Source: Methanosarcina barkeri 3 | GTDB lineage: Archaea > Halobacteriota > Methanosarcinia > Methanosarcinales > Methanosarcinaceae | Assembly (NCBI RefSeq): GCF_000970305.1 | Contig: NZ_CP009517.1 | Coordinates: 3,844,001 to 3,908,000 of the forward strand | DNA: 64,000 nucleotides | Direction: 5' to 3' | Shown here: positions 1 through 64,000 of the stretch, in pieces | Numbering within the stretch: the first letter of the stretch is position 1 | How the letters are laid out: each line of letters opens with the position of its first letter | Program-made: the position numbers and the translations under genes | The notes under the pieces: generated by a model | The model's input: only the letters and a program-made list of their open reading frames with translations | What the model was told of the DNA's origin: nothing | Database searches by the model: none

Positions 1-96
1 AGATTGACTGATTCCTGTTTCGATTCTTGCTGTGCTGACACTTCTTGCTGTGCTGACATTTCTCACAACAGGTTTTGCCTATATCGGTACGCTTAT
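1..96 (-). pseudogene. Decayed third copy of the Cys-rich precursor-like peptide gene (partial)
   Basis: Read on the minus strand from 96, this stretch matches the first ~25 codons of the two intact peptide genes at 371-583 and 596-808. The matching reading is SVP-I-stop-AKPVVRNVSTAR. The upstream AAGGAGGAAATGTT block, with its Shine-Dalgarno sequence, is preserved. The start codon is ATA instead of ATG, codon 6 is a TAG stop, and the VSTAR segment is duplicated in frame. The expected LCQS motif reads ISQS, so the first conserved Cys is lost. The copy continues beyond the left edge of the window. It is on the same strand as, and downstream of, the protease and the two intact copies. Confidence 0.8.
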
Positions 97-146
97 AACA
101 TTTCCTCCTTATTTCTGGTTTTTAATACCTACTATAAATTATAAAG

Positions 147-180
147 GGATAGCTTGCAACCATAACGATTGCAGCTATCC
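147..180 (-). terminator. Hairpin downstream of the peptide genes
   Basis: Inverted repeat GGATAGC / GCTATCC continued by TGCAA / TTGCA, with one unpaired base and a 9-nt loop. It lies 190 bases downstream of the 371-583 peptide gene and before the decayed copy. It could end the peptide transcript. There is no strong T-run, so termination is inferred. The rest of 97-370 holds no convincing gene. Confidence 0.4.
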
Positions 181-370
181 TATCGCGTTGTTTTTTGAAT
201 GTTGTGGCAGTAAGTCCCAATTACATTACACCCGAACAAACTGCTTACACAAACATTCGACATTAAATGCTATGTGGCATTATGATATTGTTAATTAGGC
301 CACACTCGCTTGGAAATGTTCAATTTGACCGATTTTGGCTTCGGTTCCTGTTTCACTATCTTTCTCGTTA

Positions 371-583
371 TTAAAACAGGTGACTTATTAGCCCGCCTAC
401 TCCCGGAATCATACCTGTTAAACCGCCTGCCACTGGACATGCTGCCAGGCAGACTTTCTTTGCAGTGTCATTTGGAATAAGGTTACAACCCGTTTCGCAA
501 AGACCGGATTGACAGAGTCCAGACTCAATCTTTGCCATACTGGTATTTCTTATAACAGGTTTTGCTTGTTTTGGCACTCTCAT
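371..583 (-). CDS. Cys-rich 70-residue precursor-like peptide, copy 2
   Basis: A 70-residue peptide with a strong Shine-Dalgarno (AAGGAGGA) before ATG at 583. Residues 1-53 nearly match the neighbouring copy and carry five Cys (24, 29, 33, 45, 49) in the pattern GLCQSGLCETGC-x11-CLAAC, followed by PVAGG. Residues 54-70 form a Gly-rich hydrophobic tail (IPGVGGL) that differs from its twin. There is no Sec signal peptide or long membrane helix. Conserved front plus variable tail, next to a PatA/PatG-like protease, suggests a processed peptide whose tail is the mature product. That role is inference; the family is not recognised. An alternative is a small metal- or Fe-S-binding peptide held by its five Cys. 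Confidence 0.75.
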   Translation of the reverse strand: MRVPKQAKPVIRNTSMAKIESGLCQSGLCETGCNLIPNDTAKKVCLAACPVAGGLTGMIPGVGGLISHLF

Positions 584-595
584 AACATTTCCTCC

Positions 596-808
596 TTATA
601 GTATGCCGCCCAATAGTCCGCCGAACACCGGAATTTTGCTTGCTAAACTGCCTGCCACTGGACATGCTGCCAGGCAGACTTTCTTTGCAGTGTCATTTGG
701 AATCAGGTTACAACCCGTTTCACAAAGACCGGATTGACAGAGTCCGGCCTCTATTTTCGCTGTGCTGACATTTCTTACAACAGGTTTTGCTTGTTTTGGT
801 AATTTCAT
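596..808 (-). CDS. Cys-rich 70-residue precursor-like peptide, copy 1
   Basis: Tandem paralogue of the 371-583 gene. The reading frame is open from 838, but the start at 808 (MKLPKQAKP) is preferred. It has GGAG a few bases upstream, aligns with the start of the other copy (MRVPKQAKP) and gives the same length, 70 residues. The five Cys positions are identical to copy 2. The tail after CPVAG reads SLASKIPVFGGLLGGIL, sharing only the scaffold GxLxxxIPxxGGL with copy 2. The genes are 12 bases apart and probably co-transcribed. They follow the protease gene after a 12-bp-stem hairpin. Function unknown; a RiPP-like precursor or archaeocin is plausible from context. Confidence 0.75.
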   Translation of the reverse strand: MKLPKQAKPVVRNVSTAKIEAGLCQSGLCETGCNLIPNDTAKKVCLAACPVAGSLASKIPVFGGLLGGIL

Positions 809-951
809 AATAACTTCTCCATATATCTCTTTGTTCATTTCCCGTAATGGGAGCTATTCTGTCACCACACAGGTGACAATTTGAAACAAATTACCCATGC
901 TTATTATCACCATCCTCGTCATAGTGACAAAGATTGTGAACATAGAGTGGG

Positions 952-984
952 TGCCACCCTAGGTGACGAAATCCTAGGGTGGCA
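952..984 (-). terminator. Perfect 12-bp hairpin after the protease gene
   Basis: TGCCACCCTAGG and CCTAGGGTGGCA form a perfect 12-bp stem with a 9-nt loop, starting 18 bases after the protease stop and 143 bases before the first peptide gene. It may end or attenuate the protease transcript, or act as a processing site so that the peptides are expressed at a different level. There is no adjacent long T-run. Confidence 0.55.
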
Positions 985-1002
985 AGTCAAAATAATTCAG
1001 TC

Positions 1003-3150
1003 TTAGTACACATACCAAGACCGTACTTCTCCAACCGTAACAGGCACCACGTCACTCACATCGATGGTATAACGAAACACCCTTCTGGCTTCTGTTTCAC
1101 GTTTTTTAGGATTGAAGAACGTCAGCTTTACATCCCAACAATCAGAATCAGGCCGGCAGACAGGGCTTCGTTCAGTCTCAATTTTATCCAGCACCTGATC
1201 ATTCAGAATTACTTCACTAAAAACGATCAACGCCTGGTATGCATTTGTCCCAGCAAAGTTCATTGCCCTATCTGATGAAACCCGACCCAGATTCATACAC
1301 TCGTAATAAACCCGATCCAAAAAGTCAGAAATTTCTCTTTTTACTTCCTCCGTATTGACATTCTCAGACTCCAGACTCTTTAATATTTGACTTATCAGTT
1401 CTTCTTTATTCCAACCGTACATTCCCCGCATTTCCGGTATAATAACTGGAACTATCTGGCCCGAAAGGAGCTTTATATTTCCGTCAATGACTCCTGGAAT
1501 CGAAACCCTCTCAATATTTATGTTTTCATCGATTTCTTTATAATCCCGCAGAAATTCGAATAATTGCTTGTATGTTGCCGAGGCAAAACTGCCTATAGGG
1601 CGGATTGCATAAGCAGGGGTACCTTCAATATCGAGAGTCCATATAAGTGATTCAGAATACTCGGGATTTGTCTTCAAGAGTTTCAACAGTTTAGTCTCAA
1701 ATGGGACTGGCGGTTTTCCAGGCTCATCTGACTCTACACTCTGGATAAAAGCATCTCGTCGCGCTTCACTCCCGAAGTCGTAACCAGGTGTGCCAAGAGC
1801 ATATACGAGGGACTGCCTGCTCGCAGATCTCGTAAGAGGGGCTTGCGCAGGTATGACAGACTGCGTAACTGCCTCATGGTCTGTCATCGTTGATTCTGCT
1901 GACTGTACTTCAGCTGCAAGAATCTGGGACACAGTAACACCATTTGTCTGCTCGTTAATTTCGTTCGTTTCTTCCATCTTCTTTTTTGGACAACCGCATG
2001 TTCCTTCTATATGTTCAGTCATATTATTCTCCTGTATCTGATTTTTCATCTGTTTATATTTCTTATCTATCGATTGTAGCTCAATAGAATCAGGATTTTC
2101 CAGAGCTTTCATCGCGGCCAAGATAGAACTTTGAGTAGAGGTCGCTGCTATCTCTGGACTAAGTGTTGTAAATTCCGCATTCTGCACGCCAAGAAAGGAA
2201 AGTTTTTTAGGAATTCCCACCAGCTCTTTGCTTACATTCCCCCTAACTTGTTGCGCCAAACTATTACGGTCAGTCACAACCTGCTGTTTTTTTGTGACAA
2301 GGTTATATGCTCCTCCAATGTTGAGACGGCCCTTTAGATAGCGAGAACAGTCTAAACCTTTGGAAGGGAAACAGGGGTGAACACTCTGAAGAATTGCTTC
2401 CTTCACAGCATGGGGATCAGGTTTTTCTCCCCTTTGTATCTGGATGCTCAATAACAAAGCAACAATACCAGAAACGATAGGAGTGGCAAAGCTGGTACCA
2501 CTTCTGGTAGTGACACCCCCGCCAGGCACAGCTCCCAGTAATTTATCACCAAGTGCGAGAATACCATTATTTTGGTATGCCTGCCCCCAATTACTAAAAT
2601 CGAGTGGCAGTCCCTGGGCATCCATTGCCCCTACCGCAAGGGTCGAGGAAATAGAGGCTGGCACATGGAGACATTGACATCCGTCATTTCCCGCAGCTGC
2701 GACGATTAAAACATTGTTTTCAGCGCAGAAACGAACAGCCTTATCAAGTAGAGGGTGAGGTTCACTGGAGGAAACCAGTTCACCGCCACTGATGTTTATG
2801 ACATGTGCTCCTTGTTCAACGGCTTGTATGATGGCGTGAGCGAGATCAATTTGCGAACAGGGACTAATTGAATCATTAGGCCTATCCGCAAAAACAGGAA
2901 TAATGAGTCCACGACAGCCTGGAGAAATACCGTGGATCGGACCATCACGCTGGCCAAAAATTAAGCTGGCAATGTGAGTTCCGTGATGTGCAGCTGGTCC
3001 ATTCTCGGCAACGCCTGAAACTAAAGTTTCTAACTGGGTTATTTTAGCTTTGTCGAAACATGGATGAGTTAGGTCGACCGGACCATCAAGGACTGCAATG
3101 CAAATACTGGCATCCCCTTTAATCTGCTCCATAAACTCTGTTGCCTTCAT
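1003..3150 (-). CDS. PatA/PatG-type subtilisin-like (S8) maturation protease
   Basis: A 715-residue protein without a signal peptide, so probably cytosolic. Residues ~14-290 are a subtilase domain with the catalytic triad Asp22 (AVLDG), His56 (HGTH) and Ser220 (SGTSFATP), plus the oxyanion motif AAAGNDG. A linker with CGCPKKK follows (~residue 370). The C-terminal ~270 residues contain LVYALGTPGYDFGSEARRD, a signature I associate with the PatA/PatG cyanobactin maturation proteases. The ATG at 3150 is preferred over an upstream ATG at 3177 because GGTG precedes it. The gene lies just upstream of two short Cys-rich peptide genes on the same strand, so those peptides are the obvious candidate substrates. 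No YcaO or other tailoring enzyme is visible inside the window; the cluster may continue past the left edge. Confidence 0.88.
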   Translation of the reverse strand: MKATEFMEQIKGDASICIAVLDGPVDLTHPCFDKAKITQLETLVSGVAENGPAAHHGTHIASLIFGQRDGPIHGISPGCRGLIIPVFADRPNDSISPCSQIDLAHAIIQAVEQGAHVINISGGELVSSSEPHPLLDKAVRFCAENNVLIVAAAGNDGCQCLHVPASISSTLAVGAMDAQGLPLDFSNWGQAYQNNGILALGDKLLGAVPGGGVTTRSGTSFATPIVSGIVALLLSIQIQRGEKPDPHAVKEAILQSVHPCFPSKGLDCSRYLKGRLNIGGAYNLVTKKQQVVTDRNSLAQQVRGNVSKELVGIPKKLSFLGVQNAEFTTLSPEIAATSTQSSILAAMKALENPDSIELQSIDKKYKQMKNQIQENNMTEHIEGTCGCPKKKMEETNEINEQTNGVTVSQILAAEVQSAESTMTDHEAVTQSVIPAQAPLTRSASRQSLVYALGTPGYDFGSEARRDAFIQSVESDEPGKPPVPFETKLLKLLKTNPEYSESLIWTLDIEGTPAYAIRPIGSFASATYKQLFEFLRDYKEIDENINIERVSIPGVIDGNIKLLSGQIVPVIIPEMRGMYGWNKEELISQILKSLESENVNTEEVKREISDFLDRVYYECMNLGRVSSDRAMNFAGTNAYQALIVFSEVILNDQVLDKIETERSPVCRPDSDCWDVKLTFFNPKKRETEARRVFRYTIDVSDVVPVTVGEVRSWYVY

Positions 3151-3212
3151 GATAAACACCAAAAATTTTACATCCACTGTTGTAATTTCACAGCAATTTT
3201 TTACTGTGAATT

Positions 3213-3408
3213 AAGCTAGAATAGAATACACAGGCAAAAATAGGTAATCCAGATAACGTATGTGCATAGTGCGCATAATTCGTAAGATACCGGCTGAAAA
3301 ATGTACAAGTTCAGTCTCACTGTAAGTGTTTATTGGAAACTGAGCTAAAATAAAATACTCACAGAAAAATAAGTTATCCAGATAATGTGTGCACAACGTG
3401 TGCATATA
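3213..3408. repeat. Degenerate direct duplication upstream of the protease
   Basis: Two ~66-bp copies (3213-3278 and 3342-3408) share AGCTA-AATA-AATAC and CCAGATAA(C/T)GT and end in GTGCATA-like sequence. They lie in the gap between the divergent protease and 3472 genes and could hold duplicated promoter or operator sequence. Confidence 0.6.
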
Positions 3409-3471
3409 TATTATATCCGTATTGAAATATTAAAGAATTAAATAAGATGTCTGGAATTCGGGTGAAAGATT

Positions 3472-4041
3472 TTGAAAACACACCGAATTTCTACTACAAT
3501 CTCACAGAAACACTGGGAATTATTAAAAAAGCAAGCTGAAAAATATGAAACACAGCAAAGAGCTTTAGAACTCGCATTGGAAAGTCTGGAAAACAGCTCA
3601 AGGCAGATTCCGGAATTAACCTTGGAAGAGAAGTATTGGATGCGCCTCAGACGGGCAAGATCATTGGTCATCATTGAAAAAACTACCTTTAAAACGCTAA
3701 CAGAGACCGCAAATATCGAACTGTTAAGTGAACTTTTTATCCGAAATAAAATCATGGAATACACGATAGAACTTTACTTTCAGAAGTCTTTTGAAGAATG
3801 TAGTCTAAAAGAAGTTGTAAATGGACTGGTTGTCAACCTTAAGATAACTAAACTGGTTGATACTATAGATTACACAGATTGCAGCAGCCATTATAAACTG
3901 ATAATAACCCATGATCTTGGCTTTACTTTCGCCAAAATGCTTTCAACATGGATTGACAATATGTTTAAAACCTATGGAGTCAGGGTAGAAAGCATAGTTT
4001 CTGTAAAGACTATTTTCATAAAAATATTAAAAACAAATTAG
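3472..4041 (+). CDS. Uncharacterised protein with ribbon-helix-helix-like N-terminus
   Basis: A 189-residue protein starting at TTG 3472, 8 bases after GGTG. Residues 1-45 (KTHRISTTISQKHWELLKKQAEKY then a helical stretch) look like a short ribbon-helix-helix DNA-binding segment. The remaining ~140 residues contain a Trp/Arg-rich helix (KYWMRLRRARSLV) and an alpha/beta region that I do not recognise. It is divergently oriented to the protease gene 300 bases away. A regulatory role for the protease and peptide locus is possible but not shown. Base composition is as AT-rich as the flanks. Confidence 0.7.
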   Translation: MKTHRISTTISQKHWELLKKQAEKYETQQRALELALESLENSSRQIPELTLEEKYWMRLRRARSLVIIEKTTFKTLTETANIELLSELFIRNKIMEYTIELYFQKSFEECSLKEVVNGLVVNLKITKLVDTIDYTDCSSHYKLIITHDLGFTFAKMLSTWIDNMFKTYGVRVESIVSVKTIFIKILKTN

Positions 4042-4063
4042 TTAATATTCCTACTCTATCTAT

Positions 4064-4165
4064 GAGCTCATCCCAAAACCAATTTCATTTCCAAATCTAT
4101 TATACCATTTTCATATTTAGAAATTAGAGCAATTATTCAAAATTCAAGGTTTTGGGATAGGCTCT
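4064..4165. repeat. MITE-like palindromic element, family 1, copy 1
   Basis: 102 bp bounded by inverted repeats GAGCTCATCCCAAAACC and GGTTTTGGGATAGGCTC (15 of 17 positions pair). No coding capacity. Related copies are at 4304-4432 and 42595-42721, with half-elements near 4204 and 33690. Confidence 0.75.
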
Positions 4166-4303
4166 ATCTGTAATCAATTCATGACTTGCTATTTTTTGAG
4201 AGCAAGCTTATCCCATAATTCAAAATAGCTTTTCCAAATATCGAATAAAGAATGATCAATGAATTTCATATCACGGAAAAAGAATTCTGAAACTTTTATC
4301 TAT

Positions 4304-4432
4304 GAGCTCGTCCTAAAACCAAATTATACTTAGAAGTAATAAAATTTCAGAACTATTCCCATGTTTGAAAACTTAACTTGCTCTCTGGAATTTAAGATTC
4401 AGAGATGAAGTTTAGATTCTTGGGATTAGCTC
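4304..4432. repeat. MITE-like palindromic element, family 1, copy 2
   Basis: 129 bp with ends GAGCTCGTCCTAAAACC and TTCTTGGGATTAGCTC, related to the element at 4064-4165 in its ends but with a different interior. The 4042-4540 gap contains these elements and no gene that I can support. Confidence 0.65.
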
Positions 4433-4540
4433 TATTTGAAAATAGAAATACCTTTGGAACAAGCCCAGAAACTGCAAAACAAAGTATACCGTTAAAAAGG
4501 ACACTATTATGAAAAAAGTTGTAAAAAAAGCTGTAAAAAA

Positions 4541-4615
4541 TGCTCCGATGGGGATTTGAACCCCAGTCGCAGGAGTGAGAGTCCTGAATGATTGGCCGAG
4601 CTACACTATCGGAGC
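4541..4615 (-). tRNA. tRNA-Glu (anticodon CUC)
   Basis: On the minus strand the sequence folds into a full cloverleaf. The acceptor is GCTCCGA/TCGGAGC, the anticodon stem CAGGA/TCCTG has loop CTCTCAC (anticodon CTC), and the T-arm is CTGGGGTTCAAATCCCCA. The discriminator is A. CCA is not encoded; the gene is followed at once by a run of T on the minus strand that probably terminates transcription. Confidence 0.96.
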
Positions 4616-4867
4616 AGCTTGTTATCTAGTTATGCTTTGCCTCTCAGGCAGCATATCTTCAAGTAATTTATAAAATATAAATCTTTCGTCTGATTTTTAA
4701 AAAAATGGAAGAACTGCCGGAAGAGTGTTGTCAATCCGGCAAGCTTAGGAAAAAATTCCTTAACCTTTTCTTTTTCCCATAAGCTTGTTTTTAACTTGAA
4801 GAACAATCCTGTTCCAGTTCCTCATTTAACTACCGATTTAACTGTAGATTTGGCTGTCAGGACAGCT

Positions 4868-6109
4868 TTATACGAACATAGCCTGGGGAATTGTGGGCTC
4901 CTCAGTGTTTACGACCTTTTCGTGTGCTTTCAGGAAGTCGGCCATTGTAATCTGCTTACCGCGCCTGCGCAGTACAAAAATTCCGGCTTCTTTGACGATA
5001 ACACTGATTTCTGCTCCGCTCATACCTGTCATGACTTTTGCCAGCTTCTCAAAGTCCACATCATCTGCAAGGTTCATCTTGCGAGTGTGAATTTTAAGAA
5101 TTTCAGCCCTTCCTTTCTCATCAGGAAGCGGGACTTCGATAGACCGATCAAACCTGCCAGGCCTGAGGAGAGCAGGATCAAGCAGGTCAATCCTGTTGGT
5201 TGCAGCAACGACCTTTACATTGCCTTTTGGATCAAAACCGTCCATTTCCGCAAGTAGTTGAAGCATAGTCCTGTTGACCTCAGCCGAACCGCTTGTTCCG
5301 TCATAGGTCCTCATGCTGCCGACAGCATCGATTTCGTCTATGAAGAGAATGCTTGGGGACTTATCTCTAGCAAGTTGGAAAATATCTTTTACAAGCCTTG
5401 AGCCTTCACCCACGAATTTCTGAACCAGGTCAGATCCTGACATTCGAATGAAGGTTGCTTTTGCATGAGAAGCTATAGCCTTTGCAATAAGGGTCTTACC
5501 CGTGCCTGGAGCTCCGTGGAGCAGGACACCTGAAGGGGGTTCGATTCCGATATCTTCGAAAAGTTCGGGCTCAGTAAGTGGCAGTTCAACACTTTCCCGG
5601 ACTTCCTGAAGCACATCACTCAGCCCACCAATCATGCTGTAGTCCACTCCTGGAGAGTTAATGAGTTCCATTACCTGAGCCCGTACATCGGCTGCCCTGC
5701 TGACTACGGAGATAATTGAATATGCCCCGTTTACCGCAACTCTCATGCCGGGTTCAATCTTTCCGATGCACTCTTCAGGAATCTGGGTAAGAACCTCCTG
5801 GTTATTTCCGTGCTGTCTTATAAGTGCGATTTCTCCGTTTACCTCAAGAATAGTTGCAATAAAGAGAGGAGGCTCGGTAAGCTGTTCCAGATGAGCTTTT
5901 AATTTATTAATTTCCTGAAGGTGCCTGCCTGTTGCCACACTCGCTTCAAGGAGCCGAGCCTTCATGTTCTCGTTCTGGACTCTCATGATTTCTATTTCGG
6001 TTAAGAGAGATCTCACATCTTCAGTATTGATCTTCCCGCTCTCTAGCTGGAATTCTACCCTTGTTTTGATATCTTCCAGAGAAGATCTTATTGAACTGTC
6101 TTCTGACAC
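4868..6109 (-). CDS. pan: Proteasome-activating nucleotidase (PAN, AAA+ ATPase)
   Basis: A 413-residue homohexameric ATPase that unfolds substrates for the archaeal 20S proteasome in the cytosol. Visible parts are an N-terminal coiled coil (~20-85), an OB-type subdomain (~80-150) and an AAA module. The AAA module has Walker A GAPGTGKT (~200), Walker B ILFIDEID, an arginine-finger region (LLRPGRFDRSIEVPLPDE) and a C-terminal helical lid. The C-terminus is AMFV. This places a Phe where the HbYX docking motif of other PANs has Tyr; docking into the proteasome alpha ring is therefore inferred. The start is GTG at 6109, preceded by GGTGG. It is a single-gene unit facing away from the tRNA, with ~1 kb of gene-poor DNA upstream. 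Confidence 0.96.
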   Translation of the reverse strand: MSEDSSIRSSLEDIKTRVEFQLESGKINTEDVRSLLTEIEIMRVQNENMKARLLEASVATGRHLQEINKLKAHLEQLTEPPLFIATILEVNGEIALIRQHGNNQEVLTQIPEECIGKIEPGMRVAVNGAYSIISVVSRAADVRAQVMELINSPGVDYSMIGGLSDVLQEVRESVELPLTEPELFEDIGIEPPSGVLLHGAPGTGKTLIAKAIASHAKATFIRMSGSDLVQKFVGEGSRLVKDIFQLARDKSPSILFIDEIDAVGSMRTYDGTSGSAEVNRTMLQLLAEMDGFDPKGNVKVVAATNRIDLLDPALLRPGRFDRSIEVPLPDEKGRAEILKIHTRKMNLADDVDFEKLAKVMTGMSGAEISVIVKEAGIFVLRRRGKQITMADFLKAHEKVVNTEEPTIPQAMFV

Positions 6110-7133
6110 TTGAAACCACCTTTTTTATCGCGTGAAATTAAATTTATACAGTCTCTTTATAAAGTCTCTATATGATCTAATGGTTAGTTCACTCAGGAAT
6201 TGTTGATTTACAATAAATTGATCTGAAGATCAACTGACCTGCTGGATCTTATAGTGCAGGTCCATGAAAGTTAACTGGTCATGACCAATAGTGACCCAGT
6301 CCAGCTACTCGTTTAAGCTTTAAGCATTATTTTTCGGAGAGACTATTTACCTATATAGTTTATCTCAGGATGATCATGTTTTGTCCTGGCTTTTACAAGA
6401 ATTAAAGCAAGAAGCAAAGCCTGGGAAACTGGGAAATCAAGAATTCGCTTCATAAAATCTCCCGTTATACTATGATTCACAATGATCAAAGGGTGAAATG
6501 GCATTTAAAAGGTACTCTTACTTTTCAAAGTGAATGTTAAAATGTTTGAAATTAAATATATACATAAATATAAAAAGGGTATATATAAGTTCCTGCAAGA
6601 CCTGTAACCACTTTTATATCCCGACTGCCTGTATAATAACATCCCGATTAAGGACCTATTCAATTCTTTAATTAAATTGCTTTCGGACACTCACTTGAGA
6701 TTTGTCAATATTTGTATTTTATTTAGTCTTCATATTTCTTTTTTCTATATTATACATGCTGTCGCATTTCCAGATTCCAGTAAACTATTCAGGAAAGTAG
6801 TCAGGCAGAAAACTTAGAAAAAACTAAGCTTCTAACTTAACTTTTCAAATTAACTCTTCAACTATATTATTTATTTTAGCTCTTTAAGTTAGATCTTTAA
6901 GTTAGATCTTTAAGTTAGATCCTTAATAGTCTTTAAGTTAGATCTTTAAGTCAGATTTTTAACTAGCTCTAATCCTTACTGAGAAGGACCAGGATATAAC
7001 CATTTTCCCAACTTGAGAGAAAAAACTTACAGGAAAATGACATTCTCTTTGCAAAACCTTTAAGAACGAACAAACTACGGATCCAAAAAGTTAGAGAGAT
7101 ATATTTAATAATAAAAGCACTATATCATTCCAC
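6110..7133. other. Gene-poor intergenic region
   Basis: About 1 kb of AT-rich sequence between the divergent pan and DUF131 genes. It contains one short tandem array (6881-6955). Short open frames here (for example 6505-6690, minus) lack ribosome sites and recognisable content. An AT-rich stretch ATATATTTAATAATA near 7100-7114 is a plausible TATA element for the 7134 gene. Confidence 0.6.
6881..6955. repeat. 13-bp tandem array
   Basis: Five copies of TCTTTAAGTTAGA, three contiguous and two after a short interruption. Non-coding; function unknown. Confidence 0.85.
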
Positions 7134-7379
7134 ATGCGTACATCTCAGGATTTTCTAAGAGTAGGCACAACAGTCATATTTATTGGTTTCATTATATTAT
7201 TACTGGGCACAGTTCTTGCCATTATACAGCATCCTGCAAATAGCCAGATCGGCGGACTGATAATGATCGGTCCAATCCCGATAGTTTTTGGCTCATCTCC
7301 TGAAATAACAACAAATATGCTGGGACTTGGATTAATAATCTCCATACTCTATTTGTTCCTATGGAAAACAAAACGTTGA
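7134..7379 (+). CDS. DUF131/TIGR00304-type small membrane protein
   Basis: An 81-residue protein with two predicted membrane helices (~10-32 and ~58-76). They flank the motif GGLIMIGPIPIVFGS, which is characteristic of the DUF131 family of archaeal membrane proteins of unknown function. The ATG is only ~20-30 bases from an AT-rich promoter-like stretch and has no Shine-Dalgarno, so a short or absent leader is likely. The end overlaps the next gene by 19 bases in another frame, indicating a two-gene operon of paralogues. Confidence 0.82.
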   Translation: MRTSQDFLRVGTTVIFIGFIILLLGTVLAIIQHPANSQIGGLIMIGPIPIVFGSSPEITTNMLGLGLIISILYLFLWKTKR

Positions 7380-7741
7380 CTGATGGAAGCATGCTTTTTT
7401 CAATTGGAATTCTCACAATACTTATAGGGTTTCTGCTAATTATGATTGGCATAGCCTTAAGCCTGTACCAGGAATCCAGGTCAACGCAGAGCTACTCAAA
7501 CAAAACATACACATCCGGAAGAGAACCCCATTTTGAGCGCACTTCAAACTCTGAGAGCCCTCTCCATGAAAATCCCTCCGAAAAAAAAGTCGAATCCGAA
7601 ATCAAAACAGGAGGAGTAATCATGCTCGGCCCGATCCCAATTATATTCGGAAGCGATAAAGAAAGTGCAAAAACCGCTGCAATCCTTGCAATAATACTCA
7701 TGCTTCTCAGCCTGTTTATCCTCAGATCCTCCTTCTTCTAA
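7361..7741 (+). CDS. DUF131/TIGR00304-type membrane protein (paralogue)
   Basis: A 126-residue protein with the same architecture as its upstream neighbour: a first helix (~10-32), the motif GGVIMLGPIPIIFGSD (~85-100) and a final helix (~106-123). It carries an extra polar, Ser/Glu-rich loop of ~45 residues between helix 1 and the motif. The start overlaps the end of the 7134 gene, suggesting coupled translation and perhaps a hetero-oligomer. Function unknown. Confidence 0.82.
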   Translation: MENKTLTDGSMLFSIGILTILIGFLLIMIGIALSLYQESRSTQSYSNKTYTSGREPHFERTSNSESPLHENPSEKKVESEIKTGGVIMLGPIPIIFGSDKESAKTAAILAIILMLLSLFILRSSFF

Positions 7742-8004
7742 ATCTTACTGCCTTCTTTCCTATCAGGTCGCAATCCAACGTTTTTAAATAGCTTGCGTTG
7801 AACTGCTTGATCACGCAGGAAAGGACCTTTAGTCAAGCTTTCCGTCGAAAAGGAGCGATTAAACACTATTAAAAAGACTTGCGCTACATAACCCAGGACA
7901 ACTCTGGTTAACCAGCCCTCCTAAGTGCGTAGACAATGCAATATTTCTTACATATAAGTCAAATTTCTTGACTCAGTCTAGTATTTTCATTATAATTCAG
8001 CCCT
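7742..8004. other. Intergenic region without a recognised gene
   Basis: Between the DUF131 pair and the purA-proximal repeats. 7765-7960 is less AT-rich than the surroundings and includes short self-complementary stretches (for example around CGTTTTTAAATAGC). A small RNA is conceivable, but I cannot assign one. Confidence 0.4.
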
Positions 8005-8290
8005 CTTGAGCGAGCGAAGTGAGCGAAACGGAACCGTCCTCCCGAGACGGGACTCGGGTGACGGAACGCGGGAAGTGAAACTTCTTTGTTCATAAATTAA
8101 TCCGCTTGAGCGAGCGAAGTGAGCGAAACGGAACCGTCCTCCCGAGACGGGACTCGGGTGACGGAACGCGGGAAGTGAAACTTCTTTGTTCATAAATTAA
8201 TCCGCTTGAGCGAGCGAAGTGAGCGAAACGGAACCGTCCTCCCGAGACGGGACTCGGGTGACGGAACGCGGGTGACGGAACGCGGGAAAC
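8005..8290. repeat. 100-bp tandem triplication upstream of purA
   Basis: Units start at 8005, 8105 and 8205 with an exact 100-bp period. The first two copies are identical over the whole unit. The third is truncated and ends with a duplicated TGACGGAACGCGGG. Each unit is GC-rich and contains a hairpin CCCGAG-ACGGGA-CTCGGG and the phrase GAGCGAGCGAAGTGAGCGAA. The array ends ~40 bases before the purA start codon, so it lies in or next to the purA promoter/leader. Confidence 0.93.
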
Positions 8291-8306
8291 AAAAAGTTAT
8301 TAATAG

Positions 8307-9602
<1,296 letters not shown>

Positions 9603-9658
9603 TTCTACTTAGTAGACCTACAATGATAATTGCCGAAAAAGTGTGTTAATAACGATGT

Positions 9659-9683
9659 GGATATGTGATTAACGCACATATCC
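9659..9683 (+). terminator. Hairpin downstream of purA
   Basis: GGATATGTG and CACATATCC form a perfect 9-bp stem with a 7-nt loop, 57 bases after the purA stop. It is a candidate 3' end or transcript-stability structure. Confidence 0.5.
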
Positions 9684-9721
9684 AATTGTATTTACAACCC
9701 ATATGTTACTAGATTACAACC

Positions 9722-9799
9722 TAATTACTACCAAATGTTTTATCCACTTTCCTGCAATTTCATTATAACCCTAGTTATTACCAGATGTTTTATCCACTT
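9722..9799. repeat. 28-bp direct repeat pair
   Basis: TA(A/G)TTA(C/T)TACCA(A/G)ATGTTTTATCCACTT occurs at 9722-9749 and 9772-9799, in the convergent gap between purA and the downstream kinase gene. Confidence 0.8.
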
Positions 9800-9816
9800 A
9801 AGCCTACTTGAGCCGA

Positions 9817-12800
9817 TTATCTTCTATCTATTACTGTAAATCTCATAATGAACTCTGTACCATTGTTATTTTTCAGTTCAAACTTCCCATCTAACTGATC
9901 TGCGAGAGTAGTTATCAGCTGTATACCAAGACTATCAACATTTTTAATATTAAGATTTTCAGGAATGCCTACACCATTGTCTGAAACAATCAGAATAAAA
10001 CTGGTAGCCTTATCGTCTTTCTTTTTATGCTTACCGTTTTTCTCTCTATGTAGTTTAATTTGTATTTCTCCTTTGTCTTTGCCGGGAAATGCATGTTTGA
10101 GAGAATTGGAAACAAGCTCATTGACAATTATTCCTAAAGGAACACCAGTATCCATATTAAGAAACACATTTTCTTCCAGATCCATTGAGAGGTGGATGTT
10201 TTTACTTTTAAGGCTGTAAGTCTGAAAAAGATTTTCAGCTAATTCTCTGATATACGTCGAAAAATCTAACGTATCGGTTCCCTCTCCTTTATAAAGTTCC
10301 TCATGGATGAGAGCCATAGATATAACCCGGTTCTGGCTTTCCCTGAAAGCCTCGATAACTCTTGGGTTGTCAAATTTGTCAGCCTGAAGGTCAAGAAGGG
10401 AAGAGATTACCTGCAAATTATTCTTAATCCGATGGTGAATTTCCTTTTTACGGGCAGTCTCGAAATTTTCTAAGGCTTCTTCTGCCTTTTTCTTCTCGGT
10501 AATGTCAAGAACAAAGGCTATGCCCTCATTACGCGCCTGATCGAAGGTAGCTACCCCAACAATAACAGGCACATGCGAACCGTCCTTGCGGATGTATTCC
10601 TTCTCCTGGGGTTCTTTTTCGCCAATAGTTTTCAGTTCAGCAAGGGTTCGTTCATTAAGGTAACAGTACTGCTGCGGGGTCATTTTGTTCCAGTTAACTT
10701 TTCCAGCCTGCAGGTCCTCTCGAGTGTAACCGACTATCTCAAGTAACTTGTCATTAGCATCGGTAATCGAACCGTCCAGATTAAAATAGTACACACCGAG
10801 CATATCTGACTCATAAAACTGGCGCAGACGTGCTTCACTTTCACGCAGCGCTTCTTCCGCCTTTATACGCTCAGTGACATCTCTTACAATACCTGAGATA
10901 GCCACAAGCTTTCCAGAAGTATCAAAAATAGGAGAAAGAGTAACTGAAATATTTATTATAGTGCCGTCCTTTTTTAACCTTGTACTTTCGTAGTGCTGGA
11001 CCTTTTTTCCCTGTTTAATTTTTTCAGAAAACTGCTTAATTTCCCCTTTGATATTTTCTGGTTCAAGTATTGATATGTCTTCTCCAAGAATTTCTTCGGC
11101 TGAATAACCATAAATCTGCTCCGCTGCCTTATTCCAGCTGGTAATAACACCGTTGAGGGACAGAGTTACAATAGCATCATTTGACGATTCCATAGCGTTT
11201 GCCAGTATCTGGAGTTTTTCTTCTGATCTTTTACGTTCTGTAATATCCTGAATTATTCCTTTCACTCGAACACTAGTGTCTTTTTCATCAAAAGCAGTTT
11301 CAGATTGCATATAGACCGTACGCTCTTCCTCATTAGCCAGGATAATTCTGTACTCAACACTGTGAGTTTTCTCGCCTACGGCTGCTTTTTTCTTAAGAAC
11401 ACTATCTACATAGTCCCGGTCATCTGGGTGTATATAACTCAAAAATTCATCATAAGATGGTGCTAATTCTTGAGGGGCACGTTTGAAAATACGATACATT
11501 TCCTCAGACCAGTATGCTTTATCAGTCTCAGTATCCCATTCCCAGTTCCCAATATGAGCCATTTCTTGAGCTTCAGCCAGTCCTTTTTCACTTTCTTTCA
11601 ATGAGACGTAAGCTTTCTCAAGCTCTGCTGTACGCTCTTCAACTAGTTTTTCTAAATTTTCATGTGCCTTTTTTAAAGCTTCTTCGGCCAGTTTGCGCTC
11701 GGTAATGTCACGTGCAGCAGCAAAGACACCGATAACCTTGCCATTTTCATCTCTATAAACCGAAGCATTGTACAAAACCGGAGTTATATGTCCGTCCTTA
11801 TGTCGAATCTCCAGAGGATAATCACGAACTTCACTATCTTTGAACACCTGCTGATAGCCTGCACGGGCTTTCTCAGGCTCAGTAAAGTAATCTGAAAAAT
11901 CGGTTCCAATCAAGTCATTTCTGGAATATCCGGTAACCTGTTCTGTAGCATTGTTTACATCGGTAATTTTACCATCACGCCCAATAGTTACCAGAGGGTC
12001 AAGGCTGGCTTCAATCAGACTGCGATTATAAAGATTTGACAATCTAATAACTTCTTCTGCTTTTTTGCGCTCAGTAATATCTCTCGTGATAGTAGAGATA
12101 GCCACAAGCTTTCCAGACGTGTCAAAAACAGGAGAAAGAGTAACTGAAATATTTATTATTGTTCTATCCTTTTTCATCCGTAAAGTTTCATAGTGCTGAA
12201 CCCTTTCTCCATGTTTAATCTTCTCAATTAAGTTCTTTATTTCTCCTTTAGTATTGTCCGGTTCAAGCATTGATACGTTTTTTCCCAGGACCTCCTCGGC
12301 CAAATACCCATAGAGTTTCTCTGCTCCCTTATTCCAACTAATAATAACTCCATCAAGGGACTTGGTTAGAATTGCATCATCAGATGACTCCACAGCATTT
12401 GCTAGTGTCTGAATTATCTCTTCTGCCTTTTTAATCGCAGTAATGTCACGTGCAGCAGCAAAGACACCGATAACCTTGCCATTCTCATCTCTATAAACCG
12501 AAGCATTGTACAAAACCGGAGTTATATGTCCGTCCTTATGTCGAATCTCCAGAGGATAATCACGAACTTCACTATCTTTGAACACCTGCTGATAGCCTGC
12601 ACGGGCTTTCTCAGGCTCGGTAAAATAATCTGAAAAATCGGTTCCGATCAAATCATTTCTGGAATATCCGGTAACCTGTTCAGTAGCACCATTTACGTCA
12701 GTAATCTTCCCATCACGCCCAATAGTAACTAAAGGGTCCAGACTGGCTTCGATGAGGCTACGATTATAGATATTTGATACTCTGAGAGCTTCTTCTACTT

Positions 12801-14118
12801 TTTTACGTTCGGTAATGTCTATGAATGCAGAAATGGATCCACGTAGATTCCCCTGCTCGTCACGCAAAGGTCTTGCATTGCCCAGTACATGTCGTATCCT
12901 ACCTTCAGCAGATACGATGTCCAGCTCGCAGTCGTTTATTTCTATGCCTGTAGCTGACAATTGCGACGGCATTTCTTCAGGTTGGAGCTCAACTCCATCC
13001 TTGAGTAATTTAAACATCTCAGGCTTCTCTCCTTCAGGAGCGGATTTGGAAAAGTTTGTACCTACAGGAATTCGTAGCCATTCGTAGGAGAGCCTGTTAC
13101 CAGTTATCTGAAACGCCTGAGGATCATGTGCTATATATACGGCAACAGGCACGGCATCCAATAATACTTCCAGTTCCTCTGAACGAGCCCGCTCACGTTT
13201 TTCACTCTCTTGCAGCGCATCTAAAACTGCATCACGTTCGGCAAGTGATTGAGATAATTTGATATTGCTGTAGCTTAGTTGTGAAATCATATTAGCAAAG
13301 GTCATGAAAAAAGTCATACTCGTATTCACAGCTTCCTTGCTAAGCCGAGGAACTTTGTCAAGCGCCTCTAGATATTCCTCCTCATTGAAACCATATTTTC
13401 TAGCTTGAGATCGAAAAAGCTCATAGTTCAGAGGTTCATCTTCAAAAAAGAAGTGTCCTGAGAAGATATTGCCGACATGCTGCCCTTCTACCATAACCGG
13501 AGTAACTACATCCCACATATTGTTCTTACACTTGTAAAGCTTATATCCTCCCGGAGCAACACCCGCAGTTAGATTTATGTCACTTTCTATACAGTGCTTG
13601 CAGGCTTCAGGACTAATTCTATGGAACCTTGTGCAGATATCCTGCCATCCAACACTTACCAGAACGTTACCTTTCAAATCGGTTAAGCCCATGGGAATAT
13701 GAGCAAGCGTATAAAAGTCACTCATAAGAGACTGGACCGCTTTAGCATCAATAATCCTGGCAAGCTCCAGATTCGCCTTTTCTTGAGTCTCACCTTCCTG
13801 AGGTTTTCCCTCAAGCTTTTTACGACCACTTATGTCAAATCCGTAGACATTTACGCATTCTTGTTCAGGAGAGAGATGAAAAACAATAAAGTATACTTTT
13901 TTACCCAGGGTAACCTCTATTTTTTCGATGTTTTTCCGAGAAATTGTTCTTTGAACAAAAATTTCGAGATATGGAGGCACTTTTTCTCCAACTCTCACAC
14001 CCCAATCATACAGTAAAGGCTCCCCCGCCTTATTGGAATAAAGAACAACACCATCCTTTGCTACACTGAGCACAGGGTTCGAATTTATTGCTGGGAATTG
14101 ATCCATTTTAGCTGTCAT
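9817..14118 (-). CDS. Multi-PAS sensor histidine kinase with PocR domain (HisKA_2 type)
   Basis: A 1433-residue soluble kinase with no membrane segment. Domains in order are an N-terminal PAS-like module (1-105), a PocR-type ligand-binding domain (~115-290, with CKHC and CKNNMWDVVTPV), and then about seven PAS/PAC modules. Most of these end in DITERKKAEE-like linkers. A coiled coil lies at ~810-860. The His-containing dimerisation segment IHHRIKNNLQVISSLL is at ~1225, and the HATPase domain is at ~1310-1430 (NELVSNSLKHAF, DNGVGIP). Two PAS modules are near-identical even in DNA (11703-12045 and 12441-12783). The start ATG follows GGGATA. No response regulator lies nearby, so it is an orphan kinase; the signal sensed is unknown. 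Its N-terminal module is homologous to that of the 17684 kinase. Confidence 0.93.
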   Translation of the reverse strand: MTAKMDQFPAINSNPVLSVAKDGVVLYSNKAGEPLLYDWGVRVGEKVPPYLEIFVQRTISRKNIEKIEVTLGKKVYFIVFHLSPEQECVNVYGFDISGRKKLEGKPQEGETQEKANLELARIIDAKAVQSLMSDFYTLAHIPMGLTDLKGNVLVSVGWQDICTRFHRISPEACKHCIESDINLTAGVAPGGYKLYKCKNNMWDVVTPVMVEGQHVGNIFSGHFFFEDEPLNYELFRSQARKYGFNEEEYLEALDKVPRLSKEAVNTSMTFFMTFANMISQLSYSNIKLSQSLAERDAVLDALQESEKRERARSEELEVLLDAVPVAVYIAHDPQAFQITGNRLSYEWLRIPVGTNFSKSAPEGEKPEMFKLLKDGVELQPEEMPSQLSATGIEINDCELDIVSAEGRIRHVLGNARPLRDEQGNLRGSISAFIDITERKKVEEALRVSNIYNRSLIEASLDPLVTIGRDGKITDVNGATEQVTGYSRNDLIGTDFSDYFTEPEKARAGYQQVFKDSEVRDYPLEIRHKDGHITPVLYNASVYRDENGKVIGVFAAARDITAIKKAEEIIQTLANAVESSDDAILTKSLDGVIISWNKGAEKLYGYLAEEVLGKNVSMLEPDNTKGEIKNLIEKIKHGERVQHYETLRMKKDRTIINISVTLSPVFDTSGKLVAISTITRDITERKKAEEVIRLSNLYNRSLIEASLDPLVTIGRDGKITDVNNATEQVTGYSRNDLIGTDFSDYFTEPEKARAGYQQVFKDSEVRDYPLEIRHKDGHITPVLYNASVYRDENGKVIGVFAAARDITERKLAEEALKKAHENLEKLVEERTAELEKAYVSLKESEKGLAEAQEMAHIGNWEWDTETDKAYWSEEMYRIFKRAPQELAPSYDEFLSYIHPDDRDYVDSVLKKKAAVGEKTHSVEYRIILANEEERTVYMQSETAFDEKDTSVRVKGIIQDITERKRSEEKLQILANAMESSNDAIVTLSLNGVITSWNKAAEQIYGYSAEEILGEDISILEPENIKGEIKQFSEKIKQGKKVQHYESTRLKKDGTIINISVTLSPIFDTSGKLVAISGIVRDVTERIKAEEALRESEARLRQFYESDMLGVYYFNLDGSITDANDKLLEIVGYTREDLQAGKVNWNKMTPQQYCYLNERTLAELKTIGEKEPQEKEYIRKDGSHVPVIVGVATFDQARNEGIAFVLDITEKKKAEEALENFETARKKEIHHRIKNNLQVISSLLDLQADKFDNPRVIEAFRESQNRVISMALIHEELYKGEGTDTLDFSTYIRELAENLFQTYSLKSKNIHLSMDLEENVFLNMDTGVPLGIIVNELVSNSLKHAFPGKDKGEIQIKLHREKNGKHKKKDDKATSFILIVSDNGVGIPENLNIKNVDSLGIQLITTLADQLDGKFELKNNNGTEFIMRFTVIDRR
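11703..12783. repeat. In-frame duplicated PAS-coding DNA inside the kinase gene
   Basis: The segment 11703-12045 recurs at 12441-12783 with an offset of exactly 738 bp (246 codons). Long stretches are identical, including third positions. Recombination between the copies would remove or add one PAS pair without breaking the frame. Confidence 0.9.
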
Positions 14119-14679
14119 TATCCCTTTAGTCTCCCTCTCTTAGGCGACAAAACACCTAACATTCAATAGTTATTTACAGGTTATTTCTAACTATCATACT
14201 ATTATTTATTTCTTTTTACATATAATAAAAATCTTAATAATTTGTGAAGTTGTTTTAAACTTTAAAATAACTCAATAGTACCATTTCTTAATCTGCATTA
14301 TTATTTTAGTCTTCTTCTTTTAGATTGCTTAACAATTTATAACCTATATATAATACTTTTAGACCTATAAAACATATTATTAATACTTTTGTACTTGCTT
14401 TTGATTAAAACTATAGAAAATCAGCTGAAACTTTGATACCTCTTAGAATTAAGTTAAAGCTTTCAAATGGCGAAGCTTTTACCAAAATTGAAAAGTTGTC
14501 AGTCCTGAATTTGGAAATATAATAACTCATTACCGGTCAGTATTTTCCATTTTTCTCTCCAATATGTATTCTAATATTTACTGTTCCTGCTCAGGCAGGA
14601 AAATATTTTCCATTAGACTTATTGTTGAACAGCAAATAATTATCAATAATCCATGCAGCTCTAAAATTCAAAGACATTT
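14119..14679. other. AT-rich intergenic region
   Basis: Leader and promoter region of the kinase plus the downstream flank of the MFS gene. It is very AT-rich (14200-14420) with several possible TATA elements. I see no gene or RNA. Confidence 0.6.
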
Positions 14680-15891
14680 TTATGAACGGTTACGCTGGAG
14701 CAAAAGCGGCGCCAGGAAAGCTGTAAGTGCTACAGCAATTGCAGAAACGGAAACTCCCTGCCAATCTGCCACCTTCCAGGCCAGCATTGCACCTCCAGAT
14801 CCAAGGCTGCCGCCAATAAACATCCCAACCATAAACAAACTATTCACCCGGTTGCGTACTTGCGGCTTAAGCCCGTAGATTATCTGCTGATTGGCAACCA
14901 TGGCACTCTGCATCCCGAAATCCAGAAGAATAACTCCGAAGATTAAGCCGGCAAGGGAGTTCCAGCCGGCAAGGACGAGCCAGGCCAGCAGAGCGGAAAA
15001 CGCACCTGTAGAAACAACCCGGCCTGGTCCCCGTCGGTCAGCTAGACGTCCGGCTATGGGAGCTGCAAGCACTCCAACTACTCCAATAATGCCAAAAAGT
15101 CCTGCGATATCAGCGCCAAGATGGAAAGGAGGCTGTTCAAGATGTAGCGCAAGGATCGTCCAGAAAGCACTGAATACGGCAAAGAGTAAACCCTGTGTCA
15201 AGGTAGCTCGACGTAACCTGGGTTCCTCGCTCCAGAGTCGTAGAAGCGAACGAAGCAGAAGACCATATTTCATCGAAGTTGCGGGGCGGTTGAGCGGCAA
15301 TAACAGCGCCATTGCTGCCGCACCGGCCAGAACAAGGGGAATACCAAGCCAGAACATGGTTCTCCAGCCGTAGTGAGTAGCAATAAAACCGGCGAGAATC
15401 CGGCTCAAAAGCATACCGCTCAGCAATCCACTCATAACGCTGCCGATGACTGCACCTCGGCGGTTGTCAGAAACTAGCGATGCGGCAGCCGGTATTATCT
15501 GCTGCGTGACAGAGGCTGTGAAACCAATGCAAAGTGAGGCACCTAACAGAGCCCAACCAGTAGATGCAACGGCGGCAAAAAGCAGTGATAAGGCCAAAAC
15601 AAAGAATTGTGAGACAATTAAACGGCGACGTTCTATCAGATCTCCCAGGGGTACCAGAAGCAACAACCCGAGTGCGTAACCGAGTTGGGTAGCAGTCGGA
15701 ATAAGGCTGGGAGCCAATTCGCCTGGGAAGGAGCGAGTAATAACCCCAATCATTGGCTGGTTATAGTAGATGTTCGCTACTGCAATTCCACATGCACAGG
15801 CCATCGCAAAGACAAGCCCTTTACCTAGCTTAGAGATATTTCCTGTCTGGAATGAACTCTTTTTCAAATAATAATTTCCTTCTTCCGACAT
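14680..15891 (-). CDS. MFS transporter (drug/solute exporter-like, DHA1 type)
   Basis: A 403-residue integral membrane protein with about twelve hydrophobic segments and the major facilitator layout. The loop-2 motif reads GDLIERRRLIV after a hydrophobic helix, and a duplicated counterpart in the second half reads GRLADRRGPGRV. It probably exports small molecules using the proton gradient; substrate unknown. It is clearly richer in G+C than its neighbours and its Ala/Leu/Gly-rich composition looks bacterial, so horizontal transfer is likely. The winged-helix regulator gene at 16120-16416 lies 228 bases upstream in the same direction and could control it. Confidence 0.9.
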   Translation of the reverse strand: MSEEGNYYLKKSSFQTGNISKLGKGLVFAMACACGIAVANIYYNQPMIGVITRSFPGELAPSLIPTATQLGYALGLLLLVPLGDLIERRRLIVSQFFVLALSLLFAAVASTGWALLGASLCIGFTASVTQQIIPAAASLVSDNRRGAVIGSVMSGLLSGMLLSRILAGFIATHYGWRTMFWLGIPLVLAGAAAMALLLPLNRPATSMKYGLLLRSLLRLWSEEPRLRRATLTQGLLFAVFSAFWTILALHLEQPPFHLGADIAGLFGIIGVVGVLAAPIAGRLADRRGPGRVVSTGAFSALLAWLVLAGWNSLAGLIFGVILLDFGMQSAMVANQQIIYGLKPQVRNRVNSLFMVGMFIGGSLGSGGAMLAWKVADWQGVSVSAIAVALTAFLAPLLLQRNRS

Positions 15892-16119
15892 TAGTGCGAT
15901 TTACAGCAATCAAATACCTTATTTATTTCCCTCAGGTACAGGTTGCATCATATAACCCGTGACAAAAATCACATCTTTGTCATTTCTTACTTAATCCTAT
16001 GAAGCTAAGAAAATGCCAGGTATCGAGGACTAACGTATTCTGAACATAAAACGATAGTAACCTGATAAGCAAAAGCTTAAAGGAATAAATGGAAGCTGAA
16101 GCATCCTGATTATTATTGT

Positions 16120-16416
16120 TCAGGCTTCAACTTCCAGCTGGTTAAGTTTATTGTAAAAATCAACTATCAACTTTGCAGCTTCACTTTCCATGTTCAACTG
16201 GAAAATTCGAGTTTGCTTTCCTAAGGGTTTTTCTATAACAACCCCCGATCCAACCAAAGGTGTGATAACCCTTGATACGCTTGCGTGTGACAATCCGGTT
16301 TCCTCGGCTATTCCTGAAAGATAAGTTGGTTCATTTTGCCGTTCAATAAGGTTCTTAAGGACTGTCATCTGTGCAGTTTTTCCAAATATTTTTTCTAATT
16401 TATCCATGTTTTTCAT
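16120..16416 (-). CDS. Winged helix-turn-helix transcriptional regulator
   Basis: A 98-residue DNA-binding protein. Residues 14-80 form a winged helix with recognition-helix region ETGLSHASVSRVITPLVGSGVV and a wing GKQTRIFQLN, in the style of small archaeal ArsR/MarR-like repressors. The tail is a short dimerisation-like helix. Two ATGs (residues 1 and 4) are possible starts; GAG lies just before the first. It is upstream of and co-directional with the MFS exporter, which is its most likely target. Effector unknown. Confidence 0.82.
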   Translation of the reverse strand: MKNMDKLEKIFGKTAQMTVLKNLIERQNEPTYLSGIAEETGLSHASVSRVITPLVGSGVVIEKPLGKQTRIFQLNMESEAAKLIVDFYNKLNQLEVEA

Positions 16417-16700
16417 CTCAGAAGTGGCTTTTCTCTATTATATTAGTCTCAGCTTCTAATACTAGATATGATCATTATATTTATTTATTTCTTTTCATTA
16501 ATATAAAATTACTGACATTTTAGGGTGTAGATAAAAGGGATTAGAAGCAGTCTATACATATGAAAATAATAATGAAAACCATAGAACAATATATATTTTT
16601 CTATCTTTTGCACTAAATCCAAGACTGAAGATTTCATAGCCCAGGGTGGAAACTTTACAATTCAGGACTAAAAAGAGATTTCTTTTTTCAGATCTCTTTA

Positions 16701-16784
16701 AATAAGTCATAGTTTTAAATGAGCATAATTTTAATAAGTCATAGTTTTAAACAAGTCATAGCTTTAAATAAGTTATAGTTTTAA
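16701..16784. repeat. Degenerate ~17-bp tandem array
   Basis: Five imperfect copies of ATAAGTCATAGTTTTAA in AT-rich non-coding DNA. Confidence 0.75.
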
Positions 16785-17450
16785 TTTAGAACTTATTAGA
16801 GAAGTTTTGTACCCTGTGTCTAATAAGAGAAGTGAGAGAGTAGACAAATAGACTAAGACCTACCATCTCCATTTTATTACATTACTACTTTCTGATAGCC
16901 AACTGATCAGACAGATATATCTTAGATGTTTCCAAAGTCTCAATAGTTTTACTTATATTTATGTAGATCATTTAAAATAGTTTCCATTTCCGGATAAGTT
17001 AATTTATCCACTTTTATCCACTTTCCCTCAAGATCTAAAAAATACCTTTTTCATTTTTAAAATCGTTTTCAATCTTATATCTATAAATCATTTTCAATCA
17101 TATGATCACGGATAAAAGTTCTTTTCCGTTGATTCAACTTCTCGCCTGGTTAATGATATTACTCATAAGAAAAAGCGCATGAACAGTTATAGTAGTTATA
17201 TCTGCTATACCCATAATTATATTACTACTATTAAGTATAAAAAATCATTATTATGCTTTTTATCCTTTCTCAGGAAAAAATTAAGAGCCGGAGTTGAAAC
17301 GAAGATTCCTTTTCTTCTATTTTCTTGATGTGCTATTTAATTGTCGAGTTTGTTTAAATCAGGTTTGTTTAAATCAACTTCTCTGAAAACTTACCTCCAT
17401 ACTCGCGTATTCACGAAGTGAGTAAATATTGGGCAGTCACTGGCAAAAAA

Positions 17451-17578
17451 GAAGAAAAGTATAAAAGAAGAAAAGTATAAAAGAAGAAAAGTATAAAAGA
17501 AGAAAAGTATAAAAGAAGAAAAGTATAAAAGAAGAAAAGTATAAAAGAAGAAAAGTATAAAAGAAGAAAAGTATAAAA
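17451..17578. repeat. 16-bp tandem array, eight copies
   Basis: Eight contiguous identical copies of GAAGAAAAGTATAAAA with a strict 16-bp period, ~100 bases beyond the 3' end of the 17684-22366 kinase. There are no spacers, so it is not a CRISPR. The perfect identity suggests recent expansion or slippage. Confidence 0.97.
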
Positions 17579-17683
17579 AACTGAGTAGACCATTAAAGGC
17601 ATAATACAGATTTAAGAGCTTTATAAGGCTTTAAAAGCTCAGTAAAGCTTTAAAAACCTGAATAAAGCATTAAAATGTGATTT

Positions 17684-20600
17684 TTATACTTCTTTTGGGT
17701 TAATCGGTAAAGTAAAGTAGAAGGTTGCACCTTTACCAAGTTCGGATTCTACCCATATATGTCCACCATGTCGCTCTACAATTTTCTTACAAATTGCAAG
17801 CCCTATTCCTGTTCCCTGGTATTCTTCCTTTTTATGAAGCCGTTTGAAAACTTCAAAAATTTTCTCCGAATACTTGGGATCAATTCCAATTCCATTATCC
17901 TGTACTGAAAATAACCATTCACCCACTTTATTTTCTACAGAAATTTTCTTTGCAGAAATATGGATTTTCGGTGCTTCCTCACCGTGGAATTTTATCCCAT
18001 TGGCGATCAGGTTTTGAAATATCTGCGCTAGCTGGGTGTTATCTACCGTTACTTGAGGTAAAGGATCACAGGTAACAGTAGCTTTATTCTGTTTAATATA
18101 AAGATATAAACTGGATAGTACCTGATTCAAAATGAGTTCGGAATCCGTAGGTTCAGGTTCTCTTGCTCTTGTAGTCACTCGAGAAAACTCTAAAAGATCA
18201 CTTATCAGGACTTGCATACGAGAAGCCCCATCGACTGCAAAATAGATGTATTTATCAGCTTTTTCATCAAGTTTGCCCTGATATCTTCTTTGTAAAAGCT
18301 GCAAATAACTTGATATCATCCTCAAGGGCTCTTGTAAATCGTGAGATGAAACGTATGCAAACTGTTCTAACTCATCGTTTGAACGTTGAAGTTCTTCTAA
18401 TTTCAGTTTTAGGGTCTCTTCTGCTTTTTTACGCTCGGTGATATCTCTAATTATCACTGCTATCTTTACAGTACCGTTTTTATCGTGGAATAATGCACTT
18501 GACATCTCACCGGGAAAGATTGTACCGTCTTTCCTTCTGTAATTTAGTTCCCCCTTGAACTTGCCTGTCCTGGCTCTCTCCTCCAGAACAAACTGTAGTC
18601 TAGGGTCGGATGTATCTACAACCCCATCCCTTCCAACTTTGATGATCTCTTTCTCGGTCATCCCGAAGATCCGGCAAGCTTCGGGATTAGCTGCATGAAT
18701 GGTTCCATCCGGCGAAGTAAGAACAACTGCATCAATGCTGCTTTCGAAGAAAGTCCTGTACTTCTCCTCACTTTCTAGCAAAGCTTCCTCTGCCTTTTTA
18801 CGCTCGGTAACGTCAATACTCATCTCAAGAATTAATGGCGAACCATCAACATCAGTGAACGGGAAATTGTAAACATCAAGCACGCTTCCATTCTGAGTGG
18901 TGACTTCCCAATTGTGGGGTTGGCCTGTTTCAAGTACTTTATATGCCTCACAGAACTCGCAGGGCCTGGTAAACCCAAAACGAAGTTCATAACAGTGCTG
19001 ATTCTCACTATATTCGCCAAATTTCTCACGGAAGCTACGGTTGGTGAAGGCGTAATGGTGGTCAGGTGTTAATAAGCATATCATTGTTGGCAGCGTTTCT
19101 AGCACATCAAAGAGCCGGCGCCGTTCAACCACGACAGCTTCGGCAACTTTACGACGTGCTTCACTCTCCAGCAGCGCCTCTTCGGCCCTCTTGCGTTCAG
19201 TGATGTCGTTCCAGGCAACGATGCCACCGGCAATATTTCCTTCGGCATCTCGAATGGGAGCAGCATTGCAAAGCAGGGATAACTTCCCTCCAAATGTGTT
19301 CAACTGGACTAGCTCGACGTCCCTGACTACCTCACCTTTTTGGATTGTTCTGGCAAGCGGTACATCATCGATTGCCAGGGGAGTTATCCCATCAGGTTGA
19401 TAAACCGCCCATTGATTAATTACCTCCCCGACAGACTTGTGGACATGAGCGCTGCCCAGTAGTCTCTCACCATGTCGGCTGACCATACGCATCCGACCTG
19501 ATGCGTCGGCTATGCTAATGCCTACAGGCACGTGTTCCATCAGAGCTGCGAGCAACCGATCACCCTCTTCCGCCTTCATTAACGCATTCCGTAGGTTTTC
19601 CTCAGCTCGCTTGCGCTCGATAGCCACGGATACCTGGTCGGCTACTGTACTCATGAGGGCAAGCTCGTCTTCCTTAAAGCCCTTCTTGCTCCTCGTACCA
19701 AAGGATAATGTGCCTACTGTATGATTTCCAATATGAAGTGGTTGACATGAATATGCCTGGATCCCCATTGACCGAACAAGATCAGCACGCTTATCCTCGT
19801 TATTCTGCACATCTTCGGAGACAATACGGCAGCCCTCAAGGGCCACACAACCACAAATTGCCACCCCTTTATCCAGCCACTCAATCTCTTTAGCTGCCTC
19901 CGTGTTTATCCCGGCGTAAGCGTTGAGACGTAGCCTGCCCTCAGTCTCATCGAAGACGTAATTAAAGAATACATTACAGTTCAGGTGGTGCATCACTTTC
20001 TCGGCGATGCTCTGGATCGTTTTCTCGGGGTCTTTGCTAGAAAGGAGAAGAGCATTAGCTTCACTCAGTAGTTTAAAGCGTTTCTCGCTTTCTCGCAACA
20101 TCTCCTCAGATCGTTTACGCTCGGTGATGTCGCGCACGATAGCCCACATCGAGATTGGTTGGCCTGCTGCATCGACTGATAATATGGCTCGCAGTTCCAC
20201 TGGAATGACCGTTCCATCTTTCAGCCGATACTCCTTCTCGTAAACATCAGAGTATCCGCGCGGGATGATCTGTTCCCTGACAATGCGATCTTCGACAGCA
20301 TGCCAGCACTCAGGAGTCAGTTTCTGATAAGTCAGAGTGCACAGTTCCTCGGGTGAGTATCCTAGCATCTGGCAATAGATATTATTGAAGTTAATAATTC
20401 GTCCGTCCATGCTGACCTGCACAAAGGCATCACGTAAGTTATCGTGCAACAGCCGATAACGTGCCTCAGATTGGCTTAGTGCCTTATTTGCTTTCTGGAG
20501 TTCTTGAGATTGAGTTTGCAATTCCTCAGATTTCACCTGAAGGTTTTCATATGCCTGCTGTAATGCGTCTTCGATTTTTTTGTATTTCGTCGTTTCACGT

Positions 20601-22366
20601 AACGAAAGAACCAGACCTGTTATGGTTCCGCAGTCGTCCTTGACCGGTGCAAGGCTCCAGTCCCAATATGTGATTCCGCATTCGGGTTGATCAGGATAGA
20701 CAAATTGCTTGTCCTTGTAGAAGACCCCTTTACCGGTGTCTCGGACCTGCCGGAAAATTGCTTCATTTTCCTCATTGGGATATAGAGCAAAATGGTTTTT
20801 CCCGACCATATCTTCAGGTTTCATATTGCACGCTTCGGCATAAGCGGAGTTGACCCATACAAAGTTGAACTGAGAATCTAAAAGGACCAGCATAACGTCA
20901 GTGGCCTGCATGATACTCTCAAGTAAATTCCGTTCTCGTTGCAGGGCTTCTTCGGTCTGCTTACGCTCGGTGATATCTTCTATCAGGGCAAGACCAGAAG
21001 CCTCATTATTACTTCCGAGAAAATTAGTACCAATAAGTCGTATCCAGATTATCCTGCCATCTTTACGAACATAGCGTTTCTCAATTTCGTAATGATCACG
21101 TTTACAGGCTTTTAACTCTAAAATTAAAGGCATTTCAATGTTCAGATCGTCCGGATAAGTGAATTCCGAAAAGAACTTATTTTGAAGTTCCTCCTTTTCA
21201 TAGCCTAGCATGCGTTCTACTGCAGGATTGCTTTGTATTACTCGCCCTTCCAGGTCCCCTACTATAATACCCATTTTAGAACGCTCGAAAATAGAGCGGA
21301 AATTTTTTTCACTTATATCCAAAACCTTTTCTGCTCGCTTTCGGTCGGTAACGTCTCTCCAGAATACGGAAATACCTGATCCAGATGGATAGATGCTTAC
21401 CCAGTACCATTTTTCCAGAACCAGACTTTTGATCTCGAAATTAGCTGGCAGCCGAGTTTCCATGACCTTCCTATACGTTTCCTCAAACTTGCTATTAACC
21501 ATATAAGGAAACTTTTCCCAAATGCATTCCCCTATTAACTCTTCAGGCTCGAAATTACCATTACATGCAGCACGCTGGTTGATATATGTGAATCGCCACT
21601 CCTTATCCAGCTCAAAAAACCCATCTTGAATACTGCTCAATAAATCGTTAAGATGTTGTTCGCTTCTTATTAAAGCGATTTCCATCTGTTTGCGCTCAGT
21701 AACATCCTGGGCAGTACCGATTAGCTTCATCGGCCTGCCGTTATCATATATCGTTATCGCTTCGGCATGGATGAGCCGTTTTTTATTGTTAGGCAAAATC
21801 ACCTGATAGTCTAGATTATAAGGTGTGTTTCTCTTGATTGCCTCGTCCAGAGCATCCAGAACCCTTTGCCTGTCTTCCGGAACAAGCAAGTTAATGTACT
21901 GCTGGAAGAACGTATTCGGGTCAGGTACGAGGCCGAAAATACGATAAAATTCGTCAGAACCGGTTACCAAATTGCTTTCCAGATCCAACTCCCAGCTGCC
22001 CACATGAGCAATTTCCTGGGCTTTTTTCAGATCGGACTCATTCTTTCGCAGTTTTTCTTCAGTCTCTTTCTGCTCACTTATGTCGAATCCATAAATGTTT
22101 ACGCATTCTTCTTCGGGTAACGGGTGAAACGAGACCGAGTATGTCTTTTTTCCCACATTAAGCTCTATTTTTTCAGAGCTATTCTGGAAAATTACTTTCT
22201 GTATAATTTTTTCGACATGTAGAGGTATCCTTTCTCCAACTCTCACTCTCCACTCTTGCAGTATGGGCTCACCAGCCTCATTTGAGTAAATAAGTGTTCC
22301 GTTATTTGCTACACTAAGTACAGGATTTGGATTTTTTGCAGGAAATTGTTCCATTTTTGTTTTCAT
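17684..22366 (-). CDS. Giant multi-PAS/GAF sensor histidine kinase
   Basis: A 1560-residue soluble kinase. The N-terminal module (1-105) matches that of the 9817 kinase (EQFPAxNPNPVLSVA). About five PAS/PAC modules follow (~110-600), then a coiled coil, another PAS (~630-755), a GAF domain (~760-925, with CGCVALEGC) and three more PAS modules (~930-1310). The HisKA segment SSHDLQEPLRMISSYLQLL has its phospho-acceptor His at ~1340. The HATPase domain is at ~1430-1555 (FQNLIANGIKFH, DNGIGID, GTGIGLAICKKIVERHGG). The kinase core differs from the HisKA_2 type of the 9817 kinase although the N-termini match, so the two genes share only their sensory front end. No receiver protein is encoded nearby. 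The start ATG follows GGGAA. Signals are unknown. Confidence 0.93.
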   Translation of the reverse strand: MKTKMEQFPAKNPNPVLSVANNGTLIYSNEAGEPILQEWRVRVGERIPLHVEKIIQKVIFQNSSEKIELNVGKKTYSVSFHPLPEEECVNIYGFDISEQKETEEKLRKNESDLKKAQEIAHVGSWELDLESNLVTGSDEFYRIFGLVPDPNTFFQQYINLLVPEDRQRVLDALDEAIKRNTPYNLDYQVILPNNKKRLIHAEAITIYDNGRPMKLIGTAQDVTERKQMEIALIRSEQHLNDLLSSIQDGFFELDKEWRFTYINQRAACNGNFEPEELIGECIWEKFPYMVNSKFEETYRKVMETRLPANFEIKSLVLEKWYWVSIYPSGSGISVFWRDVTDRKRAEKVLDISEKNFRSIFERSKMGIIVGDLEGRVIQSNPAVERMLGYEKEELQNKFFSEFTYPDDLNIEMPLILELKACKRDHYEIEKRYVRKDGRIIWIRLIGTNFLGSNNEASGLALIEDITERKQTEEALQRERNLLESIMQATDVMLVLLDSQFNFVWVNSAYAEACNMKPEDMVGKNHFALYPNEENEAIFRQVRDTGKGVFYKDKQFVYPDQPECGITYWDWSLAPVKDDCGTITGLVLSLRETTKYKKIEDALQQAYENLQVKSEELQTQSQELQKANKALSQSEARYRLLHDNLRDAFVQVSMDGRIINFNNIYCQMLGYSPEELCTLTYQKLTPECWHAVEDRIVREQIIPRGYSDVYEKEYRLKDGTVIPVELRAILSVDAAGQPISMWAIVRDITERKRSEEMLRESEKRFKLLSEANALLLSSKDPEKTIQSIAEKVMHHLNCNVFFNYVFDETEGRLRLNAYAGINTEAAKEIEWLDKGVAICGCVALEGCRIVSEDVQNNEDKRADLVRSMGIQAYSCQPLHIGNHTVGTLSFGTRSKKGFKEDELALMSTVADQVSVAIERKRAEENLRNALMKAEEGDRLLAALMEHVPVGISIADASGRMRMVSRHGERLLGSAHVHKSVGEVINQWAVYQPDGITPLAIDDVPLARTIQKGEVVRDVELVQLNTFGGKLSLLCNAAPIRDAEGNIAGGIVAWNDITERKRAEEALLESEARRKVAEAVVVERRRLFDVLETLPTMICLLTPDHHYAFTNRSFREKFGEYSENQHCYELRFGFTRPCEFCEAYKVLETGQPHNWEVTTQNGSVLDVYNFPFTDVDGSPLILEMSIDVTERKKAEEALLESEEKYRTFFESSIDAVVLTSPDGTIHAANPEACRIFGMTEKEIIKVGRDGVVDTSDPRLQFVLEERARTGKFKGELNYRRKDGTIFPGEMSSALFHDKNGTVKIAVIIRDITERKKAEETLKLKLEELQRSNDELEQFAYVSSHDLQEPLRMISSYLQLLQRRYQGKLDEKADKYIYFAVDGASRMQVLISDLLEFSRVTTRAREPEPTDSELILNQVLSSLYLYIKQNKATVTCDPLPQVTVDNTQLAQIFQNLIANGIKFHGEEAPKIHISAKKISVENKVGEWLFSVQDNGIGIDPKYSEKIFEVFKRLHKKEEYQGTGIGLAICKKIVERHGGHIWVESELGKGATFYFTLPINPKEV

Positions 22367-22990
22367 ATTTCCCTTCAGACTCCCTTGTTTAACGGCAATA
22401 GGCTTACATTCAATAACCGCTAAGAATTATTCTTATCTGTATATTAGTCTTTATTTATTTTCTATTAAATTAAAACCGTTTATTAACTGTACATTAAAAA
22501 TAGCTTTTATAAAAGGAAAGGATCAGAATTTGATTTGGAATAAAAATACCCGACAATTGATCGGACAAGCTATGAATATTAAATAAAAAGGGGTACAATA
22601 ATTGTTTTAGAAATTTTTACTTTAAACTCGTATTTAATGACTCAAGGCTAGGTTGTAAGTATCATATAATGAGGAAATGGTACCAAGTACTGAGACAATA
22701 AACCAGTTTAATGATTGCTGGAGTGTTAAAGAGATCAGTCACATTGTAAGACCCCAGCTAAAAAAGTAGCTACTGATTTTGCAGGCTTATACAAATGGAA
22801 AAAAATTCTTAGTATAGGTAGTATAGCGGGACCATATGGAAAAAGCAGTGCCGTAAATTTGCAGTAAATTCAAATTCAGATTTTTGTGTATCATAGGTAA
22901 TGAATCTTAAGATATGGAATTTTCTACCCAATAACTTTTTGAGATTTGCGATTTTTCAGAATGATATTTTAGAATGGTTATCTAGAATGA
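22367..22990. other. Intergenic region with gene remnant
   Basis: About 620 bp upstream of the kinase start and downstream of the 22991 ATPase. It includes the decayed fragment at 22527-22700; otherwise I see no gene. Confidence 0.6.
22527..22700 (+). pseudogene. Decayed fragment homologous to 52516-52780
   Basis: Shares AATACCCGACAA, an AAGCTA-TATTTAAATAAAAA-like stretch and the coding-like phrase SYL-x-x-QG-x-VVSI with the fragment at 52516-52780. Here the frame is broken by several stops. The parent family is not recognised. Confidence 0.5.
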
Positions 22991-23719
22991 TTATTCTAAT
23001 AAAATGTTAAGTATCTTCTGCGTATTATTTAGAAAAGATTTCATAACTTGATAATGTTCTGTTTCTTCATAACCTATTTGTTCAAATCCGTCTTTAATCT
23101 GGTAGATCACGGCCTGGGGGTATGCCATTATTATCGGTGAATGCGTCGCAATAATAAACTGGGACCCTTCTGTTACTAACTCATGAATTCTGGTAAGCAT
23201 AGACATTTGCCGTGACGGTGATAACGCTGCTTCAGGCTCGTCTAATATATAGATACCTTCACCAGTAAATCTATTTAAAAATACTGAGAAGAACGCTTCT
23301 CCATGGGATTGTTCGTGTAACGAACGGCCACCATAAGAATTGATTGCGCCCAAATCATCTACATTTGAAGCAAAATTGTAAAAGCTTTCTGCCCTTAAGA
23401 AAAAACCAGTACGAGGTTTTCTGGTACCTTTAATAACTTTTATATAGTTACTTAAGTTGGAATGTGTTGCTCTAGATGTAAAATTAAAATTTTTTGTTCC
23501 ACCTTCTGCATTAAACCCATATGCAACAGCTATTGATTCTAAAATTGTAGATTTCCCGGAACCATTTTCTCCAATAATAAATGTGACTTTAGGATGAAAT
23601 GATAGTGAATGTAGATCTCTTATAGCAGGTAAATTAAACGGGTATTCAGAAAAAGAAGGTATATTTTCTCTATTTAATTCTATAGATCTTATGTATTGTT
23701 CTAGTTTACTGGATTTCAT
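22991..23719 (-). CDS. AAA/ABC-class ATPase (RecF/AAA_21-like)
   Basis: A 242-residue single-domain ATPase with Walker A IIGENGSGKST (~50), an ABC-like signature EQSHGEAF (~138), Walker B GIYILDEPEAALS (~158) and the H-loop ATHSP (~195). It has no long coiled coil and no nuclease domain, so it is the short stand-alone form of this ATPase class. Related proteins work in DNA repair, toxin systems or defence; the role here is unknown. The start ATG follows GGAGAT. It is downstream of the MoxR operon on the same strand but separated from it by 324 bases. Confidence 0.85.
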   Translation of the reverse strand: MKSSKLEQYIRSIELNRENIPSFSEYPFNLPAIRDLHSLSFHPKVTFIIGENGSGKSTILESIAVAYGFNAEGGTKNFNFTSRATHSNLSNYIKVIKGTRKPRTGFFLRAESFYNFASNVDDLGAINSYGGRSLHEQSHGEAFFSVFLNRFTGEGIYILDEPEAALSPSRQMSMLTRIHELVTEGSQFIIATHSPIIMAYPQAVIYQIKDGFEQIGYEETEHYQVMKSFLNNTQKILNILLE

Positions 23720-23917
23720 AATCTTATCTCCACAATAATAAGTCTATGAAGCCGTTCTTAAGTAATTGACGACATTGATGTCGTGATAGACTCTATCCTT
23801 TGGAAAAAAATACATTTATCTAAGAAGAAATATATAATAAGTGGATGTGCCAAAAAGTCAGCAAACTCTCCAGCAAACTCTTTTACTCATATATTTCTTG
23901 AAATTACAAAAAAGAAT

Positions 23918-23977
23918 GAGAGGTTTACAGTCTTTGTTCTTCCTTTAGAGCAGAACAAAACACTGGTTGAACCTCTC
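23918..23977 (-). terminator. Long imperfect hairpin after the MoxR operon
   Basis: Outer arms GAGAGGTT / AACCTCTC and inner arms TGTTCT / AGAACA form a ~60-nt hairpin in the gap between the last MoxR-operon gene and the 22991 ATPase. It could end the operon transcript. The 23720-24043 gap has no supportable gene. Confidence 0.5.
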
Positions 23978-24043
23978 TTGTTTCTCGATCTTATCAAACG
24001 ACTGAGTTTCAACTCTCCCACTTTTATTTCTATAGCAATATGT

Positions 24044-25621
24044 TCAATTATTTTCATCCTTCATAGTGTTCTTAATAGTCTTAATCATCTCCTCAAACTC
24101 ACCGTCATCAGGCATATGTTTTGCAAATTCGACGAGGCTGGACAGTTGTAAGTATCTGTCGAATTTCTCGTATTCTATGCCTTTATTTTTCAGATAATTT
24201 ATCAGTTCGGAGTTTGTAACTTCTTTCTTTAATCCGTATTTATAGCTCAGGTACAACCGCAGGGCCTGTGCAGCAGTTCCATAAGCTTCTTTGAACTGCT
24301 TTTCTTCATAGAGCGATACTGCTTTTTCAACAAGTTTTCCTGCTTCTTCCCTGAAGTCAAAATTTTCTTGCTTAAGTTGTATCTTTTCCTCAACTAACAT
24401 TTTTTGTTCCTTTTTACCTGAATATTTGTTGTACACCAGATAAGCAAGAACAAGCAATATCAGAATTCCTATAAGATAGATAGGATAAAGGTTCCTTTCC
24501 TGCTCTCTTACAAGTTCGACATTATCAACACTGCCGTTTACAAATCCGGCATTTATCTGAGCTGTTTCATTGTTGGCATTTTCATATTGTATCTGAAGAG
24601 CAGTAGTGTTGTTCTCCTGTGAAAACGTTGAATCCACTTCGTTAAAACCATCATCTTGCAATTGCTTCAGATACTTTTGGAAGTCCTTATTCTGAGAAAG
24701 CGAGTCTCTCATTTTTTGCCTGTCTTCTGCCGTATCCGTCTGCAGATTCTTCATTGTACCATTATTCATATCTCCTTGAATGCTTGCCTTATCACCATTT
24801 TGTTTTTCATAGCTTGCCGTAAAGGTTCCTGTATTATTTGATGAAGGATTAGCATTCATGGACGTCAAATTGTATCCTCGATCCGATAATTCCTGATTTG
24901 CCTTTTGGAAGTCCTGGGAAGCTGCAATTTGCTGCTGGAACTGCTGCTGCGTTTCTTGCTGTTGTTGTACCTGCTTTTGCATCTGCTCTTTTAGTGCTGA
25001 AGTATCCTGGTCCGGTTGACTGTTTTGTGCAGCCTGCTGGGGGGTTTGCGCTGAAGATTGCTGATTGGCCATCTGTTGCATCATTTGCTGCATTTGCTGT
25101 TCTTGTTGTGCCATTTGCTGTTCTTGTTGTGCAAACGGGTCCGTTGTTTGCTGTGTGGAGGATGCTTCCTGTGAAGAACTCTGCATCGGATTGGCCTGAT
25201 TTTGTTTATCGGATTCATTTTCAACAAAGTGTATGGCGATATTACCAAGATTGACAACTTTGCTTCCGTTATCATCGTAATTGAAATTGAGTGATACATT
25301 CAAAGTTTCAGGCTTATCGCTGCTACCGAACCCAAGATTAACCGTGGAATTGCCTTTGTTTACCTGGAGGCTCGTTGATTTGGAATTGGAGCTTGAAAAG
25401 TGAACCGATCCGCTGTTAATTTCCTGTGTGATTGTGTATCCCAGGATGCCGTTTATATCATTATTACCTGAATTAGAAATATTAAGAGGAATATAGGCTT
25501 GTTCTCCGACCAGGAAATAATAATCTTTTTGAGGAATTGAAAATGTTATATTCCCTTCGGCATAAGCTACAGGTGCCAGTAGCAAGAAAAGTGAAAAAAT
25601 GGCAATGGATTTTCTTATCAT
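24044..25621 (-). CDS. BatD-like membrane-anchored protein with Gln-rich linker
   Basis: A 525-residue protein with a signal peptide (1-21, ending AYAEG). An extracytoplasmic beta-rich domain (~25-130) is followed by a long Gln/Met/Ser-rich segment (~140-225). Two repeated ~60-residue units resembling DFQK-x-L-x-x-G follow (~235-360), then a single membrane helix (~378-396). The cytoplasmic helical domain (~400-525) includes LVEKAVSLYEEKQFKEAYGTAAQALRLYL. This layout resembles BatD of aerotolerance-type operons. The start overlaps the end of the VWA gene by four bases (ATGA), so translation is coupled. It probably works with the MoxR ATPase and the VWA proteins in envelope protein assembly; this is inferred from operon type. 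Confidence 0.8.
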   Translation of the reverse strand: MIRKSIAIFSLFLLLAPVAYAEGNITFSIPQKDYYFLVGEQAYIPLNISNSGNNDINGILGYTITQEINSGSVHFSSSNSKSTSLQVNKGNSTVNLGFGSSDKPETLNVSLNFNYDDNGSKVVNLGNIAIHFVENESDKQNQANPMQSSSQEASSTQQTTDPFAQQEQQMAQQEQQMQQMMQQMANQQSSAQTPQQAAQNSQPDQDTSALKEQMQKQVQQQQETQQQFQQQIAASQDFQKANQELSDRGYNLTSMNANPSSNNTGTFTASYEKQNGDKASIQGDMNNGTMKNLQTDTAEDRQKMRDSLSQNKDFQKYLKQLQDDGFNEVDSTFSQENNTTALQIQYENANNETAQINAGFVNGSVDNVELVREQERNLYPIYLIGILILLVLAYLVYNKYSGKKEQKMLVEEKIQLKQENFDFREEAGKLVEKAVSLYEEKQFKEAYGTAAQALRLYLSYKYGLKKEVTNSELINYLKNKGIEYEKFDRYLQLSSLVEFAKHMPDDGEFEEMIKTIKNTMKDENN

Positions 25622-26568
25622 TGCAGTATCCTTCCTTTTCCGTATCTATAATATATCTGGATAAGTAATGCCAGAAGCGCTGCAAAGAAGAACCAGTCTT
25701 TGATGTTTGTTTCTTCTTTCTCTCTTTTTATGTTCTCGCTGATGTTCTTGTAAATTTCATCCAGTGTTTTGTCATCGACAGATTTGAAATATTTTCCTCC
25801 GGTATCATTTGCAATGGCCTGCAGTGTAGCTTCATCAAGTTCTGCATACTGAGGGTTCCCAAACCAGTCGTACCCAAGTAACACATTATTGTTTGAACCC
25901 ATACCGATAGTGTAGACCTGAATGTTGTTAGCTTTCGCATACCGGATCGCTTCATCAGGGCTAATATAACCTGCATTACTCACACCGTCACTTAACAATA
26001 TGATTACTTTTTTCTTGTTCGGAATGGAAGAAGCCATGTCAATCCCAAGGCTAAGCCCATCCCCTATAGCAGTGCTGCCTTCTTTCGGTGCAATATTGCG
26101 AAGTTTTTCAATTACTTTATCTTTATCAGGACTCAAATAAGCTGCAGTGGTAGCTCCGGACTCAAAAGTAACAATTCCCGCATAATCCTTACTTTTAAGA
26201 GAATTAATCAGTATTTCAGCCGAGGATTTCGCTGCTTCCAGCCTTGATGGGGTGTAATCCTGGGCCTGCATACTTCCTGAAACATCCATTACCAGTACAA
26301 CATTTACTCCTTCTTTGGTCTGTTCCAGAGGGATATGAGGATTTGCAAAACCTATTATCATCAAGCCGATGGCTACCAGCGACAGATAAAAAAGATGTAC
26401 ATCTCTTTTTGACTTTTTAGTGTCACCTAATGCGGATTTGATAAAGGCGAGGTTACTGAATTTTATCGCTTCGTTCTTTTTCCGTATCCTGGCCTTTTTA
26501 TGAAAATAATAAATAAGAGGAATTATCAGCAAGAATGCAAGAATATAAGGAGAGTCAAAACCTGTCAT
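25618..26568 (-). CDS. VWA-domain membrane protein (BatA-like)
   Basis: A 316-residue protein. Two N-terminal hydrophobic segments (~8-22 and ~57-75) are followed by a von Willebrand factor A domain with an intact MIDAS: DVSGSM (~95), a Thr in the TFESG/TAAYLS region, and LLSDGVSN (~195). A final membrane helix lies at ~292-308. It is very likely a metal-dependent binding protein at the membrane, partner of the MoxR ATPase. It sits four bases after DUF58 and overlaps the BatD-like gene. Confidence 0.9.
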   Translation of the reverse strand: MTGFDSPYILAFLLIIPLIYYFHKKARIRKKNEAIKFSNLAFIKSALGDTKKSKRDVHLFYLSLVAIGLMIIGFANPHIPLEQTKEGVNVVLVMDVSGSMQAQDYTPSRLEAAKSSAEILINSLKSKDYAGIVTFESGATTAAYLSPDKDKVIEKLRNIAPKEGSTAIGDGLSLGIDMASSIPNKKKVIILLSDGVSNAGYISPDEAIRYAKANNIQVYTIGMGSNNNVLLGYDWFGNPQYAELDEATLQAIANDTGGKYFKSVDDKTLDEIYKNISENIKREKEETNIKDWFFFAALLALLIQIYYRYGKGRILQ

Positions 26569-26572
26569 TATC

Positions 26573-27448
26573 TTATCTCCTTACTTTTCTGGTCCTGAAG
26601 AATTTCTTAAGTGCGATTTCATATGGTTCATCCGTAACAAGGTCAACCATGTCGACCTTCATTTTTCTGAATAGTTTTTGTAAGGATTCATTATGTTCCA
26701 TGACAAGTTCTGCATAGCGTATCCTGAACTCTTCGTTGGAAGTATCTACCAGAAGTTGCTCACCGGTTTCTTCATCTTCCAGTTCGATAAAACCAACGTC
26801 AGGAAGTTCATGTTCACGCTTGTCAGTTACTCTTAATGCTACGATATCATGCCTGTTTTTCATCACTTTAAGAGGTTTTGAAAAGTCATCAGAACAAAAA
26901 TCCGAGATTACAAAAACGATACTTCTTCTTTTGAGCAGCATAGCAATGGCTTCCATACTGTTCATGATGTCTGTTCTTTTTGCAACAGGTTCATAAGAAA
27001 TCAATGTGCTGAGCAATTTAAGAACATGTTTCCTGCCTTTTCTGGCCGGGATGTACTTTTCAATCCCTTCGGTAAAAATAAAAAGCCCGACATTATCATT
27101 ATTTTCCATAGCTGCAAACATCAAGCTTGCTGCTATATCTATTGCTTTTTGCTTTTTTGTGATGTTACTTCCGAAACTTCCGGAAGCCGACATATCTATA
27201 GCAAAATATACACGCAGGTCTCTTTCTTCAACAAACTCTTTAATAAAAGGACGATTGAACCTTGCAGTAACCTTCCAGTCAATTGCACGGACATCGTCAC
27301 CTGCCCTGTATTCTCTGATCTCGGAAAAATCGATACCCTGACCCTTGAACACAGAATGATAGTTTCCAGTGATCAGTCCCTCTACCTGTTGTTTTGTGCT
27401 GATCTCTATACGCTTTACTTGCTGAATAACTTCTTTTGCACGCTGCAT
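26573..27448 (-). CDS. DUF58-domain protein
   Basis: A 291-residue cytosolic protein with the DUF58 signature GQGIDFSEIREYRAGDDVRAIDWKVTAR (~35-65), followed by a VWA-like fold (FAIDMSASGSFG, VISDFCSDD). The ATG at 27448 (MQRAKEVIQQVKRIEI) is preferred because family members begin at this point. A GTG nine bases upstream is possible; neither has a clear ribosome site. DUF58 proteins almost always accompany MoxR ATPases, as here. Confidence 0.9.
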   Translation of the reverse strand: MQRAKEVIQQVKRIEISTKQQVEGLITGNYHSVFKGQGIDFSEIREYRAGDDVRAIDWKVTARFNRPFIKEFVEERDLRVYFAIDMSASGSFGSNITKKQKAIDIAASLMFAAMENNDNVGLFIFTEGIEKYIPARKGRKHVLKLLSTLISYEPVAKRTDIMNSMEAIAMLLKRRSIVFVISDFCSDDFSKPLKVMKNRHDIVALRVTDKREHELPDVGFIELEDEETGEQLLVDTSNEEFRIRYAELVMEHNESLQKLFRKMKVDMVDLVTDEPYEIALKKFFRTRKVRR

Positions 27449-27464
27449 ATAGCACACAACCCGA

Positions 27465-27576
27465 TGTGATTTGTAAAATATGTGATTTGTAAACTATGTG
27501 ATTCGTAAACTATGTGATTAGTAGACTATGTGATTCGTAGACTATGTGATTCGTAGACTATGTGATTTATAGACTT
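27465..27576. repeat. 16-bp tandem array between MoxR and DUF58 genes
   Basis: Seven copies of ATGTGATT(C/T)GTA(A/G)ACT with a 16-bp period, directly upstream of the DUF58 start. It lies inside the operon, so it may affect mRNA coupling between moxR and the following genes. Confidence 0.93.
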
Positions 27577-27688
27577 TTTCACTAGCGGAAAATTTGCAGA
27601 TTAGTCCTTCTTCAGATTAGTCCTTTTTCACTGGTGAAAATCTTGATTTTGTCGCTCTTTGGTCACTCTTTGGTTGCTCTATGGTCGT

Positions 27689-28675
27689 TTAAGGCACTTT
27701 TACTTTGTTCAGTATCTGTGCAATTATCCGGTCGCTGGTGACCTCTTCAACTTCCGCCTCGTAGTTAAGAAGTATACGATGCCGAAGCACATTGTATGCA
27801 ACAGCTTTCACGTCTTCAGGAATCACATATCCTCTTCCGTCAAGCATTGCATGTGCTTTTGCAGCAAGTATAAGCCATAAGGATGCACGTGGAGAAGCTC
27901 CGTATTCTATGTACCCTTCGGCGTCAACACCATAAGCCTGCGGGTGTCTTGTTGCATCCACAACCTGTGCCACATAGTCTTTGATCTTTCTGTCAGCGTA
28001 TATTAGGGGATTGAAATCCTGAATCTCAATAATCTGTCCGGACGTTAGTATCTTCGATATATGCGGCTGTATACCCTGAGTAAACCTCTCAATGATCTCA
28101 ATTTCATTGTCCTTTGTAGGATAATCAATAAGAAGTTTAAACATGAACCTGTCTACCTGTGCTTCAGGCAGCTTATAGGTACCTTCTGACTCTATAGGAT
28201 TCTGTGTTGCCATTACAAGGAAAGGACGCTCGAGTTTGAAGGTTTCTCCCTGTATACTTACCTGTCTTTCCTGCATCGCTTCCAAAAGTGCTGACTGGAC
28301 CTTTGGAGGAGCACGGTTTATCTCGTCGGCAAGGATAAAGTTAGCAAAAATCGGGCCTTTAAGTGTAAAAAAGGAAGCTTCATTGTGGTTGTAGATTTTG
28401 GTACCTGTTATATCTGCAGGCAACAAGTCAGGTGTGAATTGAAGTCTCACAAACTCACAGTCAAGGCATTCTGCCATTGTCCTGGCCATAAGGGTCTTTG
28501 CAAGTCCGGGAACCCCTTCAAGTAGAATATGACCCTGAGAGATCAATGCTATAAGCATATTGTCAATAATGTCGTCCTGTCCGATTATCGTGTTTTTGAT
28601 TTCAACTCTTAGTTTTGAAATCTGCTCGGAATAATAGCTCGCTCTTTCATTGAGCTTCTGAATGTTTTCGTCCAT
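27689..28675 (-). CDS. MoxR-family AAA+ ATPase
   Basis: A 328-residue chaperone-like ATPase. Walker A reads GVPGLAKTLMA (~55), Walker B FILADEINRAPP (~115) and sensor 1 MATQNPIE, with EAQVDRFMFKL and the C-terminal lid (YGASPRASLWLILAAKA) typical of the family. It is first in the operon moxR-DUF58-VWA-BatD-like. MoxR ATPases usually help fold or activate VWA-domain proteins or metal enzymes; the client here is probably the VWA protein. AGGTG precedes the ATG. Confidence 0.95.
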   Translation of the reverse strand: MDENIQKLNERASYYSEQISKLRVEIKNTIIGQDDIIDNMLIALISQGHILLEGVPGLAKTLMARTMAECLDCEFVRLQFTPDLLPADITGTKIYNHNEASFFTLKGPIFANFILADEINRAPPKVQSALLEAMQERQVSIQGETFKLERPFLVMATQNPIESEGTYKLPEAQVDRFMFKLLIDYPTKDNEIEIIERFTQGIQPHISKILTSGQIIEIQDFNPLIYADRKIKDYVAQVVDATRHPQAYGVDAEGYIEYGASPRASLWLILAAKAHAMLDGRGYVIPEDVKAVAYNVLRHRILLNYEAEVEEVTSDRIIAQILNKVKVP

Positions 28676-29106
28676 TTACCCACCTGCGGTGAAGAATAGC
28701 TAATAGCATAACAAATCTATATAAAATGTTAAATTAGAAAGTCAAAAAAATTTTGGTACAACAATCGAATTACACATGTTTATGAATTATTTTGACATAC
28801 GATATACTATAATGTGTATTTATATTTGTTATAAAATGTCCAGATATCCCATAAAACATAACAAACTATTATGATTTTTTATTATATGTATAAAGTATAA
28901 AAACCTTTTATGAAAAGTTTTTGCGAAAAACTTTTATAATTTTATGATGAAGTATTATATAGAAAATTAATAAGACAGATGTTGACAGGACAGATTTTGA
29001 TAGGATATATTCCGATAAGAAAGATTTTGATAAGAAAGATTTTGATAAGAAAGATTTCGATAAGACAGATTTTTCGATAAGACAGATTTTGTAGGACAGA
29101 TTTAAA
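28676..29106. other. Divergent promoter region
   Basis: AT-rich spacer between moxR (minus) and the 29107 gene (plus). It includes a ~15-bp repeat array (28984-29103). Short minus-strand frames over the array are artefacts of the repeat. Confidence 0.65.
28984..29103. repeat. 15-bp tandem array ahead of the 29107 gene
   Basis: Eight imperfect copies of GATAAGAAAGATTTT (one copy has a 2-bp insertion), ending 3 bases before the proposed start codon of the membrane protein. Confidence 0.88.
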
Positions 29107-29787
29107 TTGGGAAATGAAACCACTCACTTGAACTCTTCTCCTGCGAGCCTGCAGGAAAACAAAATTCTTAAGGCCCGAGCCAGCCTTCTTTTCGATAGGG
29201 AGACACTTAAACTTGTATCAGCAGTTGGTATTATATTTGCAGTTGGTATTTTCGCAGAAACTGCCTCTACGCTTCTATGGGTACATGCTCCAGACGGCCC
29301 TTTTTTAATTTTTTTAATTGTATTTTTATTTTCAGGCCTTATCTGGTTACTTATTCCTCTTTCAATATTATTTTATAATTATCCCAGTACCGTTGAAGTA
29401 ATATCTGAAAAAATCATAATCAAGAAACCCATGCGTAATCCCGTTGTGATCGAAAAAACAGATATCATGGAGATCTCAATAACAGAGAGTAAAATTCATT
29501 CTCTACGCTGGGTGGTCCGCTTAACGTATATTATTTTGTTAGTATTTTTCCTTAAAGATACGGTAACGAAAGCTTTACAAGATCTGCAAAAAGAATTTCC
29601 ATACTATATTGTACTCAACCTGTTTCTGATGAATTTTATTTTAGTAGCATTTTTAATTGTGCAACTTTATAAATTCGAGCTTATGGCACCTTACCAGCAG
29701 ATGGTTAGCGTTACTACGTACTCAAATCTGAAACTTAAGTTCTTCACTGATAACCCTGAAGAGCTTACAGGTCTTCTTAAAACATAA
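29107..29787 (+). CDS. Uncharacterised membrane protein
   Basis: A 226-residue protein with four hydrophobic segments (~37-58, ~65-88, ~136-152, ~165-185). Two polar stretches could form a small PH-like beta domain (TVEVISEKIIIKKPMRNPVVIEKTDIMEISI, and the C-terminal 30 residues). The family is not recognised. The start is uncertain: the frame opens at TTG 29107 directly after a tandem repeat and has no in-frame ATG near it; TTG at 29128 is an alternative. It stands alone, divergent from moxR. Confidence 0.6.
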   Translation: MGNETTHLNSSPASLQENKILKARASLLFDRETLKLVSAVGIIFAVGIFAETASTLLWVHAPDGPFLIFLIVFLFSGLIWLLIPLSILFYNYPSTVEVISEKIIIKKPMRNPVVIEKTDIMEISITESKIHSLRWVVRLTYIILLVFFLKDTVTKALQDLQKEFPYYIVLNLFLMNFILVAFLIVQLYKFELMAPYQQMVSVTTYSNLKLKFFTDNPEELTGLLKT

Positions 29788-30429
29788 ACTTAACAAGAAA
29801 GTTTCGATAATGAGAGAAAGGATAAGTTTGTAGGCATAGGAATCACGCAGCACCTTGTTGATCCTTAGGAGTAGTTAAATTTCTGTTTTAAATCCAAATT
29901 AAAACTTTCTCCACGTCCGCATGCTGCGAAGCAGCAGATATCGGGCGGTCGCTGGCAGATATAGATGACAAATTTGCTAACCCTACTTTGGCATGAAAGT
30001 ACAGAATAAAACTGGCTCCCCATGCTCTTTTTAATCTCTGCTCCAATCACATCTAAGCCTTGTATGGAAATTCACTGGTTAGTTTAGCTACGGCTTCGAA
30101 GAACAAAAATTAGGACAACCTTACGTCAAAAAATGTTGAGATAAAAAGTACTTTCATTTGTTTGTGCCTGTTATTCGAAGAATATCATGTGTGCTTAGTC
30201 AGAAAGTACAGGATACTGTAATATATTTAACAATAGATTTTCCAGCTAGATAATTACTATGTAGTCGCTTGAAATTGTTTATTGTTTTCGAGTTTTGAAG
30301 TTATGATTGTTGAAATTTGTAACTGGTGGCTTGCTCGAAAAAAAGAAAAAGCTTTTAGAGTTGAAGTTTAAAGTAAAGGAGAAATCGAACGTTTTTCAAT
30401 TCATTTCTGTGTATAAATGAGGCAGAAAA
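29788..30429. other. Intergenic region upstream of the Roco gene
   Basis: Contains a dispersed REP-like element (29901-29958). The last 60 bases hold a TATA-like GTATAAAT and a GAGG Shine-Dalgarno serving the Roco gene. No other gene seen. Confidence 0.6.
29901..29958 (+). repeat. REP-like dispersed element, copy
   Basis: Sequence AAAACTTTCTC-ACG-CCGC followed by hairpin-forming ATGCTGCGAAGCAGCAGATA, then TCGGGCGGTCGCTGGCAG. Related copies are at 35704-35795 (minus), 40342-40399 (plus), 41551-41652 (minus) and partly at 17408-17446. Confidence 0.8.
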
Positions 30430-33225
30430 ATGACGAAAAGAAAGGATATAAGGCTTACTAGAGTTAGAAATCTTATTAAAGAGGCTTGTGAAAATAATGT
30501 TAATATACTTGACTTATCCCATAACCAGCTAACTCAACTGCCACCTGAAATTAAAGAAATCGATACCCTGAAAAAACTCAATCTTTCATACAATCAGTTT
30601 TCATATTTTTCATCTGATATTGCAGAACTTAACAACCTTACAGTCCTTGATTTATCTCACAACCAACTAACAGAACTACCACTTGAAATTACAAAACTAA
30701 ATAGCCTTACAACACTTGATTTGTCTTACAATCAATTGATTCAAATACCATCTAAAATTTCGAAACTCATCAATCTTAAAAAACTTAATTTGTCATATAA
30801 CCAGTTTTCATATTATTTTTCATTTAAAATTGAAGGACTTAAAAACCTTACAACACTGGATATATCTCATAACCATCTTTCAGAACTGTCACATGAAATT
30901 ACAAAACTTGACAACCTAAGTGAAATTTATTTATCTAATAACCAACTAACTCACCTGCCACTTGAGATTGAAAAAATCAAAATTCTTAAAAAACTTGATT
31001 TATCTCATAACCAGTTGACCAAATTATCTTCTGAAATTACAAAACTTAATAATCTTGTTACACTTGATTTATCCCATAACCAACTGACTCAACTGCCACC
31101 TGAAATTAAAGAACTTAAGAATCTTACAGCACTTGGCTTATATGGAAATCAACTGACTGAACTACCACTTGAAATTACAGAACTTCACAACCTTAAGACA
31201 CTTGACTTATCAGGAAACCCTTTAACTGTACCTCCTCCTGAAATCGTCTCAATGGGTTTAGAAGCAATTTTTGCTTACCTAAAACAGTCAAAAACCACAG
31301 AACATAATGAAGCAAAATTAATATTGGTTGGTAATGGGGAAGTTGGAAAAACATGTCTAGCTAATAGATTAATTACAGATAAATTTGTGGAAGGTATGAT
31401 CACCGAAGGAATTAACATATCTAGGTGGTTCGTTTCTGCACCATCTTCAGAAAATAGTAAAATCAAGCTAAACATATGGGATTTTGGGGGACAGGAAATT
31501 TATCATGCGACTCACCAGTTTTTCTTGACAAAAAGATCAGTTTATCTACTTGTATGGAATGCAAGGAAAACAAAGGACTATGATCACATTTACTATTGGT
31601 TGCATACAATTGAAGCTTTTGGAGAGGATAGTCCAATAATTCTTGTAATGAGTAAAATGAATGAAAGCGATGATGACCTGAACCTTAAAGATTTAAAAAG
31701 CAAGTTCCCTCAAATTACAGGATATTTAAAAATTGACAGTGAAGATGGTAAAGGAATCTCTGCTTTAAAAGATAAAATCCGTGAAACTGCATGGAGTCTT
31801 CCACTAATGAGAGTACAGTGGGTAGATTCATGGTATAAAGTGCGGGAAAAACTTGAAAAGCTCGAAAAATATTGGATTACATATGATGAATTTCATACAA
31901 TATGTGTTTCAGAGGGTTTAGATGAGACAAACATTAGTATATTGGACGAATACTTGCATGAACTCGGAGTAACTCTTAGTTTTAAAGATAGAATCGCGTT
32001 AAAAAACATTGTGATTTTAAAACCTGAATGGGCTACAGAAGCATTTTATCGGATATTGTCTACAAAATCTGTTTTCCATCGTGAGGGAGTACTACTACAT
32101 AGCGAGTTAGACCAGATATGGGACAACGAAACGTATCCAAAAAAGATTTATCCCCAGCTCATGGAGTTAATGAATAAATTTGAGCTTTCATATGAACTTC
32201 CAGATAAAAAAAGCTATCTAGTTGCTGAGCTTTTACCAAAAAATGCACCTGATTTTGAGTGGGATGAGAAAGATAACCTTTACTTCTATTATTGTTATGA
32301 ATACTTTTTGCCTCCGGGCATAATTCCTCGCTTTATAGTCCGCATGCATCAAGACATTGAGAAAAAAGAAAATGGTATGCCTCTCTGCTGGAGAGAAGGA
32401 GCAGTATTAAAACTCCAAAATTCGCGTGCTCTTGTAGAGATGAAGTCCGATGAAAGGCAAATTGAGATAAGAGTAAAAGGTGATAATAAAAGAGGAGCTC
32501 TCGGAGCAATTTGTAACCAGCTTGACCAAATAAACGATTCTATAAAAAAAATAAATGTGACTAAACAAATCCCTTGTAATTGTTCAAAAAATTGTCTTGA
32601 GAGATACTCCTTTGAAAAGTTGTTAAAAGCTGAAATGAAAGAAGAAGAGACAATTCAATGCCATGAAAGCTATATACATGTGCCAGTTTCATCATTATTA
32701 GATGGTTACAAAAGAAGAGAAGAAAGGTTTAAAGAATATGAAAAATTATTCGGTAAAGTACCTTTTTTTATAGTAAACCAAGCACTAGCTAACTCAGAAG
32801 CAAACCCAAACATTAAAGTCAAACAAAAGACACGTACCAAACAGAAAACAAGTGTAAAACAAAAGACAAATGTCAAGCAAAGGACAAATGTGAATGTAAA
32901 TTTAGAAATAGAGCTACCGCAAATTCAAACCGATTTTGATAACTTAAGAAGGGAAATTATAAAATATAACCCAGAACTTAAAGATGAAATGGATGAAACT
33001 CAGGATAGTTTAGATGAAGTAAGCTCAGACGATGAAAAAGAGAGACTGACTAAGCCGTTTAATAAACTACGTAGATTTCTCGTTAAATTGGGTGACCCTG
33101 ACTCTGATTATAACAAAATAATTACAGGAACTCAAAAAGGCACAGAACTTGCGCAAAAGGTTGTAGAAACATTTAACAAAGTTGCTCCTATGCTTGGAAT
33201 ACTTTCACTACATGGATTACATTAA
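30430..33225 (+). CDS. Roco protein: LRR-Roc-COR GTPase
   Basis: A 931-residue protein. Eleven 23-residue leucine-rich repeats (~25-280, consensus LxxLDLSHNQLTxLPxEI) are followed by a Roc GTPase domain with P-loop GNGEVGKT (301-308), switch-2 motif DFGGQE (~351) and MSKMNE (~415). A COR dimerisation domain lies at ~455-680. Then come a Cys cluster (CNCSKNC...C, ~715-745), a repeated basic segment (KQKT units, ~797-825) and a helical tail. The start ATG follows GAGG. Roco proteins are GTP-dependent dimers used in signalling; prokaryotic members have unknown roles. A STAND-like ATPase gene lies ~1.1 kb downstream. Codon use is AT-rich like the flanks. Confidence 0.93.
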   Translation: MTKRKDIRLTRVRNLIKEACENNVNILDLSHNQLTQLPPEIKEIDTLKKLNLSYNQFSYFSSDIAELNNLTVLDLSHNQLTELPLEITKLNSLTTLDLSYNQLIQIPSKISKLINLKKLNLSYNQFSYYFSFKIEGLKNLTTLDISHNHLSELSHEITKLDNLSEIYLSNNQLTHLPLEIEKIKILKKLDLSHNQLTKLSSEITKLNNLVTLDLSHNQLTQLPPEIKELKNLTALGLYGNQLTELPLEITELHNLKTLDLSGNPLTVPPPEIVSMGLEAIFAYLKQSKTTEHNEAKLILVGNGEVGKTCLANRLITDKFVEGMITEGINISRWFVSAPSSENSKIKLNIWDFGGQEIYHATHQFFLTKRSVYLLVWNARKTKDYDHIYYWLHTIEAFGEDSPIILVMSKMNESDDDLNLKDLKSKFPQITGYLKIDSEDGKGISALKDKIRETAWSLPLMRVQWVDSWYKVREKLEKLEKYWITYDEFHTICVSEGLDETNISILDEYLHELGVTLSFKDRIALKNIVILKPEWATEAFYRILSTKSVFHREGVLLHSELDQIWDNETYPKKIYPQLMELMNKFELSYELPDKKSYLVAELLPKNAPDFEWDEKDNLYFYYCYEYFLPPGIIPRFIVRMHQDIEKKENGMPLCWREGAVLKLQNSRALVEMKSDERQIEIRVKGDNKRGALGAICNQLDQINDSIKKINVTKQIPCNCSKNCLERYSFEKLLKAEMKEEETIQCHESYIHVPVSSLLDGYKRREERFKEYEKLFGKVPFFIVNQALANSEANPNIKVKQKTRTKQKTSVKQKTNVKQRTNVNVNLEIELPQIQTDFDNLRREIIKYNPELKDEMDETQDSLDEVSSDDEKERLTKPFNKLRRFLVKLGDPDSDYNKIITGTQKGTELAQKVVETFNKVAPMLGILSLHGLH

Positions 33226-33335
33226 GTTCAGACTGTTTTCTTTGGAAAACGAGCCTTGAACTCTTTCCGGTTTTAAAGCTCTGTTGCCAAATAAAAATAG
33301 AAGTATAAGTTAACTAGATAAAAGCATTTTTTGAA

Positions 33336-33456
33336 ATAGGACTTACGCATTTGAGGTACAAAATTAAGTACAGAAAACACTGTGGATTAAAGTCACATTT
33401 CAGACAATAAACGGTCTGATTATGTTGATTTTTCAGTTTAACTGCGTAAGCCCTAT
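33336..33456. repeat. MITE-like element, family 2, copy A
   Basis: 121 bp with terminal inverted repeats ATAGGACTTACGCA and TGCGTAAGCCCTAT. Homologous over its full length to 47835-47954 and 48771-48890. No coding capacity. Confidence 0.88.
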
Positions 33457-33478
33457 AAAATCAAAGTTGCGCTAGCAC

Positions 33479-33655
33479 ACCCCATTGCTTGCATCGGGGT
33501 ATGTTTGCGCCACCGCTCGAAAATTCTGTTAAAGGAAATAGTAATCCTAAGCGGTTAGTTTGAGCAGAAGTTAACAACCGAAAAATGGAATTGAGAAATT
33601 TATAATCATCAACAGTTACTGGGGAAGTTTTCATCCCCGCAGCAAGCTAGCGGGG
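33479..33655. mobile_element. Possible PATE / IS200-IS605-type non-autonomous element
   Basis: Bounded by two compact hairpins, ACCCC-ATTGCTTGCATC-GGGGT (33479-33500) and CCCCGC-AGCAAGCTA-GCGGGG (33635-33655), 177 bp overall, with no transposase. Subterminal hairpins are typical of single-strand transposons of the IS200/IS605 group; assignment is tentative. Confidence 0.35.
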
Positions 33656-33945
33656 TATTCGACTGAAATAAAGAGACATAATCTTGAGTTATGGGATGAG
33701 CTCCATTTTACTATTGTTCCTAATTATTTTTCTTATAGCTCTAAGTCAATAAAGCTCTTTTTCTCACTAGAAAAACTGGATGAAACTTTAGGTATATCTC
33801 TATAGGTTTTCCTAAAGCTGAGTTCTTTGTCCGGTCTTTCCCTGCGGGCAGGGTAGCAAAAAGAAGTATTTTTCTTTAATCCTCCCTATATTTGGTACAT
33901 ATTGACTGAATAAATTGGTAAAAGACGAAGTTAAGACGGAGCGGA

Positions 33946-33965
33946 AGGGAAGGCTTGCCTTCCCT
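33946..33965. terminator. Short palindromic hairpin
   Basis: AGGGAAGGC / GCCTTCCCT with a 2-base centre, followed by a T-rich run on the plus strand. It could end a transcript reading through from the Roco gene, although it is 720 bases away. Confidence 0.35.
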
Positions 33966-34333
33966 CCTTTCAAAATTTAGTTTATTTGTATCTTTCTAAT
34001 GAGAAAAAGAGGTCTGTTAGCTGTTTTAATATCTTGTACATTAATAAAGTTGGGTTATGGAATTATAGCGATGGGATACATTGGAAAGTAGATATAATAA
34101 CTTTCAATTATCAGTTTAAATACTTTAATTAAATAGATGTATCGTTAACTGATAATTAGAAATAATCCACTTCAAATTAACTGCTCAATAATATCTTCTC
34201 TGTCTTTCATACTAAATGAGCTAAATAAGCTTTAATTTTGGTATTATGTAAAATCTGACGAAATCAAGGCTAAAAGCGTATTTAAAATGAAGAAGGTAAC
34301 GTAAAACGCATAAGTATCTAAATGAATAAAAAA

Positions 34334-34344
34334 TCTATAAATAG
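34334..34344 (+). promoter_or_regulatory. TATA-like element of the STAND-like ATPase gene
   Basis: TCTATAAATAG lies ~35-40 bases before the preferred GTG start at 34377. The transcript would start around 34360-34366, just long enough to include the AAGGTG ribosome site. Confidence 0.5.
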
Positions 34345-34376
34345 TTTTATGAGATTCTTTCATTAAGGTGTTTATT

Positions 34377-35645
34377 GTGGCGAAGTTATCTAATGTTTTT
34401 ATTTCTGGTGGTCAACCTACTGTAACATATAATCCAAGAGCACAACTTCATCTAGAAGACAAACTTGATGAATATTTAGATATGGGACATAAAATTTTAG
34501 CGATAACTGGTCCAACTAAAAGTGGAAAAACAGTATTAGTTCGCTCAAAGATAAATTTGGAAAAAAGTTGCTGGGTTTCTGGTGGTCAAATAAGCACTGA
34601 AAACGATTTCTGGGAAACCGTAATTGAAAAATATGAAGGATATACGGATTATTCAAAGACTGAAAGTGATTCTACAGAACTTAGTGACGAGTCTGGTGTA
34701 GATAGTGGATTCGATGTAAAGTTATTAAAAATGAATGGAAAAACTTCCTCAACAGAAACTTTTTCAACAGAAAAAAGTATTTCTCGATCCAGAAAATTGT
34801 CTACAAAAGCAATATCAACTAGACTTTTAATTGAGAATCTAAATAATCCAATAATTATCGATGACTTCCATTATATTGATCAAGAAGTTCAGACAAAAAT
34901 TATTAGATACTTAAAAGATCTAATCTTTGATGGATTAAGAGTAATCATTATCTCGGTTCCCCATAGGGCATATGATGCAGTGAAAGTTGAGAGAGAAATG
35001 ACTGGTCGATTAATCCAAATGGAGATACCTATTTGGGAAAAAGAGGAACTCGAATACATTATGCGACTAGGTTTTGAGGAGTTAAATCTTGTAGTTCCAC
35101 AAGAGTTAATTGATTCTTTTGCAAAAGAGAGTTTTGGTAGTCCACATTTGACTCAAGATTTTTGTTATAAATTCTGCAGCAGAAATTGTATTAGAGAAAC
35201 ATTAGAAACTGAAACTTCCTTAGAAAAACTAAATAATGAATCTATATTTTTCAGAGAAATGGCATCAGATACTTCAAAAGTTGCTTTCGATCGCCTTTCG
35301 AGGGGTCCTCGACAGAGAACGGATAGAAAGGAAAGAACTTTTGTAGATGGAACTAAAGGTGACATCTATCAAGCAATACTTTTAGCTATAGCAAAAACTG
35401 GACCTAAGACTTCTCTTACGTATGAGGAAATAAGAAATGCACTAAGGAATATACTTGAAGATCAGGTTCCAGAAGCACATGAAATTACAAGAGTCCTTGA
35501 TATGATGACGGAAATTTCCAAAACACATATTGAGGGGGAACCTGTTGTTGACTATGATAAAGAATTAAGTACATTATATATATCTGATCCATTTTTTGCT
35601 TATTACTTGAGATGGGGAACAAACATTCCCAAATTATATGATTAA
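34377..35645 (+). CDS. STAND/AAA-type P-loop ATPase with C-terminal winged-helix-like region
   Basis: A 422-residue protein. Walker A GPTKSGKT is at ~45, an acidic Ser/Thr/Glu-rich insertion at ~90-140 and Walker B NPIIIDDFHYI at ~158. The sensor region (VIIISVPHRAYD) follows, and the C-terminal ~150 residues resemble the lid and winged-helix region of STAND ATPases (LTYEEIRNALRNIL, then LYISDPFFAYYLRWG). GTG at 34377 is preferred because AAGGTG sits 6 bases before it; an earlier GTG at 34368 would overlap that site. Proteins of this class often act in signalling or antiviral defence, but no effector domain is recognisable here. It is the next gene after the Roco protein, on the same strand. 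Confidence 0.78.
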   Translation: MAKLSNVFISGGQPTVTYNPRAQLHLEDKLDEYLDMGHKILAITGPTKSGKTVLVRSKINLEKSCWVSGGQISTENDFWETVIEKYEGYTDYSKTESDSTELSDESGVDSGFDVKLLKMNGKTSSTETFSTEKSISRSRKLSTKAISTRLLIENLNNPIIIDDFHYIDQEVQTKIIRYLKDLIFDGLRVIIISVPHRAYDAVKVEREMTGRLIQMEIPIWEKEELEYIMRLGFEELNLVVPQELIDSFAKESFGSPHLTQDFCYKFCSRNCIRETLETETSLEKLNNESIFFREMASDTSKVAFDRLSRGPRQRTDRKERTFVDGTKGDIYQAILLAIAKTGPKTSLTYEEIRNALRNILEDQVPEAHEITRVLDMMTEISKTHIEGEPVVDYDKELSTLYISDPFFAYYLRWGTNIPKLYD

Positions 35646-35703
35646 CTTTTCAATTTTTGCTTTTCATTTTTGAATTAGGTATATTACCCAAAAGTCATAA
35701 ATA

Positions 35704-35795
35704 CTGCCCGATATCTGCTGCTTTGCAGCATGCGGGCGTTGAGAAAGTTTTTAAATAATTTGAATAAGGTACTTTAGGGCAGATATCTGAATTTA
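35704..35795 (-). repeat. REP-like dispersed element, minus orientation
   Basis: Core CTGCCCGATATCTGCTGC then TTTGCAGCATGCGGGCG, followed by TTGAGAAAGTTT and TTGAATAAGGTACTTTAG-x-GCAGATATCTGAA. The same extended arrangement occurs at 41551-41652. Confidence 0.8.
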
Positions 35796-35896
35796 TAGGC
35801 ACTGTGTAGTCTACGAAGGATGAACACTTTATAAACTCGAGCATGAGTTCAAGTTCCACGTTTGAAGATGAGTTCAACCCTGTATCATTTTTCCTA

Positions 35897-37573
35897 TCAA
35901 TTTTTCCTGAGTTTCCATCCTCCGTAAAGGCAGGTTAAGCTTCCCAATAATCCAAAACCTGGAGTAGAGTTATTTTTGCTTGGTTTATCCTCAGTATCAG
36001 ATTCAGAATCACTATTGTTTGAATTGTTAGATTCTTTCATGGAGTCTTCTTCAGATGTTGTAAAAACAACCGGAACATTGGTAATATTTTGTTTTCTTGC
36101 TTCTTCGTCAATGACCGGATAAATCTCTCTAATTATAGTGTTCTTTTCTTCGGAAGATAAAGTATCGTTAATTACTATTTCCAGCCTTATCCTTGCCCCA
36201 TAAGTTATTATCTGACCTTTTTCCACATATGGCGTAATTTTTTCCTGGATGCGATCGGTAATCGTATACAGCTTTCCCTGCCATAGGTATATCTCATTCG
36301 GGTCTTTTAACAAAGGAATTTTTCCATAGGCTGCAATTGTTTTATTCAAGGGCATGGTAGGTCTGTGCTCCATATCGCCTTCAAGAGTATCGATATCCGA
36401 TTCGGACAGATTCTCCGTATTTTCTCCAAGCCAGTACCAGCGGTTAATGCCTTCCAGGTAAATTTTCTCCCAATAAGTTCCGTAACCAAACTCGACCGGG
36501 ATATCCTGGACGCCCATCTCTTTTGCAGAATCGTTTATTAGAGCGTATATTTCATTCATCAAAGGCTCATCAACACTGCCGTACTTGAATAAAATTACAA
36601 AGTATCCTCTGGAATTAGTCCCGCATGACATTACTTCTCCATGAGGATACATGTACTTTGAGGCAACTGTGTCTTTTATCCTGTTATTGAGTTCTTCAAG
36701 AGTAGAGTTCCAGTTTTCTTTCTGTTCTTCAGTTTCCAGTACAGGAAGTTTGCCATATCTGCTAATTACTGTATTCCCCAGTGAGTAAAGTCCAAAAAAG
36801 TAAGAATAGTAATCATAATTTACATTAGTTACGTCATAATTCAGGTAATTATCCAATGTCACTGGCACACTAATACAAATTCCTTTACTAGCCATTTCTT
36901 GTTCTATGGATTTAGTAAACTGATCGCTTGCCTGCCAGCCTTTTAAATTCTCTTCCACCCCGTTCTTTAATCGTCGGTCAAAAACCGACCAAGTTCCAGG
37001 CTCTGTTTCAGTTGCAGGTCTATCAGGTATCACTTCAAGAGTATATAAGTCTACAAATATCCGATGCTCATTTCCTGAAGCTCTGTCTTTTATTACTGTC
37101 ATCGCCCCAATGCTTGGGTAACTATATACAACTATCTCGGTTGACTTTACTTCGCCATCTGGATATTCATTTCTAGCAGTTTCAGTTGATTTCTTCATTG
37201 CTTCAGTTGTATTATACAGAACCGGAGTTAGTTCAATAACTTGAATTGACTGCCCCAGAGTTTTATTAGCCCCTACGTCGACTCTACCTATCAGGCTGTT
37301 ATTTTTATATACGGAAAATTGATAATACAGTTTCTGCCCGTTTGGATCATAGAGTTCCAATGGCTTGGGATCGATAGATGCCCCTTTCCATCCTTCAAAC
37401 TCGGTATCATCTGCAATAAAATTTATTATTTGCGCATTTGCATGTTCAAAAGCTACCTCTTTAGTTACAGAATAATTAGTCTCATTTTGAGCACTAACAG
37501 TAGGTACCAATGCGATGGCAACCAGAAGCACTGCCAAAAGCATTACTCTTGCTCCAATTTTGTTCCTGATCAT
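35897..37573 (-). CDS. Secreted surface protein with PGF-CTERM anchor
   Basis: A 558-residue exported protein. The signal peptide (~1-29) ends PTVSAQ. A large extracytoplasmic body follows with many N-glycosylation sequons (NxT/S), organised as related segments containing (S/A)xYGKxPxL and E-x-x-x-x-WxxxL (for example ~280 and ~440). A Ser/Asn/Asp-rich spacer (~510-533) precedes the C-terminal sorting signal STPGFGLLGSL with a hydrophobic stretch and final basic KLRKN. The PGF-CTERM signal directs removal and lipid attachment by an archaeosortase at the cell surface. The function of the body is not recognised. Confidence 0.88.
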   Translation of the reverse strand: MIRNKIGARVMLLAVLLVAIALVPTVSAQNETNYSVTKEVAFEHANAQIINFIADDTEFEGWKGASIDPKPLELYDPNGQKLYYQFSVYKNNSLIGRVDVGANKTLGQSIQVIELTPVLYNTTEAMKKSTETARNEYPDGEVKSTEIVVYSYPSIGAMTVIKDRASGNEHRIFVDLYTLEVIPDRPATETEPGTWSVFDRRLKNGVEENLKGWQASDQFTKSIEQEMASKGICISVPVTLDNYLNYDVTNVNYDYYSYFFGLYSLGNTVISRYGKLPVLETEEQKENWNSTLEELNNRIKDTVASKYMYPHGEVMSCGTNSRGYFVILFKYGSVDEPLMNEIYALINDSAKEMGVQDIPVEFGYGTYWEKIYLEGINRWYWLGENTENLSESDIDTLEGDMEHRPTMPLNKTIAAYGKIPLLKDPNEIYLWQGKLYTITDRIQEKITPYVEKGQIITYGARIRLEIVINDTLSSEEKNTIIREIYPVIDEEARKQNITNVPVVFTTSEEDSMKESNNSNNSDSESDTEDKPSKNNSTPGFGLLGSLTCLYGGWKLRKN

Positions 37574-38365
37574 CTACGTCATTCCTGAGAACCTATTTTC
37601 CTTAGGAGGCAGAATAACGCAAGCTTAAAACACGCAAAGCTAACTAGATAATGCCTCTTAGAGATTATCTTATGAAATTTGGGGGTCTGGCAAACTACAT
37701 TTGAACTTTACAAAATCCTCGTTTCGGATTCTTTATAAGTTTTCCGTGCAGGTGTTACATTACGCAATTTTCGTACTTATTTGAACATGAAGTCATTTTT
37801 TCATCTTTGTTTATTAGAAGATTTGCACGGAAGAAATATATAGGACCCAACTGCCGCAAGTAAGCTCACAGAATATTAACAAAAAGGAAAAAGTTCTTAT
37901 TTTTATTCTTAATTTGTCCTTTAATTATGAATTATTTCCAAATTTTATCACTTAATTGAATATTTATTTTAAAAATATAATAATGCTAAACTTCGCCCTT
38001 AGCTGGAAAGAATTCTTGTTCTCCAGAGATTGCACAATACCACGAAAGGTAGAATTATCAACACCTGGAATTTTCCGAAATAATTATTTATGATTGTTTG
38101 AAAACGGGCTTTGTAATAATATTTATATAGTATTCATGCCGATGAAAAGTAGATCGAAAAAAACAGCTTAAGTTTGGATCAAATTAAGGCACTAAATTAG
38201 ACATGGAACAAAAATTGGAAAATCAATTATTTTGAGCTCTGAAAGTTTAATTCCATTCTTACTAGAGATTTTGGGGAACTTCTTAAACCTATACTTGGCG
38301 ATTTCTTAAGGAATGGTTTCGAGCTTTTTAGATGCTCTTATCGAGCGTTTAAAGAGGGATGTATA
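37574..38365. other. Divergent intergenic region
   Basis: 790 bp between two genes for exported proteins transcribed away from each other. AT-rich, with TATA-like stretches near 38115-38135. I see no gene, RNA or repeat of note; GAGGG at 38354-38358 is the ribosome site of the 38366 gene. Confidence 0.6.
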
Positions 38366-40081
38366 TTGTTAAAAAATCGCAATTCTGCAATAAATAAAGT
38401 TAGCAGACATTTCGCCCTTCTATTCCTGGTAATGCTTGTCTCTATTGCTTTGCTGAGCAGTCTGGGGGCTTCAAAACCTGATAAGAGTACGATAGAAGTC
38501 CAGATCCTGGCTATAAATGATCTTCATGGCCAGCTTGAGCCTCCAGTGAGTGAGATAGTTACAGGCTATAACGAGACAGGCGCCCCCATACGTGTTAATG
38601 CAGGGGGTTCGGAATACCTGGCTACTCACATAAAGAAACTCAGATCTGAGAACCCTAATACATTTGTGGTCTCGGCAGGAGACAATATTGGTGCAAGTCC
38701 GATTATTTCATCCCGATTCCACGACGAACCAACAATAAAGGCTCTCAACATGATAGGAGTCAACTTTTCGGCAGTGGGCAATCACGAGCTGGATAACGGG
38801 TTAAACGAGCTCATGCGCATTCAAAACGGTGGATGCCATCCGACTGATGGCTGCCTGGATAATTCGTCCTTTGAAGGGGCAGATTTCCAGTATCTGGCTG
38901 CTAACATAGTCAATGAAAGTACTAACGCCACAATATTCCCTGCCTACAAAATCGCCTGCGTCCAGGGTGTACCTATAGGATTTATTGGAGTGGCCCTGGA
39001 AGATACGCCGTCCATACTGACTCCTTCCAAAGTGAAGGGACTCAGGTTCCTGGATGAAGCCGAGACCATCAACAAATATGCCAAAAAACTGAAGCATATG
39101 GGCGTAAAAACCATAGTTGTGATCATACACGACGGCGGCTACCAGGACGGACTATATAACGAGAGCCTGAACATGAGCGGCCCCATTCTGGACATTGTCA
39201 ACGCCACAAACGATGAAGTAGATGTTTTCATCACCGGCCACACCCATCAGGCCTATAATGCCAATATCGACGGCCGCATAGTGACTCAGGCGGGTTCGGC
39301 AAGTACTCTGCTCACGGATATCGATCTGGTAATAAGCAAAAAGACTCATGATGTGGTCAAAGAAAAGTCAAGAAATATTATAGTATCCAGAGATGTTCCT
39401 GAAGATCCTGAAGTATCCGAGCTTATCACGGAATATAAAGATCTGGTTGCAGCCCTTGCTAACCAGGTGATAGGTAACATTACAAGCGATATTACAGCAG
39501 TAATGAGTGATTCAGGCGAATCTGCTCTTGGCGATGTCATAGCCGATGCTCAACTCCATGCAACTTCCGACCCGGAAGACGGCGGTGCTGTTATAGCTTT
39601 CGCGAACCCAGGAGGTATTCGCGCGGATCTGATATATAATCAACAAAGTGCCAGCGAACTGCCAGGCCAGGTCACCTATGGCGAGGCCTTCAGCGTCCAA
39701 CCCTCTGAAATCAGCCTGGTCACAATGACCTTGAACGGCACTCAAATCGACACTTTACTGGAGCAACAGATCGACAACCCAACTCCGCGCATACTGCAGG
39801 TCTCAAAGGGCTTTAGTTATGCCTGGAACGAAAGCGCCTCCCCAGGTAATATGATCGATATCTCCGACATAAAGATAAACGGCACTTCTATCAATCCGAA
39901 CGACCTTTACCGCGTAACAGTTAACAACCGCATGGCTGATGGAAGCTATAATCTCTTTGTTCTGAAGGAAGGGGTCAATAGGACAGAAGGTCCTCTGGTT
40001 AGAGATGCTCTCGTCAATTACTTAACAGCTTTCTCTCCGGTGGCTCCGGGACCCATGAATCGTATTGCCGTAGTGAAATAA
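38366..40081 (+). CDS. Secreted 5'-nucleotidase/cyclic phosphodiesterase (UshA-like)
   Basis: A 571-residue exported metallophosphoesterase that releases phosphate from nucleotides outside the membrane. The signal peptide is ~1-36. The calcineurin-type domain has the metal ligands in order: LAINDLHGQ, VSAGDNIGAS, VGNHELD, and ITGHTHQAY. A C-terminal 5'-nucleotidase substrate-binding domain (~365-560) has NPGGIRADL and the TYGEAFSVQPSE region. The start is TTG at 38366 preceded by GAGGG. It has somewhat higher G+C than its surroundings and no gene partner in the same direction nearby. Transfer from bacteria is possible. Confidence 0.92.
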   Translation: MLKNRNSAINKVSRHFALLFLVMLVSIALLSSLGASKPDKSTIEVQILAINDLHGQLEPPVSEIVTGYNETGAPIRVNAGGSEYLATHIKKLRSENPNTFVVSAGDNIGASPIISSRFHDEPTIKALNMIGVNFSAVGNHELDNGLNELMRIQNGGCHPTDGCLDNSSFEGADFQYLAANIVNESTNATIFPAYKIACVQGVPIGFIGVALEDTPSILTPSKVKGLRFLDEAETINKYAKKLKHMGVKTIVVIIHDGGYQDGLYNESLNMSGPILDIVNATNDEVDVFITGHTHQAYNANIDGRIVTQAGSASTLLTDIDLVISKKTHDVVKEKSRNIIVSRDVPEDPEVSELITEYKDLVAALANQVIGNITSDITAVMSDSGESALGDVIADAQLHATSDPEDGGAVIAFANPGGIRADLIYNQQSASELPGQVTYGEAFSVQPSEISLVTMTLNGTQIDTLLEQQIDNPTPRILQVSKGFSYAWNESASPGNMIDISDIKINGTSINPNDLYRVTVNNRMADGSYNLFVLKEGVNRTEGPLVRDALVNYLTAFSPVAPGPMNRIAVVK

Positions 40082-40341
40082 CCGAGTGCTTAACCAGGGA
40101 AAGTGCGGAAAACTCAGAAATAGGGAAAAGGCAAGATTTTTTCACGTTTTTCCGTGCTTTCTGTGGTTATAAAAATTCGATTGACTTTTTGCCTGCCCCT
40201 CATTACTTTCCATGGTTGTAAATAATGTCCAACAAAATATTTTGACAAAATAAGTGTTTCTTATCCATTTTCCAGCTTTTAAAGCATTTACGTCAATTAT
40301 GGCGAAACTTAAGTTGTCAAATTTTTTAATCGCCTCATATG

Positions 40342-40399
40342 AAAACTTTCTCAACGCCTGCGTGCTGCGAAGCAGAAGATATCGGGTGGTTACTGGCAG
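40342..40399 (+). repeat. REP-like dispersed element, plus orientation
   Basis: AAAACTTTCTCAACGCC-TGCGTGCTGCGAAGCAG-AAGATATCGGG-TGGTTACTGGCAG; same family as 29901-29958. The 40082-40600 gap holds no supported gene. Confidence 0.8.
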
Positions 40400-40600
40400 A
40401 AAAGAAGAAAAAGCAGAGAAGCAAAAGATCAGCAATGAGTATTTTCACTCCTGATAATTGTTGTAATTTTTTATACAGAATCATGTAAAACCTATGCAAA
40501 AATGATGTGTAAAAGTGTTTGTGAGGAAAAACAGATTAAATCCTAACTTCGTAAATGATGTTTCCACCTTCAAGATAAGATTATACGGCATTAAGACTAA

Positions 40601-40813
40601 ATGATATTTATGGGATCAACAGCAGATATCGAGAAGAGACTTGTCGAACTCGATAGGGAAATTCACTCTATCCTCAACATGGTTAGAAAAAAAAACGGAA
40701 GAAGCTCAAAGGAACTTGTAGAATCGGCCTGTGGAGCCTGGGGTTACGATGTAGATAGCGAAGAGTTTGTTGACCAGTTGCGGAAATCTTCACGTCTGGA
40801 CTGGATAGAATGA
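40601..40813 (+). CDS. Putative VapB-like antitoxin
   Basis: A 70-residue acidic protein overlapping the PIN-toxin gene by four bases (ATGA). It has a helical N-terminal half (IEKRLVELDREIHSILNMVRKK) and a C-terminal half (EEFVDQLRKSSRLDWIE) of the type that wraps around PIN toxins. The DNA-binding class cannot be assigned. ATG at 40610 is an alternative start. The role is inferred from overlap and partner. Confidence 0.75.
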   Translation: MIFMGSTADIEKRLVELDREIHSILNMVRKKNGRSSKELVESACGAWGYDVDSEEFVDQLRKSSRLDWIE

Positions 40814-41226
40814 AGTTTTTTGTAGATACATCAATTTTTGTTGATTGTCTTCGAAAGGAGGTCATCCCGTCCTCCAGAAGCTTTCTAGAACGAATGGGAG
40901 ACGAACATTCAGGCTACACCTCATCAATAACCGCTGCTGAACTGAGTGTCGGTGCTCATCTTTCAAGATCCCAGGATGCCCTTGAAAAAACATTTGAACT
41001 ACTTAATATTGTTGAAGTAATAGATCTTGATTCGAGAATAGCAATAGATGCAGGAAAAATTTATGCTGATCTCATCAGAAGGGGAAAGAGAATTGAATTA
41101 AATGACTGCCTGATTGCAGCAACAGCTCTGTCTCTGGGAATAAACAGAATAGTAACCAGAAATAAAAAGCATTTCTTTCGAATAGAAGATATTGAAGCAA
41201 TAACTCCGGAAGAAACTTTAATTTGA
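40810..41226 (+). CDS. VapC-type PIN-domain ribonuclease toxin
   Basis: A 138-residue PIN-domain protein with the acidic catalytic residues Asp6 (VDTSIFVD), Glu44 (TAAEL) and Asp99 (LNDCLIAATAL), plus the TRNKKHF motif near residue 116. VapC toxins cleave specific RNAs and are held inactive by the antitoxin encoded immediately upstream. All key residues are present, so it should be active when freed. Confidence 0.9.
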   Translation: MKFFVDTSIFVDCLRKEVIPSSRSFLERMGDEHSGYTSSITAAELSVGAHLSRSQDALEKTFELLNIVEVIDLDSRIAIDAGKIYADLIRRGKRIELNDCLIAATALSLGINRIVTRNKKHFFRIEDIEAITPEETLI

Positions 41227-41748
41227 TCTTGAATTTAATCAATTGAAAACTTAATTACAAGACTTTTTACTGTTTTCTATTCTTATATTTTCTTTTGAGT
41301 TCATGCTATACAATAAAATATATAGGTTTATAAGGTAAAATCAATGCTTCTTAGCTGCTTTAGCCTTGATTTTGAGAGCATTCTTATCTAGAAAAAGGGA
41401 AAAAGCACAGAACTTTTGTCAAAATCTACATTAAGTGAAAATCAGAGTGTTATTTTTTCTCCTGGGTAAATTAGTTTAGTTCTTCACTACTTCTTCTCTC
41501 TAAATAATAAAATGCTTTATAGACAGCTACCGATTCTTTTTTCTTCTTTTCTGCCAGTAGCCACCCGATATTTGCTCACAAGTAGCATGCTAGCGTTGAG
41601 GGAAGCTTTTGGATGATATTGAATAGGGTACTTTAGTGTAGATATCTGAAGGATCGGCTCAGGACAGGCAGCTGCTGGTCTTCTTTAGTTATTTCCATCC
41701 TTGTTATTTCCGTCCTTTAAGTATTCCTTATCATTCTTAACAGTTTTA
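41227..41748. other. Intergenic region with REP-like element
   Basis: 520 bp between VapC and the convergent Fe-S gene. It contains the dispersed element at 41551-41652; otherwise AT-rich without a gene. Confidence 0.6.
41551..41652 (-). repeat. REP-like dispersed element, minus orientation
   Basis: CTGCCAGTAGCCACCCGATA-TTTGCTCACAAGTAGCATGC-TAGCG, then TTGAATAGGGTACTTTAG and GTAGATATCTGAAGG. Same extended layout as 35704-35795, with a less perfect internal hairpin. Confidence 0.75.
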
Positions 41749-42468
41749 TCATCTCTTTTTCCTACCGTATGGACAAACATATAAACATAATCCGCACACA
41801 GGTGCTTGCCCATTATTTTTCAGTTCGTTAAAATACTCCTGACATTTCTTTGCATCATATCTTAACTCTCTTTTTTCAGTTTCATCGAAATTTCTTCCGG
41901 TAAAAGCTTGAACCGGACAAATCTTTACACATTCATTACATGTGCCACACCTTTCATCCAATTTGTTCCCTGTTGGGGTGAGAGGTGCATCTGTCAATAC
42001 TGTTGTCCATCTAACCCGTGGTCCGTTTTCCGGTGTGATTAAGAGACAACTCTTTCCTATCCAACCCAGTCCTGCCAAGTGTGCCCCTAACTTATGAGAA
42101 AACTGAGCACAGATTTTCTCATCATTAATTCTTTCCGCTGCAGGAATAGGTAATACTCTATGCCCATGTTCCTGGATATAACTGCTTAGAATTGAAGCAA
42201 TAAGGTCAAGTCTTTGATTTATTACATCATAAGCATGGAGCTGGTAATTCAATGCTACTGATCTTTCATTTCTAAACGGTAGTTTATCTACAATGGGATG
42301 AATTAGTTTTATGCCAAGTGAAATTGCATATGGATATGAAACCAATTCATCTCCACCTTGTTCGACAATGAACTCCCTTTCGTTTGATAAGTCTGATACA
42401 CCGAAATAATAAACTCCGTTATCTAAGGCAATTTTTTTTAATTCATCCTGAAGAGTCGTAAATATCAC
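41749..42468 (-). CDS. QueG-like double [4Fe-4S] protein
   Basis: A 239-residue cytosolic protein. It has a QueG/cobalamin-reductase-like core with HLAGLGWIGKSCLLITPENGPRVRW-TTVLTD (~128-160). A C-terminal double-cluster motif follows: CGTCNECVKICPVQAF (~172) and a second Cys set CGLCLYVCPYG (~222). Relatives include epoxyqueuosine reductase and reductive activators of corrinoid enzymes. It is shorter than QueG and lacks its HEAT-repeat tail, so an uncharacterised redox or corrinoid-activation role is more likely in a methanogen. Confidence 0.82.
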   Translation of the reverse strand: MIFTTLQDELKKIALDNGVYYFGVSDLSNEREFIVEQGGDELVSYPYAISLGIKLIHPIVDKLPFRNERSVALNYQLHAYDVINQRLDLIASILSSYIQEHGHRVLPIPAAERINDEKICAQFSHKLGAHLAGLGWIGKSCLLITPENGPRVRWTTVLTDAPLTPTGNKLDERCGTCNECVKICPVQAFTGRNFDETEKRELRYDAKKCQEYFNELKNNGQAPVCGLCLYVCPYGRKKR

Positions 42469-42594
42469 TCCTTATTTTATAATTACGAAGACTTTGCATA
42501 ACAGCAATGTGATCTTTTGAACCATATCCGACCTTGATGGCATTCAAAATTTTCATTCAAAATCTTATTAGTACGGTCATCAGTATTTATAATT

Positions 42595-42721
42595 GAGTTT
42601 ATCCCAAACCTCAAAATCGGCTCTCTGGATCTTGGATCTGAAATTGTCAATTGAGTCAAAGATAATGAAAATAATTTTAAACTTGATCGATGTAGGAGTA
42701 AAATAAGTTTTGGGATAAGCT
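42595..42721. repeat. MITE-like palindromic element, family 1, copy 3
   Basis: 127 bp bounded by GAGTTTATCCCAAACC and TTTTGGGATAAGCTTG, same family as 4064-4165 and 4304-4432. The 42469-42931 gap has no supportable gene. Confidence 0.6.
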
Positions 42722-42931
42722 TGAAACAAGCAAATCCACTATAATAAAGATAGAATATTATAGGCAGTACAAACAACTGATAGTATGCTTCATAGATAGT
42801 ATACTTCATACGTCCAATGATACGGTTTTCTATAAGCATATACCTTCTTAAGCATATACCTATGAGTACCATTAGCTCCTGAGCAGTTTTTTTGCCCAAG
42901 AGCAGTTTTTACCCAAGATGTGTTTTTGAAA

Positions 42932-43606
42932 TTATTTGTTCATGAAATCTTCTATGAGTTTTACTCTGTCCATCCGTTCCCTTCTTTTGTTTACGTTTAT
43001 TTGAAGTTCCAGAGGTGGGACCTTTATCTCATATCCGTTCCACTCTATGGTCTCAAGGTTCTCTTTTGCATACGGACCACAGTCTACTGGCTCAGGAATG
43101 TCCAGGATATCCTGAGGATCGGATGCAATATCTATTCTTGCATGCAGAAAAATTACCCCGAAATCCCTGGTTAACCATCCGTTTGTATCAACAATGGGTT
43201 CAATTAAATAGTCTGAGAAAACGTCGGTAATTTCTTCAATGCTCCTGGAATCAGTCATAATGTCTACGTCATGAGGACTCATTTTTATGCCGCGAATACA
43301 TGCAGCACAACTTCCGGTTAACCACCAGTTAATTTTTGTCACTTGAGTTCTTTGGCAAAACTCTTTTAGCGCTTCTTCCCATGGAACAGGAGCAAAATAA
43401 CCAAGTTGATCAAACATCAATTTTGCATTATCAAAATACCGTTTTTTTATTTTATCTAAATATTTGGCATCTTTCGGATAGGTTTTAATGTATCCCTTAC
43501 CATCGTTATCATAATAGCACATTTGTAAGATTTCTTCGTATTTTGGATGGAACTCCGAAATCCTGAATATTACCTTCCCGTCTGTTTCTTCAAAAGACAC
43601 TCTCAT
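42932..43606 (-). CDS. Nucleotidyltransferase-fold protein
   Basis: A 224-residue protein with a nucleotidyltransferase-like core. WWLTGSCAACIRGIKMSPHDVDIMTD (~92-117) contains the GS...DxD pattern and PVDCGPY...VPPLELQINVNKRRERMDRV forms the C-terminal part. An N-terminal ~85-residue domain (CYYDNDGKGYIKTYPKDAKYLDKIKKRYFDN) is of unknown type. The fold suggests transfer of a nucleotide to a protein, RNA or small molecule. No toxin or antitoxin partner adjoins it. Confidence 0.75.
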   Translation of the reverse strand: MRVSFEETDGKVIFRISEFHPKYEEILQMCYYDNDGKGYIKTYPKDAKYLDKIKKRYFDNAKLMFDQLGYFAPVPWEEALKEFCQRTQVTKINWWLTGSCAACIRGIKMSPHDVDIMTDSRSIEEITDVFSDYLIEPIVDTNGWLTRDFGVIFLHARIDIASDPQDILDIPEPVDCGPYAKENLETIEWNGYEIKVPPLELQINVNKRRERMDRVKLIEDFMNK

Positions 43607-43765
43607 CTACTCAATCTCCTAATCCGATATAGTTTCTTAACCCTCCTGAGCTCATTTAGAATGGTTTGTGAAAATATAATATTTTCGGCAGTATACAGGA
43701 TCCGGTTAGGATATATAAAGGAAAATCTATAAATTTTAAGTGATTTCATAATTCTTATTGAATGA

Positions 43766-43943
43766 GATGGTGACTACGTTCCTGCAGTCAGTGTAAATTC
43801 CAGTTGAGACTACTCGAAGCCTGAATAAAGAAATTCCTGAAGAGGAGTACAGAACAGTATTCAAAGAAATGTTCGAAAACGTTGGCCTACCTGCCGAGAA
43901 ACTTGATGAAATCGAATTAAATTACACTCCAAGTATCTGGTGA
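43766..43943 (+). pseudogene. Frameshifted gene fragment
   Basis: DGDYVPAVSVNSS is readable from 43766 before a stop. After a frame change, a convincing C-terminal sequence (LNKEIPEEEYRTVFKEMF, then ENVGLPAEKLDEIELNY) runs to a stop at 43943. It has no start codon. It looks like the remnant 3' end of a gene whose family I do not recognise. Confidence 0.45.
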
Positions 43944-44013
43944 GACTGATTTTCCTGTCTTTATTTCTGTTTATTGATGTCGCAGGCATGGCAGGTAGCT
44001 GCAAAGAGGGATT

Positions 44014-44238
44014 TCAGTCCACAGGAAACAGTGATGAGTCATCTAATTCATTAGGATCACCATGATATTCCCGATAAACTACATATTTGCCGTTTGTCTT
44101 TTTTATGCACCTGACTCCAAGCCCATTCTTCTTCCACATAGATTTGCGCTTTTCCGCATCTGATTTACAAACACCGGAATAGCTGAATTCGTCGAGCATA
44201 AAGGTTTTGCCATTAAATTTTCTGAAGGTCTTTTGCAT
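44014..44238 (-). CDS. Small uncharacterised basic protein
   Basis: A 74-residue protein, taken from the internal ATG at 44238 (MQKTFRKFNGKTFMLDEF) because the sequence becomes protein-like only from there; the frame is open up to 44358. Contains YSGVCKSDAEKRKSMWKKNG and LGVRCIKKTNGKYVVYREY, with two Cys in a compact alpha-beta pattern. The family is unknown to me; a small nucleic-acid-binding or modification-associated protein is possible. It stands alone, with tandem repeats upstream. Confidence 0.55.
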   Translation of the reverse strand: MQKTFRKFNGKTFMLDEFSYSGVCKSDAEKRKSMWKKNGLGVRCIKKTNGKYVVYREYHGDPNELDDSSLFPVD

Positions 44239-44446
44239 TGAAATCAGTCCTGAAAGTTTATCTGAAACCTGCACACTAAAATGAGTAGTCCTTGACGTTA
44301 GGGTTTTTCCCTTACCTCTATAGAAGCAAAAAAACTGTTCATGTAAAAAACTGTTCATTTAATAGAAGATAATATGCCTGTTACTACTGTTTGTATGAGG
44401 ATTGAGTACGAGTTTTATAGGAGATTAGATTAAAAAATTATAATAA

Positions 44447-44593
44447 GGTATAAGGAAGTTGGGTTAAGGTATAAGGAAGTTAGGTTAAGGTATAAGGAAG
44501 TTGGGTTAAGGTATAAGGAAGTTAGGTTAAAGTGTGAGGAAGTTGGGTTAAGGTATAAGGAAATTGGGTTAAGGTGTGAGGAAGTTGGGTAAA
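44447..44593. repeat. 21-bp tandem array, seven copies
   Basis: Seven copies of GGTATAAGGAAGTT(G/A)GGTTAA with an exact 21-bp period and a few substitutions in the last three. The 44359-44684 gap contains no other feature. Confidence 0.95.
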
Positions 44594-44684
44594 AGTAGTT
44601 GTGTGTGGCCAATTGTAAAATGTCACTTGGTCACAACATTTTTCAGATAAACTCTAAGTCCGAAGACCAACAGAAAACAACCAT

Positions 44685-45407
44685 TTACTTTTTCAGTGCT
44701 TCCAGAGCCTGCTGAAAGCTCTGATTCGCATACTGAATATACATTTCCTTTGGAAGGAGTTCACGGCTCACGACATTAAGGGTTTCCTGTGACATTTTTT
44801 GATTCTCTACAAGCTGACGCCCTGCCTCTTTAGCTGCTTCAAATATATCACCTATGGGTATACCCATTTTTAGCATACCAGACATTGCTTCACCATGTGG
44901 ACGTAAAAGTGCTCCTGCAAATTCAGAGCCTGTGTTCTTGCAATAAGTTTCCATGTATGAAATAAGAGGATCAAAATTATCCTTTTCCCAGAAACCGCAG
45001 TTGGAGACGAGCACATACTTGCAAGTTTTGGGTTTTTCCCTTGAAGGATGGTGACTGTGTCCGTCGCGCAACTCTATGAAGGGGTGTACCCTGGGAATTA
45101 TCCGATCAAATAGATTCTTCATAGGGCCCGTGATTCCAAATACATAAACAGGAGAAGCAATTACTATAACGTCGGCCTCAACGAACTTCGGAAGTATTAT
45201 TTTCATATCGTCGTCGTGGTAACATTTTCCTGGTGTCTTCAGCCAGCAGTTGAACTCGCCTGTACAGGGATTGATGTTTAATTTTCTCGTATAGAATAAT
45301 TCTACCTCTGCTCCGGCCTTTTCCATCCCTTCAAGAAAAGGGTTCAGTATCAAGGCAGTATTTCCTTTGTCCATCCTGGGACTGGAGTTTACTGCAAGAA
45401 CTTTCAT
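44685..45407 (-). CDS. Flavodoxin-fold NAD(P)H-dependent FMN reductase-like protein
   Basis: A 240-residue flavoprotein. The N-terminal FMN phosphate loop is NSSPRMDKGNTA (~7-18), followed by the insertion CTGEFNCWLKTPGKC (~49-63). The central flavodoxin elements VIVIASPVYVFGITGPMKNLFDRI (~80-104) and SNCGFWEK (~136) follow. The spacing of the insertion Cys does not match the four-Cys motif of the Methanosarcina iron-sulfur flavoprotein, so an Fe-S cluster is uncertain. Likely a multimeric electron carrier or quinone/FMN reductase. A four-copy palindromic array (45438-45505) sits right upstream and may be its operator. Confidence 0.88.
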   Translation of the reverse strand: MKVLAVNSSPRMDKGNTALILNPFLEGMEKAGAEVELFYTRKLNINPCTGEFNCWLKTPGKCYHDDDMKIILPKFVEADVIVIASPVYVFGITGPMKNLFDRIIPRVHPFIELRDGHSHHPSREKPKTCKYVLVSNCGFWEKDNFDPLISYMETYCKNTGSEFAGALLRPHGEAMSGMLKMGIPIGDIFEAAKEAGRQLVENQKMSQETLNVVSRELLPKEMYIQYANQSFQQALEALKK

Positions 45408-45437
45408 GTGTCATTCCTCCGATTTGCATGTTATTTT

Positions 45438-45505
45438 TTAAAGTAATACTTTGGTTAAAGTAATACTTTAGTTAAAGTAATGCTTTGGTTAAAGTAATAT
45501 TTTGA
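45438..45505 (-). promoter_or_regulatory. Four-copy 17-bp operator-like array upstream of the flavoprotein gene
   Basis: Four contiguous copies of TTAAAGTAATACTTTGG, 31 bases before the start codon at 45407. The first two contain the perfect palindrome AAAGTA-A-TACTTT; the last two are weaker (AAAGTAATGCTTT and AAAGTAATATTTT). Position, period and symmetry suggest cooperative regulator binding or overlapping promoter elements. Confidence 0.55.
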
Positions 45506-45574
45506 TTCTGACTGCATAAGCCAATATTCGAACTTTCTGTTAATGAATATATTTTCAAGTTTTTCATTAGTTTC

Positions 45575-45697
45575 AAAAAGGTATAATTAACCTGAAAAAG
45601 GCATAATTAACCAGAAAAAGATATAATTAACCAAAAGAAGATTTAATTAACCTGAAAAAGGCATAATTAACTGAAAAAGGTATAATTAACCAGAAAA
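45575..45697. repeat. ~20-bp tandem array
   Basis: About six imperfect copies of GAAAAAGGTATAATTAACC ending at the stop of the 45701 membrane-protein gene. Confidence 0.85.
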
Positions 45698-45700
45698 GTA

Positions 45701-46366
45701 TCATTTTACTGTAAGTTTATTGTGCACTATTCTATACTCATGTGCATGAGTTCCTTTTGTGAGATCTCTCCAGTACCATTTAGGGAACCAGAAAGTAAAC
45801 AGCAAAAAGAGTGGAGTGCTAACGCTTCCATAAACTGAACTTATTGAATAATAAACCGCTGGAGAAGCAGTATGTAGCAGTGCCAATCTCAACAGTGCCT
45901 GAGACATACACATCAAACCCCATCCGGCCGTCAATATTCTCCATGCAGAAACATACTTCGGGTGCATGCGCAGTTTTTGTGAAAAAGAATCCTTCATTTC
46001 ATATTCCGCAAAGACCTGAATCAAAGGTTTCCCTATGAACAAAGAACCAAAGAATATACATCCGAACACCAGATCCGTAAGTATTGGAGATTCCAGATAA
46101 AAAGTCGGACTGTGAAAAACTATCGTCCCAAATAATCCAATAGCAGAGCAAATTGCTGATAAGGCTACTATTATCGCAAATACGTTAACTTTGCGACTTC
46201 CGGTATACTGAAAAACGATTGCAGCCAGAGCCCAGCTACCTGCCAGAATAGTTCCCAGCAGAACCATATTAAAATGGCTCAGAGCATAAAAGATAATGAT
46301 CGGGATAACCACACTCAATAAGAAGTTCAGGTCGAATATTTTTCTAATTGTGTCCTTCAATTCCAT
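45701..46366 (-). CDS. VC0807-like integral membrane protein
   Basis: A 221-residue membrane protein with six or so hydrophobic segments, starting at ATG 46366 (MELKDTIRKIF) which has AGGTG six bases upstream; a GTG nine bases earlier is less likely. The layout resembles the VC0807/septation-protein-A-like group. Function unknown. It is the last gene of a probable operon TetR regulator - methyltransferase - this gene (gaps 111 and 56 bases). Confidence 0.78.
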   Translation of the reverse strand: MELKDTIRKIFDLNFLLSVVIPIIIFYALSHFNMVLLGTILAGSWALAAIVFQYTGSRKVNVFAIIVALSAICSAIGLFGTIVFHSPTFYLESPILTDLVFGCIFFGSLFIGKPLIQVFAEYEMKDSFSQKLRMHPKYVSAWRILTAGWGLMCMSQALLRLALLHTASPAVYYSISSVYGSVSTPLFLLFTFWFPKWYWRDLTKGTHAHEYRIVHNKLTVK

Positions 46367-46422
46367 TGCAAACACCTGACCAATTTTAATTTAAATTTCT
46401 CGTAAGTATAAAAGAAGAATCT

Positions 46423-46980
46423 TTATACCTTAACCAAAAGCACTGCTCTACTGAAGAGAACCTTAGGTTCGCAAATTTGTTTTAGTCCTGTAGATAGGGC
46501 AACCCTTAAGGTACTGTCAAAGTCAGGTTTTGAAACATGGAATTTCGGTTCGACTATCAATAACCTTCCATCAGGCTTGAGGTGTGAAGCAACTTCACTC
46601 AAAAAACTCTTTTTATCCGGTACTTCGTGAACCATATAGAAAGCAAGAGCAAAATCCACCATCTCCGATATACCTATTTTATCAGGCTGGGACTTATGTG
46701 GGATAATACGAGATCTAAGTCCTGCACGCTCGCTTTTATCCCTTAGCATTTGAAGCATCTCTTCCTGAATATCCACAGAAACAACTCTTCCCTTTTCACC
46801 GACCATCTCCGCCATTGACAGGGAAAAAAATCCTGGTCCGCAGCCCAGGTCCAGAGCGATCTGTCCTTCTTTGATATAGTCACCGCAGATTTTGTAAGGG
46901 TTATGTATATAATTACGAACCCATGTGTCCAGTGCCCAGGCTCTCTTATATGAACATACATCGGTCGAGCAATTCGCCAT
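46423..46980 (-). CDS. Class I SAM-dependent methyltransferase
   Basis: A 185-residue enzyme with the SAM-binding motif ALDLGCGPGFFSLSMAEMVG (~43-62), motif II acid VVSVDIQEEML, and post-motifs DFALAFYMVHEVPD and LKPDGRLLIVEPKF. The acceptor is unknown. It is preceded by a GATTGA-TAG-TCAATC inverted repeat similar to the one in front of the upstream TetR gene, suggesting direct control by that repressor. Confidence 0.88.
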   Translation of the reverse strand: MANCSTDVCSYKRAWALDTWVRNYIHNPYKICGDYIKEGQIALDLGCGPGFFSLSMAEMVGEKGRVVSVDIQEEMLQMLRDKSERAGLRSRIIPHKSQPDKIGISEMVDFALAFYMVHEVPDKKSFLSEVASHLKPDGRLLIVEPKFHVSKPDFDSTLRVALSTGLKQICEPKVLFSRAVLLVKV

Positions 46981-47041
46981 ATTATGCTTTCTCCCTTATT
47001 TTCCATTAAAATTTATTATTGAGTTTACCGTACTAGTATTT

Positions 47042-47056
47042 GATTGATAGTCAATC
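47042..47056 (-). promoter_or_regulatory. Candidate TetR operator in front of the methyltransferase gene
   Basis: GATTGA-TAG-TCAATC, perfect 6-bp arms, in the 111-base gap before the methyltransferase. The arms resemble those of the inverted repeat upstream of the TetR gene at 47743-47759. Confidence 0.5.
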
Positions 47057-47091
47057 CGTTTCAGTTCACAAAAAAATTTGCTGGACCCAGA

Positions 47092-47706
47092 TTAAATCTC
47101 CAGATGGAACCGGTAATCTTTTACCCCAAGGACTCTTGCAGTAATTTCCTCCAAAGCGGCACGCATTCTCTCACGAGCTTCATGATCCCAGGTGGAATGA
47201 TGGGAAAGATATAGCGTTGAGGACAGCAGAAGTATGAAGGACTCTTTAGGATAGCTCATATTCAAAAAACCTTCATCCATGCCTTTTGATATCACCTCAG
47301 CTATAATGGGTGATATTTTAGTTTCGAGAGCTTTCTCAAGTTTATCATGAAGCAAATAGTTGCCCTTCTGGTGCATGAGTTTCATGAAACCTGTTTCAGA
47401 GTTGCCAGCCTTTAAAATACTGTTTAGTATGGAGTTAACTTTCGTAGCTGAGTCTTCGTTGCCTTTTGCAATATTCCGTACATCTTCGGCAATAGGAGCT
47501 ACAACTTTCTCCGCTACTGCTTCAAGAATATCTTCCTTGGACTTAAAGTAGTGATAAAACGTTCCCTGACCAACATTGATCTTTTTGACTATATCACTGA
47601 CTGCAGTGTATTCATATCCTTTTTGAAAAAAAAGGCTTTCAGCTGTTTCAATCAGTTCCGTTCTTCTCTCCTCAGGGTTTTTAACTATCCTTACCATTGC
47701 TAACAT
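47092..47706 (-). CDS. TetR/AcrR-family transcriptional regulator
   Basis: A 204-residue dimeric repressor. The N-terminal HTH reads RRTELIETAESLFFQKGYEYTAVSDIVKKINVGQGTFYHYFKSKEDILEAV (~14-64), with the classic GxFYxYFxxK ending. The all-helical C-terminal ligand domain has no recognisable specificity. ATG at 47697 (MVRIVKN) is a possible start. Its own promoter region carries the palindrome ATTGAC-AGTCA-GTCAAT, consistent with autoregulation, and a related site precedes the next gene. Confidence 0.93.
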   Translation of the reverse strand: MLAMVRIVKNPEERRTELIETAESLFFQKGYEYTAVSDIVKKINVGQGTFYHYFKSKEDILEAVAEKVVAPIAEDVRNIAKGNEDSATKVNSILNSILKAGNSETGFMKLMHQKGNYLLHDKLEKALETKISPIIAEVISKGMDEGFLNMSYPKESFILLLSSTLYLSHHSTWDHEARERMRAALEEITARVLGVKDYRFHLEI

Positions 47707-47742
47707 CCATTTTGATAAATTGATTGGCTGCCAAATTCGTAG

Positions 47743-47759
47743 ATTGACAGTCAGTCAAT
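47743..47759 (-). promoter_or_regulatory. Candidate TetR autoregulatory operator
   Basis: ATTGAC-AGTCA-GTCAAT, 6-bp inverted arms with a 5-bp centre, 37 bases upstream of the TetR start. This is typical in size and symmetry for TetR-family operators. Confidence 0.6.
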
Positions 47760-47834
47760 TAGATTTTATGGTACAAATAGTTTTCTGCATAAAGCCTTTT
47801 TTGTAATCTGCAAAATATTGAAAAATTTCTAACA

Positions 47835-47954
47835 ATAGGACTTACGCACTTGAGGAACAAAATCAATTACTGAAAGGACTGTAGATAATGTTACGTTTTG
47901 GACAGTTAACGGTTTGATGCTGTTGATTTTTCAGTTCAACTATGTAAGTCCTAT
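47835..47954. repeat. MITE-like element, family 2, copy B
   Basis: 120 bp with inverted ends ATAGGACTTACGCA and TATGTAAGTCCTAT; full-length homologue of 33336-33456 and 48771-48890. Interior phrase GATTTTTCAGTTCAACT is conserved. Confidence 0.9.
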
Positions 47955-47962
47955 TAAGATTT

Positions 47963-48022
47963 ATACAATTTATACAATTTATACAATTTATACAATTTAT
48001 ACAATTTATACAATTTATACAA
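47963..48022. repeat. 9-bp tandem array
   Basis: Six to seven copies of ATACAATTT directly beside the family-2 element. Confidence 0.92.
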
Positions 48023-48090
48023 TATTGATATAATGCCTTTCAGCTCTTTGTTAAACGTTTGAAATACTGCCTAACCAAGGATCTCTATCT

Positions 48091-48708
48091 TTAGACTGGC
48101 ACCTGATCTTCATATTCTGGTTTTGAGACAAAAATATTTTTTGCTTCAGTACATTTTCCATAAAAATTTGCAGTGAAAATTGCGCCTGTAAAAATCAAAG
48201 CCGGTATGCCTATAAGTACAACTGAGAGAACCAAAAAGATAATCGCAAGTGCATACTGTTTCAAGATTGCCACAACATAACTTCCGAGGTTGTCCTTAAC
48301 AATGTTCAGTATATCAAACTCAAAGTAAGACTCAATGGTCTGTTTCCTATAGAAGTTAACCTGAAGAATTGGAATTATAAAGAAAGAAAGTAACAAATTG
48401 AGGAGAATTCCAATGGTTTCACTGACATAGCTTACAGCAGAAATTAGGATAACATATACAATTATGAAGGGAAGAGACTTCAAGAAGATAGTGAATCCAA
48501 GACTCATATCATCCATAATATTGAGTTTAATGGGCCCTTCATATCTACCCTCAATAAATTCATTAACCAATCTTGCAAGATAACCAAAGAGTATAAGCCA
48601 TCCAAAAATCGGGATTAGCAAAAATAGTGCATATATAAGTCTTTTTGGTCTTTTAAAAGGATACCTAAAGGCATCTGAAAAACTTACATTCTCTATAATT
48701 ATCACCAT
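48091..48708 (-). CDS. DUF4013-type membrane protein, copy 1
   Basis: A 205-residue membrane protein with about five hydrophobic segments. The N-terminal signature SFSDAFRYPFKRPKRLIYALFLLIPIFGWLILFGYLARLVNEFIEGRYEGP is of the DUF4013 type; function unknown. The start at 48708 (MVIIIENVSF) is preferred over an ATG 18 bases upstream because it aligns with the paralogue at 49072-49689 and gives the same length. The two proteins are close to identical. The DNA downstream of each gene is also similar (TTTCAGCTCTTTGTTAAACG), so a unit of ~0.9 kb was duplicated. Confidence 0.82.
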   Translation of the reverse strand: MVIIIENVSFSDAFRYPFKRPKRLIYALFLLIPIFGWLILFGYLARLVNEFIEGRYEGPIKLNIMDDMSLGFTIFLKSLPFIIVYVILISAVSYVSETIGILLNLLLSFFIIPILQVNFYRKQTIESYFEFDILNIVKDNLGSYVVAILKQYALAIIFLVLSVVLIGIPALIFTGAIFTANFYGKCTEAKNIFVSKPEYEDQVPV

Positions 48709-48770
48709 AGGTACTAGAACTGACATGTATATAATATTTACGGAGTTTTAAAAATAGAATGTTAAGATTC

Positions 48771-48890
48771 AGGACTTATGCACTTGAAGAATAAAATCAA
48801 TTACCGAAAAGACTGTAGATTATAGCTACGTTTTAGACAGTTACCGGTTTGATGCTGTTTCATTTTTCAGCTCAACTGCATAACTCCTAT
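48771..48890. repeat. MITE-like element, family 2, copy C
   Basis: 120 bp, ends AGGACTTATGCACTTGA and CAACTGCATAACTCCTAT; inverted ends more diverged than in copies A and B. It lies between the duplicated DUF4013 genes. Confidence 0.82.
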
Positions 48891-48907
48891 CAGAACTTAC
48901 AGAACTT

Positions 48908-49005
48908 AGAGGACTTCGATAAACCTCTGATTTCAACATATTACTTATAACTTATATATCCATTATAAGCAACTAGCCAAAAAGCTGGGTTTATCGAAGT
49001 CCTCT
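48908..49005. repeat. 98-bp element with perfect 18-bp terminal inverted repeats
   Basis: AGAGGACTTCGATAAACC (48908-48925) pairs perfectly with GGTTTATCGAAGTCCTCT (48988-49005) around a 62-bp AT-rich centre. No coding capacity. It looks like a very young MITE or the ends of a deleted insertion sequence. Confidence 0.88.
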
Positions 49006-49071
49006 TTAATACATTGAATTTCAGCTCTTTGTTAAACGTTTGAAATACTGCTCAGTCGAGAATCTCCATAT

Positions 49072-49689
49072 TTAGACTGGCACTTGATCTTCATATTCTG
49101 GTTTTGAGACAAAAATGTTTTTTGCTTCAGTATATTTTCCATAAAAATTTGCAACGAAAATTGTGCCTGTAAAAAACAAAGCCGGTATGCCTATAAGTAC
49201 AATTGAGAGAATTAAAAAGATAATCGTAAGTGCATACTGTTTCAGGATTACTGCAACATAACTTCCGAGGTTGTCCTTAACAATGTTCAGGACATCAAAC
49301 TCAAAGTAAGATTTAATGGTCTGTTTCCTATAGAAGTTAACTTGCAGAATTGGAATTACAAAGACAGAAAGTAGCAAATTGAGGAGAATTCCAAAGGTTT
49401 CACTGAAATAGTTTACCGCAGAAATTACGATAACGTACACAATTATGAAGGGAAGAGACTTCAAGAAGATAGTAAATCCAAGACTCATATCGTCTATAAT
49501 ATTGAGTTTAATTGGCCCTTCATACCTACCCTCAATAAATTCATTAATTAATCTTACAAGATAACCAAAGAGTATAAGCCATCCAAAAATTGGAATAAGC
49601 AATAGTAGTGCATATAGAAGTCTTTTTGGTTTTTTAAAAGGATACCTAAAAGCATCTGATAAACTTATATTCTCTATAATTATCACCAT
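49072..49689 (-). CDS. DUF4013-type membrane protein, copy 2
   Basis: A 205-residue paralogue of the 48091-48708 gene with the same five hydrophobic segments and signature SLSDAFRYPFKKPKRLLYALLLLIPIFGW. Differences are mostly conservative substitutions in membrane segments. The shared C-terminus ends SKPEYEDQVPV. Likely inner-membrane; no function known. The two copies are separated by two small mobile-looking elements, which may mark the duplication. Confidence 0.82.
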   Translation of the reverse strand: MVIIIENISLSDAFRYPFKKPKRLLYALLLLIPIFGWLILFGYLVRLINEFIEGRYEGPIKLNIIDDMSLGFTIFLKSLPFIIVYVIVISAVNYFSETFGILLNLLLSVFVIPILQVNFYRKQTIKSYFEFDVLNIVKDNLGSYVAVILKQYALTIIFLILSIVLIGIPALFFTGTIFVANFYGKYTEAKNIFVSKPEYEDQVPV

Positions 49690-50015
49690 AAGTAATAGAA
49701 TTGGATATATATAATATTTACTAAGTTTTAAAATAGAGTGTTAAGATTGTTTCATGCAACGCTGATTATAGTTGTGTGTAGTTGTGTTGCAAAAATACTC
49801 CTCTCACACTTGATATTTTTAATTTTTGCCTAACAACTTTGGCATTTGTTTAACCAAAGTATTCCCTCCTTACTGTATCAATTTATTTGAGGATATACTC
49901 AATTAATGAAGAAATTAGAATCAAACAATATAACATAGATCTCATTCCAACCCTCCGGCCTCTTTTCAAATTTCATCGAGCCTAAATGTTTGAACTACGA
50001 TCCAAAATAATATCC
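49690..50015. other. Intergenic region
   Basis: AT-rich spacer downstream of the 50016 methyltransferase and upstream of the DUF4013 gene. Nothing else recognisable. Confidence 0.6.
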
Positions 50016-50888
50016 CTACTTTTTGGCTTTCATAGCTACTGCTCCTTCATAGCTTTGAGTCTCCACATAAAAGCCTGCTTTTTCAAAAAGTTCTTTCCAT
50101 TCGATTTCAGAAAGGTGAGGTCCGTTGTGATATTGATGTTCGAGAGGTTCTACTACGGTTAATATCCCATCTTTTTTCAATACTCTCTTGATTTCCATAA
50201 GGGCTAGTTTTAAATCTTCAAGATGGTGGAGCATGTAAAAACAGGTAACAGAATCCATAAAATTATTTTCAAAAGGAAGTGAATATACACTGCCTGTCTT
50301 AAACTCCAGGTTCCGTACACCAAGGATCTCTGCATTCATTCGTGCCTGATCGGTATGAGAATCGTGAATATCGATACCGTAGACCTTTGAATCAGGATTA
50401 TTTTTTGCAATCTCAAGAGTGAGTGTTCCGAAACCACTGCCTATATCCAGAATCGTATCTCCTTTTATTTCTCGAAGCACAGCAGGAAGCACTCTTGATC
50501 TCACGCGGAAGATCTGATCTTCAGGAAAGCTTGCCTTTTCCGCTTTTTCTGCATCTATTGATGTAAAGGGAAGGATTGCATAGATTTTGGATTCATTAAC
50601 TGCCATCAAACCTTTTACGTAAGCTATACCAGCTTTTATTGTAAAAAGTTCCACAACCGAAACTCCGACATCTCTGCAAAACCGCAGGTTCCACTCTGTT
50701 CTATTTTCAGGATCTTTATATTTTAATGGAGTATGTACCACAAGGTAATGGGAGTATTCTGAATTGAAGTATGCAGAAACGAACTCAGATTCATTCAGTA
50801 ATATCCCACTGATGCTGTCTCTGAAAAGTGAAAGGATTTGTGATGTCTCATCAGCTTCATTTCTAACGCTTCCAATTTCTCTGAACAT
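50016..50888 (-). CDS. SAM-dependent methyltransferase with N-terminal extension
   Basis: A 290-residue protein. Residues 1-130 are a domain of unknown type. The Rossmann methyltransferase domain follows: TILDIGSGFGTLTLEIA (~145), KVYGIDIHDSH, SVYSLPFENNFMDSVTCFYMLHHLED and KRVLKKDGILTVVEP. It ends 8 bases after the nitroreductase gene on the same strand, so the two form an operon. Acceptor unknown; coupling with a ferredoxin-nitroreductase fusion suggests redox-related small-molecule modification. Confidence 0.86.
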   Translation of the reverse strand: MFREIGSVRNEADETSQILSLFRDSISGILLNESEFVSAYFNSEYSHYLVVHTPLKYKDPENRTEWNLRFCRDVGVSVVELFTIKAGIAYVKGLMAVNESKIYAILPFTSIDAEKAEKASFPEDQIFRVRSRVLPAVLREIKGDTILDIGSGFGTLTLEIAKNNPDSKVYGIDIHDSHTDQARMNAEILGVRNLEFKTGSVYSLPFENNFMDSVTCFYMLHHLEDLKLALMEIKRVLKKDGILTVVEPLEHQYHNGPHLSEIEWKELFEKAGFYVETQSYEGAVAMKAKK

Positions 50889-50896
50889 ATTTTAAA

Positions 50897-51727
50897 TCAC
50901 CTCCATGTAACGTGAGGGGGATTCCTCCTGGGAATAAATTGAGGCGCGTACTGAGGATATCCAAAGAGCATGGCATTTACAATCCTCCGTCCCTCAGGTA
51001 GATTCAGATATTCAAGGAGAGAAGACCGATTCTGAGATGCTATTAGGAGAACTCTAGCCCAACATGCTCCTATACCAAAGGCTTGCGCTGCAATTTCGAA
51101 GTGGGTCAATGCAATAATTGCATCGCCAGTAATTACATCGCCCATTGCCATCACTTTGTCCTCAGCCATAAGAGCGAGAATTATATGCGGAGCCCCTCGA
51201 CAGATCACATCAGTTCCTTTGTCCCAGGCCGCAACCATCGCTGAAGCCCTGGGAGCCATGGGAAGACTGCTCTTAGCTACTTCCCTCTCCCAATCAATAG
51301 TTTGCTCAGCAATATTTCGCACAACACGGGGATCATGAATAACAAGCCATTCAACCAATTGAGAATTTCCACCTGAGGGGGCGTACCGGACAATATCTAA
51401 GATCGACTCAATAGTTGCGTAAGGTACTTCTGTGGGTTTATATGTCCGAATCGAACGCCGGCTTTTGAGGAAAAGGCCAAGATTTTCTGGAGAGATCGCT
51501 CCTTTTGAGATTACACTTTCATGAGTTTTATCTCCCATATCAGTAAACGTAAGCGCTCCTGATGGACAGAATGCTTCACAGTGCCCACAGGACAAACAAA
51601 CTGCATCCATCCCCTCATGTACTCGAGGAAGCTGTACTTCATCTGCGGGATCGATAATACCCATTGGGCAAACCTTAGAGCATACACCGCACTGTGAACA
51701 GAGATCAGAATCAACGTTTATATTCAT
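50897..51727 (-). CDS. Nitroreductase with N-terminal 2[4Fe-4S] ferredoxin domain
   Basis: A 276-residue fusion. The N-terminal ferredoxin part has CSQCGVCSKVCPMG (~11-24) and CLSCGHCEAFCPSG (~44-57), giving two [4Fe-4S] clusters. The FMN-binding nitroreductase domain runs from ~88 with RRSIRTYK (~90) and APSGGNSQLVEWLVI (~114). It probably passes electrons from ferredoxin to a flavin that reduces an organic or nitro substrate. First gene of a pair with a methyltransferase, and divergent from an HxlR regulator that is the likely repressor. Confidence 0.92.
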   Translation of the reverse strand: MNINVDSDLCSQCGVCSKVCPMGIIDPADEVQLPRVHEGMDAVCLSCGHCEAFCPSGALTFTDMGDKTHESVISKGAISPENLGLFLKSRRSIRTYKPTEVPYATIESILDIVRYAPSGGNSQLVEWLVIHDPRVVRNIAEQTIDWEREVAKSSLPMAPRASAMVAAWDKGTDVICRGAPHIILALMAEDKVMAMGDVITGDAIIALTHFEIAAQAFGIGACWARVLLIASQNRSSLLEYLNLPEGRRIVNAMLFGYPQYAPQFIPRRNPPHVTWR

Positions 51728-51751
51728 AAATTACCTTCTAGAGTCCATTTT

Positions 51752-51789
51752 ACCTATATGTTAATATTCTACCTATACATTAATATATT
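51752..51789. promoter_or_regulatory. Direct-repeat operator candidate between nitroreductase and HxlR genes
   Basis: Two adjacent 19-bp copies, ACCTATATGTTAATATTCT and ACCTATACATTAATATATT, in the 118-base divergent promoter region. The position fits binding by the HxlR protein encoded next door. Confidence 0.5.
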
Positions 51790-51845
51790 AACTAGGATAA
51801 CTTTTGTAACAATGTATCCAATAAGTATGTATTGGGGAATTTTAC

Positions 51846-52202
51846 GTGAAATCTGAAAAAGAGTCGAAATGCAACGTAGAAGAGTATGTTGAAGTGTTTG
51901 GAAGTAAGTGGAATCTCCTTATAATCTCGCACTTACGGGAAAGTACTCTACGATATACAGAACTGCAAAAAAGAATGAATGGAATCAACGCTAAAACGAT
52001 AACAACGCATCTCAGAAAACTTGAGGAACATGCGATCATTGAAAGAAAAGTCTATGCGGAAGTTCCACCAAGGGTAGAATATTCATTGACAGAACGCGGG
52101 AAGGCACTCCTCCCTGTTCTTGGGGCGATGTCGGAATGGAGTAAAAAAAATCCCTTGTTGAAAATGACTGATAGTGAAGCAAATGGTAAAACGGAAATAT
52201 GA
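51846..52202 (+). CDS. HxlR-family winged-helix regulator
   Basis: A 118-residue DNA-binding protein with the family layout: CNVEEYVEVFGSKWNLLIISHL (~9-30), the TLRYTELQKRMNGINAKTITTHLRKLEEHAIIERK helix-turn-helix, and the wing VEYSLTERGKALLPVL. The GTG start is at 51846. Divergent from the ferredoxin-nitroreductase operon, which HxlR proteins often control in response to reactive electrophiles or redox stress. Cys9 is the only Cys and could be a sensor; this is inference. Confidence 0.93.
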   Translation: MKSEKESKCNVEEYVEVFGSKWNLLIISHLRESTLRYTELQKRMNGINAKTITTHLRKLEEHAIIERKVYAEVPPRVEYSLTERGKALLPVLGAMSEWSKKNPLLKMTDSEANGKTEI

Positions 52203-52515
52203 TTCTTTTTAACCGGAACTTGAAAACTTTTCGTGATCAGAAGCGGTTTACGATGATAAAATCATAATGAATATGCAAGAAATAAAAAATATCATCTTCG
52301 TTGAAAGTTAATTGCTCTACTGGAAAATTAATATCTTTTTTATCCTCACTAAGCTCTGGTTCAAACCAGTTTTGAATAAAAAATCAGCTATAGTAAGACA
52401 ATTATCAGTGATTCTGGTACTGGAACCGTTTGTAAATACACACAATACCAAATAGTACAGTACATTACAAATTTAATATTGCTGCCTTTGCAAAACCTCA
52501 TTTTTTACTTTTCCG

Positions 52516-52780
52516 AATGTGATTTGGTGATTTAAATACCCGACAAGGTCAGGCAAGCTACTAATGTTTAAATAAAAATGCCACAATAATTATCATATAA
52601 ATTCCTGCCCGGAGCTCGTACTTAGTGATTCAAGGTAAAATTGTAAGCGTCGCACAGTGGGGGATGATGCCAAACGCTGAGAAAAACAGGAACAATTACA
52701 AGTTCATCGAGGACTACGGGCAAGATGTGTTTCCGATTATTCGGGAGAGTTACCGTCCGATAGCTGCAGCAACTTTATAA
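52516..52780 (+). pseudogene. Short coding fragment homologous to 22527-22700
   Basis: From 52601 an open frame without a plausible start encodes ~59 residues containing SYLVIQGKIVSVAQWG and YKFIEDYGQDVFPIIRESYR, ending at TAA 52780. A GTG at 52625 would give 51 residues. The coding quality is good and the upstream ~85 bp also match the decayed copy at 22.5 kb. It is probably the remnant C-terminal end of a gene, or a very small protein. Family not recognised. The rest of 52203-52863 has no gene. Confidence 0.5.
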
Positions 52781-52863
52781 AGTCACTGTATAAAACCACT
52801 GTATAAAACCCTGAATAAACTTAACTCTTATAAAATTGAACTCTGGATTGTAAGGAATTTTTC

Positions 52864-55047
52864 ATGTTAGAGTCTTCCGAAAGAGAGGGAATTCGCGAAG
52901 CTTGGGATATATACAAGAAGCATACCCTTTCCAACAGCATTATCAACGAGCTGGTTATACGTGACAATGAGCTGACGTTCGTAATGCAAGAGAATGGCGA
53001 GATACCCATTAAAGAAAATTACGGGTATGGCCTCTATTATCATGATTGCAGGTACCTGAGTGGTTTTCTCATACGGCTCATGGACATACCTCCAACGCAG
53101 GTTCTATCCAGCGACGAGAGAGGCTTCAGGTCGACGCTTATTGTCACTAATCCGGAACTAAAGGACTGTACAGGTACCACTATCTCCAAAGAAACGCTTC
53201 TTGGCACCCTGACAACAATTATACCGGGCTGCGTCCGACATTGCCATACTATCCAGAACTTCAACACATTCCCAGTGACATTGAACCTGACTTTTGAGTT
53301 CGACGCAGATTTTGAGGATATGTTCACAATCAGGGGCATATCTCCACCGACTGCTGCGAAAGTGTTGCCGGCCAGATATGATGGTAAAAATCTTTACTTA
53401 TCCTACAAGGGGGAGGACAAGCATCGTCGCAACACGATTATTACATTTGATCCACTGCCCACGAGAGTAGAAGGGAAAAAATGCACCTTCGAGCTGAGGA
53501 TAAAACCTCACGGGTCAGAGACTGTAAACGTGGAGATCTCAGTTGAGGAGATGAAACCCGGCCAGGAGCCGGAACGGCCAGTGGAAAACCCCGATCAGAG
53601 AATGAACCAGATCATGAGGTCCTACATCACGGCCCTCGAATGCTGCGACAACATACCGACCAGCAATAACATTCTCAATAGCATCATGGTGCGCTCGCTT
53701 GCCGACCTGAATATGATGCGAATGAGCCTAAAAGGAGACATGTTCCATTCGGCAGGGGTACCCTGGTATGACACATTATTCGGGCGGGATAGCGTCATCT
53801 CGGCACTCCAGCTATTGCCATTCGAGGCGAAGCTGGCAAAAAGCACACTGCTGGTAAACGCAAAATTCCAAAGCAACAAATTAGATGATTGGAGGGATCA
53901 GGAGCCTGGTAAAATGCTCCACGAACTGAGGCAGGGAGAACTGGCCAACCTGAACCTGATACCTCATACACCGTATTACGGTACTGTCGACGCAACTCCC
54001 CTGTTCCTGATTCTTTTGGCTGAATACGTGAACTGGACAGGGGACCTCGAATTGGTCAAGCAGCTGGAAGACAACATGGACCAGGCCCTGAAATGGATCG
54101 ATGTGTACGCCAATATGAAAGGAGATGGCTTTGCCTACTATGCGGTAAAATCCCCACTGGGTATTTACAACCAGGGATGGAAGGACTCACCTGACTCGAT
54201 CAGCCGTTCAGATGGCACGCTGGCGAAAAAACCGATTGCTGTGGCCGAAGTACAGGGATACGTGTATATGGCAAAAATACGTCTTGCACCTTTGTTCAGG
54301 AAGCTGGGTCGAGAAAGTGAAGCAGCCAGACTTGAAAAGGAAGCCGGGGAACTGAAAAAGAGGTTCAACCGTGAGTTCTGGATGAAAGACAGGCAATTTT
54401 TCGCCCAGGCACTGGATGCGGAAGGCTTATGCGATGTGATATCGTCGAACCCGGCTCAATGCCTGTGGACAGGAATCATTGATCAAAAATACGTAAAATA
54501 CCTGGTAAACAGGATCTTCAAAGAAGATATGTTCACAGAATGGGGCATTCGTACTCTGTCATCGAAAGAGCAGCGGTACAATCCGCTAGGGTACCACAAC
54601 GGTACGGTCTGGCCGCATGAAAACGCAATAATTGCCATGGGCTTGAGAAATTACGGGTTCATCAATGAGATGTCCCTACTGTTCACAGGCATGTATGAAG
54701 CAGCAAGGACATTTGAGTATTACCGTCTGCCGGAATGCTTCGGTGGACTGACGCGCTCTGAGTACAGCATCCCTGTAAAATATCCTGTAGCCTGTAGTCC
54801 GCAGGCTTGGGCATCCGGAACCATGCCGTTTATGCTTACTGCCAGCCTGGGCATAGTTCCCGATGCCCTGAATAACCGGCTTGTCATTAACAAGCCCCAT
54901 TTGCCTTCATGGCTGGATAACGTGCAATTTAACAACGTAAAGGTCGGCAACACGCTTACTGATCTGAGTTTCAGGCGAGTCGAGTACGAGACGCTAGTTA
55001 ACGTATCCAAGAAGAGTGGAGACATCAATGTGCTCATTGAGTATTAA
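52864..55047 (+). CDS. Amylo-alpha-1,6-glucosidase / glycogen-debranching-type glycoside hydrolase
   Basis: A 727-residue cytosolic enzyme. The N-terminal beta-sandwich domain (~20-240, IKENYGYGLYYHDCRYLSGF) is followed by an (alpha/alpha)6 catalytic domain with PWYDTLFGRDSVISALQLL (~298), NQGWKDSPDS (~437) and CSPQAWASGTMPF (~643). It cleaves alpha-1,6 branches or related glucosides of storage polysaccharide or compatible solutes. It is richer in G+C than its surroundings and co-directional with the following two genes (gaps 62 and 13 bases). Bacterial-type proteins of this class are common next to trehalose or glycogen genes, which are absent here. Confidence 0.88.
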   Translation: MLESSEREGIREAWDIYKKHTLSNSIINELVIRDNELTFVMQENGEIPIKENYGYGLYYHDCRYLSGFLIRLMDIPPTQVLSSDERGFRSTLIVTNPELKDCTGTTISKETLLGTLTTIIPGCVRHCHTIQNFNTFPVTLNLTFEFDADFEDMFTIRGISPPTAAKVLPARYDGKNLYLSYKGEDKHRRNTIITFDPLPTRVEGKKCTFELRIKPHGSETVNVEISVEEMKPGQEPERPVENPDQRMNQIMRSYITALECCDNIPTSNNILNSIMVRSLADLNMMRMSLKGDMFHSAGVPWYDTLFGRDSVISALQLLPFEAKLAKSTLLVNAKFQSNKLDDWRDQEPGKMLHELRQGELANLNLIPHTPYYGTVDATPLFLILLAEYVNWTGDLELVKQLEDNMDQALKWIDVYANMKGDGFAYYAVKSPLGIYNQGWKDSPDSISRSDGTLAKKPIAVAEVQGYVYMAKIRLAPLFRKLGRESEAARLEKEAGELKKRFNREFWMKDRQFFAQALDAEGLCDVISSNPAQCLWTGIIDQKYVKYLVNRIFKEDMFTEWGIRTLSSKEQRYNPLGYHNGTVWPHENAIIAMGLRNYGFINEMSLLFTGMYEAARTFEYYRLPECFGGLTRSEYSIPVKYPVACSPQAWASGTMPFMLTASLGIVPDALNNRLVINKPHLPSWLDNVQFNNVKVGNTLTDLSFRRVEYETLVNVSKKSGDINVLIEY

Positions 55048-55109
55048 CTACCTGAAATAAACGGAAAAAATTGAAGGAAACATAATTAATAATGGAATTC
55101 GGAGATCGT

Positions 55110-55388
55110 ATGTCAAAAGTATCAATGTACACCATAAGCACATGCCCGGTGTGCCAGAAAACAAAGGAATTTTTTCGAACCAGAGGCGTAACATTCGATT
55201 TCATCGATTACGATCTCGCTAACGAGAACGAGCAAAACAAAATTGCAGTTGAGATGATGACTGGAGCCGGTCGTATCGGCTTCCCGTTTGTAAGGATAGG
55301 CGATGTTGTAGTTGTCGGGTTCAACCCAGAGAGGTTTGAGCAGCTTTTGAAATCGGAGAATCTCGAACCAGCAACCAACCAGGCTTAA
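55110..55388 (+). CDS. Glutaredoxin-like protein
   Basis: A 92-residue thioredoxin-fold protein starting at ATG 55110 (MSKVSMYT), with GGAG five bases upstream; an ATG 18 bases earlier lacks a ribosome site. Active site CPVC at residues 12-15, cis-Pro region GFPFVRIGD and glycine VVGFNP. It reduces disulfides or carries electrons. Tight spacing to the Old Yellow Enzyme gene (13 bases) suggests one operon. Confidence 0.9.
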   Translation: MSKVSMYTISTCPVCQKTKEFFRTRGVTFDFIDYDLANENEQNKIAVEMMTGAGRIGFPFVRIGDVVVVGFNPERFEQLLKSENLEPATNQA

Positions 55389-55401
55389 CGGAGACAATAT
55401 T

Positions 55402-56493
55402 ATGGCAGGGCACAAGGACATTTTTTCACAGTATCGAATGGGAGATCTAACACTGCCAAACCGCATGGTAATGGCGCCGATGACCCGTAACCGTGCAGGG
55501 GATGCCGATGTTCCGGTCTCACTGACGGTAACATATTATGTGCAGCGAGCTTCAGCCGGCATGATTATCACCGAGGGCTCGCAGGTTAGCCCTCAGGGAG
55601 TGGGCTACATGCATACACCGGGCATATACTCTGAAGAACAGGTAGCCGGCTGGAAGAAAGTGACAGATGCCGTCCATCAGGTTGGAGGCAGGATTTTCAT
55701 TCAGCTCTGGCACGTAGGACGGGTATCCCATTCCGACTTTCTGGGTGATGATTTACCGGTTGCGCCGTCCGCACTGCCCGTTGAAGGCTTTGTCCACACA
55801 CCAAATGGGAAAAAGCCAATTCCGATGCCCAGGGCTCTCGAGACCGATGAGATACCAGACATCGTCAAGCAGTTTCGACATGCGGCTGAGAATGCCAGAA
55901 AAGCAGGCTTCGATGGTGTGGAAATCCATGGTGCTAACGGCTACCTGCTTGACCAATTTCTGCGGAGCGGGTCCAACAAGCGAACCGATAATTACGGCGG
56001 AAACCTTGAGAATAGAACACGTCTGCCGCTTGAGGTCACGAAAGCCGTTATTGAAGTATGGGGCGATGACCGTGTCGGCTATCGCATATCTCCTCACAAT
56101 ATCGCACATTCCATGTCGGATGTAAATCCAATGGAAACCTTTTCTTATTTTACCAAAGAGCTGAACAAAATAGGCCTGGGCTACCTTCATTTAATCGAGG
56201 CCATTGGAGGCCGGTCTGGGTTCGTGCCACCAGAAGCACGTCTTGGGCCTATGCTGCGCAAAATTTTCGAAAGGACTTTCATACTGAACGGCGGCTATGG
56301 CCTTCAGAGCGGAAATGAGGCCATTGCAAAAGGAGAGGCCGACCTGATCGCCTTCGGAGTGCCGTTCCTGGCCAATCCTGACCTGCCAGAACGCTTCAGG
56401 CAAAATGCGCCATTGAACAGGCCGGATGTAGCCACCTTCTACGCAGGAGGTGTGAGAGGCTACATAGACTATCCGGCTCTGATCCGTAGATGA
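55402..56493 (+). CDS. Old Yellow Enzyme family alkene reductase
   Basis: A 363-residue FMN enzyme with a TIM barrel. Motifs include LPNRMVMAPMTRNRA, QLWHVGRVSH with the N-terminal substrate-binding region, FDGVEIHGANGYLLDQFL with the HGAN active site, NKRTDNYGGNLENR, and the C-terminal FMN phosphate site LNGGYG and FGVPFLANPDL. It reduces C=C bonds of enones or nitro-esters with NAD(P)H. It is GC-rich relative to the flanks and most similar in style to bacterial NemA-type enzymes, so transfer is likely. Confidence 0.94.
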   Translation: MAGHKDIFSQYRMGDLTLPNRMVMAPMTRNRAGDADVPVSLTVTYYVQRASAGMIITEGSQVSPQGVGYMHTPGIYSEEQVAGWKKVTDAVHQVGGRIFIQLWHVGRVSHSDFLGDDLPVAPSALPVEGFVHTPNGKKPIPMPRALETDEIPDIVKQFRHAAENARKAGFDGVEIHGANGYLLDQFLRSGSNKRTDNYGGNLENRTRLPLEVTKAVIEVWGDDRVGYRISPHNIAHSMSDVNPMETFSYFTKELNKIGLGYLHLIEAIGGRSGFVPPEARLGPMLRKIFERTFILNGGYGLQSGNEAIAKGEADLIAFGVPFLANPDLPERFRQNAPLNRPDVATFYAGGVRGYIDYPALIRR

Positions 56494-56793
56494 TATGGCT
56501 TAAAACCTGGTATTGTAAAGCCTTAGGAGAATGGATAAATTGTAGGTCCTACTAGCATCGATTCCAAAAAACAGTATCAATTCCAAAAACATTCATAAAC
56601 CTGCACTTTTAAATAAATCTATTCGACTTCTAAATGACCTTTTTCGATTTTTAAATGAATTTATTCTATTTTTAAATGGATGTATTCGGAAAAAAAGAAA
56701 CTATGTCTTGAAAGGGTTTTAATAAACTTTATTCCGTGTCAAAAAGACACGGAATATTAATATTCGAATTTAATGTTCAAATTGAGTTCCTGA
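56494..56793. other. Convergent intergenic region with repeats
   Basis: Between the Old Yellow Enzyme gene and cdhE, which converge. It contains a threefold near-repeat around TTCTAAATGA / TTTTTAAATGA (~56625-56690) and the hairpin at 56731-56755. Confidence 0.6.
56731..56755 (-). terminator. Hairpin terminator after cdhE
   Basis: ATTCCGTGTC-AAAAA-GACACGGAAT: perfect 10-bp stem, 5-nt loop, 39 bases beyond the cdhE stop. AT-rich on both sides. It could serve both convergent operons. Confidence 0.65.
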
Positions 56794-58203
56794 TTATTTC
56801 TTCGGAGGCCAGTTCTTTTCCATAAAGCCTGGGAGTCTTCCAGAGTCCATAGGACCAACAAGAACCTTTGCACCGAGTTTATCCTCAAGGTCACCCTGCA
56901 AACGAGCAGCAAGACCAGGAGTAATTACAGTATTGTGGTTAACATCCGTCTTGAGGTCAAAGCCAGACTTCTCAAAAGCATCCTTTACTTTATCAGCAGT
57001 CAACTGGCCGCCGGCAACCGCAGCTTCAACACCGATACCATCGGTGTTAACTGCAAGCAGATAGCAGTTGATCCCGTTTGAAGAAAGGTCGCTCTCGACT
57101 GTATAATAAGTCAAAGCGAAATTTGTCGTGAAAAGCACTGGAGAATTCTCATCCGGAGTTCCTACCTTGTACATCTTGGAATCTACAGCAACAGGAGTTC
57201 TCGGGTCAGTATAGATAGTCTCGGCAAGGTGAACCTCAGGAAGAGTAGCATAGGGCTCAAGGCTGTGCAGAATCATAACATCGCCATAACGGATAGTAAA
57301 CACAGCAGCCATTGCGGTTTCCCAGTATGAAGCACTCACAGGATCGGAAATACCGGACATCCAGGCAGTAAACGGAAGAGCAAGAATAGGATAGGCAATC
57401 TCGGTGTCTCCCATAATACCTGCTCTCCTGATCTTAAGGAAATTGGTGAAGCTGTCCTTCATACCCTTCCCGCTAGGATAAGTTCCAGGGTCAAGCACAA
57501 TATTCTTAACACCTGCATCTGAAAAGGTCTTTGTAAGACTCTTCAGTGTATCAAGGTCATTAATAGCGGAAACAACTACAGGAACATTGTATTCAAGAGC
57601 AAGCTCACCTACTTCCTTCCAGTTATCCTTATTTGCAGCGTAGAGCAGAGGGTTGGCATCCTTTGCAGCTTCAAGGCCGGCTTTAAGAACAGCAGGGTTG
57701 AAGGAACAGAAGATCATAGGGATGCCAACCTCGGAAACTTTCTTGACAGCAGCAGAAAACTTAGCAGGGTCATTGGACACGGACCTGATAGCTACACCGT
57801 CAATAAGCAGGTTGCGACCGACATAGAACTTCTTGAAGTTAGCAATGCTCTTTACCCTATCAACAAGGGCAGCATCTTCCATTGTGTCCGTCACATCAAA
57901 GAACATCTTAGTTTTGTTGAAGAAGGTCAGTTTATGACGGTAAAGAACATCGTCACCACCAATCTTGACTGCTCTATCGCCAACACCTATCACAACTTCA
58001 CGAATCTCAGGAGCAAGAAGCCTGTCAAGTTCTGCGAGTTTCTTTGCAAACTTCTTCTCCTTAATAAGAGGCAGGCAGTCTGTTGTCTTCCCGGACCTAT
58101 CAATCAGTTTGGAAGCAAAAGCCATACAGGTTGCTTCACCACATTCTCCACAGTTGGTCTGCGGCAGGTACTTGTAAGCTTCTAATGGGCTGTTTATCTT
58201 CAT
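56794..58203 (-). CDS. cdhE: CODH/ACS gamma subunit (corrinoid Fe-S protein large subunit)
   Basis: A 469-residue cytosolic protein that, with CdhD, carries the methyl group on a corrinoid to or from the acetyl-CoA synthase site. The N-terminal [4Fe-4S] motif is CGECGEATCMAFASKL...DC (~18-41). A TIM-barrel methyl-binding region follows, and the C-terminal corrinoid domain ends in GPMDSGRLPGFM. The gene starts 3 bases after the cdhD stop. Last gene of the operon. Confidence 0.97.
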   Translation of the reverse strand: MKINSPLEAYKYLPQTNCGECGEATCMAFASKLIDRSGKTTDCLPLIKEKKFAKKLAELDRLLAPEIREVVIGVGDRAVKIGGDDVLYRHKLTFFNKTKMFFDVTDTMEDAALVDRVKSIANFKKFYVGRNLLIDGVAIRSVSNDPAKFSAAVKKVSEVGIPMIFCSFNPAVLKAGLEAAKDANPLLYAANKDNWKEVGELALEYNVPVVVSAINDLDTLKSLTKTFSDAGVKNIVLDPGTYPSGKGMKDSFTNFLKIRRAGIMGDTEIAYPILALPFTAWMSGISDPVSASYWETAMAAVFTIRYGDVMILHSLEPYATLPEVHLAETIYTDPRTPVAVDSKMYKVGTPDENSPVLFTTNFALTYYTVESDLSSNGINCYLLAVNTDGIGVEAAVAGGQLTADKVKDAFEKSGFDLKTDVNHNTVITPGLAARLQGDLEDKLGAKVLVGPMDSGRLPGFMEKNWPPKK

Positions 58204-58206
58204 GTT

Positions 58207-59535
58207 TTACACCTCCGCTCCGATCCAGTTGCTAATGTCAACAGGCTCTGCCTCAATGGAACCAAACAGGGTCTGGGTGATGTGTTTCAGGACAGCAACA
58301 GAAGTCGGGTGCATCATCATAAAGAGGTCATTTCCTGCAATAGCAAGGGAAAGACCTGTAATGATTTCCCAGATAGGACCTCTGTACTCTCTCGGACCCC
58401 AGTCAGAGTCCTCCTTCAAGGGAGAGCTAACCATCCAGGACTCACGGGCACCCCAGGCGTTGGTAGTACCTGAGGACATCGGGAAAGTAAGTTCCTCGTC
58501 ACCCATAAGAGCTGCAAGACGGATACGCTCCATGTTGGTGTAGGCATAATCAAGACCATAACCGAGTGCGGCAGTAGTCGGGTCCATGATAATCCTGTCT
58601 CTTGGAACGTTGCACTGCTTCATGAGTTTCCTGTTAAGTTCCTTCTGGGCATTCATATCCAGCTGGGTCCAGGAAAGGATATCGTGGTCGTACTTTACTG
58701 CAGCTTCTGCAATCTTGGCATAGTCAAGGTTCAGGCTGGCAGATGCAATAAGGCAGCGTTCGCCTTCGGCAACTTCGGCAGCTTTAGCAAGAACCTCAGG
58801 ATCTTTCTGCGGGTTACCGGACCCACCGATTGCAATTGGCACATCAACAGCCTGAAGGACTTCTTCTACAGTCTTAGCTGCATCTTTGGGTGAGGTGTCC
58901 TTGATAAGAGGGTCGGTTGAAATAAGGTGAATAGTAATCATGTCAGCGTTGAATTTCTCAACGTTCTTCTTTGCCCATTCACCAGGGTTGTCCATTACAT
59001 CGTCGTAGTTCTCCTTGACAGCTTTTGCAAGACCCAGTCTCATGTCGAAAACGTCAATGGTAACCTGGTTCCTGTTGGGCATGGGAGCGTCAGGGAAGAA
59101 AGGAAGGGCTTTCTCGCCACCGAGCAGCACTCTCTTGCCACGGCTTCCGCCGTCTGCAGAGGTGTTGCCGATTGGAACTTCCTGAATCTGGTTTGTCCAT
59201 TCGGCAATGTTCGCAACATCGAACTTGGCAGGAATGAGATCCTTAAATTTGGGAGCTGCAAGAGCAGGGGAAATTCCAGGAGCAGCGCCAGGAGCACCAG
59301 CAACAGGGGCACCAATGCCGACAGGGACGCCAAACATGTTAGCAAGCCGTGCAAAGTGCTGGGCAAGTATTGCATTCTCCTGACCGAGAAGAGCAGCAAG
59401 CATCGGGTCAAAGCCGCCTCCGAGGCCACTAAGATCAAGCTCAATGTCACCTTCAATGGTCACACCTTCAAGGGACAGTATTTCCATATCCTTGAACATG
59501 TCTGTCATTTCTGATAACTTAACTTTCTTTGCCAT
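58207..59535 (-). CDS. cdhD: CODH/ACS delta subunit (corrinoid Fe-S protein small subunit)
   Basis: A 442-residue TIM-barrel partner of CdhE. An N-terminal extension (1-85) ends in a [13 protein letters not shown] linker; the barrel has [16 protein letters not shown] (~133), [13 protein letters not shown] and [11 protein letters not shown]. Normal length for the archaeal subunit. It follows cooC after a 227-base gap full of hairpins and runs into cdhE. Confidence 0.97.
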
Positions 59536-59639
59536 GTAAACCTCACCTTTTACGTAAGTTTTCCGTTTTGAGGAGTGAATAGATAAATAAAGAAATTACA
59601 GAATTTACTTCCGGATTCTTCCTTAGAGGAAAGAAAAAT

Positions 59640-59708
59640 GGGGCAGAAGTAAACTCTGCTCCGTTATTTCACATTATTTTGAATAAATTTCAAGCCCGGA
59701 AAACGGGC
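59640..59708 (-). promoter_or_regulatory. Hairpins in the cooC-cdhD spacer
   Basis: Two stem-loops: GGGGCAGA/TCTGCTCC (59640-59662, one imperfect pair) and GCCCG-GAAAA-CGGGC (59694-59708). They lie between the cooC stop and the cdhD start and could attenuate, process or stabilise the operon mRNA and so set subunit ratios. Confidence 0.5.
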
Positions 59709-59762
59709 AAAGGAATCTTTATCTCTTTCCTTGTGTTCTGCAACGTTCAAAAGAAAACGGGA

Positions 59763-60524
59763 TTAGAATCCCAGTTCTTTTACAATACTTTCAATTTCAA
59801 TTGCAGCAACCGAGTCATCCGAGATTTCAAAGAGAGGTATACCTTTTATATCCATTTCCTCGATTTTAGGGTCGAGAGGAATCATACCTATCATATTGAG
59901 TTTAAGATCCTCTGCCAGTTTGACAAGCTTTTCGCGGTTAGCATCCGTAACCTTGTTTGCAATAACGTGAATTTTACCAACGTTTGAGTCAAGCTCATCA
60001 ACAAGTTCATGAATTCTTTCAGCAGTCCTGAATCCCCTGCGAGAAGCATCTGTTACGACAATAAGGTCATCGATATCACGGATAATCTTCCGGCTGAAAT
60101 GCTCAAGACCGGCCTCTGCATCAATGATAACCACATCATAATTCACGATCAGTTTATCCATGATGCCCCTGAGGAGGTTGTTTACATAACAGTAACAACC
60201 TGAACCTTCGGGACGGCCCATGACCAGCAGGTCGTATCCGGGCATTTCCTCGATGATCTCATAAACCTTGCTTTTGAGTACGGACTCTTTATTCATATCG
60301 GGGTTGTCAGGCCTTGGTTTGGTGATCTCAGCCTGTAAATACTCCTTTGCATCCCCGATTGTTTTTACGTCCTCACAGCCAAGGGTTTCAGGCAGGTTAG
60401 TGTCTGCATCAGCATCAACTGCAAGCAGAAACTTACCCTTTTTGGAAAGGGAGCGGATCAGAAGAGCCGCTACCGCTGTTTTACCAGTCCCACCTTTTCC
60501 CGTTATTGCAATTACTTTTGTCAC
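59763..60524 (-). CDS. cooC: CooC-type nickel-insertion ATPase for CODH
   Basis: A 253-residue MinD/CooC-family P-loop ATPase that helps insert nickel into CODH (or ACS). Deviant Walker A GKGGTGKTAVAAL, DADADTNLPETLG, then LLVMGRPEGSGCYCYVNNLLRG with the Cys pair used for nickel-dependent dimerisation, and VVIIDAEAGLEHFSR. GTG at 60524 (start VTKVIAITGKGG) is preferred since GGGGT sits five bases upstream; an ATG at 60536 has no ribosome site. It lies between cdhC and cdhD in the operon. Confidence 0.94.
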   Translation of the reverse strand: MTKVIAITGKGGTGKTAVAALLIRSLSKKGKFLLAVDADADTNLPETLGCEDVKTIGDAKEYLQAEITKPRPDNPDMNKESVLKSKVYEIIEEMPGYDLLVMGRPEGSGCYCYVNNLLRGIMDKLIVNYDVVIIDAEAGLEHFSRKIIRDIDDLIVVTDASRRGFRTAERIHELVDELDSNVGKIHVIANKVTDANREKLVKLAEDLKLNMIGMIPLDPKIEEMDIKGIPLFEISDDSVAAIEIESIVKELGF

Positions 60525-60584
60525 AGAATACCCCATTGGATTGTTTTTCGTTGCAGACGATTAAGTATCGTCACCAAACTGCGT

Positions 60585-62003
60585 TTATTCCTTCTTCTCG
60601 CTGATGACCATTCTGTCGATGGAGATCTTTGCATTCTTGAAGGTGATCTTTATTCCACCGGCTTTACCAGCAGGCATCATTGGCATTGAAGCCATTGCAG
60701 GCATCTGGAACCCAGCTGCAGGCATCATCATCGGAGCGGCTGCAACAGCTGTTTCTTCGGCTTCTTCCTCTTCTTCCTCTTCTTCCTCTTCTTCTGCAGC
60801 TGCCCAGGTAGCAACAACAGGGTGGTTCTTCTCCTGCAGGAAAGCCTTCAGGGACTCAATGTCAGTTGCATCGTTCTCAGTTGCAATCTTATCTTTGAGG
60901 TCTTCAGGAATGGTGTCGGCAATCTTTTCCTTGAGCATGGCAGGGAGCCAGACAACTCTGTTCCAGCCGCCGTCAGCCTGGATGAACTTGGGGGAATAGA
61001 AGTAGGCAACACCGATACCCAGGAAACCTACTATCTGTTTTCCGCCGCCTGTCTGGCCAGCCATGGTTGAGAAACCAATACCATTAGGAGCCATTCCCTG
61101 GTATTCTCTGTTAACCCAGCCAATACCGTCAACTTCAGGGATGTAGAACCCGACTACTTCGAAGCAGCCACAGGAAGTGTGTGGGGAGTCAAAGAAGGAG
61201 TGGAGTTTGATTTTGCTGAATTCGCCACTGGAAAGCTTTACAGCAATGTCGTTGACACCGGAGTACTCACCTGTATTGGCATCAAGAAGGTCACCCTTTG
61301 CAATTGCGAACTGTGGGCCTTCTGGGTCTACTTTTGCTGCTGCACGGCCGTCGAACCAGTTAATTGCACCACAGAGGGAAACTCTGTCAGGGGAAACTAC
61401 ACAGACGTTGGTCGGAGCAAAGGACTGGCAGAGGGTACATCCGTAGAAGACATCGACATCCTCATCGCGGAGGTCCTTTGTCCTGGCGTCTCTTGCCTTG
61501 AAGATCTCTTTTGCTTCTGCCAGCTGTTTCTCAACTTCGGCCTGGTCGGTGTAGAAGGTCACCTGCATCTTCTCGATAAAGGGAAGTTCGGTCTTGAAGA
61601 GCATCATGACAGCCTGCCCGAAGGGCTTGAAGGAGTCCATCTTTGCAGCTGTATCCTTGGAAACTCTCATCCAGACGTCGTACCTCTGGTTCAGGTGCAT
61701 AATGCCCTGGCAGTAGTTTATGAAGTCGTGGACACGTCTTTCGACGACAGACTCAAGGTCAGGCTCTACAAGTTCTCCGCCGATGTTGAAGATCATTGCC
61801 CAGGGATAGGTTTTGCCCTCTTCCATATCTTTGAGATCGGGACCAATAATTGTAACCTTGTCATCTTCAATCTCGTCCATGGCCTTTGCACGGACAAGCT
61901 CGAGACCAAGGGACTTTGGGCCGCCGAGTTCAACAAACATTCCTTCCTTTCTTACTCTTTCTCCTTCAAACATTGGGGAAATCTCAAATGGGAATTCTGC
62001 CAT
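60585..62003 (-). CDS. cdhC: CODH/ACS beta subunit (acetyl-CoA synthase)
   Basis: A 472-residue subunit holding the Ni-Ni-[4Fe-4S] A-cluster where the methyl group, CO and CoA are joined or split. The Cys-rich motif GCTLCQSFAPTNVCVVSPDRVSLCG (~190-215) and HTSCGCFEVVGFYIPEVDG (~275) supply A-cluster ligands. A Glu-rich linker (~405-420) leads to a Met/Pro/Ala-rich tail and a short beta-like C-terminal domain. As in other archaea it lacks the large N-terminal CODH-binding domain of bacterial ACS. Confidence 0.97.
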   Translation of the reverse strand: MAEFPFEISPMFEGERVRKEGMFVELGGPKSLGLELVRAKAMDEIEDDKVTIIGPDLKDMEEGKTYPWAMIFNIGGELVEPDLESVVERRVHDFINYCQGIMHLNQRYDVWMRVSKDTAAKMDSFKPFGQAVMMLFKTELPFIEKMQVTFYTDQAEVEKQLAEAKEIFKARDARTKDLRDEDVDVFYGCTLCQSFAPTNVCVVSPDRVSLCGAINWFDGRAAAKVDPEGPQFAIAKGDLLDANTGEYSGVNDIAVKLSSGEFSKIKLHSFFDSPHTSCGCFEVVGFYIPEVDGIGWVNREYQGMAPNGIGFSTMAGQTGGGKQIVGFLGIGVAYFYSPKFIQADGGWNRVVWLPAMLKEKIADTIPEDLKDKIATENDATDIESLKAFLQEKNHPVVATWAAAEEEEEEEEEEEAEETAVAAAPMMMPAAGFQMPAMASMPMMPAGKAGGIKITFKNAKISIDRMVISEKKE

Positions 62004-62027
62004 TATATTTCGCCTCCTAAATCCAAA

Positions 62028-62540
62028 TTATAATGCATTAATAAGTTCATCCAGGGCAGCATAGTGGTCTGCCTTACTAAGGTTTCCGAAAGACATCGTT
62101 GCGTTCTGGATATAGTTTCTGTCAATTGCAATTGATTTCATATCGCTGAAGTTTTTAGTTCCGGACAGTACCTGGTTGATGTAGTATTTTATGTGTCCCA
62201 AGACAATGAGGGTATCATAGGTCCCATTGCCATCAAGTCCAGGCCAGTTCTTGTCTATTACATAAAAGCCCAGCTGGTGCAGGTTAATGTACTTTGCATC
62301 TACATCCTTGTCAACAAAACCAGGCATAGAGCTACCGGTGGCTGCAATTGGGATATTTTTTGCTTTTGCAATCTTCACTGCCCTATCAAGAAGTTCCGGG
62401 TCAAGCGCTTTGGTCCCAACCACAAGAAGTGGCCTCTTTGCTTTTCCAATCAGTTTAGCTGCGATCTCGGGAGTTGTTGCTTTTGCAGTTGTTACTCCGT
62501 AGCTGGTGAAGAGCTTGGTGTTTTTGGTAGTGTCTACCAT
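62028..62540 (-). CDS. cdhB: CODH/ACS epsilon subunit
   Basis: A 170-residue subunit that binds CdhA in the alpha2-epsilon2 CODH complex and may aid FAD or electron transfer. Visible: [44 protein letters not shown] (~30-72), a Rossmann-like fold. The start is ATG 62540 with an AGGGGG ribosome site whose sequence lies inside the end of cdhA; a TTG at 62558 would overlap cdhA and is unlikely. Two bases separate it from the cdhA stop. Confidence 0.96.
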
Positions 62541-62542
62541 TT

Positions 62543-64000
62543 TCAGGCCCCCTTGCAAAGTCTCTTAAGGTTAGTTGGCTGTGCTGAGACATCGAACTTG
62601 ATCTTCGGACCGGAGATAATCTTCCTTCGCTTCCAGTCAATTTCCCAGCCGTGCTCTGATTCCAGTCTCTTGAGGAGCTCTTCACGCTTGGCAAGCGGGA
62701 GGTCAGCCTCGCTTCTGACGAACTTCCACCAGTCATCGGGTTCCACACCGAGGTACTTCTTGGAAAGCTCCATCCAGTGGGTGAGCTTGATGGATCTACC
62801 CATGTTGTTATCTGACGGGCGGATGCAAGCCTTTGCCATCATCGGGAGTGCTTCTTGCCAGGTTTCTGCAGTTGTCAGCAGGAATTCCGGTGCTGGTGGG
62901 ATGTTCATCTCTGAGCCGTCTCTTGCATCATAGACTTTCCACTTGGACTCGTCATAGTTTTTGGCAATCAGAGCTCTCCTATACTTGGAACCGTGGGGGC
63001 CGAGCACTGCAGGGATACCATAGATATTACATCCGGTACCTATTGAAGCAGCCTTCTGTGAGTATCCACCCCAGGCAAGTCCGCATGCACCTACACGGTT
63101 GAGAGTATAGTCCGCAATTTCAGCAAGGTTTCCTGCCAGGTTTCTCTGAGCAAAGATTCCGGCAACTTTCTCGGCAGCCCCACTGATGTGTGCGTTGGAC
63201 ACACAGGAACCAGTGTTAAGCAGTCCGCCGCCTGCGAATGTACCTGGGTACCTTTCGTAAAGTGTTTTGCCTTCTTCGTCCTTGTACATACCGATGTCCA
63301 TTGCAGAACAACCGCTTACAGCCAGGAGGTAGTTTCTCTTCAGGAACTCTTCGGCAATCAGGTAGACATCTTTAGTACCGCTCGGGTAATTCGGGCATCC
63401 GATAATAGCGATGATACCAGGAGTAGTTCCCATAACAAGGTTCAGGCCTTCTTTCCTGATTTCTGCGTCACTTGCCTGTCCTCTGCCCGCTCTAACCAAT
63501 CCTTTCTCTTCGCTGATAGCTTTCTGTGCAGCTTTCTCAATTACATTTAAGATTGGGATATCCTTCTTACAGACCTGTTCGCAGCGGCGGCACCCGATAC
63601 AGACATCGTGGATAGCTTCAAGGTACTCGTAGCTTCCTTTTGCTGCATATTCCATGGCTTCTGGAATATCCTGCTCTTCTGGGCATGCAAGCAAGCATTC
63701 TCCACACTTGGCACATTTGTCGATATATGCTTTGAATTCCTCATCAGTCGGAATTGCTGTTATGCCTTCTGCATCGCGGATTGGAGCCATTACTTCGGCA
63801 ATCTTCGGGACAAGTTCTCCAAGCTTGTCATAGTCCAGCATTACACAACCAGGAATTGCCCCTGACTTGATTTCCTCAACTATTGAATCTACATCTGCGT
63901 CTGTACGGTCTGGCAAGCCCATCAGAATTTTTTCGTTAGAAGCGATCACAGGGATCTTGAGTTTCTGGGACTCGGATAAAACATCACCACGGACGCACTG
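62543..64000 (-). CDS. cdhA: CODH/ACS alpha subunit (Ni-CODH catalytic subunit), partial
   Basis: C-terminal ~485 residues of the Ni-Fe CO dehydrogenase that oxidises CO or reduces CO2 with ferredoxin. The frame runs off the right edge without a start codon. Visible: two ferredoxin-like motifs, [18 protein letters not shown] and [16 protein letters not shown], unique to the archaeal alpha subunit, then C-cluster ligand regions with [19 protein letters not shown] and [14 protein letters not shown]. The final tail is basic and ends KRLCKGA. It is the first cdh gene by strand order among those visible. Confidence 0.97.

Follow-up and report, generated by a model that had tools for sequence, protein, structure and literature searches.

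What does a methanogenic archaeon do with a protease of the cyanobactin family that lies directly upstream of short, cysteine-rich peptide genes? The question is raised by the first lines of a 64,000-nucleotide stretch of the Methanosarcina barkeri 3 genome (here called the window). An initial annotation had linked the two kinds of gene, and had proposed that the protease processes the peptides into a new archaeal class of products. Our preferred reading, which we hold to be probable, is that of a PatA-only precursor-processing cassette, in which a leader is clipped from a core that would form a two-disulfide Cys hairpin, with neither heterocyclisation nor macrocyclisation.

The PatA-Type Protease

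The protease gene occupies 1003..3150 on the reverse strand (about 715 aa, counted from the ATG at 3150). The longest open reading frame opens at a GTG (3177..1003, reverse strand), and ATG 3150 is the likelier start; a relative in another archaeal genome, G003, begins at the same point. The protein consists of a subtilase domain, a linker with a CGC pair and a PatG_D-PatG_C domain. In profile searches it scores 695 bits against TIGR03895 (cut-off 421) and also matches Peptidase_S8, while PatG_D (51 bits) and PatG_C (124 bits) both exceed their cut-offs. Among solved structures, it matches the N-terminal cyanobactin protease 4h6w with 346 bits, and its C-terminal region matches the PatG DUF 4uvq with 222 bits, in agreement with the relationship to PatA/PatG first proposed for this domain. 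The catalytic triad is intact, as had been noted, and D31, H65 and S229 are invariant among four relatives. By homology, the protein is a true PatA-type cyanobactin protease. The macrocyclisation insert, of about 50-60 residues in PatG, is absent from the archaeal protein. Judged from its substitution rates (dN 0.19 vs dS 0.67), the gene is under purifying selection. The CxC pair of the linker was considered as a hallmark of stand-alone PatA and ruled out, as classic PatA proteins share it. An AlphaFold2 model built from three sequences reached a pLDDT of 33 and was discarded.

Precursor Peptides and the Predicted Cleavage Site

The two 70-residue peptides reported earlier are encoded exactly where expected, at 596..808 (peptide 1, P0003) and 371..583 (peptide 2, P0002), and are 76% identical. 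The decayed third copy is equally real: its 5' part lies at 1..90 and continues to the left of the window (L002:13929-14090), and despite an ATA in place of the ATG start and an internal TAG it is still matched at E 8.5e-5, with the core remnant DNCQDNCKKLRGATRDLCFKMCEVYTVGS. All three are located downstream of the protease, on the same (reverse) strand. A possible fourth remnant on that strand, at about L002:13500, is weak (E 0.04) and doubtful. Some peptide copies are decayed in both archaeal genomes that carry the cassette, which may therefore be weakly selected or turning over.

Residues 1-26 of peptide 1 comprise the leader and the recognition motif (LPKQAKPVVR...GLCQS), and conservation of the leader stops at about residue 26 across relatives. 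G22 and S26 are invariant in the archaeal set, where the site reads GLCQS, GISQS or GVNSS; the equivalent sites in relatives are GVNPS, GIKPS, GITPS, GISPS, GVEAS and GIEPS. The published PatA consensus is G(L/V)E(A/P)S (PMC10885120), with which the archaeal sites agree at the G, the hydrophobic residue and the S only. A PatA-type site, G-[VIL]-x-x-S, is common to the archaeal peptides and their relatives, and is the predicted point of cleavage. A cut after GLCQS would leave 44 residues with four cysteines in peptide 1 (599..730, reverse strand; GLCETGCNLIPNDTAKKVCLAACPVAGSLASKIPVFGGLLGGIL); the predicted core of peptide 2 lies at 374..505 on the same strand (GLCETGCNLIPNDTAKKVCLAACPVAGGLTGMIPGVGGLISHLF).

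This placement changes the view of the five cysteines, which had been assigned to a conserved, leader-like front: only C24 precedes the predicted site, and the other four belong to the core. In a tally that also counts related peptides, 21 of 22 Cys-containing cores have an even number of cysteines, and the single exception is a mis-picked site. Even counts in the cores of stand-alone PatA peptides suggest disulfides. The archaeal spacing resembles that of alpha-hairpinin-type CX3C-Xn-CX3C peptides, a likeness of spacing alone.

Related Cassettes and the Link Between Protease and Peptides

The same gene pair, which has no name in NCBIfam, also occurs on plasmids of Streptomyces and in cyanobacteria of the Nostoc type, so that homologues of the peptides do lie beside the protease in other genomes, and the idea of an exclusively archaeal class is not supported. 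Scanning with two peptide patterns returned three related loci; the wider picture comes from other searches. In a held-out test, an HMM built from the four archaeal peptides alone was run against 12 whole cyanobacterial genomes and five control genomes. Its 11 best matches (E 4e-7 to 0.05) each lie just downstream of a stand-alone PatA gene, the first match elsewhere in the cyanobacterial genomes follows at E 0.085, and the control genomes gave nothing below E 0.53. Short open reading frames with the leader motif number 32 in the 37.5 kb adjoining 15 stand-alone PatA genes, against none in 337 kb of background and a single one in the remainder of those loci, which is plausibly a precursor too. 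The pairing exceeds chance, and the proposed link between protease and precursor-like peptides is well supported.

Distribution and Origin

A protein above the TIGR03895 cut-off is found in two of the 31 genomes of the genus (a single one in this genome), and the peptides occur in exactly these two, adjacent to the protease in both. The intergenic region between the protease and a divergent 189-aa gene (3151..3471) is partly kept at syntenic empty sites of sister genomes without the cassette, as blastn shows; in sister species the syntenic site lacks the cassette. Stand-alone PatA proteins cluster together, and the archaeal pair falls among the cyanobacterial ones. The cassette was probably acquired horizontally.

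Extension to the left reveals no YcaO, and the initial annotation had likewise seen no cyclodehydratase. A radical SAM/SPASM gene does lie on that side, about 9 kb away; it is present in 31/31 genomes of the genus and is therefore not part of the cassette. The divergent 189-aa gene (3472-4041) was rejected as a partner, since it occurs in 15 of the 31 genomes, mostly without the protease, and so was a 197-aa open reading frame (L002:12543-13136) with no relative at the G003 locus and no Pfam match. Neither an exporter nor an immunity gene could be recognised beside the cassette, and no open reading frame of the PatB/PatC or PatF accessory type was noticed there.

Comparison with Known Peptide Systems

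The locus shares with cyanobactin pathways (patellamide pat, anacyclamide acy, piricyclamide pir) a PatA-family protease with a C-terminal PatG-type domain, the leader LPxQxxPVxR, a PatA-type site and hypervariable tandem precursors. RSII is present in the relaxed form G[VIL]xxS, and curated cyanobactin precursor models match the leader weakly, below cut-off. By contrast, the archaeal cassette lacks the PatG macrocyclase, RSI, RSIII, YcaO and SagB, the cores of stand-alone PatA systems are long and Cys-rich or amphipathic, and the hosts include an archaeon and Streptomyces. PatG, YcaO and SagB were not found at stand-alone PatA loci by a search that recovers them at L060 and L102, which are true cyanobactin loci; RSI (LAELSEEAL) and YcaO were likewise not found near any stand-alone PatA locus, whereas L102 has both. 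RSIII (AYDG type) was not seen in the precursor sequences, which end in the core. Lacking PatG, the macrocyclisation insert, YcaO, RSI and RSIII, the cassette is not a cyanobactin pathway, although it has the general hallmark of RiPPs, a precursor whose leader is conserved and whose core varies, next to its cognate processing enzyme. According to a 2015 review, active cyanobactin clusters always have both A and G proteases (PMC4663559).

Two other systems invite comparison. In leader-clipped (double-Gly) class II bacteriocins, a conserved leader is removed once and the core is otherwise unmodified or disulfide-bonded. The ribosomal precursor with its conserved leader is a shared trait, but a PatA-family subtilase takes the place of the C39 peptidase-transporter, and the leader differs. 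Archaeal lanthipeptides are likewise ribosomal peptide products of archaea (PMC10105419, PMC12144867); these depend on LanM synthetases and come from haloarchaea, and the main text of neither paper mentions a cyanobactin or Methanosarcina locus.

Proposed Mechanism and Alternatives

In the proposed mechanism, the protease would recognise the leader LPxQxxPVxR and cut after G-[VIL]-x-x-S, setting free the last 44 or so residues as the core. Its four cysteines would form two disulfides that bridge a CX3C-X11-CX3C hairpin, followed by a hydrophobic, hypervariable tail, and the product would undergo neither heterocyclisation nor head-to-tail macrocyclisation. A probable task of the C-terminal PatG-type domain is to handle the peptide or aid its folding. 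The product may be secreted and could have an antagonistic or signalling role.

The boundaries of the product could be drawn differently. Residues 27-53 are identical between the two peptides (zero nonsynonymous changes) and residues 54-70 highly variable (dN 0.52), as would be expected if, along the lines of the initial annotation, a second cut after CPVAG released only the tail (SLASKIPVFGGLLGGIL type) and the Cys hairpin belonged to the leader, serving to shield or target it; such tails are also similar to the short amphipathic cores found in Streptomyces and in some of the cyanobacterial members, FLPLLGALGSLLF being one example. The synonymous divergence of residues 27-53 is low as well (dS 0.105), however, so that gene conversion could explain their identity. 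Moreover, both Nostoc and the second archaeal genome have the Cys part immediately after the shared leader, where it accounts for nearly all of the core, and a second conserved site was not found, which leaves a tail-only product unlikely. Quite improbable, too, is an intracellular metal-binding or thiol function of Cys-rich cores that are never secreted. The CX3C pairs, the strictly anaerobic host, the CxC pair that PatA-type proteins have in their linker and the lack of a recognised exporter next to the genes fit this idea, but cores without any Cys occur in related cassettes (Streptomyces; G566, G622), which rules out metal binding as the general function, and the even Cys counts are better matched by disulfides.

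Macrocyclisation of the peptides, or any other modification of the kind seen in true cyanobactins, is very doubtful, whether catalysed by PatA itself or by enzymes from other loci. Both the protease family and the leader are of the cyanobactin type, and anacyclamide and piricyclamide clusters also do without a heterocyclase (PMC4663559), yet PatG occurs in no stand-alone locus, the precursors lack RSI and RSIII, and core length ranges from about 13 to 50 residues. Other enzymes might still be encoded in the rest of the genome. The earlier suggestion of a product that is cut or cyclised holds as far as the missing heterocyclase is concerned, whereas PatG-like macrocyclisation is unsupported, because the enzyme is PatA-type, without the PatG insert, and there is no RSIII tail. 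A role of the protease in anti-phage defence, with the peptides as its substrates or inhibitors, is extremely improbable: the PADLOC matches to a generic subtilase model and IetS that hint at it are weak, cover the S8 domain only and fall far below TIGR03895, partner genes of a defence system of this kind were not seen, and the peptides have a cyanobactin-type leader and hypervariable ends.

Implications

Cyanobactin clusters had been identified in cyanobacteria only at the time of the 2015 review (PMC4663559); here, an A protease and its own precursors are found in a methanogenic archaeon. The cassette is a small two-gene system in which leader removal can be tested. The function of the cyanobactin C-terminal domain can also be put to the test, since other archaea from this class have the PatG-type domain on its own, each time directly before a Cys-rich peptide gene. 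If the PatA-only reading is true, it is conceivable, albeit tentatively, that the macrocyclising cyanobactin pathways would be a specialised offshoot, or a sister, of the PatA-only cassette.

The Cassette and Its Protease

The first 3.2 kb of the window, examined on both strands, contain a minus-strand cassette that comprises, in transcription order, a PatA-type protease (3150..1003), two intact 70-aa peptides (808..596 and 583..371) and a decayed third peptide copy, which starts in the window and crosses its left edge into the flank covered by L002 (genome 3830001-3848000; window position = L002 position - 14000). The sequence facts given in the initial annotation all hold on re-reading both strands and the left flank. 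In both archaeal genomes of the genus with the cassette, the minus strand has a hairpin repeat (GGATAGCTGCAAYC..GRTTGCAAGCTATCC), with consistent folding and slight covariation support, that separates consecutive peptide genes or follows them (L002:14138-14195 and 13580-13640; in L039, from the second genome, G003, 10195-10270, 9845-9910 and 9490-9555). Direct repeats are also present at window positions 7959-8193 (minus strand), where the same short stretch, NKEVSLPAFRHPSPVSGGRFRFAHFARS, is encoded in overlapping ORFs.

TIGR03895, the model for PatA/PatG family cyanobactin maturation proteases (cut-off 421), matches the protease at 695 bits, and the Pfam models Peptidase_S8, PatG_D and PatG_C match it above their own cut-offs. 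The best match among solved structures is 4h6w, an N-terminal cyanobactin protease (346 bits, residues 16-295); the PatG domain 4uvq aligns with the C-terminal part at 222 bits. Residues D31, H65 and S229 are invariant. PatG proteins carry ~50-60 additional residues between the positions matching 45 and 57, the expected place of the macrocyclization insert; this insert is absent between residues 45 and 57 of the window protease, which is therefore PatA-type. The two archaeal protease copies are under purifying selection (dN 0.19, dS 0.67).

Leader, Cleavage Site and Cores

Members of the peptide family share an N-terminal LPxQxxPVxR motif, followed at variable distance by G-[VIL]-x-x-S. This site reads GLCQS, GISQS or GVNSS in archaea, GVNPS, GIKPS, GITPS or GISPS in cyanobacteria and GVEAS, GVEAN or GIEPS in Streptomyces and others; the published consensus of the PatA site is G(L/V)E(A/P)S (PMC10885120). 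RSI (LAELSEEAL), which directs the heterocyclase, and RSIII are absent from the precursors, consistent with the lack of YcaO and PatG, respectively.

Past the site the cores differ completely: those of archaea and Nostoc-type cyanobacteria are Cys-rich; many Streptomyces cores and some from cyanobacteria lack Cys and are amphipathic. The number of Cys is even in 21 of the 22 Cys-containing cores, the exception being a site wrongly picked by the script. The two intact precursor types whose overall Cys count is odd are the window peptides, with five, and L064:5116-5304 from a Streptomyces plasmid, with three; a cut at G-[VIL]-x-x-S makes the number even in each. The most N-terminal Cys of the window peptides falls within this recognition site, and the predicted cores thus hold four, spaced C-x3-C-x11-C-x3-C. 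A second cut, after CPVAG, as proposed in the initial annotation, remains a live rival for the window peptides, because residues 54-70 vary strongly between copies whereas residues 27-53 are identical. Inspection by eye shows a related core subtype, with two Cys flanking G-x-(A/S)-R, that recurs in the decayed archaeal copy as well as in cyanobacteria and Streptomyces. Cys-free cores after GVEA(N/S), such as FLPLLGALGSLLF and AWYDTLLDIAKKAVPIVSNVLGSL (L061:8749-9735; L064:5383-6085; L099:11046-11532), look like short amphipathic membrane-active peptides.

Pairing, Distribution and Origin

A held-out profile made from four archaeal peptides alone was searched against 12 whole cyanobacterial genomes. 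Its top 11 matches (E 4e-7 to 0.05) all lie directly downstream of a stand-alone PatA gene (one without a PatG partner), the top match elsewhere has an E of 0.085, and five control genomes gave nothing under E 0.53. Likewise, 32 short ORFs in the 2.5 kb downstream of 15 stand-alone PatA genes carry the leader pattern. Outside these stretches, the same loci have one further ORF with the pattern (it contains GVEAS and is itself precursor-like), and 337 kb of other sequence has none.

The gene content of the window's genome fits Methanosarcina, the genus given in the initial annotation, and the genomes compared are a sample with one per species. Among 31 genomes of the genus, a protein above the TIGR03895 cut-off is found only in the window's genome and G003, as are the peptides, directly downstream of the protease in both. 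In G003 the cassette encodes MKLPVLAKPVMRKISTVKIKAGISQSDCSALCSKKQGLAWKLCMNMCNIKESAVTT first and MRIPIQAKPVMRNISTARIEAGVNSSVNIGCLLTKCAPCAAKVISGDFAGAATCAISNCPQCF second, and a frameshifted version of MRIPIQAKPVMRNISTARIEAGVNSSVNIGCLLTKCAPCAAKVISGDFAGAATCAISNCPQCF comes third. The site between an ADP-ribosylglycohydrolase gene and a 189-aa gene spans 2.1-2.6 kb in four sister genomes, compared with 5.0 kb with the cassette, and holds no protease or peptide traces in these four, three of which retain some sequence 5' of the protease start. The difference at this syntenic site therefore reflects either insertion of the cassette or its loss.

Protease relatives occur in 25 of the 292 cyanobacterial genomes searched; the closest are stand-alone PatA proteins with leader-type peptides, and classic PatA + PatG clusters score lower. 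Downstream of the relatives in Nostoc carneum and Nostoc favosum (67-68% identity, best segment) there are, in each case, Cys-rich peptides that share the leader, e.g., MKLPIQAQPIMRKVSTAKIISTGIVTSVWNHCNCNSACRISQDACVDCLTRCLG. A plasmid search added relatives from Gloeocapsa, Acaryochloris, Nostoc commune and three Streptomyces plasmids. PatG protease, YcaO and SagB were found in none of the stretches read around stand-alone PatA loci; the same search does detect them at the classic loci L060 and L102. In an S8 tree, stand-alone PatA from cyanobacteria, Streptomyces and archaea separates from classic PatA (support 89/81), and both archaeal proteases are nested among cyanobacterial ones (94/93), which points to probable horizontal acquisition from a cyanobacterium-like donor.

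The neighborhoods of these relatives show further features. In four cyanobacteria the neighbor of the stand-alone PatA cassette is a gene for a CAP-domain protein of the cysteine-rich secretory protein family (L051:7717-8103; L052:7869-8255; L058:5296-5886; L062:5255-5500), and a BTAD-type regulator gene adjoins the PatA-like protease at all three Streptomyces plasmid loci (L061:4870-5583; L063:5033-5653; L064:1266-2042). The Nostoc commune SO-36 plasmid locus is a decayed cassette, in which the PatA-like gene (L062:5908-7284) has lost the subtilase part holding the catalytic Ser and the peptide gene is intact.

The PatG-Type C-Terminal Domain

In two other archaeal genomes (G395 and G348), PatG_D-PatG_C occurs alone, without a protease, in eight genes (L105, G395:C1:1845000-1864000; L106, G395:C1:2980000-2999000; L107, G348:C19:1-6000). 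A same-strand ORF encoding 43-71 aa, 6-8 of them Cys, begins within ~14-28 bp after each of the eight (e.g., L105:10276-10491; L107:735-866). Such an ORF follows none of 17 other long ORFs at these loci and 3 of 220 background long ORFs, one of the three being a PatA of the family described here. In a third archaeon (L044, G118:C28) the end of a PatG-type domain (2-151), a 91-aa peptide that contains TAEAS and has a tail rich in Cys (162-437) and a separate S8 protease (730-1605) stand in a row. Together, these arrangements suggest that the domain is a partner of Cys-rich peptides. In a published experiment the isolated PatG domain did not bind linear PatE (PMC4259220).

Relation to Cyanobactin Biosynthesis

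NCBIfam has no named family for these leader-motif peptides, Pfam has none for the two window peptides, and no description of them turned up in the collection of papers searched. According to a 2015 review, cyanobactin clusters had been identified in cyanobacteria only, and the A and G proteases are always present in active clusters (PMC4663559); the main text of two archaeal surveys mentions neither cyanobactins nor Methanosarcina (PMC10105419, PMC12144867). PatG and RSIII, both defining of cyanobactin biosynthesis, are missing from the window locus, and it is not classed under that pathway; it would work like the pathway's N-terminal processing arm.

At the sequence level, the system pairs a protease of PatA type with precursors that have a leader and a PatA-like site in common and hypervariable cores; macrocyclase and heterocyclase are absent. 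The precursor would be cleaved after G-x-x-x-S, disulfides would form in the Cys-rich cores, and the core would be exported by a putative route, the product possibly acting in antagonism or signaling.
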